Origin: a virus
Strand: one strand, 5' to 3'
Length of the DNA: 40,289 nucleotides
Virus record (IMG/VR): IMGVR_UViG_3300043449_001129
Coordinates: 1-40,289 of that record
Shown here: piece by piece, positions 1-40,289 of the stretch
Numbering within the stretch: position 1 is the first letter of the stretch
Layout of the letters: each line of letters starts with the position of its first letter
Notes under the pieces: generated by a model
The model's input: the letters and a program-made list of their open reading frames with translations, nothing else
Databases searched by the model: none
Told to the model about the DNA's origin: nothing
Position numbers and translations under genes: made by a program

Positions 1-26
1 GCCATCTTCGCGCAAACTGCTATTCA
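1..26. repeat. Terminal direct repeat, left copy (circular genome junction)
   Basis: Bases 1-26 are identical to bases 40264-40289. This is seen directly. It means the contig closes on itself, either as an assembly overlap of a circular or circularly permuted molecule or as a short true terminal repeat. At 26 bases it is much shorter than the terminal repeats of DTR-packaging phages, so an assembly overlap is more likely. The unique circle is about 40,263 bp, with the HNH gene immediately upstream of the small terminase gene. Confidence 0.9.
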
Positions 27-56
27 AATGACAATTCAAACGTTTGGATCTGGGCA

Positions 57-527
57 ATGCCTGGTGTAAAACACCGCAGCGGTGGGGCGCGCCTTGGCGC
101 GGGCCGTCCGCGTCGAGACCCTGCGGCGTCATGGCTGGCGGGACACAAGGGGACGCCTGGTCCGCGTGGCGTGCCTTCGCAGGCGGTAGTGCCGACGAGT
201 GGGCCGAGCTGTCCGACGGATGCGCCGGACGACGTGGCCGCGGTCTGGCGTGAGCTGGCGCCGCATGCGATCGCAGAACGGACGCTGGCACCGCGAACGG
301 TGATGGCCTTCCTTCTGCTGTGCCAGAACGTGGTGCTTGAGCGCAAGTTAGCCGCCGCGCCGTTGTCGTGTGCGGGACCCGATCACCGCGGGATCTTGGC
401 TCGCGTCGAGATGGGACTGCATCGATTCCGGCTGATTCCTGATGGCAAGCCGACCGCGGTGCCAGACGTGCTCGACGAGTGGGCGGAGTTTGACGGTCTG
501 CTCGTGGTGCAGGGCGGCAAAGCGTGA
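57..527 (+). CDS. terS: Terminase small subunit (P27-like)
   Basis: 156-residue protein that would recognise phage DNA and pass it to the large terminase for head filling. The N-terminus carries the basic, glycine-rich GGARLGAGRP motif (about residues 9-18) common in phage P27-type small terminases and other phage DNA-binding proteins. The middle (about 55-125) is helical. The strongest support is context: the HNH nuclease gene lies just upstream across the circle junction and the large terminase starts at 524, overlapping this stop by four bases (GTGA). ATG at 57 is the first reasonable start; no strong ribosome binding site is visible. The DNA before it (40168 to 56) is the natural place for a cos site. 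Family assignment rests on motif and position, not on a search. Confidence 0.85.
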   Translation: MPGVKHRSGGARLGAGRPRRDPAASWLAGHKGTPGPRGVPSQAVVPTSGPSCPTDAPDDVAAVWRELAPHAIAERTLAPRTVMAFLLLCQNVVLERKLAAAPLSCAGPDHRGILARVEMGLHRFRLIPDGKPTAVPDVLDEWAEFDGLLVVQGGKA

Positions 528-2212
528 CCAACCCAGTTGACGCCTACGCGATCGACGTGCTGTCGGGTCGCGTGCCGGCGGGCAAGTATCACCGGCTGGC
601 GTGCGAGCGGCACCGTCGGGATCGGGCGCGCGAGGGCACGGCCGGTTTCCCGTTTGTGTTCCGGTGGGACATCGCTGATCGGTTCGTCAAATTTTCCAGC
701 AAGCTGAAACACTACAAGGGCGAATGGGCAGGCCGTCCGATTGCCTTGCAGCCGTATCAGCTCTTCCGGCTCGGCTCGGTGTTCGGCTGGATTCATCCCG
801 AGACCGGGCTGCGGCGATTCCGCACAGCCTACAACGAGCTGCCGCGCAAGCAGGGGAAGTCGCTTGAAGCGGCCTTGGTGGCGTTGTATGTGACGTTCTT
901 CGACGGCGAGCCTGGCGCGGAAGGGTACTGCTCCGCCACAAAACGCGATCAGGCCAAGATTGTGTTCGCGGATTGCAAGAAGCTGGTGCAGTCGTCGGGG
1001 CTAAAGTCGCGCATCAAGGTGCTGGTCGGCAACCTCCACCACGAGGGCACGGCGTCGAAGCTCGAACCGCTCGGCGCCGATCACGACTCAACAGACGGAC
1101 TCAACCCGCATCTGGTCATTGTGGACGAGTTCCACGCGCACAAAGATCGCGGACTGATTGACGTGCTCGAGACGGCCACGGGCGCGCGCCGGCAACCGTT
1201 GACGTTCCAGATTACGACGGCGGGCAACGATCCGGTCAGTCCCTGCGGCGATCAGCACGAATACTGCTGCAAGATTCTCGACGGGCTCCAGGTCGATGAG
1301 ACGTTCTTCGGGTTTATTGCCCACCTGGACCCCGGCGACGATTGGCTCGACGAGCGGTCGTGGGCAAAGGCGAATCCCAACTACGGGGTGAGCGTGAACC
1401 CGGAGGATATGCGGGCGCTGGCAACGAAGGCGCGGGCCATGCCGAACGCCGCGTCGACGTTCCGGCAGAAGCGGCTCAACGAATGGGTGAACGCAGACAC
1501 GCCGTGGTTGTCCATGCACGGCTGGCGCACGGGACAAACAACCTGGAGTCCCGCCGAGCTCGAGCACGAAACCTGCTACATCGGCATCGACCTCGCCAGC
1601 AAGATCGACCTGTGCGCGATGGTGGCGCTCTTCCCGCCGCAGGGGGCGCGCACGTCCTGGCGTGGCCTTACGTGGGCCTGGACGCCCGAGGACGGGCTCG
1701 TTGAGCGCGCGCGTCGGGACCGGGCGCCGTATGACGTCTGGCGTGACAAGGGCTTTCTTCGCACGACACCTGGCGCCCGCATCGACCACAACGTGATCCG
1801 GCGCACCCTGCGCGACGAGATCAAGCCGCTCTATCACGTCGCTTTCATCGGGTTCGACCCGTGGCATGCCGACAAGCTGATCACGGAATTGGTCAATGAG
1901 GACGGCTACGACCAAGAGCAGGTGGTCGGCGTGGCGCAAACCTATGCCGGCATGTCGAATGCGTCCCTGCATTTTGAAGCGGACGTGCTTGAAGGGCTGG
2001 TCGACTTCAACGGCAACCCGCTGATGGCGTGGTGCGTCTCCAATGCCGTGGTGCAGCGTGACGGCAAGGACAACATTTATCCGGTCAAGAAGCGCAGCAA
2101 CGGGCGCATCGATCCGGTCATGGCGGCAATTGTGGCGCGACGTGGCGCCGCGCAGCATGACGACAGTGCGTCCGTCTACTTGACGCAAGGAGTGCGGACC
2201 CTTGGCGAGTGA
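524..2212 (+). CDS. terL: Terminase large subunit (Terminase_1 / HK97 type)
   Basis: 562-residue packaging motor with ATPase and nuclease domains. The N-terminal ATPase shows a deviant Walker A PRKQGKS at about residues 107-113 and a Walker B LVIVDE at about 197-202. The C-terminal RNase H-like nuclease shows acidic metal ligands at D356 (YIGIDLASK), D445 (FIGFDPWH) and D530 (RIDPVMAA), the usual three-aspartate pattern. Length fits the family. The GTG start at 524 overlaps the terS stop, which supports translational coupling. An AAGGAG near its end (2187-2192) serves the next small gene. It would pump DNA through the portal encoded at 2360. The head genes that follow are HK97-like, and an HNH gene next to terminase is typical of cos-packaging HK97-like phages. 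Confidence 0.95.
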   Translation: MTNPVDAYAIDVLSGRVPAGKYHRLACERHRRDRAREGTAGFPFVFRWDIADRFVKFSSKLKHYKGEWAGRPIALQPYQLFRLGSVFGWIHPETGLRRFRTAYNELPRKQGKSLEAALVALYVTFFDGEPGAEGYCSATKRDQAKIVFADCKKLVQSSGLKSRIKVLVGNLHHEGTASKLEPLGADHDSTDGLNPHLVIVDEFHAHKDRGLIDVLETATGARRQPLTFQITTAGNDPVSPCGDQHEYCCKILDGLQVDETFFGFIAHLDPGDDWLDERSWAKANPNYGVSVNPEDMRALATKARAMPNAASTFRQKRLNEWVNADTPWLSMHGWRTGQTTWSPAELEHETCYIGIDLASKIDLCAMVALFPPQGARTSWRGLTWAWTPEDGLVERARRDRAPYDVWRDKGFLRTTPGARIDHNVIRRTLRDEIKPLYHVAFIGFDPWHADKLITELVNEDGYDQEQVVGVAQTYAGMSNASLHFEADVLEGLVDFNGNPLMAWCVSNAVVQRDGKDNIYPVKKRSNGRIDPVMAAIVARRGAAQHDDSASVYLTQGVRTLGE

Positions 2213-2360
2213 CAACCTCAACGGCGTGTTGTTTTTAGCGGGCTTTGTGTCGCTGGTGTCAGGGATCGGGGCGTGGTCGGTGCCGCTCGCAGCCGTCGTT
2301 GCGGGCGTGGTGGTAATGGGAATGGCCGCATTCCCCTACCTACGGAAGAGGGGGAGCTGA
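2202..2360 (+). CDS. Small two-helix membrane protein between terminase and portal
   Basis: 52-residue ORF starting at TTG 2202, nine bases after an AAGGAG ribosome binding site (2187-2192) inside the terL end, and stopping at 2358-2360, where its TGA shares one base with the portal ATG (TGATG). The product is almost entirely hydrophobic: two predicted membrane helices (about residues 8-24 and 26-43, the second rich in Ala, Val, Gly and Met) and a basic tail (LRKRGS). The spacing on both sides argues that it is a real gene. I do not recognise the family. In HK97-like genomes small soluble connector proteins are more usual near here, so a membrane protein is odd. A holin-like role, membrane anchoring of assembly, or superinfection exclusion are open guesses. 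Confidence 0.7.
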   Translation: MASDNLNGVLFLAGFVSLVSGIGAWSVPLAAVVAGVVVMGMAAFPYLRKRGS

Positions 2361-3928
2361 TGGATCTGCTTGCGCGGGTGCTCGGCGGGGAGCTGCTGGC
2401 GTCGACGCCTGGCCCGACCGCTGATTTCTGGTATTTGCCGGTGGGCGCCAGTCTCACGACCGAGGCCGGCATGCGCGTCGACGAGGCCGGCGCGCAGAAG
2501 CTGTCCGCCTGGTATCGCGGCAAGGATCTGCTGTCGACGTCGCTGGCCATGTTGCCGTTGCATGTGTTCGAGCGATTGCCGAACAACGCCGGCGCGGATG
2601 TGGCGCGGCAACAGCCGCTCTATGACATCTTGCACCGCAAGCCGAACCCGTGGCAGGACTCGTTCCAGTGGCGCCGGCAAGCGATGCGGCACCTTATTGA
2701 CTACGGCTCCGCCTATAACCGGATCGTGGCCGGCCCGCGCGGGTTCGTGGACGAATTGCACCCGATCCATCCGTCGCTCGTGACGCCTGAGCAGATGCCG
2801 AGCGGGCGCGTGCTGTATCGCATCCGTGACCCGAAAACGGGCACCACGTCCACGGCGACCCAGGATCAGATCTTCCGCCTGATGGGCGCGTCGGAAGATG
2901 GCATTACCAGCATGGGCGTGCTGGAGTATGCGCGGCAAAGCCTGGGCACGGCGATGGCGACCGAGAGCTACGCGGCGCATGTGTTCGGCAAGGGCACGCT
3001 GAGCAGTGGCGTGATCACGGTGCCGACCAAGCTCGACCCGGACGCCTCGAAGCGGATGGCGGCGTCGTTCATCACCGCCTCGGGCGATTGGCGGCTGCCT
3101 AAGGTGCTCGAACAGGGCGCGTCGTGGGCCGCCAATGAGATGAGCCCGGAAGACTTCCAGATGTTGCTGTCTCGGAAGTTCTCGGTGGACGACGTGGCGC
3201 GATGGCTGGGTCTGCCGCCGCATATGCTCGGCTCGCTCGACCGGGCCACGTTCTCGAATATCGAGCAACAGAGTCAAGAATTCGTCACCTACTCGCTCGG
3301 CCCGTGGCTGTCGTTGTGGGAGTTTGCCATCAACGATCAGTTGATTTTAAACGTGGCGCGGTTCTTCGCGGAGTTCAACCGGGATGCCTTGGTCCGTGGC
3401 GACTTGGCGACCCGCTGGACGGCGCATGTGGCGGCGGTCAACGCGGGCATCAAGACGGTCGACGAGGTGCGCGACGTGGAGAACCTGAATCTACGCGGCG
3501 GCGTGGCCGACGAATTGCGCCAGCCGCAGAACATCACCGGCAAACCGGCAGCGAGTGAGCCCGCGCCGGCACCGCCGGCCAGGCGGACGGCCGCGCCCGT
3601 GCCGCCCGACGGCGACGAGGCGCAGGCGCAGGCCATCGTCGTCGAGTCGGCGGCACGGTGCGTGCGGAAGGAATGCAAGGTTGTGCTCAAGCTAGCCGTG
3701 CAGCATGCGGGCGACGAGGACGCCTTCGCCGCGGCGGTCACGGAGTTCTACACCGCGCATGTCGCGCTCTTGGTCGAGTCGCTGCTCATGCCAGAGGCGG
3801 CGGCGGCGAGCTACTGCGCCGGGCAGGCGCGTCAGGTGCTCGCGCACGGCGTGAGCGTAACCGAATATTGGCACGCCTTGACGCACGCCAAAGGGCTGGC
3901 GGCGTGGGCATTGGAGGGCAAAGCGTGA
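2360..3928 (+). CDS. Portal protein (HK97 family)
   Basis: 522-residue protein forming the dodecameric ring at the head vertex through which DNA enters and leaves. The sequence has the family pattern: an early segment KLSAWYRGKDLLSTSLAMLP, then PLYDILHRKPNPWQ, and a late conserved segment VDDVARWLGLPPHMLGSLDR that precedes the FSNIEQQSQEFV block. The ATG at 2360 is chosen over an in-frame upstream GTG at 2273 because the small gene at 2202-2360 ends there and GGAAGAGGGGGAG precedes it. The last 130 residues or so (after a Pro/Ala-rich linker near 420-440) form an extension beyond the usual portal core, of unknown role. The stop overlaps the protease start by four bases. Confidence 0.95.
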   Translation: MDLLARVLGGELLASTPGPTADFWYLPVGASLTTEAGMRVDEAGAQKLSAWYRGKDLLSTSLAMLPLHVFERLPNNAGADVARQQPLYDILHRKPNPWQDSFQWRRQAMRHLIDYGSAYNRIVAGPRGFVDELHPIHPSLVTPEQMPSGRVLYRIRDPKTGTTSTATQDQIFRLMGASEDGITSMGVLEYARQSLGTAMATESYAAHVFGKGTLSSGVITVPTKLDPDASKRMAASFITASGDWRLPKVLEQGASWAANEMSPEDFQMLLSRKFSVDDVARWLGLPPHMLGSLDRATFSNIEQQSQEFVTYSLGPWLSLWEFAINDQLILNVARFFAEFNRDALVRGDLATRWTAHVAAVNAGIKTVDEVRDVENLNLRGGVADELRQPQNITGKPAASEPAPAPPARRTAAPVPPDGDEAQAQAIVVESAARCVRKECKVVLKLAVQHAGDEDAFAAAVTEFYTAHVALLVESLLMPEAAAASYCAGQARQVLAHGVSVTEYWHALTHAKGLAAWALEGKA

Positions 3929-4833
3929 GCATCAAATACGAGCACATTATCGGGGCCATCTGCGGCACGCCGTGGGCGATCGAGCCGGGCAAATTGAGCG
4001 AGATCGTCGCCGTCGTCGCGCATCATGCCGCCGGCCAGGATTTTTCGGCCGACGAGATCGAGGCGCGGATCGGCGCGCGTAGCCAGGGTGTGAGCCAGGG
4101 CCAGGGCGTCGGCGTGCTGCCTATCCGGGGAACAATTAGTCATCGCATGGGCAGCATGGACGAGTCGAGCGGTGGCGTCTCGACGGAACGGCTGAGCGGC
4201 ATGCTGGCGGCCTACATGGCCGACGAGACGGTAGGCAGCATCCTGCTAGACATCGACTCCCCGGGCGGCACGGTCACGGGCGTCAGCGAGTTGGCCGCGC
4301 AATTGTTCGCGGCGCGGGGCCAGGGCAAGCCTATCGTGGCGCTGGTCAACGGCATGGCGGCGTCGGCGGCGTATTGGCTGGCGTCACAAGCGGACGAGAT
4401 CGTCAGCATTCCGAGCGGGCTGACCGGCTCGATTGGCGTGTATACCGCGCATCAGGACATGAGCGCCGCGCTGGACAAGGAAGGCGTGAAGGTGACGCTG
4501 ATTTCTGCGGGCACGCACAAGCTCGAGGGCAACCCGTTCGAGCCGCTCTCGGACGAGGCGCGGGCCGTGGTGCAGGCGCGCGTCGACGACGCCTATGCGG
4601 TGTTCGTCAAGGACGTGGCCAGAGGCCGCGGTGTCACGCCTGGTGACGTCCGCAAGGGCTACGGCGAAGGCCGCGTGCTCGGCGCGAAGGACGCCAAGGC
4701 GGCGGGCTTGATCGACCGGATCGGCACCGTCGAAGAGACGCTCGGGCGCGTCATGGGTCGCAGCCGGCCGTCGATGCGGGCCGAGACGGACGCGGCCCTG
4801 GTGGCCGAGGCCATCCGCCTGGAGGCGTTCTAG
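3925..4833 (+). CDS. Prohead protease, S49 (SppA/lambda gpC-like) serine peptidase
   Basis: 302-residue serine protease expected to process the scaffold or capsid N-terminus during head maturation. The GTG at 3925 overlaps the portal stop (GTGA). The S49 fold is clear: PIRGTI at about residues 66-71, LLDIDSPGG at about 107-115, the nucleophile Ser147 in VNGMAAS and the general base Lys199 in GTHKLEGNPF, about 50 residues apart as in single-domain SppA-type enzymes. The GSIGVY motif near 168-173 is also present. HK97 itself uses an unrelated S78 protease; S49 peptidases take this place in many other phages. A separate scaffold gene is not seen, so the N-terminal helical part of the capsid protein probably serves as the scaffold. 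Confidence 0.93.
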   Translation: MSIKYEHIIGAICGTPWAIEPGKLSEIVAVVAHHAAGQDFSADEIEARIGARSQGVSQGQGVGVLPIRGTISHRMGSMDESSGGVSTERLSGMLAAYMADETVGSILLDIDSPGGTVTGVSELAAQLFAARGQGKPIVALVNGMAASAAYWLASQADEIVSIPSGLTGSIGVYTAHQDMSAALDKEGVKVTLISAGTHKLEGNPFEPLSDEARAVVQARVDDAYAVFVKDVARGRGVTPGDVRKGYGEGRVLGAKDAKAAGLIDRIGTVEETLGRVMGRSRPSMRAETDAALVAEAIRLEAF

Positions 4834-4836
4834 CCG

Positions 4837-5028
4837 ATGGCAAAGCGCGGACGTCGACCGCTCGAACCGGGTGAGGCGTCGACGGTGCTGGCCGTGCGCC
4901 TGCCTGAGTCTGAGTTCGACCGGCTCGACGAAGCCGCGCGGAATGATCGGCAGACGCTGGCCGAATACGTGCGGCAACGTCTCGCGCCGGCAATTTGTAA
5001 ACACAATTCGGACAACAGCGTGCACTAG
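4837..5028 (+). CDS. Ribbon-helix-helix (CopG/Arc-like) DNA-binding protein
   Basis: 63-residue protein starting three bases after the protease stop. A strand segment STVLAVRLPESEFDRLDEAA is followed by a helix and LAEYVRQRL, which is the layout of RHH repressors (strand, helix, turn, helix). The basic N-terminus (AKRGRRPLEPG) fits DNA contact. RHH proteins act as dimeric repressors. Finding one between the prohead protease and the capsid gene, inside a late operon, is unusual and suggests local control of capsid expression, or chance capture. No toxin partner is next to it. The family call is from pattern only. Confidence 0.75.
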   Translation: MAKRGRRPLEPGEASTVLAVRLPESEFDRLDEAARNDRQTLAEYVRQRLAPAICKHNSDNSVH

Positions 5029-5152
5029 CCCACACTCAACCTGTAGCGCGACTTCCGTCGAAGGCGCGTCTGCTCGCGTGGCCCGGCTTCTCTGCCGGAC
5101 TCCCACGGGTGCAGGCGCGCCTTTTCGCGTTTTCAGGGAGACGACACCGATT
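5029..5152 (+). promoter_or_regulatory. Leader region of the major capsid gene
   Basis: 124-base gap, the longest within the structural module. It holds a GC hairpin (CCGGC-TTCTCT-GCCGG, near 5085-5101) and a smaller CGACTTCCGTCG fold. GGGAG at about 5136-5140 lies 12 bases before the capsid ATG at 5153, a rather long spacing. No clear -35/-10 pair is visible. The hairpin could stabilise the abundant capsid mRNA or be a binding site for the ribbon-helix-helix protein encoded just upstream; both are inference. Confidence 0.35.
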
Positions 5153-6496
5153 ATGGGCATCAAGCAGATCCGGCAGGACAAGGCCGACAACGACGCCGCG
5201 CAGGCCCGCCTCAAGGCCGAAGGCCGCGGGCTTATGGCCGTCGCCGCGCCAACCGACGACCAGAAGACCAGACTGACCGCCATTAACGACGCGCTCGACG
5301 AGCTCGCCGTGCAGGCGGCCGACATCACCAGCCGGCTGGCCATGGCTGAACGGTTCCAGGACGAGGAGCGCAACACGCCGCCGTCGTCCGTTGTTCTCGG
5401 CCAGGACCGTGCCGCGGGCGCGCCCTGGGGCCCGCAGGTGCCGGCAGGCGCCGGTGTGCTGGCCATCACGGAAGCGCGGCATATCGCGCTGGGGAACTTC
5501 GCCCAGGCATGCCGCGTGGCGGCCTTGGGGCAGGGTCTCGACCCCCGCCTGCACGCCGCCGCCACGGGCGCCGGCACCCAGTCGGACAGCAACCTTGGAT
5601 TCGCGGTGCCGAATGAAGTCGCGCCCGGCATCGAGCGCGAAATGTACATGAGCGGCGAGGTGCTCAGCCGCTGCGACGTGCGGACGGTCACCGGCAACAG
5701 CATCGCCTACAACGTGCTCGACGAAATCTCGCGCGCGGACGGCTCGCGTGGCGGCGGTGTCCTGGGCTACTGGGTCGACGAGGGCGCGGCGCCCACGCCC
5801 AGCAACACCAAGCTGGCCCGTATCGAGATGAAGCTCCGCAAGGTCGGCGCCTTCGGCGTCATGACCGACGAGCTGCTCTCGGATGCGTCGGCCCTGGGCG
5901 GCGAGCTCGAATCAGCCTTCGCGGCCGAGCTGTTGTTCCAGACCGAAAACAAAATCTACCGCGGCAACGGCTCGTCGGCGCCGCTGGGGTTCCTGAACGC
6001 CACCTGCCTGGTGTCGGTCTCGAAGGAGACGAACCAGGCCGCGGCCACGATCAACACCACGAACCTGTCGAAGATGTGGGCGCGGATGCCCGCGAGCTCG
6101 CAGCGGAATGCGGTGTGGCTTATCAACGTGGACACGCAGCCGCAGCTCGACGAGCTGTCGCAGGCCATCGGCACCGCCGGCACGGCGCCGCGGTTTGTCA
6201 ACTATGGCCCCGAGGGCACGTTGACCATCAAGGGCCGTCCGGTCATCGCGGTGGAATACGCCGAGACGCTGGGCACCGCAGGCGACATCGCGCTGGTCGA
6301 CCTGTCCCGCTATCGCGTGATCCGCAAGGGTGGCGTCGAGCAGGCGTCCAGCATGCACGTCTACTTCTCGACCGGCGAGCAGGCGTTCCGAGCGTTCTAC
6401 CGCGTCGACGGACAGGCCGTGCCGCGTGCCGCCATCACGCCCTTCAAGGGCTCGTTGACGCTTAGCCCGTTCGTCGTGCTGGCGACTCGTTCGTAA
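5153..6496 (+). CDS. Major capsid protein (HK97 fold) with N-terminal delta domain
   Basis: 447-residue capsid subunit. The first 80 or so residues are charged and helical (LTAINDALDELAVQAADITS), as expected for the delta/scaffolding domain removed by the prohead protease. The rest matches the phage HK97-type capsid family: FAVPNEVAPGIEREM, a long E-loop-like region, VGAFGVMTDELLSDA, the family hallmark ENKIYRGNGSSAPLGFLN, and a terminal region with STGEQAFRAFYRVDGQAV. The reading frame is open upstream to 4871, but that part overlaps the RHH gene, so ATG 5153 is chosen. AAGGAG at the 3' end serves the next gene. Confidence 0.95.
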   Translation: MGIKQIRQDKADNDAAQARLKAEGRGLMAVAAPTDDQKTRLTAINDALDELAVQAADITSRLAMAERFQDEERNTPPSSVVLGQDRAAGAPWGPQVPAGAGVLAITEARHIALGNFAQACRVAALGQGLDPRLHAAATGAGTQSDSNLGFAVPNEVAPGIEREMYMSGEVLSRCDVRTVTGNSIAYNVLDEISRADGSRGGGVLGYWVDEGAAPTPSNTKLARIEMKLRKVGAFGVMTDELLSDASALGGELESAFAAELLFQTENKIYRGNGSSAPLGFLNATCLVSVSKETNQAAATINTTNLSKMWARMPASSQRNAVWLINVDTQPQLDELSQAIGTAGTAPRFVNYGPEGTLTIKGRPVIAVEYAETLGTAGDIALVDLSRYRVIRKGGVEQASSMHVYFSTGEQAFRAFYRVDGQAVPRAAITPFKGSLTLSPFVVLATRS

Positions 6497-6509
6497 GGAG
6501 ACTCTGATC

Positions 6510-6986
6510 ATGCGATTTAGTGAACGGTTCAAAGTTCTCGCGGTCACGGAGTCGGCCGACGTCACCACGGGGGGCGTCGACTCCGAGTCGATCAACATGG
6601 GCATGGTGCATGAAGCGTGCTTCCTGCTCAACTTCGGCGCGATCGTCGCAGACGATGCGCTAAAGGTCTACGTGGGCGCGTCGACCGGGACCAAAACGAC
6701 CGCCATCGCCTTCACATATCGGCTGGCCTCGGCCGACACGAAGGCCGCCAACTCCGATTTGCAGGGCGCCTTCACCGCCGTGGCGTCATCGGGCCTGACG
6801 CTGACCGCAGCGACCTTCGACCACAAGCTCGTGGTCGTGGAAATCGACAGTCAGTCGATTGCGGATGCCACGCCGTGGGTCACGCTCGAAATCGCTGGGT
6901 CGGGCACCACGCAGAACATCTCCATTTGCGCCATTGTGCAGCCGCGCTACGCCTCGAACGCGGGCACGACCGGCATCGTCGTGTAA
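6510..6986 (+). CDS. Unrecognised capsid-adjacent protein (possible decoration protein)
   Basis: 158-residue protein with a good ribosome binding site (AAGGAG at about 6495-6500) and ATG at 6510. It is rich in Thr, Ala and Val with alternating hydrophobic residues, suggesting a beta-sandwich. It has no transmembrane segment or enzyme motif. Its place directly after the capsid gene is where head decoration or cement proteins are encoded, so a virion surface role is the best guess. I do not recognise the family. Confidence 0.75.
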   Translation: MRFSERFKVLAVTESADVTTGGVDSESINMGMVHEACFLLNFGAIVADDALKVYVGASTGTKTTAIAFTYRLASADTKAANSDLQGAFTAVASSGLTLTAATFDHKLVVVEIDSQSIADATPWVTLEIAGSGTTQNISICAIVQPRYASNAGTTGIVV

Positions 6987-6993
6987 CACCCCT

Positions 6994-7042
6994 CGGCGGA
7001 ACCGCCGCCACGCGGATCAAATGCGGGCGCCTTCGGGCGCTC
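6994..7042 (+). promoter_or_regulatory. Two tandem RNA hairpins, one with a UUCG tetraloop
   Basis: In the 72-base gap 6987-7058 there is a perfect inverted repeat CGGCGG-AA-CCGCCG (6994-7007) and, 17 bases on, a second hairpin (7025-7042) whose stem GCGCC/GGCGC closes a TTCG loop, extended by a G-U pair and a further G-C pair. cUUCGg loops are exceptionally stable. There is no T-run after either, so a classic terminator is unlikely. An mRNA processing or 3'-end protection site separating the capsid messages from downstream genes fits better. Confidence 0.55.
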
Positions 7043-7058
7043 CGCAACGGAGCCAGAC

Positions 7059-7547
7059 ATGCCACACACGAACGTGAAGTCGGAATGGGTGAACGGCAAC
7101 CTGCTGTTCCGTGACAAAGACCAGAACCTCGTGGCGGCCAGTCTCGGCGCCGTTGGTGCGCAGCACGGCAGCACGCTGACCATCCGCAAGCGGTTCACCG
7201 TGGCGGAAGTCAACGCCGGCGCCACGATTCTGCCCGCCGCGCCTGGCCTGCGGTATCGCATGGTCGACGCCTCGATCATCGCGGTCGGTGGCGCCGCGAC
7301 CGCGCACACCTCGATCGACATCATTGGCACCGTCTCGACGGCGCGCAAGCTAGTGGCGTTCCTGGTGGCCGGCACGACGCAGAGCACGCTGCTCCGCGCA
7401 GGGGCCGCGACCAACGGCGTCATCCTCGCAGACGGCGCCAGCTTCACGGCCAATGACGCCAACACGGCGGTGACCATCGGCAAGACCGGCACCGACGTGG
7501 CCACGGCGACGGACATCGACATCAGCTTCAGCTTCGTGGTCGAGTAA
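7059..7547 (+). CDS. Unrecognised probable structural protein
   Basis: 162-residue protein beginning MPHTNVKSEWVNGNLLFRD, with GGAGCC as a weak ribosome binding site. It is rich in small residues and predicted mainly beta (Thr/Ala/Val repeats) and ends with SFSFVVE. The stop shares a base with the next start (TAATG). Its composition resembles its two neighbours (6510 and 7547), which suggests a set of related head or head-fibre proteins. No family is recognised. Confidence 0.7.
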   Translation: MPHTNVKSEWVNGNLLFRDKDQNLVAASLGAVGAQHGSTLTIRKRFTVAEVNAGATILPAAPGLRYRMVDASIIAVGGAATAHTSIDIIGTVSTARKLVAFLVAGTTQSTLLRAGAATNGVILADGASFTANDANTAVTIGKTGTDVATATDIDISFSFVVE

Positions 7548-7948
7548 TGCGCTCGTATCTTGTCTTGAACGCCACACTCGCGGGCGCTGTCACGGCCGAC
7601 GTGACGGCGGGCGAGTTCGTGATCGACCGGACGGAAAGCCTCACGTTGTATGCCGTGGCGACCGTGGCCGCCGGCGGCACGACGGCGAAGGCGTGGGTGC
7701 AGACGTCGTTGAACGGCGGCGTCTCGTGGATGGACGTGGCGAGCTTTGCGTTCACCACGACCACCGCGGCTCGCGCGTTTCATCTGACGTCGGCGGCTGT
7801 GACGTCTATCGCCACGCCGAGCGACGGCACGCTGACGGATAACACCTGCGTGAATGGGTTCATCGGTGATCGTGTGCGCGTCAAGCTTACGACCACCGGC
7901 ACGTATACCGGCGCGTCGTCGTTGGTGATCACCGCGTGGGCGAAGTGA
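7547..7948 (+). CDS. Unrecognised probable structural protein
   Basis: 133-residue beta-rich protein with the TAATG overlap to the gene before. Features include TLYAVATVAAGGTTAKAWVQ followed by a segment ending in SWMDVASFAF, a pattern seen in virion surface domains that pack as jelly-rolls. It ends two to three bases before the connector gene. No enzymatic motif or signal peptide is visible. A head surface role is inferred from position and composition only. Confidence 0.7.
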   Translation: MRSYLVLNATLAGAVTADVTAGEFVIDRTESLTLYAVATVAAGGTTAKAWVQTSLNGGVSWMDVASFAFTTTTAARAFHLTSAAVTSIATPSDGTLTDNTCVNGFIGDRVRVKLTTTGTYTGASSLVITAWAK

Positions 7949-7951
7949 CGC

Positions 7952-8539
7952 ATGGGCGTGTGGTCTGTGACGGCGCCGGCGCTGGAGCCTATCGACCTGG
8001 CCGACGCGAAGCTGGCCGCCCGCATCGCTGACGACCAGACAGAGCTGGATGGCCTGATCACGATGTTGATCACGGCAGGCCGCGAGTGGGCCGAGAACTT
8101 CACCGGCCGTGCGTTCATCACGCAAACCTGGGAACGTAAATATGATCTCGGGTTTCCCGACGAGATTGAGTTACCGAAGCCACCCGTGCAGTCGGTGACC
8201 AGCGTCACCTACATTGACGGCAACGGCGTCACGCAGACGCTCAGCCCCTCGCTCTACATCACCTCGCTGTCGACGGGGCCGTATGCCATGCCGGGCCGCA
8301 TCGTGCCGGCGTATGGCCAGTCGTGGCCGTCCACGCGTTCGGTGCCCGATGCCGTCACCGTGCGGTATGTCTGCGGCTACGGCTCGACCGGCGACTCGGT
8401 GCCCGAGGCGATCAAGCTCGCCATCAAGATCCAGATCAGCACGCGCCTGGCGAACACCGAAGGCGTCGTCGTTGGCACCAGCGCCAGCCTCCTTCCGCAA
8501 GGGGATGAATATCTCCTCTGGCCGTTCAAGGTGTATTGA
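7952..8539 (+). CDS. Head-tail connector (gp6/phiE125 gp8-like adaptor)
   Basis: 195-residue protein with the typical order of this adaptor family: an N-terminal helical domain PIDLADAKLAARIADDQTELDGLITMLITAGREWAEN (shown in part: DLADAKLA and LITMLITAGREWAE), then FTGRAFITQTWE, a beta region with LPKPPVQSVTSVTYID, and the late conserved VPEAIKLAIKIQISTRL helix. It forms the ring below the portal that links the head to the tail. It starts three bases after the previous stop and its stop overlaps the head closure gene (TGATG). The fold pattern is clear and the position is as expected. Confidence 0.9.
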   Translation: MGVWSVTAPALEPIDLADAKLAARIADDQTELDGLITMLITAGREWAENFTGRAFITQTWERKYDLGFPDEIELPKPPVQSVTSVTYIDGNGVTQTLSPSLYITSLSTGPYAMPGRIVPAYGQSWPSTRSVPDAVTVRYVCGYGSTGDSVPEAIKLAIKIQISTRLANTEGVVVGTSASLLPQGDEYLLWPFKVY

Positions 8540-8874
8540 TGCGGCGACGTGGCGGCACGCGTCGGCACCTGGTGTCGTTGCAGGCGATCACGGGGCGGGT
8601 GGCGTCTGGGGACGGCTACCTGAACACCTGGACGTCGTATGGGACCGCCTACGCGTCGGTGCAGCCGGCCACGGCGTCCGCGGTTGAGCGGCTGACCGCG
8701 GGCACCCTGGAGACGCCGATCACGCACATCGTCGAGATGGACTATCGCGCAGCGATTCGGCCACAACATCGCGTCTGGTTGCAGGAGTCGCGCGCGCTCT
8801 ACATCCGCGGGATGCAGAACGTCGACGAGCGGGACATGACGACCGTGCTGCTGTGCGAGGAGCGGCCGTCATGA
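8539..8874 (+). CDS. Head closure / head-tail joining protein (SPP1 gp16-like)
   Basis: 111-residue protein. ATG 8539 is preferred over TTG 8536 because the TGATG overlap places it exactly at the upstream stop. The family pattern is visible: a basic start (RRRGGTRRHLVSLQ), GDGYLNTWTSYGTAYASVQP, then VEMDYRAAIRPQHRVWLQ and a final strand. These proteins close the portal channel after DNA packaging and receive the tail. The next gene starts inside the stop (ATGA). Short length and order fit the family. Confidence 0.85.
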   Translation: MRRRGGTRRHLVSLQAITGRVASGDGYLNTWTSYGTAYASVQPATASAVERLTAGTLETPITHIVEMDYRAAIRPQHRVWLQESRALYIRGMQNVDERDMTTVLLCEERPS

Positions 8875-9293
8875 GCGCCGTGTTTGAACTTGACACCAAG
8901 TCGCTGCTGGATGCGCTGACCGCACTCGGCCATCAGGTCGACGGCCAGGTGAGTCAGCTCGTCGAGACACACGCGCGCGAGTTCGCGGCCGAGATGCCGT
9001 CCAAGTATCCGTCGGTCACGGGCAATTTACGCGGTCACGTCACGCTGACCCAGGTCGCACCACACGACGTGCGGGTTCGGCTGACGGCGAGGCACGCGCA
9101 TCTGTACGAATTTGGCACCATCCGGCGGTTCACCGCTGAGTCGGGCGCCCATCGAGGAGAGATGCCCGCCAAGCCGACGTTCGTGCCGGCGGTGATCAAT
9201 GCGCGCCTCCGCATGATGCTGGCGGCGGTCGCCTTACTGCGGTCGCTGAAACCCAAGGGATTCAGCGGCGCGCTCGACGTGAGAAAATCGTGA
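8871..9293 (+). CDS. HK97 gp10-like tail/neck protein
   Basis: 140-residue protein whose ATG at 8871 overlaps the previous stop. It has the gp10-like layout: a helical start with KSLLDALTALGHQVDGQVSQL, then YPSVTGNLRGHVTL (typically KTGRLRDS in relatives), then HAHLYEFGTIRRF, matching the family's hYa.yvEyGT segment, and KPTFVPAVINAR near the end. It is a minor neck or tail completion component between head closure and tail terminator. The following GTG overlaps by four bases. Confidence 0.88.
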   Translation: MSAVFELDTKSLLDALTALGHQVDGQVSQLVETHAREFAAEMPSKYPSVTGNLRGHVTLTQVAPHDVRVRLTARHAHLYEFGTIRRFTAESGAHRGEMPAKPTFVPAVINARLRMMLAAVALLRSLKPKGFSGALDVRKS

Positions 9294-9715
9294 GCGCGAT
9301 CGACACCGCTCTGGTGAACGCGCTGAAGGGGGACGCCACGTTGACCGTGCTGGCGCCTGGCGGCGTGTTTCGTGACGTCGCGCCCGAGGCCGTGGTCACC
9401 TCGTCGCTCGCCGATGCCTCGCAGGTATTCGGCCTTGTCACGTTGCAGTCGTCCAAGCGGACCTATGCCTTCGGGTCGCCAGCGTTTGAGGACTGCCTGT
9501 ATCTCGTCAAATTCGTGTCGCCATCGACCAGCCCCATCGGCGCGCAGGCGGCCGTCGACCGCGCGGAAGTCGTGCTCTCCACGCTTGCGGTGTCCGGGTT
9601 TGCGGTGTCCTGCTCACGGCGGGACGAGCGCATTGCCTACGTCGAATCGGATGGGCCGGTGTTCTGGCAACACCGTGGCGTCTCGTGGCTGGTCGAGGCC
9701 AGCCCGACGCCATGA
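9290..9715 (+). CDS. Tail completion / tail terminator-like protein (DUF3168-like)
   Basis: 141-residue protein with the GTG start overlapping the gp10-like stop. The sequence follows the DUF3168 pattern: an N-terminal helix IDTALVNALKGD, VFRDVAPEAV, then YLVKFVSPS as the central strand, a helix AQAAVDRAEVVLSTL, and a late strand AYVESDGPVFWQHRGVSWLV. These proteins cap the tail tube and attach it to the head. Its stop overlaps the glycosyltransferase start (ATGA), which puts that enzyme in the same translational unit. Confidence 0.82.
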   Translation: MSAIDTALVNALKGDATLTVLAPGGVFRDVAPEAVVTSSLADASQVFGLVTLQSSKRTYAFGSPAFEDCLYLVKFVSPSTSPIGAQAAVDRAEVVLSTLAVSGFAVSCSRRDERIAYVESDGPVFWQHRGVSWLVEASPTP

Positions 9716-10797
9716 AGCTGCTGCTGGTCGGTCCGGGTGCGTCGTGGTCCACCGCGGACGTCGAATCGGGCTTGCTCTATGGCTTGCAGCACCACGGCGT
9801 CGAGGTGATCCGCTACGCACTCGACGGGCGAATCAACGGCGCGCAACGGTTCCTCTATACCGCCTGGCGCCTCAAGAAGAAATCCGATCCGACGATGGAG
9901 CGCCCGACCTTTGCGGACATTCTGTATCAGGCGGGCATGGGCGTGCTTGAGCGGGCCTTGCGCCACCAAGTCGACGCGGTGGTCGTGGTGAGCGGCATGT
10001 ATCTGCATCCAGACGTGTTGATCCTGATGCGCCGCGCTGGCCTGAAAGTCACGATTCTGTTTACCGAATCGCCTTATGACGTCGAGCAGGAGCTGCAACG
10101 CGCACAACTGGTGCATGGCTGCTGGACGAACGAGCGCACGTGCGTGGCGCAGTTTCGCAGCGTCAATCCCAATAGCGGCTACTTGCCGCACGCCTGGCAC
10201 CCGGAGCGGCACAAGCCAGGCCCGCAACCGAACGACGACGGGGTGCCCGCGCACGACGTGGTGTTCGTCGGCTCGGCGTTCCGGGAGCGGATTGAATGGT
10301 TCCGCGCGATTGACTGGACCGGCATCGACCTGGGCCTCTATGGCAATTGGGAGGCGCTCGGATCGCGTGATCCGTTGCGGCGGTTCCTGCGCGGCGGGCC
10401 AACATCGAACGCGGTCTCTGCGGCGCTCTACCGACGCGCGAAAGTCGGGTTGAACCTGTATCGCAGCTCGAAGGGGTTCGGCCGGCAAGCCCCACGCATT
10501 GTGCCGTCGTCGGCCGAGTCTCTCTCACCGCGTGCGTATGAGCTCGCGGCGTGTGGCGCGTTCCATCTTTCTGATGCCCGTGCGGAGGTGTGCGAAGTGT
10601 TCGGCGCAGCGGTGCCGACCTTCACCACGCCCACGGAGGCAGCGGCCTTGATCCGGCGCTGGTTGGCAGACGATGCCGGCCGCGCGGCTGTGGCTGCTTC
10701 ACTCCCGGCCATGGTGGCTGAGTCGTCGTGGGTGCATCGCGCATCACACGTCATCACGGATCTGGCCGCGCTGATCGATGCGCGGCGCGTGGCGTAG
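9712..10797 (+). CDS. CgeB-like glycosyltransferase (GT4-type fold)
   Basis: 361-residue predicted sugar transferase. It opens with a Rossmann strand MKLLLVGPGA, continues with VVVSGMYLHPDVLILMRRAG and VTILFTESPYD (about 90-123), and has the linker SGYLPHAWHPERH (155-167) and VVFVGSAFRERIEWF (183-197). The C-terminal donor-binding block SPRAYELAACGAF (272-284) is the signature of the Glyco_trans_1_2 family. ATG 9712 overlaps the tail completion stop (ATGA), so it is embedded between tail completion and major tail genes and not a late insertion at an edge. In-frame codons to 9685 lie inside the previous gene. Likely acceptors are a virion protein, a host surface glycan or DNA; the location points to a virion protein. 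The acceptor is inference. Confidence 0.85.
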   Translation: MKLLLVGPGASWSTADVESGLLYGLQHHGVEVIRYALDGRINGAQRFLYTAWRLKKKSDPTMERPTFADILYQAGMGVLERALRHQVDAVVVVSGMYLHPDVLILMRRAGLKVTILFTESPYDVEQELQRAQLVHGCWTNERTCVAQFRSVNPNSGYLPHAWHPERHKPGPQPNDDGVPAHDVVFVGSAFRERIEWFRAIDWTGIDLGLYGNWEALGSRDPLRRFLRGGPTSNAVSAALYRRAKVGLNLYRSSKGFGRQAPRIVPSSAESLSPRAYELAACGAFHLSDARAEVCEVFGAAVPTFTTPTEAAALIRRWLADDAGRAAVAASLPAMVAESSWVHRASHVITDLAALIDARRVA

Positions 10798-10809
10798 GAG
10801 TACACAGCA

Positions 10810-11208
10810 ATGGCGAAATATCACGGACAGGGCGGACGCGTTTACATGTCGACCAGCGGCGGCGGCACGGCGGTGCAGCAGGTGGCGCTGACCTCGTGGT
10901 CCCTGGACATGCCCACCGATCGCGTGGAAGTCACGTCCTTCGAGGACAACAATAAAGTCTACGTCCAGGGCAAGCGCGACATTTCGGGCTCGCTCGCGGG
11001 CTACTACGACGACACCGACGACAGCCTCTTCGACGCGGCGGACAGTTCCACGCCCGTGAAGATGTATCTGTATCCGACCTCGGCGGTCGCCACCCAGTAT
11101 TTCTACGGCACGGCGTGGGTCGACGCGTCGATCGAAGTCGGCGTCGATGCGGCCATCACCGTTTCCGGCACGTTCCAGGCGGCGACGACCTGGACGCGTA
11201 AGCCGTAA
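10810..11208 (+). CDS. Major tail (tube) protein
   Basis: 132-residue protein with GGAG overlapping the previous stop. Key segments are LTSWSLDMPTDRVEVTSFEDNNKVYVQG, quoted here in part (RVEVTSFEDNNKVYVQG), then RDISGSLAGYYDDTDDSLFDAA, of which GSLAGYYDD is typical, and a final beta strand set (ITVSGTFQAATTW). This is the layout of siphovirus tube proteins that stack in hexameric rings. Position just before the frameshifted chaperone and tape measure supports this strongly. Confidence 0.88.
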   Translation: MAKYHGQGGRVYMSTSGGGTAVQQVALTSWSLDMPTDRVEVTSFEDNNKVYVQGKRDISGSLAGYYDDTDDSLFDAADSSTPVKMYLYPTSAVATQYFYGTAWVDASIEVGVDAAITVSGTFQAATTWTRKP

Positions 11209-11219
11209 ACGCGTAGCGC

Positions 11220-11504
11220 ATGGGTCATTCGCTGGGAGTCAGGGGACGTGAGGGACGCCTCAAGGTCGGCTATCAAGTGGCCGCCGAGCTGGGCGCGTTC
11301 TCCATGTCGCCTGGTGTCCCCGGCGAATGGCAGATCGAGGCATCAGTCGTCAAGGCTGATGAGTTTTGGCTAACCCAGGATGGCACGCGAACGCTCGAGC
11401 TCACCGTTGGCGCACAACGGTGGATCTGGCGCAACGCGGATCGACTGGTGGTGGACGGAGGCACGGTGAAAGGCACCGTGGCCGGCCGTCCCGAAAGGCG
11501 GTAG
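11220..11504 (+). CDS. Small tail-module protein, unrecognised
   Basis: 94-residue ORF between the tube protein and the tail assembly chaperone. It has a basic start and a short beta-type domain with WQIEASVVKADEFWLTQDGTRTLELTV and WIWRNADRLVVDGGTVKG (only motifs, not the full sequence, are given). No strong ribosome binding site is visible. It lies three bases before the next gene. It may be a minor tube component, but there is no recognisable family. Confidence 0.65.
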   Translation: MGHSLGVRGREGRLKVGYQVAAELGAFSMSPGVPGEWQIEASVVKADEFWLTQDGTRTLELTVGAQRWIWRNADRLVVDGGTVKGTVAGRPERR

Positions 11505-11507
11505 ACG

Positions 11508-11963
11508 ATGGCGAAGCGACTGCGTTTTGTGCAACCGGTGACCGACCGGCTGGATCTGACGGACGGCGATTGGCTCGAGGTGAAACGGCAACTGACCGTG
11601 GGCGAGCGCCGCGGCATTCTCTCGCGGGCGGCCAAGGGCGGCGTGTCGACGGATGGCCAACGGGTGCATCTGGACGGTGCGGAAATGGCCTTTGCGCGTG
11701 TTGAGACGTGGCTGCTGGATTGGTCGTTCAAGGACGCCACCGACAAGCCGATGAAGCTGACGCCGGCGGCGATACGCGCGCTGGACGCGGACTCGTTTGC
11801 GGAGATTGAAACCGCGCTCGACAAGCATGAAGAGGCGGTCGACGCCGCAAAAAACTCGCCAGCGTCGATGGCGCCTGGGTCATCGACGCCGACGCTGCCC
11901 GCGACCGCCTCCGAGGCGAGTTTGCGCTCTGCCTCCGGCTCGGATACACCTACGGGGATTTGA
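11508..11963 (+). CDS. Tail assembly chaperone, zero-frame product (gpG-like)
   Basis: 151-residue short product. It starts at ATG 11508 three bases after the previous stop. The domain to residue 115 or so is soluble and helical with PVTDRLDLTDGDWLEVKRQL and WLLDWSFKDATDKPMKLT, as in siphovirus chaperones of the tape measure protein. After the slippery site, the zero-frame tail becomes low in complexity (Ser, Thr, Pro, Ala), as expected for a reading frame that is not under protein selection. The gene lies directly before the tape measure gene, as in lambda, HK97 and many others. Confidence 0.9.
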   Translation: MAKRLRFVQPVTDRLDLTDGDWLEVKRQLTVGERRGILSRAAKGGVSTDGQRVHLDGAEMAFARVETWLLDWSFKDATDKPMKLTPAAIRALDADSFAEIETALDKHEEAVDAAKNSPASMAPGSSTPTLPATASEASLRSASGSDTPTGI

Positions 11964-12034
11964 TGGCCTTGGATCAGCACACGTATACCGAGCTGATCCA
12001 CTGGTTCAACACTGTGGTCTGTAAGGAGCAGTGA
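11508..12034 (+). CDS. Tail assembly chaperone, frameshift fusion (gpG-GT-like)
   Basis: Long product of the chaperone gene, made by a -1 shift at 11849-11855: 116 codons from 11508 to 11855, then reading resumes at base 11855 and continues to TGA 12032-12034, adding 59 residues (about 175 in all). The added part contains LRLGYTYGDLMALDQHTYTE followed by an IHWFN segment, resembling the T domain of gpGT-type proteins. Such fusions bind the tape measure protein and recruit tube subunits during tail assembly. There is no stop in the -1 frame across this stretch, and it has no start codon of its own near the front. The next ribosome binding site, AAGGAG 12023-12028, lies inside its end. Confidence 0.88.
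11849..11855 (+). promoter_or_regulatory. Programmed -1 ribosomal frameshift site A AAA AAC
   Basis: In the zero frame the codons read GCA AAA AAC (11847-11855), giving the canonical slippery heptamer X XXY YYZ = A AAA AAC. A slip of one base gives AAA AAA and opens the 59-codon -1 frame to 12034. The six-A run stands out in this GC-rich genome. Position between tail tube and tape measure genes matches the conserved site in long-tailed phages. Confidence 0.9.
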
Positions 12035-12036
12035 CG

Positions 12037-12123
12037 ATGCCTCGGCCCCGCACTATCCAAGACGAGAAAGACGCCGCATATCGCGCAGTGTGCAATAGGG
12101 CCAAAGGCTGGAGGGCCGCATAG
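12037..12123 (+). CDS. 28-residue basic small protein before the tape measure
   Basis: Short ORF starting at ATG 12037, eight bases after AAGGAG (12023-12028), and ending in TAG 12121-12123 directly abutting the tape measure ATG. It encodes a charged peptide (MPRPRTIQDEKDAAYRAV at the start). Its 3' part holds GGAGGG (12110-12115), which is the ribosome binding site of the tape measure gene. It may be a translated leader that couples chaperone and tape measure synthesis. No function is recognisable. Confidence 0.5.
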   Translation: MPRPRTIQDEKDAAYRAVCNRAKGWRAA

Positions 12124-15100
12124 ATGGCGCTTTCAGCATCGTTGAGTCTCGACATCAAATCGTTCCAGGCCGGCCTTGATCGGGCCGAGGTGGAATTGCA
12201 GACGTTCGAGCGCGCGACGAAATCCGTCAACCGTGATCTGAAGCGGTTGATGGAGGATTTCTCCGGACAGAAGATCGCGGTGGAAGCCGAGCGCATGGCC
12301 GAAGCGGTCAAGCGCCTCGGCGGCGCGTCGAAGCTCACCGAGAACGAGCAGCGGCGCGTCAATACGGCCGTGACAGAGGCGCTGGCGAAGTATCGGGCGC
12401 TCGGGCAAGAGGCGCCCGCGCATCTTGTGGCGCTGCAAACGGCGACGGCTGGCACGACGACGAAGACCTCGGCACTCGTTGGCGCTGTCGGCCAGATGGC
12501 GGCGGCGTTTTCCGTCGCGGCCCTGGTGCAACGTGCGGCCTCGGCGCTGATCAGCTTTGGCGCGGCGGCGTTACGGAGCGCGGGAGAACTGACCGACTTG
12601 CGTGCGGCCACGGGCGTCTCGCTCGGCATGTTGCAACGCTGGGGGCACGTCGCTGAACAAGGCGGCGTGCAGCTTGAGGACATGACCAAGGCGTCGTTCA
12701 AGCTGGGCGTGGCGCTTGACGGCGGCAGCGGGTCCGTGCGTGAGGCGGTGTCGCGTCTCAATCTGTCGTTTGAGTCGCTGCGCGCGATGAAGCCGGAAGA
12801 CCAGCTCGACACGATTTTGCGTGCGGCGGATGCGCTCGGACCCTCACAAGAGCGCAACGCGGTCCTGGTCGATCTGTTTGGCGCAAATGGCGCGGTGGCA
12901 CTGGCAAAGGTGTCGGATGGCTACGCCGGCGTGGCCGATGAAGCCTCGCGCTCGGCGGATCAGCAGATCGAAGCGCTGGACCGGGCGGGCGACGCCTGGG
13001 CGCGGCTGCTGCGGAATGCGGGCACGTTGGCCACGTCTGCGTCTGGCACGCTCGCGCTCTGGGCCGAAGACTTATTGGCCGCCGTCAAGCTGACCACCGA
13101 TGGCCTGGATCGATTCAATTCGGTGCAGAAGATCGTGATTGCGCAAATTCTGAACAACGGCGGCGAAGGGCTGGCCGAGTTCATCCGCAAGATTGACGAG
13201 GCGCAGCAGTCGTCCACGAACGCCATTGGGCAGCAGTCGAGCACGACCACCAATTATGTGCAGGCGTTGACAGCGATGCGCGCGGAGATTGCCGAAGTCG
13301 TCAAGGCGCACGGAACGCAACTTGAGGCGGCGATCAAGCTGGGCGTGTCTCAGGAAGAGATTGAGCGTCGGTTCGGCTTGTCGGCCGAGGCCCAGCGGCT
13401 TTACTCGTCGATGACGAAGGACGCCACGGCAGCAACAAAGGCAGGCACGACGGAAGCCACACGCCGCGCAGAGGCGGAGGATCGCTCCCAGAAGCAGTTC
13501 CGCGACTCGATCAAGTTCCTGGACATGTACAAGGGCGGCTATATGGCCGTCACGAACGCGATCGAGGACAACAGAGCGGCGATTAATGACGTGCGCCAGT
13601 CGATGGAGGCGATGAGCCGGATCACCTTCAATAATAATTTTGTTCCGTTCACCGCGGCCGTGAAGCAGTTGTCCTCGGGCGCAATGCCGAAGTTGAAAAC
13701 AGAGGTGAAGAACACAGAGGATGCGCTTGGCGATCTCTCAAGTGCTCTTGCAGACTTCGCCCAGATTTCGGGCGGCAAAACGCTGGACAGTCTGTCGAAA
13801 ATTGTTGGCGGCATGGCTGCGGCCGCAAAAGCGACGAAGACATTTACGGATGCGTTGGACGGCTGGAAAACGACAAAGACCGTCAGCGGCCTCATCCAAA
13901 TGTCTGGTGCTGTGCTCACACTGGTGTCGTCGCTCAAGCAGATGGCAAGCGCGTCGAAGGACGGGTCGTTTGAGCAACTGGGCACGATCATCGCTGGCGC
14001 GCAAGCCGGGATGAAGATTGGCGGCGCCATTGCGCCCGGTATCGGGACGGCCATCGGCGGGTTTCTTGGAGCCGTTTCAGGATTCGTCGCAAACATGGTG
14101 TTTGCCCAGAAGAAGGTGCAGGAGATTTCAAATCTGCTCAAGGAATGGCCGGACATCATTGCCACGTCCACCACTAATACCGGGTTTCTCCGCAACAATT
14201 TAGGAGAGACGTTGCGGGAGATGGTGAGACTTGGACGCGCCACGCAGGCCGTCAAGGACTATGTGGCGGACCTTGCGTCATTGATCACTGAGGGCTTCAA
14301 CGGCGTGGTGCTCGGCGTGGTGCGCTGGGAGGCGGTTGGCGATGCGGTCAGAACGGCGCAGAAGAATATTGACGATCTGAACAAGACCGACCTCAAAGAC
14401 CGCGGCACCGAGTGGATTTTGAAGATGGCCACGGCGCAGAAGGCGTTAACGGCTGCCTTAGAGGAGCAGTATGCCGCCGCCGCAAGCGCCAGAAGTTCGC
14501 TTGCGGATCTTGGCACGCAAGCTTTGGCCACGTTCAATGCCGCCATGGCGTCGGGTTTGACCTTCAGCCAGGCGCTGACCAAAATCCAGCCAGGCATCCA
14601 GGCACTCATCAAGGCATACGCGGATCTCGGCATCCCGATTGAAGACGCGGGCCTGAAGTTCCTAGCGACGGTTAGTCAGATTGTTGCCGGCAACCCTGCG
14701 CTAATCGCCGGCGTCGATGCTTTAGCGCAGAGCGTAAAAGCGCTTACCAATCTGGGAATGTTGGACCCGGCGACGTTCTCCGCGATGCAGCGCACCGCGA
14801 TTGACATGTTCACACGGATCGCAGCTGAGGTTGAAAAGGCCGGGCTGACTGGCGAGGAAGCGGCCCGCGCGACCTTGCTGCCGATGCAGCAGTATCTGCG
14901 CGATGCCGCAGAAGCGGCAAAAAGGCTCGGCATTCCACTGAGCGAAGACACGCAAAAGATGATCGATCAATCAAAGGCGCTCGGCATCTGGCAGGACAAC
15001 TCCGAAACCATGATTGATGTCCTTGTCGATATGCGTAGCGCCATTCGTGAGCTCGTCGACGCGCTTAAAGGCATCCCGCGCAAAACTACTACCGAGATTG

Positions 15101-15432
15101 AAACACGCTACACCACCACTGGAGCGCCGCCGGACCCGGACCCGGACCCTGACCGTGACGGTAAGCGCAGAGGGTTTGCCCACGGCAGTGGCGGTATCAA
15201 AGACTTCGGCCGCGGCACGCCCGCCGTGCTGCACGGCCGGGAACGCGTGCAGACCGAGGCGCAAATGCACGCCGAGCAGAAGTCCCTGGTGAATAGCGGA
15301 GCGGCGTCACGCGTCACCACGCCGATCGTGACGTCAGGCACCATCGTCGTGCCGCTCTACATGGACGGCAAACAAATTGCCGAGGCGACGGTACCGTATA
15401 TTCCGGCTGCCCTCTCACGGAGGGGCGTCTAG
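12124..15432 (+). CDS. Tape measure protein
   Basis: 1102-residue protein whose length sets the tail length and which may pass through the tube into the host envelope at infection. It starts with the usual LSLDIKSFQAGLDRAEVELQ pattern (quoted in part: DIKSFQAGLDRAE), is largely coiled and helical, and has two hydrophobic stretches, about residues 118-150 and 622-660, the second Gly/Ala-rich (AGMKIGGAIAPGIGTAIGG). The C-terminus has FAHGSGGIKDFGRGTPAVLHG and ERVQTEAQM, common at tape measure ends. From the usual relation of about 1.5 angstrom per residue, a tail near 165 nm is expected. The stop overlaps the next GTG by one base (TAGTG). Confidence 0.95.
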   Translation: MALSASLSLDIKSFQAGLDRAEVELQTFERATKSVNRDLKRLMEDFSGQKIAVEAERMAEAVKRLGGASKLTENEQRRVNTAVTEALAKYRALGQEAPAHLVALQTATAGTTTKTSALVGAVGQMAAAFSVAALVQRAASALISFGAAALRSAGELTDLRAATGVSLGMLQRWGHVAEQGGVQLEDMTKASFKLGVALDGGSGSVREAVSRLNLSFESLRAMKPEDQLDTILRAADALGPSQERNAVLVDLFGANGAVALAKVSDGYAGVADEASRSADQQIEALDRAGDAWARLLRNAGTLATSASGTLALWAEDLLAAVKLTTDGLDRFNSVQKIVIAQILNNGGEGLAEFIRKIDEAQQSSTNAIGQQSSTTTNYVQALTAMRAEIAEVVKAHGTQLEAAIKLGVSQEEIERRFGLSAEAQRLYSSMTKDATAATKAGTTEATRRAEAEDRSQKQFRDSIKFLDMYKGGYMAVTNAIEDNRAAINDVRQSMEAMSRITFNNNFVPFTAAVKQLSSGAMPKLKTEVKNTEDALGDLSSALADFAQISGGKTLDSLSKIVGGMAAAAKATKTFTDALDGWKTTKTVSGLIQMSGAVLTLVSSLKQMASASKDGSFEQLGTIIAGAQAGMKIGGAIAPGIGTAIGGFLGAVSGFVANMVFAQKKVQEISNLLKEWPDIIATSTTNTGFLRNNLGETLREMVRLGRATQAVKDYVADLASLITEGFNGVVLGVVRWEAVGDAVRTAQKNIDDLNKTDLKDRGTEWILKMATAQKALTAALEEQYAAAASARSSLADLGTQALATFNAAMASGLTFSQALTKIQPGIQALIKAYADLGIPIEDAGLKFLATVSQIVAGNPALIAGVDALAQSVKALTNLGMLDPATFSAMQRTAIDMFTRIAAEVEKAGLTGEEAARATLLPMQQYLRDAAEAAKRLGIPLSEDTQKMIDQSKALGIWQDNSETMIDVLVDMRSAIRELVDALKGIPRKTTTEIETRYTTTGAPPDPDPDPDRDGKRRGFAHGSGGIKDFGRGTPAVLHGRERVQTEAQMHAEQKSLVNSGAASRVTTPIVTSGTIVVPLYMDGKQIAEATVPYIPAALSRRGV

Positions 15433-16871
15433 TGGCCGCAGCCGTCTTGACCGTCGGCGGGTCGGCGCGCTCGCTCAAGGCGGGATCGCTGAGCGTGATG
15501 GAGAACATCAACGGCCGCTCGTCGCTGCGCGCCTCGATTGTCTCGACCACGGGCGCGTATATCCCGGACATCGATGACGCGGTGGTGCTCACCGATAGCG
15601 GGGCGACAGTGCTCTTCGGCGGGTTCGTGTCAGAACGGCAATACTCCTGGCTCTTGCAAGGGTCGGGCGTCGAGTCGACCATCACCGCCAGCGACTATAG
15701 CGCGCTCGCGGATCGGCGGCTGGTGTCCGGTTCGACTGCCGGCGGCGTCACCATCCGCGATGTTGCGGATTACGTCGTCTCTACCTACCTCGCCTCGTTT
15801 GGGGTCACAAGGGATGCGGGCATGTTGACCGGCGGCACGGTCGGCGCGCTCTCCTATGACTATGTGCCCTGCACCGATGTCTTTAATGATCTCGCCAAAT
15901 TGGCGACGGGCTGGATGTGGCGCATCGACGAGAACAAGGTTTTAAAGGCGTTTAAGCCGTCCACCGGCGCCTATCCCTGCCCGTTTTCGATGACCACGGC
16001 GTCGTCGAAGATTGCCGGCGGTGACATCACGGTCACGCGCTCGAGGCAGAACTACGCCAACCGGATCATCATTACCTACAACGACGGCACAAGCGTGCCA
16101 GCCACGGCCACGGCCAACGACGCCGCCGAACAAGCGTTATATGGAATCTACGATGCCGTGATCCGCGCGGAAGGGCCGCTCGACGCGGCGACCGCGCTTG
16201 ACGTGGCCGAGGCGTATCTCGCGCAGACGGTGGCCGCGCCGCGCACGATCATGTTTACCACCACGACGGCGGGCGCACGCGCCGGCCAGACCCTCACGGT
16301 GAACATCACCGGCCGTGTGGCGGGGGCGTTCCTGATCACCGATGTCGAGACCACAGACTTTGGCGGCGTGACCCTCCTGCATCGCGTCACGGCGGTGGAG
16401 GGCGATTTAGCCGGGCCGAACTGGCGCGACACCTTCCAGACCTGGGCGGGCACGGGTTCGAGTCAGGTCTCGTCGGGAATCACGATTGTGACGTCGCAGG
16501 TCGGGCGGGCCACGTATTTCCTGGGGGGCAGCGGGATCGCGGGCGAGCAATCCTCAGGGCCGGCCGTAATCAATGCCGTGGGCTATATCGACGTCATGGT
16601 CGACAGGGCGGCTATCGGTGCATCGACGTCGGTCACCGCCGTCGTGCAATGCAAGACGGCCTCGGCGGGCGTGACGGTGACGCCGCAGGTCTATAACGTC
16701 ACCACGGCCACGGTGGCCGGCACGGGGTCGGTCGTCACGGGCACCGCCTGGACCACGGTGACTTTCCCAATCACGGTCGCGAGTGGTCAGAACACGTATC
16801 GCTTACGGATGACACCAGGCACCGCCAACATTGATTGTTTCAGCCTGGGGTATTTGGAGGTCGGACGATGA
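15432..16871 (+). CDS. Tail hub / distal tail-associated protein
   Basis: 479-residue protein with the GTG start at 15432. The order after the tape measure gene and internal signs point to a hub protein of the gp27/late-control-D kind: an early beta domain with VLFGGFVSERQYSW, SDYSALADRRLV, then YDYVPCTDVFNDLAKLATGW and WRIDENKVLKAF (region about 130-175), a long repeated beta part with RSRQNYANRIIITY, and a C-terminal domain (about 330-479) of carbohydrate-binding character. It would join the tube to the fibres. The stop overlaps the next start (ATGA). Confidence 0.8.
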   Translation: MAAAVLTVGGSARSLKAGSLSVMENINGRSSLRASIVSTTGAYIPDIDDAVVLTDSGATVLFGGFVSERQYSWLLQGSGVESTITASDYSALADRRLVSGSTAGGVTIRDVADYVVSTYLASFGVTRDAGMLTGGTVGALSYDYVPCTDVFNDLAKLATGWMWRIDENKVLKAFKPSTGAYPCPFSMTTASSKIAGGDITVTRSRQNYANRIIITYNDGTSVPATATANDAAEQALYGIYDAVIRAEGPLDAATALDVAEAYLAQTVAAPRTIMFTTTTAGARAGQTLTVNITGRVAGAFLITDVETTDFGGVTLLHRVTAVEGDLAGPNWRDTFQTWAGTGSSQVSSGITIVTSQVGRATYFLGGSGIAGEQSSGPAVINAVGYIDVMVDRAAIGASTSVTAVVQCKTASAGVTVTPQVYNVTTATVAGTGSVVTGTAWTTVTFPITVASGQNTYRLRMTPGTANIDCFSLGYLEVGR

Positions 16872-18940
16872 GGCGCATACTGCTGGGACTGGTCGCGGGC
16901 GCGTGGCTGGCGAGCGTGGCCAGCGCACAAACGGTGGTGGGCGAGCGGCTGCAATTGTCCACGGGGCCATGCACGCTCCGATCGGGGAGCGGGGCGCCGG
17001 CGGCCGGACTCGGTGCCGTCTGTGATACCTATTTCCGCACGGACTCGCCGTATACCGTGCTCGTGAAAACGGGCGCGTCTACATGGTCAGAGATTTACCG
17101 TGCCGGTGGGACCGACGTGGCCGTGGCCGACGGCGGCACCGGACTGTCAAGTTTCACCACGGGTGATCTGGTCTATGCCAGCGGCGCGACCACGTTGGCG
17201 GGGCGGGCGGCGGTGGCGACCGGCCAGGTGCTCACCAGCGCCGGCACGAGCACGGCGCCGGTCTGGTCGGCGTCCCCGTCGGTCACGGCAGTGACGGCCA
17301 GCGGCGCGGTGTCAGGGGCAACGGTGGCTGGCACCACGTCGATGACCACGCCGTCCCTCTTGGCGGCGGCTGATCTCACGCTGACGCCGACCGGCGATCT
17401 CATCCTTGCGCCGACCGGCCTCGATGTGCTGCCCAATAGCGGCTACACGAAGAATCTCGGCGCGCTTACCAATAAATTTCTGGCGTTGCATGTGGCCGAG
17501 CTGTGGGCGGAGACGCTGGTCGCGCAGAATACGATCGCCACGATTGGCGGGCGCATTCTCGTCGGGCCGACCACCACGCTCACGTCGGACTTGGCGTCCG
17601 GGGCCACCTCGATGAGCGTGAAGCATAACCAGATGGTGAGCGGCGCGCGCGTGGTGTTGCAGGTCAATAACGCGATTGAGTGGATCGCGGTCACCAGTGC
17701 CGCAAGCGGCAGTGGACCGTACACCTACTCGATCTCGCGCGACCTGGACGGCAGCGGCGCGAATAATTGGACGGCGGGCGATGCCGTGTTTAACACGGGC
17801 ACCACCGCGAACGGCTTCATCGATCTGTATTCAGTGGCCGGGGTGATTGCGGGATCGACGGCTGGGCCGACCATTGTCGGCAACGTGCGAACAGGCACCA
17901 CCTATTCAGACATTGCGCCGCGCTGGGCGATTGGCAATCTGAACGGGATCGCGGGCTACGCCACGGACGTGTATGGCGCGTTTTTCGGAGACGCCGCGGC
18001 CACCAACGTCACCGTCGACGCGACCAACGGGTTTCGAATCCGTAACAGCACGACCAATAAATTTGTGGCGGACACCAGCGGCAACCTGTCTATTGTGGGC
18101 GATCTGACGGTGGGCACGTCGGGGATCATTCGATCCGGCGCGACGGACTACGCCACCGGCACCGGCTACGTGCTCGACTACAACGCGGGCACGCCGCGGG
18201 TGCGCGTCGGCACGACCGCGGGCAACCGGATCGCGTGGGATGGCACGGATCTGACGGTCGTGAGCGCCAACGTCGCACTCGATTCGACGGGTGTCAGTCT
18301 CGCCATGAATACGTCGCCTCCGCCACCGCCAGCGGCCCCACCCCCGCTCGCCACCACGAACGCCGTGCGCTTTACGGCAGGAGACGGCGGCACCAGCGCG
18401 CTCGGTGGTGGCTACGACAGCAGTGGCAAATATCTGTACTTGCAGGTGGAGAACGACGACAGCGGCGATTATGGCCGCATGAAACTCATCGCCAAGGGCG
18501 AAACGGACGGAGGCACGGAGCGGACGAGCTATATCGAGCTCTCAGCAGGATATTTGAACGGATCGGACCTGCTGGGCGAATACGTCGACGTGTCTGCGGA
18601 TTTCGTGACGTTTTCCACGTCGGTGGAATCCATGGTGAACATGAAAGTGAACGGTGCGATCACGCTCAATACGGATGTCTCGTCACAGAATGCAGGGTCG
18701 ATTGCGCAGACAGCGGTGAACGGGCTCACGCTCAGAGGCGTGTCAGGGTCAACCTACGATTTCTTCCTTGGCAATCGGAGCGGCACAGGCGTCATCGCCA
18801 ACGTGGCCAACACCACGGAGATTCAGATCGCCGGCGTCTCGTCTGACGGGAATGGCAAGGTGCTGTGCGTGAAATCGGACGGCGCGATCGGCACCTGCAA
18901 CGCCAGCTCAATTGGAGATAGCACATGCACCTGCGGCTAA
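16868..18940 (+). CDS. Fibre-like protein with Sec signal peptide
   Basis: 690-residue protein starting at ATG 16868 (ATGA overlap). It opens with MRRILLGLVAGAWLASVASA followed by Q, which reads as a Sec signal peptide with an ASA|Q cleavage site. The rest looks like a tail fibre: VAVADGGTGLSSFTTGDLVY (about 85-103), a motif widespread in phage fibres and in repeat-rich adhesins, GTSTAPVWSASPS, many beta-type repeats, a polyproline bridge near residue 483 and a Cys-rich end (KVLCVKSDGAIGTCN and CTCG). A cytoplasm-assembled fibre should not have a signal peptide, so this product may be exported instead. Whether it is virion-borne or secreted is undecided. Confidence 0.8.
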   Translation: MRRILLGLVAGAWLASVASAQTVVGERLQLSTGPCTLRSGSGAPAAGLGAVCDTYFRTDSPYTVLVKTGASTWSEIYRAGGTDVAVADGGTGLSSFTTGDLVYASGATTLAGRAAVATGQVLTSAGTSTAPVWSASPSVTAVTASGAVSGATVAGTTSMTTPSLLAAADLTLTPTGDLILAPTGLDVLPNSGYTKNLGALTNKFLALHVAELWAETLVAQNTIATIGGRILVGPTTTLTSDLASGATSMSVKHNQMVSGARVVLQVNNAIEWIAVTSAASGSGPYTYSISRDLDGSGANNWTAGDAVFNTGTTANGFIDLYSVAGVIAGSTAGPTIVGNVRTGTTYSDIAPRWAIGNLNGIAGYATDVYGAFFGDAAATNVTVDATNGFRIRNSTTNKFVADTSGNLSIVGDLTVGTSGIIRSGATDYATGTGYVLDYNAGTPRVRVGTTAGNRIAWDGTDLTVVSANVALDSTGVSLAMNTSPPPPPAAPPPLATTNAVRFTAGDGGTSALGGGYDSSGKYLYLQVENDDSGDYGRMKLIAKGETDGGTERTSYIELSAGYLNGSDLLGEYVDVSADFVTFSTSVESMVNMKVNGAITLNTDVSSQNAGSIAQTAVNGLTLRGVSGSTYDFFLGNRSGTGVIANVANTTEIQIAGVSSDGNGKVLCVKSDGAIGTCNASSIGDSTCTCG

Positions 18941-19320
18941 TGACCCTGGCACTCGTCGCCGTGCTGGCGGTCTCGGCATCCGCGCAGACGTTGACGGTCG
19001 CTGGCAAGCAGCCCCTCGGGTTGTTGGACGGAGAGGTGTGGCCGGCCGAGCTTGACGGCGATTTACACACACGCGAAGCGATTCAGTATCGCTATGTCTA
19101 CGAGCTCCGCACCGAGTTCATCCGCGGGCTGGCGTTTCGCGACGACGGGACCATCTGCCGTGGGCCATGGATTGACCCGTGGGCGCAGGTGTTTGCGTCG
19201 TCAGAATTCCAGACCACGGTGGGCTATGTCTACGGCACGGTGTTTTTAGTCGGTGTGGCGCAATTTGTCGCGCAGTCGGACCGGCATTTGTGGGTGATCA
19301 CCATTGGCTATGGGTGCTAA
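18925..19320 (+). CDS. Small secreted protein, unrecognised
   Basis: 131-residue ORF overlapping the fibre-like gene by 16 bases. ATG 18925 follows GGAGA; ATG 18940 (TAATG) is an alternative start. Both keep a signal peptide, MHLRLMTLALVAVLAVSASA, with cleavage before Q21. The mature part has YVYELRTEFIRGLAFRDDG, two Cys residues (C138-type numbering is not applicable; they fall at TICRGPW and at the very end, GYGC) and one later hydrophobic stretch TTVGYVYGTVFLVGVAQFV that could be a membrane helix. Possible periplasmic or outer-membrane role; function unknown. Confidence 0.7.
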   Translation: MHLRLMTLALVAVLAVSASAQTLTVAGKQPLGLLDGEVWPAELDGDLHTREAIQYRYVYELRTEFIRGLAFRDDGTICRGPWIDPWAQVFASSEFQTTVGYVYGTVFLVGVAQFVAQSDRHLWVITIGYGC

Positions 19321-19612
19321 CACACGTCTGCGTGTTCTCGTGGCCGGTGTGGTCGCGCTGCTCGCCGTCACCGTGACGGCGCAGGACACCGCCGCGCCGA
19401 CGTTAGCGGCAGAGGCGCTGCTCCGCTTGCAGAACTTCGAGCTGCGCGCCGAGAACATTGCGCTGAAACAGGCGCAACTGCAAGCCGACTTGGCGGCGCT
19501 GCAAGCAGAAGCCAACGACTACGCGCAGACGCTCAAGCGGCCGGGCTATACGCTCACGCGCAATGAGCGCGGCGCCTGGAGCTACGCACCAACAAAGGCG
19601 ACCAAGCCATGA
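19310..19612 (+). CDS. Periplasmic coiled-coil protein (i-spanin-like topology)
   Basis: 100-residue protein. ATG 19310 is chosen; TTG 19304 is a near alternative. It has an N-terminal hydrophobic helix RVLVAGVVALLAVTVTA followed by Q, then a helical charged segment LLRLQNFELRAENIALKQAQ and QADLAALQAEANDY, ending in a basic tail. A membrane-anchored or secreted helical periplasmic protein directly before an XhlA-like gene and endolysin recalls the Rz-type inner spanin that disrupts the outer membrane. No lipoprotein partner lies within the cassette, so the spanin call is tentative. The stop overlaps the next ATG by four bases. Confidence 0.65.
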   Translation: MGANTRLRVLVAGVVALLAVTVTAQDTAAPTLAAEALLRLQNFELRAENIALKQAQLQADLAALQAEANDYAQTLKRPGYTLTRNERGAWSYAPTKATKP

Positions 19613-19842
19613 CCTCAGAACCGATTACCGAACGGGAATTTAATCGCGCCTTGAAGTCGCTGGAGGATTTGATTCGCGACGGGCAGCAAGCGAACGACGC
19701 CGCGAACAAAGCGATTCTGGCGCAAGCCACCAAGACCAACGGACGCCTGGCGCGCGCTGAGATTGCGATCGCGATCCTGCAATGGGGCTATGGGCTCGGC
19801 GCAGCGATTCTGGCGGGCTGGTTTTTCAGGGTGTGGCCATGA
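19609..19842 (+). CDS. XhlA-like membrane protein, putative holin accessory
   Basis: 77-residue protein: an N-terminal charged helix ITEREFNRALKSLEDLIRDG, then KTNGRLARAEIAIAI and a C-terminal membrane helix LQWGYGLGAAILAGWFF with a short tail. This is the layout of the XhlA/hemolysin-like family, which works with a holin and endolysin. It sits directly upstream of the endolysin, whose ATG overlaps its stop (ATGA). It might itself be the holin, but a better holin candidate lies at 21619. Confidence 0.75.
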   Translation: MTSEPITEREFNRALKSLEDLIRDGQQANDAANKAILAQATKTNGRLARAEIAIAILQWGYGLGAAILAGWFFRVWP

Positions 19843-20267
19843 CGCCGTTCGACCTGGCGCAACGATTCGTGGGCGAGCTGCACGAAATTAAAGGGATGCA
19901 GCATCATCCGTGGATTCAGTGGGCGCACATGCTGTGCGGCCTCGGGGTCGACCAGCCCGACGAGGTGCCGTGGTGCAGCAGTTTCGTGAACGCGATCGCG
20001 TGGCAGCTCAGACTCCCGCGCAGCAAGTCTGCCGCGGCGCGGTCGTGGCTGAGTGTTGGGGAAGTGGTGAGTTCCGTCAATTTTGCGTCGGTTGGTTATG
20101 ACGTCGTGGTGCTCAAGCGCGGCTCGAACCAGGCACAAGGCCACGTCGGGTTCTTTGCGGGCTGTGATGCCACGACGGTCAGTGTGCTGTGCGGCAATCA
20201 GTCGGACGCGGTGAGCATTGTGCGATTTCCGCTGGCGGACGTGCTGTCGATCAGGAGGTTGTCATGA
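19839..20267 (+). CDS. CHAP-type endolysin (TIGR02594-like)
   Basis: 142-residue cell wall hydrolase. It carries the triad expected for CHAP/NlpC-type enzymes: Cys46 in VPWCSSFVN, His102 in GHVGFF and Asn120 in CGNQSD, with SAAARSWLSVG in between, matching the small phage hydrolase family known as TIGR02594. No signal peptide or wall-binding domain is visible, so a holin is needed for release. The ATG at 19839 overlaps the XhlA-like stop. AGGAGG at its end (20253-20258) is the ribosome binding site of the following gene. Confidence 0.85.
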   Translation: MTPFDLAQRFVGELHEIKGMQHHPWIQWAHMLCGLGVDQPDEVPWCSSFVNAIAWQLRLPRSKSAAARSWLSVGEVVSSVNFASVGYDVVVLKRGSNQAQGHVGFFAGCDATTVSVLCGNQSDAVSIVRFPLADVLSIRRLS

Positions 20268-21601
20268 CACAACGGCGGGACGACGGCGATGTCAGGAATG
20301 CGGAGTGGCGGCAGCGGCGCGACGCGAGGGGAGACGAGTATCCGCCCTATGACGAGCCGGCACCGCCGCCGACGCCGGAGTGGGTGCCTCCGCCCGAACC
20401 CGAGGTGGTTGAGCCTCCGCCCGCTCCCACGCATCCCGATCCCCTGGTTGGCCGACTGCGTATCGAGGGCGGGGCCTACGTGGACGACACGGGACCACGG
20501 TTGCCGGTGTTCTTGCACATGGGCGACCTGATCGGTCAGGGCTTGGCCTTCGGCGTGGATCATATTGTGCCGGCGCTGGACTTTGCCGCGGCGCATGGCT
20601 ACCACGGCCTCCGCTCGTGGTTTCATTTGTTCACCGATGGCGGCGGCTGGTGGGCCAATAAGCCGGTGTCCAAGTGGGACCCACGCCAGGACCCGCAACG
20701 CTTCCGCGAGATTCTGGCGGCTGGCGCGGCGCGTGGTTTGAAGTGGCATCTGGCGTCTGGCGGGATCGGCGGCGTCGGGAACACCGACGAAAACGCCATC
20801 TTCGACTGCCTGGCCGACGCCATGGCTGATGTCGGCCCGGCACACTTCGCGCTGATCGAGGCGGTCAACGAGGTCCGAGACACCGGCGACCGGGACGACC
20901 AGGAACCCGCCGAGCTGGCGCGGCTGATCCAGCGCGTGCGCGACCGGCACCCGGAAACGCTGTATGCGCTGAGTGCCTACACCGGCCACGAGGACCGCGA
21001 TCTCCTCCGCGCATGGACGGCGCGGTGGATGGAGTTCTATCTCGTGCATGGCGAGCGCGGCGGTCGCGCGCACGACAAAATCCGCCACATTTTCTCGCTG
21101 GGCTACGACGGCGAGCACCCGACGGTCCGTCGTCTCGGCTGGCAGGGCGAGCCGTGGGGCGTGGGTCGGCTGGTGAGCGCGCAGGCAGGACACGACGAGC
21201 TCGACGCGCACGTCATGCAGGCGGGCGGCGTCATGGCCGCCATGGCCCGCCAGGTCTGGACGGTCATGTCTGGGCCGGGCGTCATCTACGGCGACCAGCC
21301 GCTTGAGCAGATGCCGGGATTGCGTGAGGTGCCGTCGGTGGTGCGTCGGCTGCCGCAGGATTTGATGCGGTTCAACGTGCTCAGCCACGCTGGCGAGAAC
21401 AAGCGCGGGCAGCGTATCCACGCCGCGCACGACGACGTGCGCGCGGATTATGCGATCGATCACGGGACGGGCCGCTATGTCGAGATGATCTACGGCCCGC
21501 CCGAGCAACGCCACGATCTGCGACAGGAACGGAATACACGTTACGACTCGATCGTGCTGGATGGCCCGTGGGCGCGTGTGACCGCGGGACAACTGGCCTA
21601 A
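20264..21601 (+). CDS. Predicted glycoside hydrolase (TIM-barrel, GH5-like)
   Basis: 445-residue protein with AGGAGG at 20253-20258 and ATG 20264. Residues 1-60 are charged then Pro-rich (APPPTPEWVPPPEP), a likely flexible linker. The body resembles a cellulase-type barrel: HMGDLIGQGLAF, LDFAAAHGYHGLRSWFH (about 105-121), the candidate acid/base Glu203 in FALIEAVNEV (195-204; clan GH-A enzymes use an N-E pair here), LYALSAYTGHEDRD and EPWGVGRL later. No signal peptide is visible. It could degrade host exopolysaccharide or be a tail-bound depolymerase. It lies between endolysin and a holin-like gene. Family assignment is inferred from motifs only. Confidence 0.65.
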   Translation: MTQRRDDGDVRNAEWRQRRDARGDEYPPYDEPAPPPTPEWVPPPEPEVVEPPPAPTHPDPLVGRLRIEGGAYVDDTGPRLPVFLHMGDLIGQGLAFGVDHIVPALDFAAAHGYHGLRSWFHLFTDGGGWWANKPVSKWDPRQDPQRFREILAAGAARGLKWHLASGGIGGVGNTDENAIFDCLADAMADVGPAHFALIEAVNEVRDTGDRDDQEPAELARLIQRVRDRHPETLYALSAYTGHEDRDLLRAWTARWMEFYLVHGERGGRAHDKIRHIFSLGYDGEHPTVRRLGWQGEPWGVGRLVSAQAGHDELDAHVMQAGGVMAAMARQVWTVMSGPGVIYGDQPLEQMPGLREVPSVVRRLPQDLMRFNVLSHAGENKRGQRIHAAHDDVRADYAIDHGTGRYVEMIYGPPEQRHDLRQERNTRYDSIVLDGPWARVTAGQLA

Positions 21602-21618
21602 CAGGAGGCACTGACACC

Positions 21619-21951
21619 ATGAACGCATTGTCAATTCAGCTTGGTCTGGCCGCGGTGGTGCCGCTGGCCATTGAAGCTCTTAAGAATTCGCGACTGCCGG
21701 GCCTGGGGTGGATCAATCAGGGCACGGTTGTGGTCTCGCGTCTGCTCTCGCTGTTGTGTGCCGCGGCGGCGGCGGCGGGTCTGGTCGTGGAGTTTGATGG
21801 TTCATTGCTCACGCCTGGCACGCTCACGATTGCAAACCTGGGTCTCTGGACGGCGGCGCGGTTTAGCTGGGAGCTTGTGGCTCAGTTCAGTTTGCAGGAG
21901 CTGGCCTACCGCGCCGCCGTGCAGCCCACAAGCGCGGGTCGGTTCCGCTAA
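21619..21951 (+). CDS. Holin-like membrane protein
   Basis: 110-residue protein with AGGAGG at 21603-21608 and ATG 21619. Two or three hydrophobic helices are visible: LGLAAVVPLAIEAL (about 8-21), VVSRLLSLLCAAAAAAGLVV (about 38-57) and a weaker TIANLGLWTAARFSW segment, then a soluble C-terminal tail. Small phage proteins of this form near endolysins are usually holins, which open the inner membrane at a set time. Its stop overlaps the next ATG (TAATG). Confidence 0.65.
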   Translation: MNALSIQLGLAAVVPLAIEALKNSRLPGLGWINQGTVVVSRLLSLLCAAAAAAGLVVEFDGSLLTPGTLTIANLGLWTAARFSWELVAQFSLQELAYRAAVQPTSAGRFR

Positions 21952-22208
21952 TGTCCGAGCTCCTGATTCCTCTGGCGCCTGGCAGCCTGCTGGCGTCCGC
22001 CTCGGGCGAGCTTGAGCGGCAGATCCGCGCGGTCGTGCCGCCGGGCAAGCGCGGGGCCGCCATGACCGTGGTGGACAAGGACGGCGTGCGCGTCGGCATT
22101 GCGGCGGTCTACAAGGACGCGGTAACGGTGAGCCTGGAGATCAGCAAGCGATGGGCCACCGGAACCGCGCCGCCTGATGCCTCGCTCAAGATCAAGGCGG
22201 TGTTCTGA
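21951..22208 (+). CDS. Small unrecognised protein (85 aa)
   Basis: 85-residue protein beginning with a hydrophobic but not typical signal stretch (MSELLIPLAPGSLLASASG). It then shows VVPPGKRGAAMTVVDKDGVRVGIA and VTVSLEISKRWATG, a small alpha/beta domain. It is linked by TAATG upstream and TGATG downstream to its neighbours, which supports it being translated. No family is recognised. Confidence 0.65.
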   Translation: MSELLIPLAPGSLLASASGELERQIRAVVPPGKRGAAMTVVDKDGVRVGIAAVYKDAVTVSLEISKRWATGTAPPDASLKIKAVF

Positions 22209-22366
22209 TGCCGTTCGATCCGAGAGAGGCTTTCGTGACGTGTCCTCGCCGGTGCGACGTGGCCACGCTGCCAGAGCCGGTGCAGAACCGGCCGGGCCAC
22301 TACGCCTGCACCGCGTGCGGGCACGAGTTCACGTTCAGAGCCGACCCGCCGATGGTGTCTCGATGA
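22208..22366 (+). CDS. Short zinc-ribbon protein (52 aa)
   Basis: 52-residue ORF with TGATG at its start and ATGA at its end. Two cysteine pairs, CPRRC and CTAC (followed by GHEF), form a rubredoxin-like or zinc-ribbon pattern about 25 residues apart. It is too small to be an enzyme. It may bind zinc and nucleic acid or be a partner of the methyltransferase just downstream. It is supported by tight overlaps on both sides. Confidence 0.65.
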   Translation: MPFDPREAFVTCPRRCDVATLPEPVQNRPGHYACTACGHEFTFRADPPMVSR

Positions 22367-22917
22367 ACCTCACTAGCCGCGAAGAGAGCACGTATACCGA
22401 CGCGCTGAGCCTGCCGAGCTATGGCGACTTTTCACCCGGCGAGGTGTATGCGCCAGTGTTTGCGTCCCTGGCCGACCCGCGCAGCACGGTGCTCGACGCG
22501 GGCGCGGGCACGGGCGCGGGGATGCGCGCGCTGCAGGCGCTCGGCTACCGCGTCACGGGCGTCGATCTCCCCGATCTACAGGTGCCTGGCGTGCGCGCGG
22601 GTGTGTGCTTGTGGCGACCGTTGCCGCCACCGGCACGCGGTGAGCGCTACGACTACGTGTATTGCACCGACGTGCTTGAGCATATCCCGCCGGAGTTCAC
22701 GATGCTCTGTGTGGCGCGGATGATGGAGGTGGCCGAGCGCGGGTTGTTCCTGTCGATTGCGCTGGTGCCGGACCATTTTGGTTCGTGGGTTGGGCATCCG
22801 CTGCACCTCACCGTCCGCCGGTATGACGAGTGGCTGGACAATTTGCGCGAGCTGGCGACCGTCACTGACGCGCGCGACCTGGGCACGACGGGCCTGTATT
22901 TCTTGGAGCCACGATGA
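22363..22917 (+). CDS. SAM-dependent methyltransferase (class I)
   Basis: 184-residue protein. Motif I LDAGAGTGAG lies at about residues 44-53, followed by RVTGVDLPDL (acidic residue that holds the SAM ribose) and motif IV YDYVYCTDVLEHI (about 103-115), then a LFLSIALVPDHFG strand and HLTVRRYDEWL. ATG 22363 overlaps the previous stop. It is followed by overlap (ATGA) with the MptE/Maf-like gene, so the two are probably made together. Class I small-molecule or sugar methyltransferases have this form; no DNA methylase motif (DPPY, NPPY) is seen. Substrate unknown. Confidence 0.85.
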   Translation: MNLTSREESTYTDALSLPSYGDFSPGEVYAPVFASLADPRSTVLDAGAGTGAGMRALQALGYRVTGVDLPDLQVPGVRAGVCLWRPLPPPARGERYDYVYCTDVLEHIPPEFTMLCVARMMEVAERGLFLSIALVPDHFGSWVGHPLHLTVRRYDEWLDNLRELATVTDARDLGTTGLYFLEPR

Positions 22918-23795
22918 ACGCGCCAGTCATGGACGACGTGACGCGCGAGGTGACGCCGTCGCCGGTGTTTGAGGGTCTGACGCTCGTGGGCGACGTGAAC
23001 ACGGACACGGCCACGGTAGTGCGTCATATCTCCTCCTCGATCCGCCGCCAGTATCCGCAGGTCTGGCCAACGGCGGTCAACGCGCACCGCGTGGTCGTGG
23101 TGGGGGGTGGGCCGTCGCTCGAATCGACCTTCGCGGAGCTGAAGGCGCTGGTGTTTGCTGGCGCGAAGCTCGTCGCGCTGAATGGCGCGTATCAGTGGCT
23201 GCTCGATAGAAACCTGCAGCCACGGGCGCATATCATCCTCGACGCGCGGCCGGAGTCGGCCAGTCTCGTCGGGCCAGCCCTTCCAGACTGCCGGTATTAC
23301 ATCTGTAGCCAATGCGCGCCTGAGACCTGGGACGCGGTGGCCGGTCGGCCGAATGTGGCGATCTGGCACGCCGGTGGCGGGCCTGAGATTGACGACGTGC
23401 TGAATAGCTATTACCTCAAGCACTGGATCCATGTTACAGGCGGCACGACGGTCGGCACGCGCGCGATTGCGCTACTGCGGACGCTCGGGTTCCTCCGGTT
23501 TGACCTGTTTGGCTTAGATTCCTGTTGGATGGACGATCAGCACCACGCCTATCCTCAGGCGCAGAATGATCGCGATCGACGGTATCGCCTGACTATTGAA
23601 GCGAAAGATAGCAGCATGCCCGCGCGCACGTTTCACGTCGCGCCGTGGCATGTCCAACAGCTCGAGGACTTCGTGCTGTTTGTGCGGGCGCATGGGGACA
23701 AGGTGTTACTTCGCATTCATGGCGATGGCCTCTTGGCGTATGCGTTAGAAGCGCTGGGTTCGGATGTCGTTTATCATGTAGAAGAGAAGGAGTAA
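22914..23795 (+). CDS. MptE/Maf-like protein (DUF115 domain)
   Basis: 293-residue protein of the DUF115 type. VVVVGGGPSLES (about 60-71) is the nucleotide-binding loop, followed by LVALNGAYQWLLDRN, ILDARPESASLV and, near 180-195, a VTGGTTVGTRAIALLRTLGF helix and FGLDSCWMDD. Relatives include archaeal 6-hydroxymethylpterin diphosphokinase MptE and bacterial Maf proteins that transfer pseudaminic or legionaminic acid to flagellin. Next to a methyltransferase and with a CgeB-like enzyme elsewhere in the phage, a sugar-transfer role is favoured. The end carries AAGGAG for the next gene. Activity is inferred. Confidence 0.72.
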   Translation: MNAPVMDDVTREVTPSPVFEGLTLVGDVNTDTATVVRHISSSIRRQYPQVWPTAVNAHRVVVVGGGPSLESTFAELKALVFAGAKLVALNGAYQWLLDRNLQPRAHIILDARPESASLVGPALPDCRYYICSQCAPETWDAVAGRPNVAIWHAGGGPEIDDVLNSYYLKHWIHVTGGTTVGTRAIALLRTLGFLRFDLFGLDSCWMDDQHHAYPQAQNDRDRRYRLTIEAKDSSMPARTFHVAPWHVQQLEDFVLFVRAHGDKVLLRIHGDGLLAYALEALGSDVVYHVEEKE

Positions 23796-23799
23796 TCAC

Positions 23800-24249
23800 A
23801 TGGCTGCAGGCGCATGGACGGTTTATAACCTCGGTAAGAAGAAGATCGGCAACACGTCGATCAATCTCGCGGGCACCGTGTTCCGCATGTCGCTGCACAC
23901 CAGCGCCAGCAACGCGAACACGGCCACGCTCGGCGTGTATAACTCGGTGACGAGTGAAGTCACGGAGGCGAACGGCTACTCGTCAAGCGGCAAGGCCATG
24001 ACGGGCGAAGTCTGGACCGTGGGTGCCAGCGCTGGCAGCTACAAGTTCGATGCGGACGATATTTTCTGGAGTGCCAACGCGGGCACCATCCCGAACATTA
24101 AGTTCGCGGTGATCTGGCTCTCGGCCGCGGCGTCTGCCAGCCGTCACCTGCTCTGCCGGTCGCAGCTCTCGACCTCGCAGTTCACGATCTCGTCGGGCAA
24201 CCGTCTGACCATTGCCATGAACGCAAGCGGCATCCTGACGCTGGCGTAA
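23800..24249 (+). CDS. Probable tail or receptor-region structural protein
   Basis: 149-residue protein with AAGGAG and ATG 23800. It is rich in Ala, Ser, Thr and Asn, with GAWTVYNLGKKKIGNTSINL at the start and a repeated beta pattern after. Such proteins are common among minor tail and tip genes. It ends in TAATG overlap with the next ORF. I recognise no enzyme. The start and length resemble small phage virion proteins, but the call rests on position and composition. Confidence 0.65.
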   Translation: MAAGAWTVYNLGKKKIGNTSINLAGTVFRMSLHTSASNANTATLGVYNSVTSEVTEANGYSSSGKAMTGEVWTVGASAGSYKFDADDIFWSANAGTIPNIKFAVIWLSAAASASRHLLCRSQLSTSQFTISSGNRLTIAMNASGILTLA

Positions 24250-24623
24250 TGCGGCAGAAGTTCGTCGTTCGTCTACTCGACGCCGATGATGCGCTGTTGG
24301 CCTGGACCACCGTCTGGGCGGGCGCGACACCCCTAGGCGGTGGGCGCTCGTGTCAATTCTGGCCAGAGTCGCCCACGCAATTTGCGACCGAGCGCGACGG
24401 CGTGGCGGTGAAGCTGTCGGTTCATTGGGTCGATTACGACGTGGCGCGCTGGACGACCGTACCGGCCACGCCGATCCAGACGGGGCAAGTGTTCACGTTT
24501 ACCTGGATTGAGCCGGTGTGGCTCGTGCCGGGCATGGCGGACGTGCCGTTACCGGGGGTGACGGTGCGTCAGTCGGTGGCGGTGGCTGTGCCCACGGGCG
24601 CGGTGTCCGCGATGGTGCGATAA
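24249..24623 (+). CDS. Unrecognised tail-region protein
   Basis: 124-residue protein linked by TAATG. Two Trp-rich strands (LLAWTTVWAGATPLGGG and LSVHWVDYDVARWTTV) and WIEPVWLVPG suggest a beta-sandwich. No signal peptide or metal site is visible. Its place among fibre genes suggests a fibre or chaperone part. Function is not known. Confidence 0.65.
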   Translation: MRQKFVVRLLDADDALLAWTTVWAGATPLGGGRSCQFWPESPTQFATERDGVAVKLSVHWVDYDVARWTTVPATPIQTGQVFTFTWIEPVWLVPGMADVPLPGVTVRQSVAVAVPTGAVSAMVR

Positions 24624-24636
24624 GCAAGGAGCCGCT

Positions 24637-25536
24637 ATGGCATGGGTCGATCCGAGCACGCGCTCGACGGGATACACGATTCCGGCAACGGAGTGGAACC
24701 AGAACACCGTCGAGAATCCGCAGGCGTTGCGCGATCTGCTGGAGGGCGGCACGGCGGGCCAGATCTTGACGGCGGTGGGCGGCGGCACGATTTCCGACTG
24801 GGCCACGCCTGCGGGCTATGTCGAACAGAGCACGTCGAGCACGGGCGCGCAGCATAACGTTAGTCTGTCGTCCCGTCGCACGTATCTGCGTTGCACGGGC
24901 ACCGCGCCTGAGTTCTCCGGGTTTACCGTGGGCGGCGCTGCGCCAGCGGCGGGGGACACGGTGATCGTGGATTGCCTCGGCACGACCACGAAAGTATTCC
25001 ATGAGTCGTCGTCCTCGACGGCGGCGAACCGGATCATCTGTCCGAGCAGTAACGGCCAGATTGTCGGGGCTAGCGGGCGGATGCTCTTGGTCTATGACGC
25101 GACGACAAGCCGGTGGCGTGAATCCCTTATTGATACGGGAGCGCCGATCACCGTGACGTTTAATGCTGGCGACTATACGGCTGATACCGTCTACGATCCC
25201 ACGGCAGCATGGACGGTGGATAGTGGCGATGTCGTGCTTGATACGTATATCCAGCGCGGCAATGTCATCACACTCAATACCATCATCGTGACCAGTTCAA
25301 CTACCGGCTTTATGGAAGAATTGCGGAAAGCCGTGCCCGGGGGATTTTCGCTGTCATCGTACTCGGTTAATTTGATCAATGACCTCGGATCGCTTGGTGC
25401 AAACATTGAACCCAGTTACATTGTTGTCAAGTCAGGCGTGACGACATATCTGGCATTTCCTGCGCAATCCGCTTTTTACGATCAGACCAACACTATTTAT
25501 CTCTACTGCAACAATCAGTCCTTCGAGGTGGACTAA
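24637..25536 (+). CDS. Tail fibre or tip protein
   Basis: 299-residue protein with AAGGAG and ATG 24637. It begins AWVDPSTRSTGYTIPATEWN, a start found in many phage tail proteins, with GTAGQILTAVGGGTISDW (about 35-55) as in fibre proteins that carry GGTxGQxLT repeats. The rest is beta-rich with few charges. The C-terminal half has more A+T-rich codons than its neighbours, a possible sign of a separately acquired receptor-binding domain. No hydrolase motif is seen. Confidence 0.72.
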   Translation: MAWVDPSTRSTGYTIPATEWNQNTVENPQALRDLLEGGTAGQILTAVGGGTISDWATPAGYVEQSTSSTGAQHNVSLSSRRTYLRCTGTAPEFSGFTVGGAAPAAGDTVIVDCLGTTTKVFHESSSSTAANRIICPSSNGQIVGASGRMLLVYDATTSRWRESLIDTGAPITVTFNAGDYTADTVYDPTAAWTVDSGDVVLDTYIQRGNVITLNTIIVTSSTTGFMEELRKAVPGGFSLSSYSVNLINDLGSLGANIEPSYIVVKSGVTTYLAFPAQSAFYDQTNTIYLYCNNQSFEVD

Positions 25537-25538
25537 CC

Positions 25539-25922
25539 ATGGCGCTGCATATTTTCCTCACCAGCACGCGCCAGACGCGGCCCGACAATACCGCGATGGT
25601 CACGGCCATCCGTGCCGCCGTCGCTGATCCGGTCGCCGTGCTGACCTCGTTCGACGGGCGCACGGCCATCGGGAAGAAATCGACCGACTGGACGGCGGCG
25701 CAGATTGCCAGCGCGCAGCAGATTTTCGACAGCACGCCAGCGGTCACGCCGCAGCAGCAGGCGCAGCGCACGGTGGATCGCTTTCCCGTCGAGACGCGGG
25801 CGCTCGTGCTGGCGCTGATTGACGCGCTCAACACCGTCCGAGCCAAGCTCCCGACGCCGCTCCCGCCCATCACACCCGCTCAGGCGCTTCAGGCCATCCG
25901 CGACAAAGCAGGCGTGCTGTAA
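25539..25922 (+). CDS. Unrecognised tail-region protein, helical
   Basis: 127-residue protein: an N-terminal segment LHIFLTSTRQTRP then helices with AMVTAIRAAVADPVAVLTSF and ETRALVLALIDALNTVRAKL, ending in ITPAQALQAIRDKAG. It starts two bases after the previous stop. Helical minor tail or fibre-chaperone proteins would fit. No family is recognised. Confidence 0.65.
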   Translation: MALHIFLTSTRQTRPDNTAMVTAIRAAVADPVAVLTSFDGRTAIGKKSTDWTAAQIASAQQIFDSTPAVTPQQQAQRTVDRFPVETRALVLALIDALNTVRAKLPTPLPPITPAQALQAIRDKAGVL

Positions 25923-26324
25923 ATGGCGCTCCAACTCAGCGTGGCCGCCCGCAACGGCGGACTCGACGCCATCGAGGTCGAGTGCGGCACGGCGGCCGTG
26001 CTGAAGATCAAGACAGGCGCACCGCCCGCCACCTGTGCGACGGCCGACAGCGGCACCGTGCTCGCGACGTTGACGCTCCCGAGTGACTGGATGGCCGCGG
26101 CCTCCAACGGTCAGAAGCTCAAAACCGGGACATGGCCGACGCCGACCGCAACCGCCACGGACACGGCGGCGCATTTCCGCCTCTACAAGTCAGACGGCAC
26201 GACGTGTGTGATGCAAGGCACGGTCGGCACGGGCACGGGCGATCTACAACTCAGCACCACGTCGATTGTGTCCGGCCAAGTCGTCACGATCACGTCGTTC
26301 ACCTGGGCCGCGGCGAACGCGTAA
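25923..26324 (+). CDS. Small virion-type protein
   Basis: 133-residue beta-rich protein starting directly after the previous TAA (ATG 25923). It holds LSVAARNGGLDAIEVECGTA and LKIKTGAPPATCATADSGTV, where this type of text recurs in minor tail genes of environmental phages. Two Cys residues could form a pair if exposed. It ends with ITSFTWAAANA. Role is inferred from position. Confidence 0.65.
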   Translation: MALQLSVAARNGGLDAIEVECGTAAVLKIKTGAPPATCATADSGTVLATLTLPSDWMAAASNGQKLKTGTWPTPTATATDTAAHFRLYKSDGTTCVMQGTVGTGTGDLQLSTTSIVSGQVVTITSFTWAAANA

Positions 26325-26327
26325 CAC

Positions 26328-28724
26328 ATGGCGTGGTTCCCGAACATCGCGGCGACGAGCGTCACGGACGGCTCGACCGCGACGACGACGCCCTCGGTCA
26401 ACCTCCCGGCCAGTATTGCGGCGGGCGACACGCTGATTGTCCTGATCCGCGTGGCCGTGGGCGGCGCGATTGGCTGGCCGGACGGCTGGACCGAGCTGTT
26501 CGACCTGGCGACGGATAGCAGCGGGGATCAGCAGGCGTGCGCGTGGCGTCTTGCGGATGGCAGCGAGGGCGCGACGGTCTCGCTCACCTGCACCAGTGGC
26601 AAGTTTGCGGCGATCGCGTGGCGCATTGATAACGCGGCGAATCCTTCCCTCACGCCGCCTCAATACGCGACGGTGGCCACGGGCACCAGCACGGCGCCGA
26701 ATCCCGGATCGCTCTCGCCGTCTTGGGGGGGCCGTGACACGCTGTGGCTGGCCGTGGGGGGCTGGGAAGGCGAGCAGACCAGCCCGCCTACCTACCCGGC
26801 GAACTACACGCTCAACCAGATCGCCGCGCAAAGCGGCACGGCGGGCCTGGCGGCCACCAACGTGCGCGTGGCGGGCGCGGGCCGCCAGCTTCAGGCCACC
26901 TCCGAAGATCCCGGCGCCTATACCATCTCGGCCAGCGACGACTGGCAGGCCACCACGATCGCCGTGGCGCCACTGCCGCAACCCGTTGGCACGCTCACGC
27001 TGTCGGGCTATGCGGCCTCTTTAATTGTCGCCGCGGCGGTGGGGATCGGCAGCCTCGCCGTCTCCGGGTTGACGCCTGCCGTGACTGTGGTCTCGACGGC
27101 CTCGCAACCGGCCGCGGGCACGCTGGTGCTCACCGGGCGCACGCCGTCCCTCGACAACACAGTGATGGTCGGTCAGGCGGCGGTGACGCTGACCGGGCGG
27201 ACGCCTGTCCTGGTGACGTCGATCACCACGGGATCGCTCACGCTGACCGGCGCGGCGCCCACGGTCACCAATGTGCCGGTGATCGAGGTGCCTGCGGCCA
27301 CGGTGACGGCGGCTGGCCTAGCGCCCACGCTCAGCTACGGTGTGAGCGGCGCGCTGCAAGGCTGGGTGCTCGGCACGGCGTCGCTAGACTCGACCGCGAC
27401 GCTCGACACCGCCTATCTCGGCGCGGTCACGCTCGACGCCACCGGCACGGTCGCCGCCGCGGCGCTGACCCCCGATCAGGCCGCGTTGACCCTGACCGGC
27501 GCCGCGCCGTCGCTCGCGTATGCGACGCAGATCACGCCAGACGCCGGGGCGCTGGCGGTCACGGGGGCCACGCCGCGTCTCGACTCGCTGACGACGCCGG
27601 ACGCGGGTACGCTGTCTGTCTCTGGTCTCGCTGCCGCGCTGCAATGGGCCACGACGCCAGACGCGGGCAGCCTGACCGTCACGGGCACCGCGCCGGCACT
27701 CGAGGACGCGCAGCCGGTCGACATGGGCGCGCTGGCCCTGACGGGCCTCGCGCCAAGCGTGTCCGAGTTTGCCGGCACGGTCACGCCGGGCACCGGTAGC
27801 CTCACCGTCACCGGCCCTGACGCCGCGCTGCAGTCGGACACCATACCAGCCGCCGGCGGCCTGACGGTCACGGGCACCGCGCCCACGGTCTCGGTTTTTG
27901 CGGGCACGGTCACGCCGGACGCCGGCGCGCTGTCTCTGACCGGCCACGCGCCCGCGCTCGACGCCCAGCTCGAGGTCGGCGCCAGCGTGCTGGCGATCAC
28001 CGGCGAGGCGCCAACGCTCGCTATCGACGCCGGCATCCTGGTGGACCAGGCCGCGCTGGCCCTGACGGGTTTCGCGCCCGCGCTCGACGCGCAGCTCGAG
28101 GTCGGGGCCGGCACGGTGGCGCTGGTCGGGTTTGCGCCGACGCTCGCAGAGGCAATCAGCCTCGTGGTGGATGCGGGCGTGTTGTCGCTCGCAGGCGACC
28201 AGCCCGCACTTCAGACGCGGGTCGACACCAGCGCCGGGAGCGTGACGCTCGCCGGCGACCCGCCCGCGCTCGACTCCCAGTGGACGCCGGACGCCGCGGT
28301 GCTCGCGCTCACGACCTACGCGCCCGCCATCGACTACGCCGCCAGCATCACGGTGGATGCCGGCGCGCTGGTCCTCGGTCGTGACGCGCCGGCGCTGCTC
28401 AGCACGCAGCCGGTAGCGGCCGGTGACCTGGCCATCGACGGGCACGCACCGCAGACGCAGATGGCCTCCGCGCCAGACGCCGCGGCGCTCGGCCTCGTCG
28501 GGCTGTCGCCGTCGCTCCAGGGCACGGTGGGCGTCCCCGCGGGATCGCTCACGCTGACCGGGCCGGCGCCGAGTATCGTGCCGGCCAACATCGCACGGAC
28601 GTGCCTAGACGTCTCGGCCAGCCGGACCACGGCGGTCGGCGTCTCGGTCAGCCGGACCACGGCGGTCGGCGTCTCGGCCAGCCGGACCACGGCCGTTGTC
28701 ATCACGATTGGAGCTTGTGCATGA
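26328..28724 (+). CDS. Long repetitive fibre protein (about 25 short repeats)
   Basis: 798-residue protein, the second largest here. Residues 1-215 form a globular domain (GDTLIVLIRVAVGGAIGWPDGW, then NIAAQ-type segments). From about residue 219 to 770 the sequence is built of roughly 20-24-residue repeats with the pattern G-x-L-x-L-T-G-x-A-P-x-L-x, for example GSLTVTGTAPALED and GALSLTGHAPALDA; I count about 25 copies. Such periodic beta repeats make rigid fibres. The end has three 30-base tandem DNA repeats (28611-28700) encoding SRTTAVGVS units, then a short Cys-containing tail. The protein is a candidate receptor-contact fibre or tail shaft. Confidence 0.78.
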   Translation: MAWFPNIAATSVTDGSTATTTPSVNLPASIAAGDTLIVLIRVAVGGAIGWPDGWTELFDLATDSSGDQQACAWRLADGSEGATVSLTCTSGKFAAIAWRIDNAANPSLTPPQYATVATGTSTAPNPGSLSPSWGGRDTLWLAVGGWEGEQTSPPTYPANYTLNQIAAQSGTAGLAATNVRVAGAGRQLQATSEDPGAYTISASDDWQATTIAVAPLPQPVGTLTLSGYAASLIVAAAVGIGSLAVSGLTPAVTVVSTASQPAAGTLVLTGRTPSLDNTVMVGQAAVTLTGRTPVLVTSITTGSLTLTGAAPTVTNVPVIEVPAATVTAAGLAPTLSYGVSGALQGWVLGTASLDSTATLDTAYLGAVTLDATGTVAAAALTPDQAALTLTGAAPSLAYATQITPDAGALAVTGATPRLDSLTTPDAGTLSVSGLAAALQWATTPDAGSLTVTGTAPALEDAQPVDMGALALTGLAPSVSEFAGTVTPGTGSLTVTGPDAALQSDTIPAAGGLTVTGTAPTVSVFAGTVTPDAGALSLTGHAPALDAQLEVGASVLAITGEAPTLAIDAGILVDQAALALTGFAPALDAQLEVGAGTVALVGFAPTLAEAISLVVDAGVLSLAGDQPALQTRVDTSAGSVTLAGDPPALDSQWTPDAAVLALTTYAPAIDYAASITVDAGALVLGRDAPALLSTQPVAAGDLAIDGHAPQTQMASAPDAAALGLVGLSPSLQGTVGVPAGSLTLTGPAPSIVPANIARTCLDVSASRTTAVGVSVSRTTAVGVSASRTTAVVITIGACA
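28611..28700 (+). repeat. Three tandem 30-bp repeats at the 3' end of the fibre gene
   Basis: Units at 28611-28640, 28641-28670 and 28671-28700 begin GTCTCGGYCAGCCGGACCAC. The first two differ by one base and the third diverges in its last bases. Each encodes ten residues (VSxSRTTAVG). In-phase tandem repeats can change copy number by slippage without breaking the frame. Confidence 0.9.
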
Positions 28725-29071
28725 GTAGCACCACGCTGAACGCCGTTGAGACCTCGTTGATCCAGTTCATTGGCGACGATCACCAGTTCGTCTGCACCGA
28801 GTCGGCGGGCACGGCGCTGACCGGGTTCGCCTTGAGTTTCACCATAAAGCGGCGGCCGAGTGACCTGGACGCGGCGGCGCTGCTCACGCTCACGACGCCG
28901 ACCGCGATCACGATTAGCGGCGCCGTGGCGACGATCAACGTGGCGGACAGTGACACGGACGGGTTGGCCGAGGGCACCTATCACTGGGAGCTCAAGCGCA
29001 CCGACGCGTCGGCGGAGACGGTGCTCGGCTATGGCGCCTATCGGCTCGTGCGTGGCCTGCACCGGACCTAG
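28721..29071 (+). CDS. BppU-like small tail protein
   Basis: 116-residue protein, last of the late operon; its ATG overlaps the fibre stop (ATGA). It has SLIQFIGDDHQFVCTES, GFALSFTIKRRPSD, and a final YHWELKRTDASAETVLGYG, a pattern like the N-terminal domain of upper baseplate proteins (BppU). That domain docks fibres to the tail. The call is tentative. A hairpin at 29198-29224 follows and probably ends the late transcript. Confidence 0.65.
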   Translation: MSSTTLNAVETSLIQFIGDDHQFVCTESAGTALTGFALSFTIKRRPSDLDAAALLTLTTPTAITISGAVATINVADSDTDGLAEGTYHWELKRTDASAETVLGYGAYRLVRGLHRT

Positions 29072-29136
29072 TCGCTGGCGCGGCCAAGCCGCGGCATGCG
29101 GCCCTCAAGTGACGTGCGTATAACGTGCGCGGAATG

Positions 29137-29164
29137 GGCTATATGGGGCTATATACGGCTATGA
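29137..29164. repeat. Helically phased GGCTATAT repeats
   Basis: GGCTATAT (29137-29144), GGCTATAT (29147-29154) and GGCTATGA (29157-29164) are spaced exactly ten bases apart, one turn of the helix. This is seen directly. In an integrase-adjacent, noncoding, locally A+T-rich stretch this suggests sites for a DNA-bending or recombination-directing protein such as Xis or an integrase arm domain. Confidence 0.5.
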
Positions 29165-29197
29165 CTCGGCGGCCGTTTTGGGGATTTTGCTGAGGAA

Positions 29198-29224
29198 ATC
29201 CACGATTCTGGCCTGATCGTGGAT
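29198..29224. terminator. Perfect 9-bp inverted repeat, probable bidirectional terminator
   Basis: ATCCACGAT (29198-29206) and ATCGTGGAT (29216-29224) are separated by nine bases. It lies between the + strand late genes and the - strand integrase, which converge here. A short CAGCGTTTT follows on the + strand, weak for a U-tract. It may end both transcripts or be an attP core palindrome. Confidence 0.45.
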
Positions 29225-29268
29225 CAGCGTTTTGGCGTCCCCGACGGGACGACAACAGCCGTGTTTGC

Positions 29269-30363
29269 CTATGTTTTGGCGTGTTTGCGGCCGGACGTGC
29301 GTATAGCGTGCGCGGATCTGTTGTGCGGCTTGCGGCTCATGGCATCCACCAGCGTGCGATCGACCTTCGTCGGCCGGGTGTATCGCAGCACGGACTTGAG
29401 GTCGCGCCAGCCGCCCAGGGCCATGAGGTCGCGCAGGGACGCGCCGGCGTCAATGGCGCGGGTCGCGCCGGTGTGCCGCAGTCCGTGCCACGTCATGCCG
29501 TCTGGGCGTCCGTAGGGCACGCCAGCGGCCACGCAGGCGGCGCGGAACCGATAGGTCGCATTGTTGGCGCGGGGCTTTGCGGTCCGCACGGCGAGGTGGT
29601 GGAACACGTAAGCGCCGGAGCGCTCGAGGCCGTCAAGCGCGCGGCGCAGTCGGGTGGAGACCGGCACCCGGTACGGCTCGGTCTTGGGGTCCGGGATCTC
29701 GAGGTGTGTGCCGTGGTCCTGCGACCACTGCAAGCCGACGAGATCGGCCAGGCGGATGAGGGTATCGAGCGCGCCGATGAGGAGCGCCTGATCGGGCGGT
29801 GCCATCACGCGCAGCAGCTGGCGTTCGTCGTCGTAGCTCAGGATGCGCGGCGCGGCGGCACGGGCGCGAAGACGGTGCATCCCGTGCAGCGGATTCGTGG
29901 GCACGTATTTGGGCGTGGCGGCGCTCAGCATGGACTTGAGCACGTCGAGTTCGCGGTTGACCGTGCCGGGCTTCACCTGTTCGCGGCGGGCCGTGACCCA
30001 TTCGCGGGCCAGGGCTTGGTCGATGAGGTGCAGCGGATAGCGACCGAAGAAGCGGGTCAGTGTGCGGATCGCGCTGGCTTCGCGGGCGGCGGTGCGTTTG
30101 GTCGGGGTGACGTGCGCGGCATACCAGGCCGCGTAGGTGCTGAAGGTGACCTGCTCACGCTCGACGGCGAGGCCGTGGCGCTGGCGCGCGAGGTCGCCCA
30201 TGCGGGCGGCGTAGATGGACTCAGCGAGCGCGCGGTTCTCTTTCAGCACGCGCGGCGGGACGCCTTTGGCGAGCACCCGCGACGACTCGCGGATCTGCGG
30301 CAAGCCCGCACGTTCAAGCATCAACCAGAAGTATTTCGAGTCCTTGCGGACCACCACGCCCAC
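29269..30363 (-). CDS. int: Tyrosine-family integrase
   Basis: 364-residue site-specific recombinase for integration into the host chromosome. The catalytic set is complete apart from a known substitution: Arg204 (TLIRLADLVGLQW), Lys227 (PDPKTEPYRVPVS), His293 and Arg296 (WHGLRHTGAT), Trp319 in the usual His/Trp place (GGWRDLKSV) and the nucleophile Tyr328 (LRYTR). An N-terminal arm-binding domain and a core-binding domain (VTFSTYAAWYAAHV to about 165) precede it. It starts at GTG on the - strand (30363), 9-10 bases after GCAGGAAGA. A divergent or upstream A+T-rich zone with two TATAAA boxes (30400-30420) may hold its promoter. The repeats at its 3' side suggest attP. Confidence 0.95.
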   Translation of the reverse strand: MGVVVRKDSKYFWLMLERAGLPQIRESSRVLAKGVPPRVLKENRALAESIYAARMGDLARQRHGLAVEREQVTFSTYAAWYAAHVTPTKRTAAREASAIRTLTRFFGRYPLHLIDQALAREWVTARREQVKPGTVNRELDVLKSMLSAATPKYVPTNPLHGMHRLRARAAAPRILSYDDERQLLRVMAPPDQALLIGALDTLIRLADLVGLQWSQDHGTHLEIPDPKTEPYRVPVSTRLRRALDGLERSGAYVFHHLAVRTAKPRANNATYRFRAACVAAGVPYGRPDGMTWHGLRHTGATRAIDAGASLRDLMALGGWRDLKSVLRYTRPTKVDRTLVDAMSRKPHNRSAHAIRTSGRKHAKT

Positions 30364-30532
30364 GCGAGTTCTTCCTGCTAATGTGGTTTCACGGGGAATA
30401 TTTATACACTAGCGTTTATAGGCCATATTTTGAGCACTTTCGCTACTTGCTTCGCCTATGCGCTCCGGTGTAGATTCGCGCCTTCCATTCAGCAAATATC
30501 GGAGCGCTGCCGCATGTCGCATCGTGTCACTC
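30364..30532 (-). promoter_or_regulatory. Integrase upstream region, A+T-rich
   Basis: 169 bases between integrase and repressor, both - strand. On the - strand TATAAA occurs twice (about 30415-30420 and 30401-30406), giving two 6-base copies of TTTATA 14 bases apart on the + strand (30400s and 30410s). No convincing -35 partner is visible at a 16-18 base distance. It is the likeliest place for a separate integrase promoter or operator. I see no gene in it. Confidence 0.35.
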
Positions 30533-30952
30533 TCACGCCTTCGGAGTTCCGCGCTTGGCTGGCTTATCAATCGCTTCCGTGTTGGAAGCGGGCGTTGTGT
30601 CTGAGATTCGCACGCGATGTATCTGGCGCCCACGCGGCCGCTGTTTCGGCGCCAGCGCCCACACGTAGCCGCGCGCTGCGTCCCGACGATCGTGAGGGAC
30701 GGCACGGTAGGCGTCGATGAGATCCTGCTCGTCCTCCGACGCGCGTAGGTCGAGCAGCTCAGTGAGGGTGTGCCCAAAGGCGCCCGCCATAGCGGCGAGT
30801 TCATCGAGGCTGGCCTCGACGAGTCCTTTCCGGTAGCTACTGACCCAGGGCTGAAAATGTCCGGCGGCTTCCGCGACCTGCTTCTGGGTCACCTTGGGAT
30901 TGGTATCTAGCCAGAGTGCGATGCGGCGCCGTGCGCGCTCGTCGAGGCTCAT
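30533..30952 (-). CDS. XRE-family repressor (CI-like)
   Basis: 139-residue helix-turn-helix protein. The HTH is KVTQKQVAEAAGHFQPWVSSYRKGL (given here as TQKQVAEAAG ... WVSSYRKG), followed by SLDELAAMAGAFGHTLTELL. The rest is basic with no LexA-type protease motif, so it is not RecA-cleavable by the usual route. GGGAGG (on the - strand, 30961-30966) precedes the ATG by eight bases. It is divergent from the Cro-like gene, and a promoter (TTGCGG, 17, TAAAAT) can be read at 30989-31017. This layout identifies it as the maintenance repressor. Confidence 0.85.
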   Translation of the reverse strand: MSLDERARRRIALWLDTNPKVTQKQVAEAAGHFQPWVSSYRKGLVEASLDELAAMAGAFGHTLTELLDLRASEDEQDLIDAYRAVPHDRRDAARGYVWALAPKQRPRGRQIHRVRISDTTPASNTEAIDKPAKRGTPKA

Positions 30953-30977
30953 GATGTCTGCCTCCCGTTTTATCCTG

Positions 30978-31006
30978 TTGACTTATAAATTTTAGTTCTA
31001 TATATT
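30978..31006 (+). promoter_or_regulatory. Rightward promoter for Cro-like/early genes (PR-like)
   Basis: TTGACT at 30978-30983, a 17-base spacer and TATATT at 31001-31006 form a near-consensus sigma70 promoter. The expected start of transcription is about 31013, only a few bases before the Cro-like ATG at 31017, so the mRNA would be leaderless or almost so. The region is unusually A+T-rich for this genome. Confidence 0.75.
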
Positions 31007-31017
31007 CCGAACCGCAA
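30989..31017 (-). promoter_or_regulatory. Leftward promoter for the repressor (PRM-like)
   Basis: On the - strand TTGCGG (31017 down to 31012), 17 bases, and TAAAAT (30994 down to 30989). It overlaps the rightward promoter completely, so one RNA polymerase would block the other. This gives a compact face-to-face switch. The 5' end of the repressor message would be about 30 bases before its ATG (30952), with GGGAGG inside. Confidence 0.6.
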
Positions 31018-31235
31018 TGAAGAACCGATACAAGTCGCTTGCGGATTACCTCGCCAGCACCGGCCAAACGCAGGAGGGCCTAGCTCTTGCGTTGGGCATT
31101 GGACAGTCGCAGATCTCGAATTACGTGGCCGGCCGCAGCATGCCGCGCCCGGCGTTGGCCTTGCAGATCGCTGAGCACACGGGCGTGCCGGTCGAGGCGT
31201 TGCTCCGCGCGCGAGTCGAAGGCGTGGCGAGCTAA
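31017..31235 (+). CDS. Cro-like XRE helix-turn-helix protein
   Basis: 72-residue protein: KSLADYLASTGQTQEGLALALGIGQSQISNYVAGRSMP (quoted in two parts here: TQEGLALALGIGQSQISNYV), a classic HTH with recognition helix QSQISNYV, and a short dimerisation end. It is divergent from the repressor and the first gene of the rightward operon, as lambda Cro is. The predicted transcript starts a few bases before the ATG and no Shine-Dalgarno is present, so a leaderless start is likely. It is spaced six bases from the next ORF. Confidence 0.85.
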   Translation: MKNRYKSLADYLASTGQTQEGLALALGIGQSQISNYVAGRSMPRPALALQIAEHTGVPVEALLRARVEGVAS

Positions 31236-31241
31236 AAGGCG

Positions 31242-31556
31242 ATGCGCGTCATTCCGCAACCCGATCCGCTCAGCCAGCGCACGTTGCTCACGATGCGCGA
31301 GCTGGCGATCTATCTGGGCTACTCCGGCAAACACGGCTACATCGCCGCGCACAAATTCGTGGCGCGTGCGGGTCTGCGGCGCGGCTGGCGTGGCCGGTGC
31401 GTCGTGGTGCGTCGTGACCAGGTGGACGGCGTGATGTTCGGCCTACGGCAAGTCACTCACGACAACAGGGGGGCGAGCGATGACCACGGACGATCCCGAG
31501 GCGGACGACCACGGCGGGCGATTGCTGTCGAGTGTGGCGTTGGTGCTGGCGCTTAA
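31242..31556 (+). CDS. Excisionase-like / small helix-turn-helix protein
   Basis: 104-residue basic protein. The region LTMRELAIYLGYSGKHGYIAAHKF and RGWRGRCVVVRRDQVD looks like a winged or MerR-type HTH of the excisionase family (HTH_17-like): helix, turn, helix, and a two-strand wing. The C-terminus is basic and disordered. Its place just after the Cro-like gene fits Xis or CII-type roles. It overlaps the next small ORF (31480) by 77 bases in another frame, so the end part may be loosely constrained. Confidence 0.65.
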   Translation: MRVIPQPDPLSQRTLLTMRELAIYLGYSGKHGYIAAHKFVARAGLRRGWRGRCVVVRRDQVDGVMFGLRQVTHDNRGASDDHGRSRGGRPRRAIAVECGVGAGA

Positions 31557-31620
31557 CGTGCTGCTGCTCTCGCTGGTGTTCGGGCTGGCGTGCCTGGTGG
31601 CGACATGGGTGCGGGCATGA
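31480..31620 (+). CDS. Small single-helix membrane protein (46 aa)
   Basis: 46-residue ORF starting at ATG 31480 after AGGGGGGCGAG. An acidic N-terminus (MTTDDPEADDHGG) precedes one long hydrophobic helix (about residues 14-42, LLLSLVFGLACLVATW at its core) with a short basic end. The stop TGA overlaps the next ATG by four bases. Such early, single-helix proteins in lysogeny regions often block superinfection, but there is no direct evidence for that here. Confidence 0.55.
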   Translation: MTTDDPEADDHGGRLLSSVALVLALNVLLLSLVFGLACLVATWVRA

Positions 31621-31727
31621 GCGCGCTGGACCGCGTGCCGGGCTGGGTGACGGTCGTGTGGCTGATTGGCGTGGCCACGCTGGCCGTGCTGGCGTGTGAC
31701 GCGCCGCAGACGTGGACGTATCGGTAG
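31617..31727 (+). CDS. Tiny predicted lipoprotein (36 aa)
   Basis: 36-residue ORF starting at ATG 31617 (ATGA overlap with the gene before). It has a hydrophobic helix VTVVWLIGVATLAVLAC, whose end VLAC is a good lipobox, giving a mature peptide of ten residues from Cys27 (CDAPQTWTYR). Asp at +2 would retain it in the inner membrane under the usual rule. Small prophage lipoproteins are known to block DNA entry by related phages; that is an analogy. It ends just before the DUF3102-like gene. Confidence 0.5.
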   Translation: MSALDRVPGWVTVVWLIGVATLAVLACDAPQTWTYR

Positions 31728-31753
31728 ACACGCGCAGCTTGCGTGGAGGCGAA

Positions 31754-32377
31754 GTGAAAAATTCCATTCATCGACTGGTGCGCGCCGAGCAGTGGGCCGA
31801 CCAAATCTGCACACAGCTCGGGAAGTCCGTCGAGTCGATCATCGAAGTCGGTCGGCTCCTATCGAAAGCAAAGGCGGATCTCGCGCACGGCGAGTGGGGC
31901 CGCATTTTCGACGAGCGGTTGATTCCGGTAAGCCATCGAACAGCCAACTTCTACATGGTCGTCGCGTCCCACCCCCTGGTTTCAAATTCGAAAAATTTTT
32001 CGAATTTGCCGGCCACTGTTTCAACTCTCTACAAGTTGACGAAGCTCCCAGAACCAACGCTCAAGCACGCCCTTGCCGACGGGTTGATCACGCCAGACAT
32101 GCCGAGCAAGGCCGTGAAAGCGCTGCTCCCAGTAGAGCGGAAGCCGGCGCCGGTCATCGACGTCTTGAGCGCACAGGCCGATGCCGTCGACGACTTCGAA
32201 ATGCCGCGCTGGGCCGACGACGAGATCAGAACGCGTGTGCAGGCCGCACTGCAACCCGTGCGCGAACTGATCGAAGGGTGGCCGGACGATCAGGACTTCT
32301 CACTCCTGATGCACCAGCTCACGCAGATCACCCGCTACATTGAAAGGTTGGCTCAGCGCCATGAAGTATCCGCCTAA
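31754..32377 (+). CDS. DUF3102-like phage protein
   Basis: 207-residue protein. GTG 31754 is preferred, following GGAGG (31745-31749); a GTG at 31712 is an in-frame alternative without a ribosome binding site and would overlap the lipoprotein. The start region VESIIEVGRLLSKAKADLAHGEWGRIFDERLIPVSHRTANFYMVVA, quoted as IIEVGRLLSKAKADL and HGEWGRIFDE, is the DUF3102 pattern (an entry with SxRTAxxxM...), a helical family common in phages and plasmids and suspected to bind DNA. Residues 81-93 contain SNSKNFSNLP. The end overlaps the GHKL ATPase start by 17 bases. Confidence 0.75.
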   Translation: MKNSIHRLVRAEQWADQICTQLGKSVESIIEVGRLLSKAKADLAHGEWGRIFDERLIPVSHRTANFYMVVASHPLVSNSKNFSNLPATVSTLYKLTKLPEPTLKHALADGLITPDMPSKAVKALLPVERKPAPVIDVLSAQADAVDDFEMPRWADDEIRTRVQAALQPVRELIEGWPDDQDFSLLMHQLTQITRYIERLAQRHEVSA

Positions 32378-33782
32378 CGGGAACATCCTCCGCGCGTTTG
32401 CGATGGGCAAGATAGGGTGGCCGTCCGCGATGGCTGAGTGGGTTGATAACGCGTTCGACCGTCATTCCACGCGTGTCTCATTCGTGTTTGAAAAGAACGT
32501 CCTGACGATTCAAGACGACGGAGAGGGAACGCCGACGCCGCACGCCATCGTGCAGCCCGGTCATCACACGCCGTCATCCGACGGACTTGGCGAGTTTGGC
32601 GTCGGCGGCTCGGAGTCGCTTCTGTGGGCCGGCGGCGAGAAGTCAAGCGTGTCGATCTTGAGCACACATCGAGGTATGACGCGCGAGCTCGAAATGAACT
32701 GGTCGGAATACGCGCGCTCTGAATGGGAGTTGCCAGATCCAAAGGAACGCCCCGCATTGCCGGGCGAGATCGGCACCCGCATCCAAGTCACGCCGGTCAA
32801 GGCCACACGGCCGCGGAGTTTCGACGCGCTGTGCGCTGAGCTGGGCTACATCTACGCGCACGCTATCCGGCGAGAAAATAAACAGATAGCGATCAAGACG
32901 ACAGGGGGAGAGCGTCCGCGTCTCGTCGTGCCCTGGACACCACCACCGTTTGACCTACGGCTCCGCCAAGTCAACGAAGTCATCCAGGTCGGCAAGCGCA
33001 CGGCGACGGTGCGCGCCGGAGTCGTTGCGGAGGGTGCGCGGAACGAGCGCTACGGCATCACGTATTGGTATCGCTACCGCGTCGTGTTTCCTAATTCTGT
33101 TAAGGGATGTGGCAGCTTCAATCCGACTCGCGTCTCTGGCTTTGTCGAACTGCTCGACGGGTGGAAAAGCAATCTCGGTCGAAGGAAGGACGAGATCGCG
33201 CTCGAGGCTGAGGAACTGTTCGCAGAGGTTGAGCGCGTGATGCGCCCTGTATTAGAGGACGCCGAACGCGCTGGTTCGACGTTCACTCTGAACGAACTGA
33301 GCCAGCGGCTGGAGTCCCGCATTGCCGCCGCGCTAAACCCACACGCGCCGGATTCGAAAGCGCGTCGACCTGGCGATGCCGATCAGGATGGTACGGTCGA
33401 GCCAAAGAACACGGGACGGAAGCACAAGCGAGCGGCCATCGATCAGCCTGGCTCAAGGTTTAGTGGAGCCAGCGGCGGCCGGGGCTTGCGCGTGGCCTAC
33501 CAAAATCTTGGAGGCGACAGCGTTGGCGAATGTAAGCCGCCATTCGTGATTCTGAATCTTGACAATTCCTTTATTGCCGACGCAACAAAACGAGCTGACG
33601 ACGACACATTGATCGTGGTCGTCGCGGCATTGATCGCCGACTGGGATGCACAACAGCCTGACAGCAAAGAGCGCTACTTCCGCGGCGTGTTGCGGTCATT
33701 TTCCGACCAGTTCGGTGTGGCGCTCAAGGCTTCGCCGTCGTTGGACGGCCGGCAACTCCTAGCGAAAGCAGTCGCGCGGTAA
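32361..33782 (+). CDS. GHKL-type ATPase (Hsp90/MORC/HATPase_c_3-like)
   Basis: 473-residue protein; ATG 32361 chosen over TTG 32340. All three Bergerat-fold boxes are present: EWVDNAFD (E26, D29, N30), DDGEGT (about 52-57) and GLGEFGVGGSESL (75-87). A transducer-like region follows with GTRIQVTPV near 140-150 and FDALCAELGYIYAHA near 162. The C-terminal third has a basic linker (RRPGDADQDGTVEPKNTGRK, given in part) and a last domain with RYFRGVLRSF. MORC- and Hsp90-like ATPases clamp DNA or proteins by ATP-driven dimerisation. In phages the role is unknown. It is preceded by the DUF3102-like gene with an overlap and is followed by a palindrome at 33789. Confidence 0.85.
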   Translation: MKYPPNGNILRAFAMGKIGWPSAMAEWVDNAFDRHSTRVSFVFEKNVLTIQDDGEGTPTPHAIVQPGHHTPSSDGLGEFGVGGSESLLWAGGEKSSVSILSTHRGMTRELEMNWSEYARSEWELPDPKERPALPGEIGTRIQVTPVKATRPRSFDALCAELGYIYAHAIRRENKQIAIKTTGGERPRLVVPWTPPPFDLRLRQVNEVIQVGKRTATVRAGVVAEGARNERYGITYWYRYRVVFPNSVKGCGSFNPTRVSGFVELLDGWKSNLGRRKDEIALEAEELFAEVERVMRPVLEDAERAGSTFTLNELSQRLESRIAAALNPHAPDSKARRPGDADQDGTVEPKNTGRKHKRAAIDQPGSRFSGASGGRGLRVAYQNLGGDSVGECKPPFVILNLDNSFIADATKRADDDTLIVVVAALIADWDAQQPDSKERYFRGVLRSFSDQFGVALKASPSLDGRQLLAKAVAR

Positions 33783-33788
33783 CTCCGA

Positions 33789-33836
33789 TTGTGTGACCAC
33801 ACAAACGAAGCGCCCGGCGGTGGATACGCCGAGCGC
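33789..33836 (+). promoter_or_regulatory. Palindromic operator-like site plus hairpin after the ATPase gene
   Basis: TTGTGTG-AC-CACACAA (33789-33804) is a perfect 7-2-7 inverted repeat starting seven bases after the ATPase stop. A second stem follows at 33810-33819 and 33827-33836 (GCGCCCGGCG and CGCCGAGCGC, one mismatch) with a 7-base loop. The first fits a dimeric repressor site and the second a transcript hairpin. No T-run follows. They separate the ATPase pair from the recombination operon. Confidence 0.55.
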
Positions 33837-34011
33837 CAGATCGACCGCATGGAGGGCGGTGACCCAATGCCGAGTGCAGACGACATCCCCGAAAGCCCAC
33901 AAGGTGATCTCAGGTGCCATCACGCATCTGGGCCGGACGCCTGACGACCACGACGACGGGTTGCGCGCGATCGCGATCTTGCTCGCGGCCAGGAAGGCGG
34001 TGCTGCAGTGA
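33793..34011 (+). CDS. Small unrecognised early protein (start uncertain)
   Basis: 72 residues if it starts at GTG 33793, which lies inside the palindrome and hairpin region; a later in-frame GTG at 33859 would give 50 residues and has GGAGGG very close in front. The N-terminal part is rich in Thr, Ser and Arg, unlike the better-formed C-terminal half (AITHLGRTPDDHDDGLRAIAILLAARKAVL). The stop overlaps the next GTG by four bases, which supports translation of the frame at its end. No family is recognised. Confidence 0.45.
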   Translation: MTTQTKRPAVDTPSARSTAWRAVTQCRVQTTSPKAHKVISGAITHLGRTPDDHDDGLRAIAILLAARKAVLQ

Positions 34012-34211
34012 TCCGCTCGGTCACCGGCCTGGACGATCCACGCGAAGGCGAGCAGGACGGCTGGTGCCCGCATGACCTGCGGTGCGAGTCGTGCCCGCTC
34101 TGCCGTGAGGACGGCGACGAGATGAGCACCGACCAGGCGTATGAGGCGCTGGCGCAGTTCCTCCGCGACAAATTGGATCAGGTTTCGACCAACAAAAAGG
34201 GGGCGGCATGA
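34008..34211 (+). CDS. Small Cys-rich protein ahead of ERF
   Basis: 67-residue protein starting at GTG (GTGA overlap). CPHDLRCESCPLC (about residues 20-32) could bind one zinc ion, and the second half is helical (STDQAYEALAQFLRDKLDQV). It has a Gly/Ala end, and its stop overlaps the ERF start (ATGA). Small zinc proteins next to recombination genes are frequent in phages; its partner is not known. Confidence 0.65.
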   Translation: MIRSVTGLDDPREGEQDGWCPHDLRCESCPLCREDGDEMSTDQAYEALAQFLRDKLDQVSTNKKGAA

Positions 34212-34789
34212 CATCAGCAACCACAGGCGCACTGGCGGCGGCGCTGGCGAAGGCGCAGTCCAGTATTGACGGCGCGAAGAAGGACGCCAACAACCCGCAC
34301 TTCAAGCAGCGATACGCCGATCTGGCGTCGACCTGGCAGGCATGCCGAGCCGCGCTCTTCGTGAATGGCCTGGCCGTGGTGCAGACCACAGAGGCCCGCG
34401 AGTCTGGCGCGGTGCTCGTGACTCGCCTACTGCACACGTCCGGGGAATGGGTGCAGGGCGAGACGCCGCTCCTGCTAGGCAGGGCGGACATGCAGGGCCT
34501 GGGCTCTGCGATCACCTATGCGCGCCGTTACGGGCTGGCGGCTATCGTGGGCGTATCGCCAGAGGACGATGACGGCAACGCGGCGGTGGGTGATGGCCGG
34601 CCGGCCGCGAAGGCGGCACCAAAGCCCGAGGGCTATGACGCCTGGCTGCTCGACATGGAGGCGGCGGCGGACACCGGTTTGGACGAGTTGACGCGGGCCT
34701 GGAAAGACAGCCCGCCACCGCTCCGCGCCTACATGCCGCATGACGTCCGGGACAACCTCAAGGCGCGGGCGGGCAAGGTGGCCGCGTGA
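34208..34789 (+). CDS. erf: ERF-family single-strand annealing protein
   Basis: 193-residue recombinase of the ERF kind, which pairs complementary DNA strands in phage recombination. It has the conserved start LAAALAKAQSSIDGAKKDANNPHFKQRYADLASTWQACRAAL (shown as NNPHFKQRYADLASTW), GLAVVQTTEA, VLVTRLLHTSGEWVQGE and LGSAITYARRYGLAAIVGV, all ERF marks, at about residues 25-120. The last third is acidic then helical (RAWKDSPPPLRAY). ATG 34208 overlaps the previous stop and its own stop overlaps the exonuclease start, as usual for an exonuclease-annealing pair. Confidence 0.92.
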   Translation: MTSATTGALAAALAKAQSSIDGAKKDANNPHFKQRYADLASTWQACRAALFVNGLAVVQTTEARESGAVLVTRLLHTSGEWVQGETPLLLGRADMQGLGSAITYARRYGLAAIVGVSPEDDDGNAAVGDGRPAAKAAPKPEGYDAWLLDMEAAADTGLDELTRAWKDSPPPLRAYMPHDVRDNLKARAGKVAA

Positions 34790-35424
34790 GCTACACGCAC
34801 ATTGACGCACCACAGCGCAGCGACGACTGGTTCGCCGCGCGCCTGGGCCGGCTTACCGGCTCACGGGCCAAGGACATGCTGGCCGTCATTAAAAACGGTG
34901 AAGCGGCCAGCCGGCGCGACTTACGCGCGCAGCTCGTGGTCGAGCGGCTCACTAGCCGACCCGCTGAGGACGTGTACGTCAACGACGACATGCAGCGCGG
35001 CATCGACCTCGAGGACGCCGCTCGGCAAGCCTACGAGGCGCACAGCGGCAACCTAGTGGAGGCGTGTGGGTTCCTACAGCACACCACGCTCATGGCGGGT
35101 TTCTCGCCTGACGGGCTGGTGGGTGCGGACGGCCTGATCGAGATCAAGTGTCCGCGGCTGGCCACGCATTACCGGCGGCTCACCTCGAGCAGTGCGCCGT
35201 CTGAAGTGCTGCCGCAAGTGACGCATGGGCTGTGGCTGACTGGCCGCGCCTGGGCCGACATCGTGAGCTACGACGACCGATTCCCTTTAGACATGCAGCT
35301 TTGCGTGCATCGGGTCATGGCGGTGGATCTGGCGCTCGACGACTACGCCGTGAAGGTCGTTTCGTTCTTGGCAGAAGTGGACAGGGACTTGGCCGCGGTG
35401 CGCGGTTTAAAGGCGGTGGCGTGA
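34786..35424 (+). CDS. YqaJ/lambda-type 5'-3' exonuclease
   Basis: 212-residue alkaline-type exonuclease that makes single-stranded tails for the ERF protein. The GTG overlaps the ERF stop (GTGA). Family marks: SDDWFAARLGRLTGSRAKDML at the start, GIDLEDAARQAYEA (about 84-97), then FSPDGLVGADGLIEIKCPR, with catalytic D of SPDGL and E-x-K of IEIKC (about 107-124), and HGLWLTGRAWADIVSYD (about 145-161). All are at the expected spacing. The following gene starts within the stop (TGATG). Confidence 0.92.
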   Translation: MSYTHIDAPQRSDDWFAARLGRLTGSRAKDMLAVIKNGEAASRRDLRAQLVVERLTSRPAEDVYVNDDMQRGIDLEDAARQAYEAHSGNLVEACGFLQHTTLMAGFSPDGLVGADGLIEIKCPRLATHYRRLTSSSAPSEVLPQVTHGLWLTGRAWADIVSYDDRFPLDMQLCVHRVMAVDLALDDYAVKVVSFLAEVDRDLAAVRGLKAVA

Positions 35425-35660
35425 TGGCATTCGAGAAGAACCCGGACGAGTTGGGCGCGCTCTGGCTCAAGAGCGGCGCGAAGGGCGAGTACATGACCGG
35501 CACGATCGACGGCGTGAAAGTGATCTGCTTTCCGGTCCCAAAGAGCGGCGACAGAGCGCCGGCGTGGCGGGTGCTGAAGTCGAAGCCGCGCGAGGGACAG
35601 CCGGAGCCGGATCGGCGGCACGGCATCGCGCCGATCACTGACGCCGACGTGCCGTTCTAA
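35424..35660 (+). CDS. DUF736-like protein with SSB-type acidic tip
   Basis: 78-residue protein. Its beginning ELGALWLKSGAKGEYMTGTI and VKVICFPVPKSGDRAPAWRVLKSK follow the DUF736 pattern (a small beta barrel found beside single-strand DNA proteins). The extreme C-terminus reads TDADVPF, which is close to the DDDIPF tip by which SSB recruits partners. No separate SSB gene is visible in the early operon, so this protein may act in its place. It is coupled to the exonuclease (TGATG). Confidence 0.72.
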   Translation: MAFEKNPDELGALWLKSGAKGEYMTGTIDGVKVICFPVPKSGDRAPAWRVLKSKPREGQPEPDRRHGIAPITDADVPF

Positions 35661-35662
35661 CC

Positions 35663-35995
35663 ATGAGCGTCCGCGAGTTGATCAAGGGCATGCAGGCCGA
35701 GATGCGGACGGACCTGGCACCCGTCCGCGCGCGCGAGATTCTCGTGCAGCTCTCGTCGCTCTACGGCAATTGCATGGACGAGGCGAGACACGCGGACCAC
35801 GCCTATGCCGTCGTGCTGTTGCGGTTTCTGGACGCGGATGAAGCGGCCAGCCGCGCCAAGATTCGCGCCGAGACCAGCCTGGAATATCTACGCAAGCGCG
35901 AAGCGCACGACACCATGGCGTTGGTGCTTGAGTCGATTCGATCACTCAAGGTGATGCTGCGCGGTATTGAGGCGGAGATGAGCCTTGCGCGATGA
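35663..35995 (+). CDS. Helical early protein, unrecognised (110 aa)
   Basis: 110-residue protein starting two bases after the previous stop. It is wholly helical and charged (VRELIKGMQAEMRTDLAPVR, then EEARHADH-like stretch with MDEARHADHAYAVVLLRF and KREAHDTMALVLESIRSLKV). Such proteins may bind the recombination machinery or be coiled-coil adaptors. It overlaps the next ORF by 11 bases (TTG start). No family is recognised. Confidence 0.65.
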   Translation: MSVRELIKGMQAEMRTDLAPVRAREILVQLSSLYGNCMDEARHADHAYAVVLLRFLDADEAASRAKIRAETSLEYLRKREAHDTMALVLESIRSLKVMLRGIEAEMSLAR

Positions 35996-36350
35996 CGAGC
36001 CGCACGTGGTCTGGGACGGCACGCCAAAGACAAGCCGTTACCTCTTCTGCGAGGCTGAGCCACCGCGTGCCGGCACGCTCGTGAGCGAGCAGCAGCAGCA
36101 GGCCAGCAAGCGCCAGCACTGTGAGCAGGCGTGGCAGGCGTGGGCGCAGCCGCTCACCGTCGCAGAGCTGGCCGATCAGCTCGGCCTGACGCGCAGACAG
36201 GCGACGGACGTGTTCTCTATGTTGCGAAACCGGCTGTCGGTGGTCGGTGCGCCTGTGCGCTCAGCCACGACGCGGCGGATGGTCTATCGGTATCGACGCA
36301 GCGTGGCGCCGGCAGCCTTACAGAAAGGGCGGGACTCGTGGCCTGGGTGA
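35985..36350 (+). CDS. Winged-helix-like early protein
   Basis: 121-residue protein starting at TTG 35985 inside the previous end (GGAG nearby). The central part WAQPLTVAELADQLGLTRRQATDVFSMLRNRLSVVG, here in parts (LTVAELADQLGLTRRQATDV), is a helix-turn-helix, followed by two strand segments RMVYRYRRS. It could be a regulator of the replication operon. A glutamine-rich stretch (EQQQQASKRQ) lies before it. Its end overlaps the replication gene start by 13 bases. Confidence 0.6.
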   Translation: MRDDEPHVVWDGTPKTSRYLFCEAEPPRAGTLVSEQQQQASKRQHCEQAWQAWAQPLTVAELADQLGLTRRQATDVFSMLRNRLSVVGAPVRSATTRRMVYRYRRSVAPAALQKGRDSWPG

Positions 36351-37021
36351 AGCTCGACGACAACGTTCCACACCATCGCAAGATGTTACAGGCCGGGCCA
36401 GCCGCCTGTTGGCTGTGGGTGTGCGGGCTGGCGTATGCCAACCGCCACGCCACCGATGGCCTCATTCCTGAGGCGGCCGTGCCGTTCCTCGGCTGTGCCG
36501 ACTGGCACAAGTCCGTGCCGAAATTGACCGCGGTCGGGCTCTGGATCGCGGACGGTTCGGCCGGTTATCGGGTCCACGACTTCCTGCACTGGAACGACTC
36601 CGCGGCCACAAGACGGGCCAAAACCGCAGAAACAGCCGCGCGTGTAACAGCGTACAGGGACAGGCACCGGCGACCAGTGAAACGCGAGTGTAACGCTGTT
36701 ACAACCGCGTCTAGCACCGCGGGGTGTAACACGACACCGCTACCGCAACCGCTACCAGTACAAGAACAACCCCCCGTACCCCCCTCTGGCGAGGGGGGCC
36801 TCAAGTTCACGCGAGCGGAACTGCGAGACGCCGAAAACGACCGGAGCTCGTATCAGTCGCACCAGCCGCGGTACGTCTACCGGGCGCATCGCGAGCCTGG
36901 CGTCGAGTACCCAGAGCCTCGGACCTGCCCGCATGAGCCGCAGTGCGACGAGCCGGCCGTCTGCCTGGCGCTCTTCGCTCGTGCGCGTCGAGCGCGAGTG
37001 CGTGAGGCGTTGACGTCATGA
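36338..37021 (+). CDS. Replication initiator-like protein with internal origin
   Basis: 227-residue protein. GTG 36338 is chosen because the product then begins MAWVKLDDNVPHHRKMLQAG, the start of a known phage family found at replication modules, with LIPEAAVPFLG and HDFLHWNDSAATRRAKT following. Residues 110-150 are a low-complexity Thr/Pro/Gln stretch (NTTPLPQPLPVQEQPP) whose DNA holds the repeat cluster 36642-36798. In lambda the origin lies within gene O in just such a linker. A C-terminal domain with CPHEPQCDEPAVC could bind zinc. No helicase gene is adjacent, so host helicase may be loaded. Confidence 0.65.
   Translation: MAWVKLDDNVPHHRKMLQAGPAACWLWVCGLAYANRHATDGLIPEAAVPFLGCADWHKSVPKLTAVGLWIADGSAGYRVHDFLHWNDSAATRRAKTAETAARVTAYRDRHRRPVKRECNAVTTASSTAGCNTTPLPQPLPVQEQPPVPPSGEGGLKFTRAELRDAENDRSSYQSHQPRYVYRAHREPGVEYPEPRTCPHEPQCDEPAVCLALFARARRARVREALTS
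36642..36798. other. Candidate replication origin: iteron-like repeats and hairpins
   Basis: Within the replication gene GTGTAAC occurs at 36642-36648, 36688-36694 and 36724-36730, and the second is half of a palindrome TGTAAC-GCT-GTTACA (36689-36703). ACCGCTACC follows twice (36736-36744, 36748-36756), and at 36779-36798 a perfect 8-base stem CCCCCCTC/GAGGGGGG closes a TGGC loop. All of this is read directly. The grouping inside the linker-coding part of an initiator-like gene copies the lambda ori arrangement; origin function is inference. Confidence 0.5.
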
Positions 37022-37287
37022 GCTGGGCCTACGCACGCCGGCAGACGGCCTGTGGGCACTGCCAAGCCTCGATCGGCATCGGGGACGCGTATTACGCGGG
37101 GGACGTGACGCCGACGCGCTGGTGCGTCTCGTGCGCGGCGCATGAGCTACGCCACGACAAGCCATTGACGATCGAGCCTTCGGCCGTGGCGCCACCGTGG
37201 ACCGCGCCGCCACGCAAGCCGCGCGGCTTTGAGCGCGTTGACGGCCGGGACATCACCCACCGCATCCTCGGTGAGCGCGGCGAATGA
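37018..37287 (+). CDS. Zinc-finger early protein (HNH-lacking)
   Basis: 89-residue protein with ATGA overlap. It has CGHC (about 11-14) and CVSC (about 40-43), about 26 residues apart, which should bind one zinc; the pattern RxxxxCGHCQASIGIGDAYY is common in small phage proteins. The second half is Pro-rich and basic. Its stop overlaps the next ATG (GAATGA). No enzyme motif is seen. Confidence 0.7.
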   Translation: MSWAYARRQTACGHCQASIGIGDAYYAGDVTPTRWCVSCAAHELRHDKPLTIEPSAVAPPWTAPPRKPRGFERVDGRDITHRILGERGE

Positions 37288-37502
37288 AAGGCTTTCCTCC
37301 AGGGGATCCGCGTGCTCGAGCTGCCGGCGCGAAGGGTGGCGTGGCTAGTGGCGTCCGGCGCTGGCGGGTTGCCATGGCGACGATCCAGCGGCTTTGGCCG
37401 GACATGCCACGAGAGGCGGCGCACGCCGTCCATGCCTACGGCGAGACGCGGTATCGAGCGGGCGTGGTGGCGAAGTGCCGAGCGCGAAAGGTGGCTGCAT
37501 GA
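37284..37502 (+). CDS. Small basic early protein (72 aa)
   Basis: 72-residue ORF (ATG 37284 overlaps the previous stop, and its stop overlaps the next ATG). It is Arg/Ala-rich, with GAKGGVASGVRRWRVAMATI and IQRLWPDMPREAAHAVHAYG. It could bind nucleic acid. Not recognised. Confidence 0.6.
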   Translation: MKGFPPGDPRARAAGAKGGVASGVRRWRVAMATIQRLWPDMPREAAHAVHAYGETRYRAGVVAKCRARKVAA

Positions 37503-37843
37503 AACAACCGAGCCTTGACTGGTCCGCGGCCGAGCCGGCCACGCTGGTGGTCGCGCCGAGTGTCTATCCGCAGGCGCGCGAGACCTCCGCGCTCGCCGCC
37601 GTGGCCAACCGGGCGCGCTCAAACCATAACGCGCGCGTGTTGGCGCTCATCACGGCCAGCGGCGACGCGGGCATGAGCGACTACGAGATCCAGTGTGCGA
37701 CCGGACTAGGCCGAGCGTCCATCTGCCTGCGTCGGTTCGACCTGCGGGCGTTTCTCATCCCGGCCACCAGACGCGCGCTCAGCCAGTCGAAGCGTCCCAT
37801 GGTGTGCTGGCGGCGTCGGACGGCCAGCGAGATGACGGCATGA
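37499..37843 (+). CDS. Winged-helix DNA-binding protein
   Basis: 114-residue protein with ATGA overlaps at both ends. The segment NHNARVLALITASGDAGMSDYEIQ and CATGLGRASICLRRFDLRAFL follows the winged-helix layout (helix, strand, helix, helix, wing). It may regulate late genes or bind the origin. The frame is open far upstream to 37394, but that part overlaps the previous gene. Confidence 0.65.
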   Translation: MKQPSLDWSAAEPATLVVAPSVYPQARETSALAAVANRARSNHNARVLALITASGDAGMSDYEIQCATGLGRASICLRRFDLRAFLIPATRRALSQSKRPMVCWRRRTASEMTA

Positions 37844-38022
37844 ACACACAAGCCTCGAGCATCCAATGCGAGTGCGGCCAGCGGCAGATCATCACGCCGA
37901 CCGCCAGCGCGTGGGAGTTTCACTACCGCTGCAGCGCCTGCAAGCGGGCCGGCACGATTCGCTGGGCGCATCACGCGCCGCCACCGACCTACCAGCGGGA
38001 CGCACAAGGTGAGCTGTTCTGA
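37840..38022 (+). CDS. Zinc-ribbon protein (60 aa)
   Basis: 60-residue protein. CECG (about 9-12) and CSAC (about 34-37) form a zinc ribbon spaced like transcription or recombination ribbons. It starts with ATGA overlap and its stop shares a base with the next ATG (TGATG). Role unknown. Confidence 0.65.
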   Translation: MNTQASSIQCECGQRQIITPTASAWEFHYRCSACKRAGTIRWAHHAPPPTYQRDAQGELF

Positions 38023-38210
38023 TGACCGACGATGAATCCGCCTGCGCGCAGTGCCGGACGCCGCCGACCTTCGATGAGCGGCGCGCCGATCCGCAGCCGT
38101 GTCTGTGCGGGCGCCTGGTGACGCGTCCCGACTTGTGCGTGAGAGAGAGGGAGGCGCGTGGGGTCGCGTGCCTGCTCGCACAGCACCCGCACACCGGGAG
38201 CACGCCATGA
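38022..38210 (+). CDS. Small Cys-containing early protein (62 aa)
   Basis: 62-residue ORF linked at TGATG and overlapping the VRR-NUC start at its end (ATGA). It has CAQC and CLCG, plus two further cysteines (DLC and VAC), and so may be a further zinc ribbon. It is acidic at the start. No recognised family. Confidence 0.6.
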   Translation: MTDDESACAQCRTPPTFDERRADPQPCLCGRLVTRPDLCVREREARGVACLLAQHPHTGSTP

Positions 38211-38614
38211 AGCGCGCACGTCAGGCACCGGCGCGGCTGGAGAAATACGAGCAGGCCGACGGCGTGCAGCTCCTCCGGTCGATAGGCGCGACCGTCTACG
38301 TGCTCGGCACGGTCAGGCGAGCCACGGACTACCACGGCACAATGCAGACCCCCGGCCTGCCAGACGTGCAGGCGTTCCTGCCCCGGCGACTCGCGCATCA
38401 GCCGCGCCTGCTCATGTGGGAGGTCAAGCGCACCGGCGGACGCATTCGCGCCGAGCAGGCCGAGTTCCGCCGGCTCTGCCTCGGGGCCACGGTCGATCAC
38501 GTCGTGGGCGACTTGAGCACGCTCATGGCGTGGCTGGTCGAGCACGGCTACTTACGCGCGGAGCAACTGCCGGCCTCGAGACAGCCGGCCGCCATGAAAG
38601 GGACGACTCAATGA
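38207..38614 (+). CDS. VRR-NUC family nuclease
   Basis: 135-residue protein with the VRR-NUC core: TPGLPDVQAFLPRRL (about 47-61; acidic D of the GxPD motif) and LMWEVKRTGGRIRAEQAEFRRL (about 68-89; E-V-K and the Q of the RAEQ step). This endonuclease family cuts branched or flapped DNA such as Holliday junctions. It would resolve recombination intermediates made by the ERF and exonuclease pair. ATG 38207 overlaps the previous stop and the stop overlaps the next ATG. Confidence 0.85.
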   Translation: MKRARQAPARLEKYEQADGVQLLRSIGATVYVLGTVRRATDYHGTMQTPGLPDVQAFLPRRLAHQPRLLMWEVKRTGGRIRAEQAEFRRLCLGATVDHVVGDLSTLMAWLVEHGYLRAEQLPASRQPAAMKGTTQ

Positions 38615-38871
38615 CGGACGACGAGTTATCCGCCACGCTGATGGACCGCCGCGCCCGCCTGGCGCTCGCGATCGCGCACCAGCGGGAGGAGTTGAGGGCG
38701 AGGCAGCAAGCGGGCACGCAAACGGTCGGACCGTGGGTGCCCGTGCCGCGGCCGGCGTGGGTCATGCCGGTGCCGTCACGGGCGCGGCGTGAGGCGGTCG
38801 CGCAGACGCCACGGAAGAACCGCAAGGCGGCAGTGAGCGCCGGCCGCGTGGTGGCATGGAGGCGAGCCTGA
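38611..38871 (+). CDS. Unrecognised small basic protein (86 aa)
   Basis: 86-residue protein with ATGA overlap. A short helical start (DELSATLMDRRARLALAIAHQREELRARQ, shown in part: SATLMDRRARLALAIA) is followed by a Pro/Arg-rich basic end. It may be an adaptor or DNA binder. Its stop shares a base with the next ATG at 38871 (TGATG), with GGAGG inside its end for that gene. Confidence 0.6.
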   Translation: MTDDELSATLMDRRARLALAIAHQREELRARQQAGTQTVGPWVPVPRPAWVMPVPSRARREAVAQTPRKNRKAAVSAGRVVAWRRA

Positions 38872-39107
38872 TGTATCTGAGCACGCGAGACGTGGCCCGC
38901 CTGCTGAACGTGAAATACACCAGCAGCGTGATCGGGCTGATTAGTCGCGGCCTACTGGCGTGCGAGCGGCGCATTACGACGCGCGGGCACCGGACGCGCT
39001 ACCTCGTGACGTTCGCCGAAGTGGAAGCCTACGCCTGTCGGCACGATCCCGCGATCCTCCCCAGACTGAGGCGCGCGGCGTCCTACCTTGAGCAGACCCG
39101 CGCCTGA
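38871..39107 (+). CDS. Excisionase/MerR-like helix-turn-helix protein
   Basis: 78-residue protein. ATG 38871 is chosen over ATG 38856, since GGAGG (38858-38862) lies eight bases before it. LSTRDVARLLNVKYTSSVIGLISRGLL is the HTH of the excisionase type (start LSTRDVARLL), with a strand pair around RRITTRGHRTRYLVT, that is, a wing. It is a second Xis-like candidate besides that at 31242. It may act at a late promoter. It is the last gene before the parS-like site. Confidence 0.7.
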   Translation: MYLSTRDVARLLNVKYTSSVIGLISRGLLACERRITTRGHRTRYLVTFAEVEAYACRHDPAILPRLRRAASYLEQTRA

Positions 39108-39123
39108 TGTTCCACGTGAACTA
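39108..39123. promoter_or_regulatory. parS-like palindrome (14 of 16 to a bacterial parS form)
   Basis: TGTTCCACGTGAACTA at 39108-39123 matches the form TGTTCCACGTGAAACA, known for ParB binding in many bacteria, at 14 of 16 positions; the two mismatches lie near one end. It lies in the gap between the early operon and a methyltransferase. No parA or parB gene is in the window, so any ParB would come from the host. A single site can arise by chance. Confidence 0.45.
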
Positions 39124-39149
39124 GCAGTTAGAGCAGTTAGAGCAGTCGC
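39123..39149. repeat. Short tandem repeats AGCAGTTAG
   Basis: AGCAGTTAG at 39123-39131 and 39132-39140, followed by AGCAGTCGC, makes two perfect and one partial 9-base copy, directly after the parS-like palindrome and before a TTGACA box at 39156. Such iterated sites in a promoter gap may bind a regulator. Confidence 0.55.
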
Positions 39150-39169
39150 AAGGCATTGACACGTTCCGA

Positions 39170-39754
39170 GTGACCGCATACTTGATTCGGCTGGCCCGGT
39201 GCGCGCACGCCGATGGGCCTGCTCATGTCATGCACACTGCCGCATATGCCTATGTCGAGCACATGCTCGCCCGGCATCCCTACGCTCCCGACGCCTATGT
39301 CGTCGAGATCGGCGGACGGGACGTCAACGGCAGTGTGCGTGCGTTGTTCCACACCCCCGCGGTGCGCTACCTCTCCACCGACGTCAGCGACGGCATCGGC
39401 GTAGATCAGGTGGCCGACGGCGCGACTCTCACCCTCGACACGCCGGCCGATGTTGTCGTGTGCTGCGAGGTGCTCGAGCACGCCGCCAACGCGGGCGACA
39501 TCGTGGCCAACATGGCCAGGATCGCCACACCAGGCGGTCTGCTCCTCATCACCGCCGCCGGCGCGCACGACACCTGGGCCCGCGCACCACACTCCGCCAT
39601 TGACGGCGGCGACATCCGCGAGGGCGAGCACTACGCCAACATCACGCCGCACGCGTTGTCCGCATGGCTGACTCAGGCCGGCTGCGTCGACGTGCAGATC
39701 TGGCTGAACGCCGCCGCCTGCGACATCTACGCCAGCGCACGGGTCGCGCACTGA
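39170..39754 (+). CDS. SAM-dependent methyltransferase (second, class I)
   Basis: 194 residues from GTG 39170; an ATG at 39230 (starting HTAAYAYVEHML) gives 174 residues and may be the true start, since TTGACA (39156-39161) would put transcription near 39190. Motifs: VVEIGGRDVNGSVRALF (about residues 43-59) as the SAM loop, YLSTDVSDG, ADVVVCCEVLEHAANAG (about 92-108) and ARIATPGGLLLITAAG. The pattern is of small methyltransferases found in phage surface-modification and capsule-type gene groups. Its stop shares a base with the HNH start (TGATG). Substrate unknown; not a DNA-methylase motif. Confidence 0.8.
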   Translation: MTAYLIRLARCAHADGPAHVMHTAAYAYVEHMLARHPYAPDAYVVEIGGRDVNGSVRALFHTPAVRYLSTDVSDGIGVDQVADGATLTLDTPADVVVCCEVLEHAANAGDIVANMARIATPGGLLLITAAGAHDTWARAPHSAIDGGDIREGEHYANITPHALSAWLTQAGCVDVQIWLNAAACDIYASARVAH

Positions 39755-40167
39755 TGCCAACCGCGCCGATGCGTCTCTGCTCAGGGAAGGGCGGCCTGTG
39801 TCGCAACCGCGTCACACACGGCCGCTGTGCCGACTGCACCCGCGCCACCAATCGCCAGCGCACCACCGCACACGCCCGCGGCTACACCAGCGCCTGGACC
39901 GCCTACGCCGCACAGTTCCGGCGCAACTATCCCGTGTGCGGAATGCGCGCCGACGGACAACGCTACCCCGACCACAGCGCTTGCACGCAACGCGGACGCG
40001 TGACCACTGACGACTTGGCGGTCGACCACATCCGACCCCACACCGGCCCCAGCGATCCGGGGTTCTTCGATCCCGCCAACCTCCAGGTGTTGTGCCGCAC
40101 GTGCCATGGGGCGAAGACCGCGACCTATGACGCCGGGTTCGGCCACCCCCTACGGGGTAGGCCCTGA
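39754..40167 (+). CDS. HNH endonuclease next to the terminase genes
   Basis: 137-residue protein; ATG 39754 (TGATG overlap). The HNH core is AVDHIRPHTGPSDPGFFDPANLQVLCRTCHGAKT (quoted in part: VDHIRP, DPANLQVLCRTCH), with a zinc-knuckle pair CxxC (CRTC) and earlier Cys residues (CGM, CTQ). Several phages need such an HNH protein with the large terminase for cos cleavage and packaging. The gene lies just before the small terminase gene across the circle junction. Its 3' end holds a stem ACCCC-CTAC-GGGGT with a GGCC pair outside (40141-40163). Confidence 0.85.
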   Translation: MPTAPMRLCSGKGGLCRNRVTHGRCADCTRATNRQRTTAHARGYTSAWTAYAAQFRRNYPVCGMRADGQRYPDHSACTQRGRVTTDDLAVDHIRPHTGPSDPGFFDPANLQVLCRTCHGAKTATYDAGFGHPLRGRP

Positions 40168-40263
40168 CGTGTTCATCGCATTCAAAAACGTGGATTGTCA
40201 ACGAGTTGACGGACACGGGGGGGATCGAATCCCTAGGATCTGCACGCCCCAAACCTTAGCCCC
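40168..40263 (+). promoter_or_regulatory. Gap before terminase; possible cos region with a 14-bp palindrome
   Basis: The gap continues over the circle junction to base 56 (about 152 bases in all). GTCAAC-GA-GTTGAC (40197-40210) is a perfect 6-2-6 palindrome, followed by a G-run and GATCGAATCCC. The location between HNH and small terminase genes is the usual place of cos. The palindrome could be a terminase or repressor site. No gene is seen. No cos overhang can be assigned from sequence alone. Confidence 0.45.
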
Positions 40264-40289
40264 GCCATCTTCGCGCAAACTGCTATTCA
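40264..40289. repeat. Terminal direct repeat, right copy
   Basis: Exact copy of bases 1-26 (see left copy). It shows that the sequence closes into a circle and that the gap after the HNH gene continues into the terminase start at 57. Confidence 0.9.

Follow-up and report, generated by a model that had tools for sequence, protein, structure and literature searches.

A gene lying among the neck and tail genes of a viral genome was found to encode a predicted soluble glycosyltransferase of the GT-B fold, which probably adds a sugar to a virion protein; the subunit of the tail tube, whose gene lies beside it, is the likeliest acceptor. The window, by which we mean the whole 40,289-base stretch of the virus record, carries an exact 26-base repeat common to both ends (1-26 and 40264-40289), and it is thus probably a complete, circularised genome. 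The glycosyltransferase gene (361 amino acids; 9712-10797, plus strand) was assigned from a PF13524 match, an AlphaFold2 model, matches to GT4-like structures in the PDB and the comparison of 106 distinct loci.

The structural genes considered here are all on the plus strand. The major capsid protein is encoded at 4871-6496 (phrog_10, major head protein, E 9.6e-36). An HK97-gp10-like protein of the tail completion or Neck1 type is encoded at 8853-9293 (PF04883, E 1.6e-4; phrog_5, E 2.1e-7), and the HK97-gp10/phrog_5 match belongs to this gene, one gene ahead of 9290-9715. For the latter, Pfam and PHROGs searches gave no family above chance; its own profile matched a protein of Microcystis phage Mae-JY09 that is annotated as 'tail completion protein' (E 6.6e-16), and from this match and its position it is taken as a tail completion or terminator-type gene. 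Downstream of the glycosyltransferase, the 132-amino acid tail tube protein, the most likely acceptor, is encoded at 10810-11208 (phrog_10528, major tail protein, E 3e-8). Its model (pLDDT 91.6) has the monocin tail tube as best PDB match (TM 0.84), and the lambda V and R4C tubes are also among its structural matches. The next genes are orf94 (11220-11504; 94 amino acids, conserved in 89/106 loci) and orf151 (11508-11963; 151 amino acids, 85/106 loci), the second being chaperone-like by position; neither was assigned to a family by Pfam and PHROGs searches. The 1102-amino acid tape-measure protein (12124-15432) was recognised from its size, position and homologues at the same place in relatives, there being no Pfam or PHROGs match above chance.

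Elsewhere in the window, a tyrosine integrase is encoded at 29269-30363 on the minus strand (PF00589, E 1.1e-11), and the phage may accordingly be temperate. Downstream of the tail-hub genes, at 22177-23795 (+), stands a methyltransferase (PF13489, E 5.5e-9) with a four-base overlap with the gene of an MptE-like protein (PF01973, E 4.4e-14). PF01973, which we take to be the fold of the Maf flagellin glycosyltransferases, exceeded the Pfam cut-off in one of 21 related records, that of the window alone, and the two genes may form a second modification pair.

The frame at 9712-10797 is open from its ATG through 361 codons to a stop. Its start overlaps the stop of the preceding gene, which ends at 9715, by four bases (ATGA), and the tail-tube gene begins 12 bases past its end; a real gene overlapping a tail-completion-type gene and preceding a tail tube gene, as the initial annotation had it, is therefore confirmed, with family and model agreeing on the tail tube. 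The ratio dN/dS was approximately 0.12 against the relative L001 and approximately 0.24 against L003, which indicates purifying selection. The protein matched PF13524 (Glyco_trans_1_2) with an E value of 3.3e-17 and 63.2 bits (cut-off 25). PHROGs gave no credible match, and neither NCBIfam nor sequence searches of solved structures gave a credible glycosyltransferase relative; tblastn of 50,697 phage records returned no match at E 1e-5 and three partial ones (E 4 to 6) when the limit was raised to 10. The AlphaFold2 model, based on an alignment of 79 relatives (A4), had a mean pLDDT of 95.9 and two domains in GT-B arrangement, with whole-length matches to GT4-type structures. The protein is thus predicted to be a soluble GT-B (two-Rossmann) enzyme.

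The best solved matches of this model were GT4-like, namely BshA (Z 26.6, 320 residues aligned), PimA and MshA, and several of the best viral structural matches were annotated as 'Spore protein YkvP/CgeB glycosyl transferase-like', so that the earlier description of the protein as CgeB-like was apt. The residue E277 is invariant in all 79 rows of A4 and position 269 is Glu in 74 of them; these two, in E-x7-E spacing, are presumably the EX7E donor-site glutamates of retaining GT-B enzymes. The window protein thus resembles PF13524 and GT4-like enzymes (CgeB-like, BshA, MshA, PimA) in whole-length fold and EX7E-type spacing, but it shares 11-17% identity with the solved ones, whose acceptors are mostly small molecules, lipids and polysaccharides, whereas the window family is phage-borne and bound to one genomic slot.

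The distribution of this family was examined in uncultivated viral contigs. A scan with six relatives as queries found a relative encoded in 327 of 398 candidate stretches, of which 80 were kept for further analysis, and another, for which the tail tube was the sole query, found 103 of 117, of which the nearest 80 (48-78% identity to the window) were kept. These two scans, the first scan and the window's own locus made a pooled set of 148 loci, or 106 distinct loci after removal of identical gene copies. The glycosyltransferase was present in 148/148 pooled loci, including all 80 from the tail-tube scan; because that scan kept the nearest 80, this universality holds for the group and not for all such tail tubes. 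By profile search it preceded the tail tube, with no recognised gene in between, in 102/102 distinct loci that reach the tail tube, the contig ending earlier in the other four, and the four-base start/stop overlap with the upstream gene was seen in 60 of 103 loci. When the divergence of seven module genes was compared across 35 loci, the glycosyltransferase was the most conserved (mean distance 0.50), followed by the tail tube (0.65), and the remaining genes ranged from 1.12 to 1.58. The highest partial distance correlation of the glycosyltransferase in these loci was with the tail tube (0.39; 0/500 permutations) and the next with head closure (0.33); this lends weak support to a link, as both the glycosyltransferase and the tail tube were search queries and show low saturation, which favours the pair.

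Scans of genome contigs gave no relatives and then three, and the cassette together with the tail tube was found only in a Propionibacteriaceae MAG, on a 5.6-kb contig (L154, JAJTCL010000258.1) with the order DegT-glycosyltransferase-tail tube-orf94-orf151. It is the sole hint of a host, and with the uncertain binning of so short a contig it is too little for a host to be named.

Other enzymes also occur in the slot, which is bounded by the completion genes on one side and by the tail tube on the other. Genes in each locus were assigned by profiles and not by connected-component clustering, because fused frames merged the glycosyltransferase and GT2 in the latter. Among 89 loci in which the slot is entirely visible (closed slots), 77 contained a partner enzyme and 12, the window among them, the glycosyltransferase alone. 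The partners were methyltransferases (51), GT2-type proteins (27) and radical-SAM proteins (9), some slots holding two, and a DegT aminotransferase with GT2 occurred in three further loci with open slots. Fusions into one open frame were found between GT2 and the glycosyltransferase in seven loci and between a methyltransferase and the glycosyltransferase in one. Pfam matches to Methyltransf_11/23, Radical_SAM plus SPASM, DegT/DnrJ/EryC1 and Glycos_transf_2 were obtained for single representatives, and some GT2-type proteins, having no Pfam match of their own, were named by profile kinship. The MTA and MTA2 profiles were iterated and overlap, and the split between them is soft; the frame at 2641-3156 of L005 served in the methyltransferase comparison.

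At least five of the 12 loci with the glycosyltransferase alone carry such enzymes elsewhere (L013, L029, L032, L043 and the window). In the window it is a SAM-dependent methyltransferase at 39170-39754 (+), assigned from PF13489 (E 1.3e-9), phrog_32762 (E 1.7e-15) and its placement in relatives, where homologues stand directly before the glycosyltransferase or before a capsid-adjacent paralogue of it. If the ends of the window are joined, this gene lies just ahead of an HNH gene (39664), with the small terminase across the join. Two loci, L243 (G001:C1:32000-51000) and L244 (G010:C1:10000-26000), have sugar islands of several kilobases upstream of the neck genes, with a distant GT-B protein and several GT2 proteins each and a radical-SAM protein in L244; the two distant PF13524 proteins fell outside the glycosyltransferase group in the tree.

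The strongest hint on the target comes from outside the window, in the form of a paralogue on the capsid side. With the second glycosyltransferase copy of L013 as query, this paralogue (GTM) was found in 13 contigs, and the next recognised gene was visible in 12 of them. The major capsid gene followed it immediately in seven (L246, L247, L248, L249, L257, L258 and L259), which represent five lineages since L246/L247 and L248/L249 are near-copies; it lay between the head-closure and completion genes in four (L286, L301, L028 and L076) and before the portal in one (L250). The gene directly before the capsid-adjacent copies encodes a methyltransferase of the 39170 family in L248, L249, L257, L258 and L259, and GT2 in L246 and L247. 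A tail-tube-type copy coexists with GTM in all seven contigs that reach the tail slot (L246, L247, L258, L259, L286, L028 and L076). In an IQ-TREE phylogeny of 50 rows, the ten head-module copies entered grouped as a single clade (100/98) inside the tail-tube copies, and the capsid-adjacent ones, together with that of L260, whose contig ends, formed a subclade (100/97). The window has no paralogue before its capsid gene and a single PF13524 match in the whole record. Position of GTM thus follows phylogeny, as expected of a duplicated tail-tube enzyme re-targeted to the capsid.

These results bear on a serious rival, in which the glycosyltransferase modifies another virion protein (capsid, neck or tail fibre) and adjoins the tail tube through late co-expression only. 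We consider this unlikely, though well worth weighing: head closure ranks second in the distance correlation, and a single portal-adjacent cassette of Corndogvirus modifies both capsid and tail tube according to the part of PMC11600133 available. Adjacency to the tail tube is nevertheless kept in 102/102 loci, although the other genes of these relatives have diverged strongly, and a subset of them has a separate paralogue by the capsid gene. The position and phylogeny of that paralogue are the main reason for favouring a placement linked to substrate over mere late expression. It is quite possible, if short of probable, that two paralogous GT-B lineages exist, one encoded next to the tail tube and modifying it and the other, arisen by duplication, standing in the same relation to the major capsid protein, with swappable same-slot partners varying the chemistry of the coat.

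More distant tail-tube relatives were free of the glycosyltransferase. None of the enzyme profiles matched any of 82 Pelagibacter-type tail-tube loci. In phi3LM21, CRP-406 and CRP-811 a 'minor tail protein U' gene is followed directly by the tail-tube gene, one small gene intervenes between the two in DSL-LC06, and the larger intervening gene of Mae-JY09 and Edmundo is itself tail-tube-like by profile. With the slot empty or devoid of sugar enzymes in these relatives, the cassette seems to have been inserted and then fixed in the lineage of the window; intermediate relatives without the glycosyltransferase are thinly sampled here, as a further tail-tube scan yielded nothing beyond close kin of the Pelagibacter phage used as query. 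A Ser/Thr-rich loop of the tail tube had seemed specific against two Pelagibacter phages and phiPsal1; it was dropped as a mark of the acceptor, being present also in CRP-406 and DSL-LC06, which have no glycosyltransferase.

Virion glycosylation has been established for the mycobacteriophages Che8, Corndog and Myrna according to citing papers (PMC12363180, PMC12619734, PMC11600133), and modification of the Corndogvirus capsid and tail tube is reported there (PMC11600133, citing Freeman 2023). Corndogvirus (cluster O) has a methyltransferase and glycosyltransferases inside its head module, similar to the structural-module cassettes of the window's relatives, 51 of whose 89 closed slots hold a methyltransferase, whereas that of the window is at 39170. 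The enzymes are not homologous, those of Corndogvirus being a TylF-type O-methyltransferase and GT2-like and GT25-like proteins. In Idergollasper, which has the Corndog-type cassette in the order portal-OMT-hypothetical-GT-GT-protease-capsid, genes 33-36 did not match the profiles built from the window's group, and unlike in that group no sugar-enzyme gene stands beside the tail-tube gene. Homologues of the 39170 methyltransferase adjoin glycosyltransferases in Zuko, S-CBS4 and phiPsal1; the one in Pontimonas phage phiPsal1 lies between two glycosyltransferases and the one in Synechococcus phage S-CBS4 after two, both within the structural module and close to the capsid or portal. A profile comparison of the GT-B enzymes of these two phages with the window family, with a single sequence on one side, showed nothing significant, and unlike in the window none of them abuts the tail tube. 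The location, called uncommon at first, is thus only partly so: glycosyltransferase-methyltransferase cassettes occur in the structural modules of Corndogvirus, S-CBS4 and phiPsal1, and within the window's group the position is the rule. In the parts of the literature searched, we found no recognisable description of a tail-tube-linked GT-B family or of paired capsid and tail-tube paralogues. Virion glycosylation is known in mycobacteriophages with non-homologous enzymes, and the enzyme family of the window would be a new one for it.

From the predicted fold, conserved motif, synteny and paralogue we infer the following course. The glycosyltransferase would be made late, in translational coupling to the neck and tail genes, and would use a nucleotide sugar of the host to glycosylate a virion protein soon after its synthesis, the subunit of the tail tube being the likeliest acceptor. 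A same-slot partner (methyltransferase, GT2, radical-SAM protein or aminotransferase) would make, extend or cap the sugar in most relatives, and the methyltransferase at 39170-39754 is the probable partner in the window. The product might coat the particle surface and protect it from antibodies or grazers, from non-productive binding or from defences of the host. Immunological shielding by virion glycans is described for mycobacteriophages and mice only, in the sections of the literature surveyed.

Other acceptors were also considered. Modification of the host surface (teichoic acid, LPS or capsule) with a block to superinfection is improbable and fits less well. Phage glycosyltransferases altering the host surface are known. 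The known enzymes of serotype conversion, however, are bound to the membrane and encoded close to lysogeny genes. The window protein, in contrast to a Gtr-type serotype-converting system with its membrane glycosyltransferase, flippase and bactoprenol transferase, is modelled as a soluble two-domain enzyme, and its late structural position, same-slot partners and capsid-adjacent paralogue also speak against this reading, which has been proposed for glycosyltransferases of actinophages in the available part of PMC10202952. Slightly more improbable still is glycosylation of phage DNA with hypermodified pyrimidines, in the manner of the T4 alpha- and beta-glucosyltransferases. The T4 DNA alpha-glucosyltransferase did match the model (Z 22.2), which makes the fold silent on the choice between acceptors, and hypermodification of bases is a role that the radical-SAM and aminotransferase partners could fill as well; yet the gene sits in a late structural module, and PF00303 (thymidylate-synthase/dCMP-hydroxymethylase-type) was found in 0/21 records as against 9/14 control genomes. 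Tet_JBP was found in 0/21 records and in 0/14 controls as well. A catalytically dead enzyme kept as an assembly factor is hardly credible and less fitting. The first motif glutamate has, it is true, given way to Gln in L001-L003, the closest three relatives, and to Tyr or to Ala in another two. Yet E277 and other invariant residues are kept in 79/79, the partners act on sugars or methyl groups, and GT2 fusions exist.

The first proposal, of a virion protein as the target and the tail tube as a candidate, has gained from the gene's position in relatives, the swappable partners and the capsid-adjacent paralogue, which strengthen and widen it to a good inference from sequence comparison. Glycosylation of phage-particle proteins has been shown in a few mycobacteriophages only, in the portions of the literature surveyed. 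The presence of a core, strongly conserved gene throughout a large uncultivated group, from which 327 stretches matched in one scan, suggests that these phages routinely glycosylate their own tails and that a subset of them does the same with the capsid. If the position of the enzyme marks its target, the acceptor could be guessed from gene order alone, which would make the biochemical question simply testable. A fixed slot with changing partners has the look of a coat whose chemistry shifts rapidly, and if the two-paralogue reading is true, related phages would differ in coat chemistry while the transferase is kept.

Follow-up and report, generated by a model that had tools for sequence, protein, structure and literature searches.

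Results

The locus

The window examined here is the whole 40,289-bp stretch of an IMG/VR virus record, and it holds terminase, portal, protease and capsid genes. Because it encodes an integrase and a divergent repressor alongside these structural genes, we consider the phage to be temperate. Two genes, for a DUF3102-like protein and a GHKL ATPase, come after a Cro-like gene with its promoter-like site and before the Erf and YqaJ genes (Table 1), which places the pair within an early block that is expected to be repressed in the lysogen. Two promoter-like sites were found in the region, compared with 0.6 in shuffled sequences; such sites are consensus matches and not proof of promoters. The DUF3102-like and GHKL genes have GC contents of 0.585 and 0.603, against a phage median of 0.656, and in all six loci compared below the GHKL gene is lower in GC than its surroundings. 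A low GC content fits an acquired accessory, but could equally be explained by protein composition.

Table 1. Features of the early region of the window (positions in the 40,289-bp stretch)
Feature	Position	Strand	Basis
Divergent HTH gene, probable repressor	30533..30952	-	HTH_3 0.0025; phrog_4583 repressor 7.5e-6
Sigma-70-like promoter TTGACT-17-TATATT, candidate early rightward	30978..31006	+	Upstream of Cro-like gene; 10/12 consensus positions
Cro-like HTH protein, first early-operon gene	31017..31235	+	HTH_3 3e-10
Small ORF, HTH/excisionase look	31242..31556	+	Between Cro and DUF3102 genes; no convincing family match
DUF3102-like protein, probable DNA-binding partner, 207 aa	31754..32377	+	GTG start after GGAGG; longest ORF from 31712
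Overlap of DUF3102-like and GHKL genes, 17 bp	32361..32377	+	Sequence
GHKL (MORC-like) ATPase, 473 aa	32361..33782	+	ATG 32361 to stop 33782; HATPase_c_3 1.2e-6
N box E26-W-V-D29-N30 (catalytic Glu, Mg-binding Asn)	32436..32450	+	
G1 box D52-D-G-E-G56 (adenine-binding)	32514..32528	+	
G2 / ATP-lid box G77-E-F-G-V-G82	32589..32606	+	
S5-domain lysine K276 in WKSNLGRRK (WKxxLxxxK)	33186..33188	+	Invariant in six phage homologues
Small C-terminal alpha/beta domain, residues about 377-432	33489..33656	+	Alignable between window and L018; model pLDDT about 73-83
Erf-like single-strand annealing protein	34208..34789	+	Downstream neighbour; PF04404 6.4e-18, phrog_2324 8.5e-36
YqaJ-type recombination exonuclease	34786..35424	+	Downstream neighbour; PF09588 1.3e-21

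The ATPase and its active site

The initial annotation, made from the sequence alone, had placed a GHKL ATPase with intact ATP-binding boxes at this locus, overlapping a DUF3102-like gene, and both statements were borne out. The reading frame stands as annotated and scores 29 bits with Pfam HATPase_c_3 (cut-off 25), and the N, G1 and G2/lid boxes, with the catalytic Glu and the Mg-binding Asn, place the protein in the GHKL ATPase superfamily. Within this superfamily it belongs to the GHKL-S5 class, as residues 2-308 align with the ATPase modules of MORC, GyrB and topoisomerase VI and K276 is invariant. A Pfam scan of the window ATPase found no domain besides HATPase_c. In an alignment of the six phage homologues, E26, D29, N30, D52-D53-G54, G56, G80 and G82 are invariant, as are R240, W268, L272 and K276. 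Since the active-site residues are invariant at only 21-28% identity to the query, catalysis is under selection.

Fold and family placement

An AlphaFold2 model built from seven sequences had a mean pLDDT of 68; values of 80-95 were reached over most of its GHKL and S5 parts. When this model was aligned with solved structures by VIA-align, the eleven best matches were all to MORC2, MORC3, MORC4 and SMCHD1 (Z 17.4-19.6 over about 280 residues); Z was 19 to MORC3 and SMCHD1, MORC2 solved with DNA was among the best matches, and Hsp90, topoisomerase VI and GyrB ranked behind. The order of Foldseek E-values is different and puts MutL/MLH1-type proteins first, so that MORC does not stand out by fold alone. 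When the six phage proteins were searched as a profile against the PDB, MORC2 came first (1.2e-9), followed by PMS2 (2e-7).

Membership of the MORC family proper is defined by the S5 motif GhXhhpXXRhl (Iyer, Abhiman and Aravind 2008, PMC2292703). At the S5 position this motif is present in five of five bacterial relatives and in none of the six phage proteins, which retain its arginine (R240). Because the fold is MORC-like but the S5 motif is absent, we describe the phage ATPase as MORC-like and not as MORC sensu stricto. What it has in common with MORC2/3/4 and SMCHD1, its best VIA-align and profile matches, is the GHKL and S5 ATPase module; it differs from the MORC family in lacking the S5 motif and the CW zinc finger, and in having a DUF3102 or ParB-like partner encoded next to it. 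The earlier label of "Hsp90/MORC-like" therefore stands in its second half, with regard to fold, whereas Hsp90 is a more distant cousin: the window protein has no HSP90 Pfam match, and its superposition on Hsp90 by VIA-align is good only over GHKL-S5, with a full-chain rmsd of about 15-18 Å.

The DUF3102-like partner

The partner exceeds the PF11300 (DUF3102) cut-off with 26.1 bits against 24.4, in a narrow and partial match to residues 40-86 of the long ORF. Its structure model (pLDDT 46) was too poor for use. Relatives of the protein are DeadP gp51 (2e-23) and the product of L014:3150-3788 (3e-7). DeadP gp51 (L003:6013-6810) is itself a DUF3102 protein, and its C-terminal part of about 60 residues reappears, at 73% identity, in a 'ParB-like' protein encoded by Gordonia phage Ecliptus and, at 47%, in a DNA-binding protein of the mycobacterial prophage prophiGD43A-5. 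This sharing links DUF3102 to ParB-type proteins and supports a role on DNA, and we infer that DUF3102 binds DNA; a search for common ancestry of DUF3102 and ParB gave no detectable homology signal.

DUF3102 is not an obligate partner of the ATPase. None of 30 clostridial DUF3102 loci has the ATPase within about 1.5 kb and DeadP is also without it; by itself, DUF3102 usually occurs without a GHKL ATPase. As a separate observation, DUF3102 is multicopy in 5 of 398 clostridial genomes, with at least 10 matches each and a GHKL gene not nearby, which suggests spread on mobile elements.

Viral relatives of the ATPase

A search of 50,697 phage records (E<=1e-5) returned a sole match, gp96 of Mycobacterium phage Bobby. 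Annotated as a hypothetical protein, it is a full-length homologue of the window ATPase (26% identity over 344 aa, 5e-25). Among 2.9 million IMG/VR contigs, four carry relatives, here called L014 (= L011/L016), L015, L017 and L018; this count is a lower bound, as the scans require an exact motif. These contigs came to light through a two-box DNA pattern with degenerate positions and an alignment of three sequences; scanning IMG/VR with one protein at a time (window, Bobby or DUF3102) returned no relatives, and neither did the first two alignments. The five viral relatives are 21-28% identical to the window ATPase. Two other pattern matches, L010 and L020, were rejected as other GHKL types.

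The initial annotation considered such ATPases rare in phages of this size and proposed the pairing with DUF3102 as a functional unit, to be examined through its co-occurrence in phages and plasmids. Rarity holds for the window's own family, given one match in the phage records and four contigs in IMG/VR, but not for GHKL proteins generally, since RIIA and topoisomerases are not rare. The association recurs in phages, whereas plasmids searched with the window and Bobby GHKL proteins gave no match. The idea of a unit is strengthened by DUF3102-GHKL pairs in two other phages and ParB-GHKL pairs in three, although DUF3102 itself is not constant. In the open-access literature, we found no paper on a phage GHKL-ParB or GHKL-DUF3102 pair.

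A recurring pair

Loci were retrieved by the ATPase alone, the partner being no selection criterion, and in all six a gene for a predicted or probable DNA-binding protein adjoins the ATPase gene. It is DUF3102-like in the window, in L014 (BLASTP 3e-7) and in L015, where it was recognised by alignment through a shared LPPxWxTLYELSxL and has no Pfam match by itself. In the other three the partner is similar to the ParB N-domain or HTH, with matches that all lie below the NCBIfam/Pfam cut-offs: L018 (phrog_4715, 4e-19), L017 (HTH_ParB, 0.0033; 33% identical to the L018 partner) and Bobby gp95, annotated as an HTH DNA-binding domain protein (TIGR00180, 5.9e-6; phrog_4715, 4.6e-6; BLASTP to the L018 partner, 9e-16). 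Five of the six pairs overlap, by 17 bp in the window, 8 in L014, 4 in L015, 8 in L017 and 20 in L018, where the order is reversed and the ParB-like gene lies downstream of the ATPase. Bobby resembles the window in its adjacent DNA-binding partner and in the early position of the pair, after the immunity repressor; it differs in having a ParB-like partner with HTH domains, a 3-bp gap in place of an overlap, and a 110-kb Omegavirus genome.

That six of six ATPase genes adjoin one of two kinds of partner is, by informal judgement, hard to explain by chance. The constant element is a GHKL ATPase with a predicted DNA-binding partner, and not DUF3102 itself. We built a tree of the ATPase module from 12 rows, and on it the phage proteins separate (80/83) from those of restriction-modification, the two sets falling on opposite sides. 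Bobby, with its ParB-like partner, groups with the DUF3102-bearing L014 and L015 at 91/96, and the nearest row to the window by path is L018 (ParB), on a long window branch that is unplaced. On this weakly supported tree, with its one 91/96 branch, the partner types interleave, which suggests that partners may be swapped or interchangeable.

All but one of the six pairs are found in early blocks, either Cro-led or linked to recombination. An early-operon location was seen for the window, Bobby and L015, and exonuclease and/or annealase genes stand beside four of the six. In L014 the pair runs on the other strand from the Cro/replication genes, and no recombination module was identified within the 12.7 kb read there. 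L015 (genome G401) has the terminase and portal families of the window; the other IMG/VR contigs gave no match to these, and their phage nature rests on the IMG/VR classification together with recombination or Cro genes. In L015, an HTH_17 gene occupies the position equivalent to the small ORF at 31242-31556 of the window. A stretch of the same genome (L076:2428-18001) reads as an operon of HTH, DUF3102, GHKL, YqaJ exonuclease and phrog_3657; the last, a family of unassigned function, fills the slot expected for an annealing protein.

Bacterial relatives

Proteins of this GHKL class have been placed in restriction-modification (Iyer et al. 2008, PMC2292703). Our contig search of bacterial genomes found only two restriction-modification relatives, both from Ruminococcus (L004, L005), with the homologue lying between a cytosine methylase gene and Z1 and DUF4420 genes. 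In 398 Firmicutes genomes the matches stand beside methylases, Vsr-like proteins and large Z1-like proteins, the latter names being given by sequence look. The prokaryotic MORC/paraMORC proteins of such operons, of which the Ruminococcus Dcm-GHKL-Z1-DUF4420 arrangement is an example, share the GHKL-S5 architecture with the phage ATPase at about 22% identity over the alignment, and differ in the motif and tree position described above. The phage pair has no such methylase, SFII/Z1 helicase or nuclease next to it: the neighbours in the window are HTH, DUF3102, Erf and YqaJ genes, and YqaJ belongs to the phage recombination module. MORC/paraMORC proteins of restriction-modification systems also bear C-terminal extensions specific to each family (RE-fold nuclease, TIR or HxH domain); at the C-terminus of the window ATPase, Pfam recognised nothing, and the model shows a small alpha/beta fold at residues 377-432 with moderate confidence. 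The window GHKL and DUF3102 proteins had no PADLOC match. Against MzaB (NF041932, cut-off 850 bits) the window protein had no match, and its sister phages L015 and L018 matched weakly, with 28 bits (8e-7). The pair is like the MZA module in having a GHKL ATPase beside DNA-acting proteins, but no Mza partner genes were among the neighbours examined.

Discussion

In this study, we describe a phage MORC-like ATPase and relate it to the genes that accompany it. With the same pairing found again in five other phages of very different kinds, the two genes have the look of a small DNA machine in two parts, as yet unstudied, and not of a stray gene. Our main reading, to which we give a probability of about 0.4, is that the pair would be produced early in the lytic cycle and act as a DNA clamp, gated by ATP and targeted by the partner. 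Its DUF3102-like component, ParB-like in sister phages, would bind phage or host DNA and recruit the ATPase. By analogy with MORC, MutL and GyrB, ATP binding may bring the N-terminal domains of the GHKL-S5 ATPase together in a closed, DNA-trapping dimer, and hydrolysis, aided by the S5 lysine, may reopen it, leaving DNA that would have been trapped, looped or compacted. Precedents for such action come from MORC2, which clamps DNA as a dimer and compacts it by means of ATP hydrolysis (PMC12216690), and from C. elegans MORC-1, which is described as entrapping and condensing DNA (PMC8277788). Since recombination genes lie beside the pair, its likely use would be in the handling of phage DNA, either by organising or shielding DNA that is replicating or recombining, or by fending off the host nucleases that attack it. 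The pairing itself is well supported, and the ATPase fold, its intact active site, the conserved coupled partner and the position in the early operon are seen directly; that the two proteins form a complex, that this complex clamps DNA and that the phage benefits is what we infer. Points that speak against the clamp are the MORC S5 motif missing from all six phage proteins, the poor DUF3102 model and its lack of a homology signal to ParB, and the setting of the L014 pair; the ATPase could also act on proteins, by analogy with Hsp90.

The strongest rival, though on balance unlikely, is counter-defence, in which the early ATPase and its DNA-binding partner would block a host or prophage exclusion system as a compact analogue of T4 rIIA-rIIB. 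In T4, the GHKL ATPase rIIA is regarded as counter-defensive, while rIIB is described as a specific transcription factor (PMC7824862); together, rIIAB confers resistance to RexAB (PMC8594841). In both systems, the phage gene for a GHKL ATPase adjoins one for a putative DNA-binding protein, the early-operon position of our pair would suit anti-defence, and its AT-richer composition is as for an acquired accessory. Nevertheless, specific kinship with rIIA is not seen, as hhalign aligns only 91 N-terminal columns (probability 75), without homology beyond the GHKL domain, and there is no RIIA PHROG match. The window ATPase is also much smaller (473 aa compared with 725 aa for T4 rIIA), and T4 rIIB has no resemblance to either the DUF3102 or the ParB-like partner. 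We regard rIIA-rIIB as an analogue by layout and not as a demonstrated relative. Superinfection exclusion, whereby a prophage-borne ATPase and its partner would attack incoming phages like MORC/paraMORC or MZA modules, was also proposed in the initial annotation, as defence against other phages. We do not favour it and consider it improbable: a Cro-led operon should be silenced by the repressor in the lysogen, and prophage defence is therefore less likely. The operon context of the nearest bacterial relatives (cytosine methylase, Z1 helicase-like protein, Vsr or DUF4420 nuclease) and the weak MzaB matches of L015 and L018 speak for it, but the methylase, helicase and nuclease of such operons do not adjoin the pair, PADLOC recognises neither protein, and the MORC motif of all five tested bacterial relatives is in no phage protein.

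Still less probable is a role as regulator or recombination accessory, in which the target of the ATPase would be either the Erf/RecT-exonuclease reaction or early transcription, comparable to the work of MutL with its nucleases, and no compacting clamp would be formed. MutL and PMS2 are indeed among the best fold and profile matches, and exonuclease or annealase genes neighbour the pair in four of six phages. The order of these genes is, however, inconstant: they follow the pair in the window, L015 and L018 but precede it in L017, and none were found in L014. Intervening genes are also seen, and the closest fold by VIA-align is MORC and not MutL. As for a functionless remnant of a restriction-modification operon, distant kinship with the GHKL proteins of these systems and a low GC content suggestive of acquisition could be cited, but catalytic residues intact in six highly diverged phages, next to a conserved and coupled partner gene, point to continuing selection and make this reading very improbable indeed.

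Returning to the clamp, a more specific version, which we offer tentatively and hold to be less probable than the clamp itself, is a phage-specific two-component system. Here, a MORC-like ATP-gated clamp would be loaded onto DNA by a partner that recognises sites and can be exchanged, either DUF3102 or ParB-like, as a miniature viral machine for organising chromosomes or shielding DNA, with a possible functional parallel to rIIA-rIIB.

MORC ATPases have been studied mainly as eukaryotic chromatin compactors, and their bacterial relatives in restriction systems. At 470-500 aa and with only one small partner, the phage version would offer a minimal system for the targeting of a GHKL-S5 clamp and the role of ATP in it. 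Its recurrent layout of GHKL ATPase and DNA-binding protein would give a new angle on the poorly understood T4 rIIA-rIIB, as well as a first functional lead for DUF3102.

Two minor observations concern other genes. The GHKL genes of the two rejected phage contigs (L020:767-2536 and L010:1015-1860) are of the ELVDNAWDADA type and are possible phage-borne restriction-type genes; that of L020 comes directly after an ORF of nuclease look. In the late region of the window, a 900-bp ORF (24637-25536) has an unusually low GC content of 0.578, against the phage median of 0.656, and was possibly acquired.
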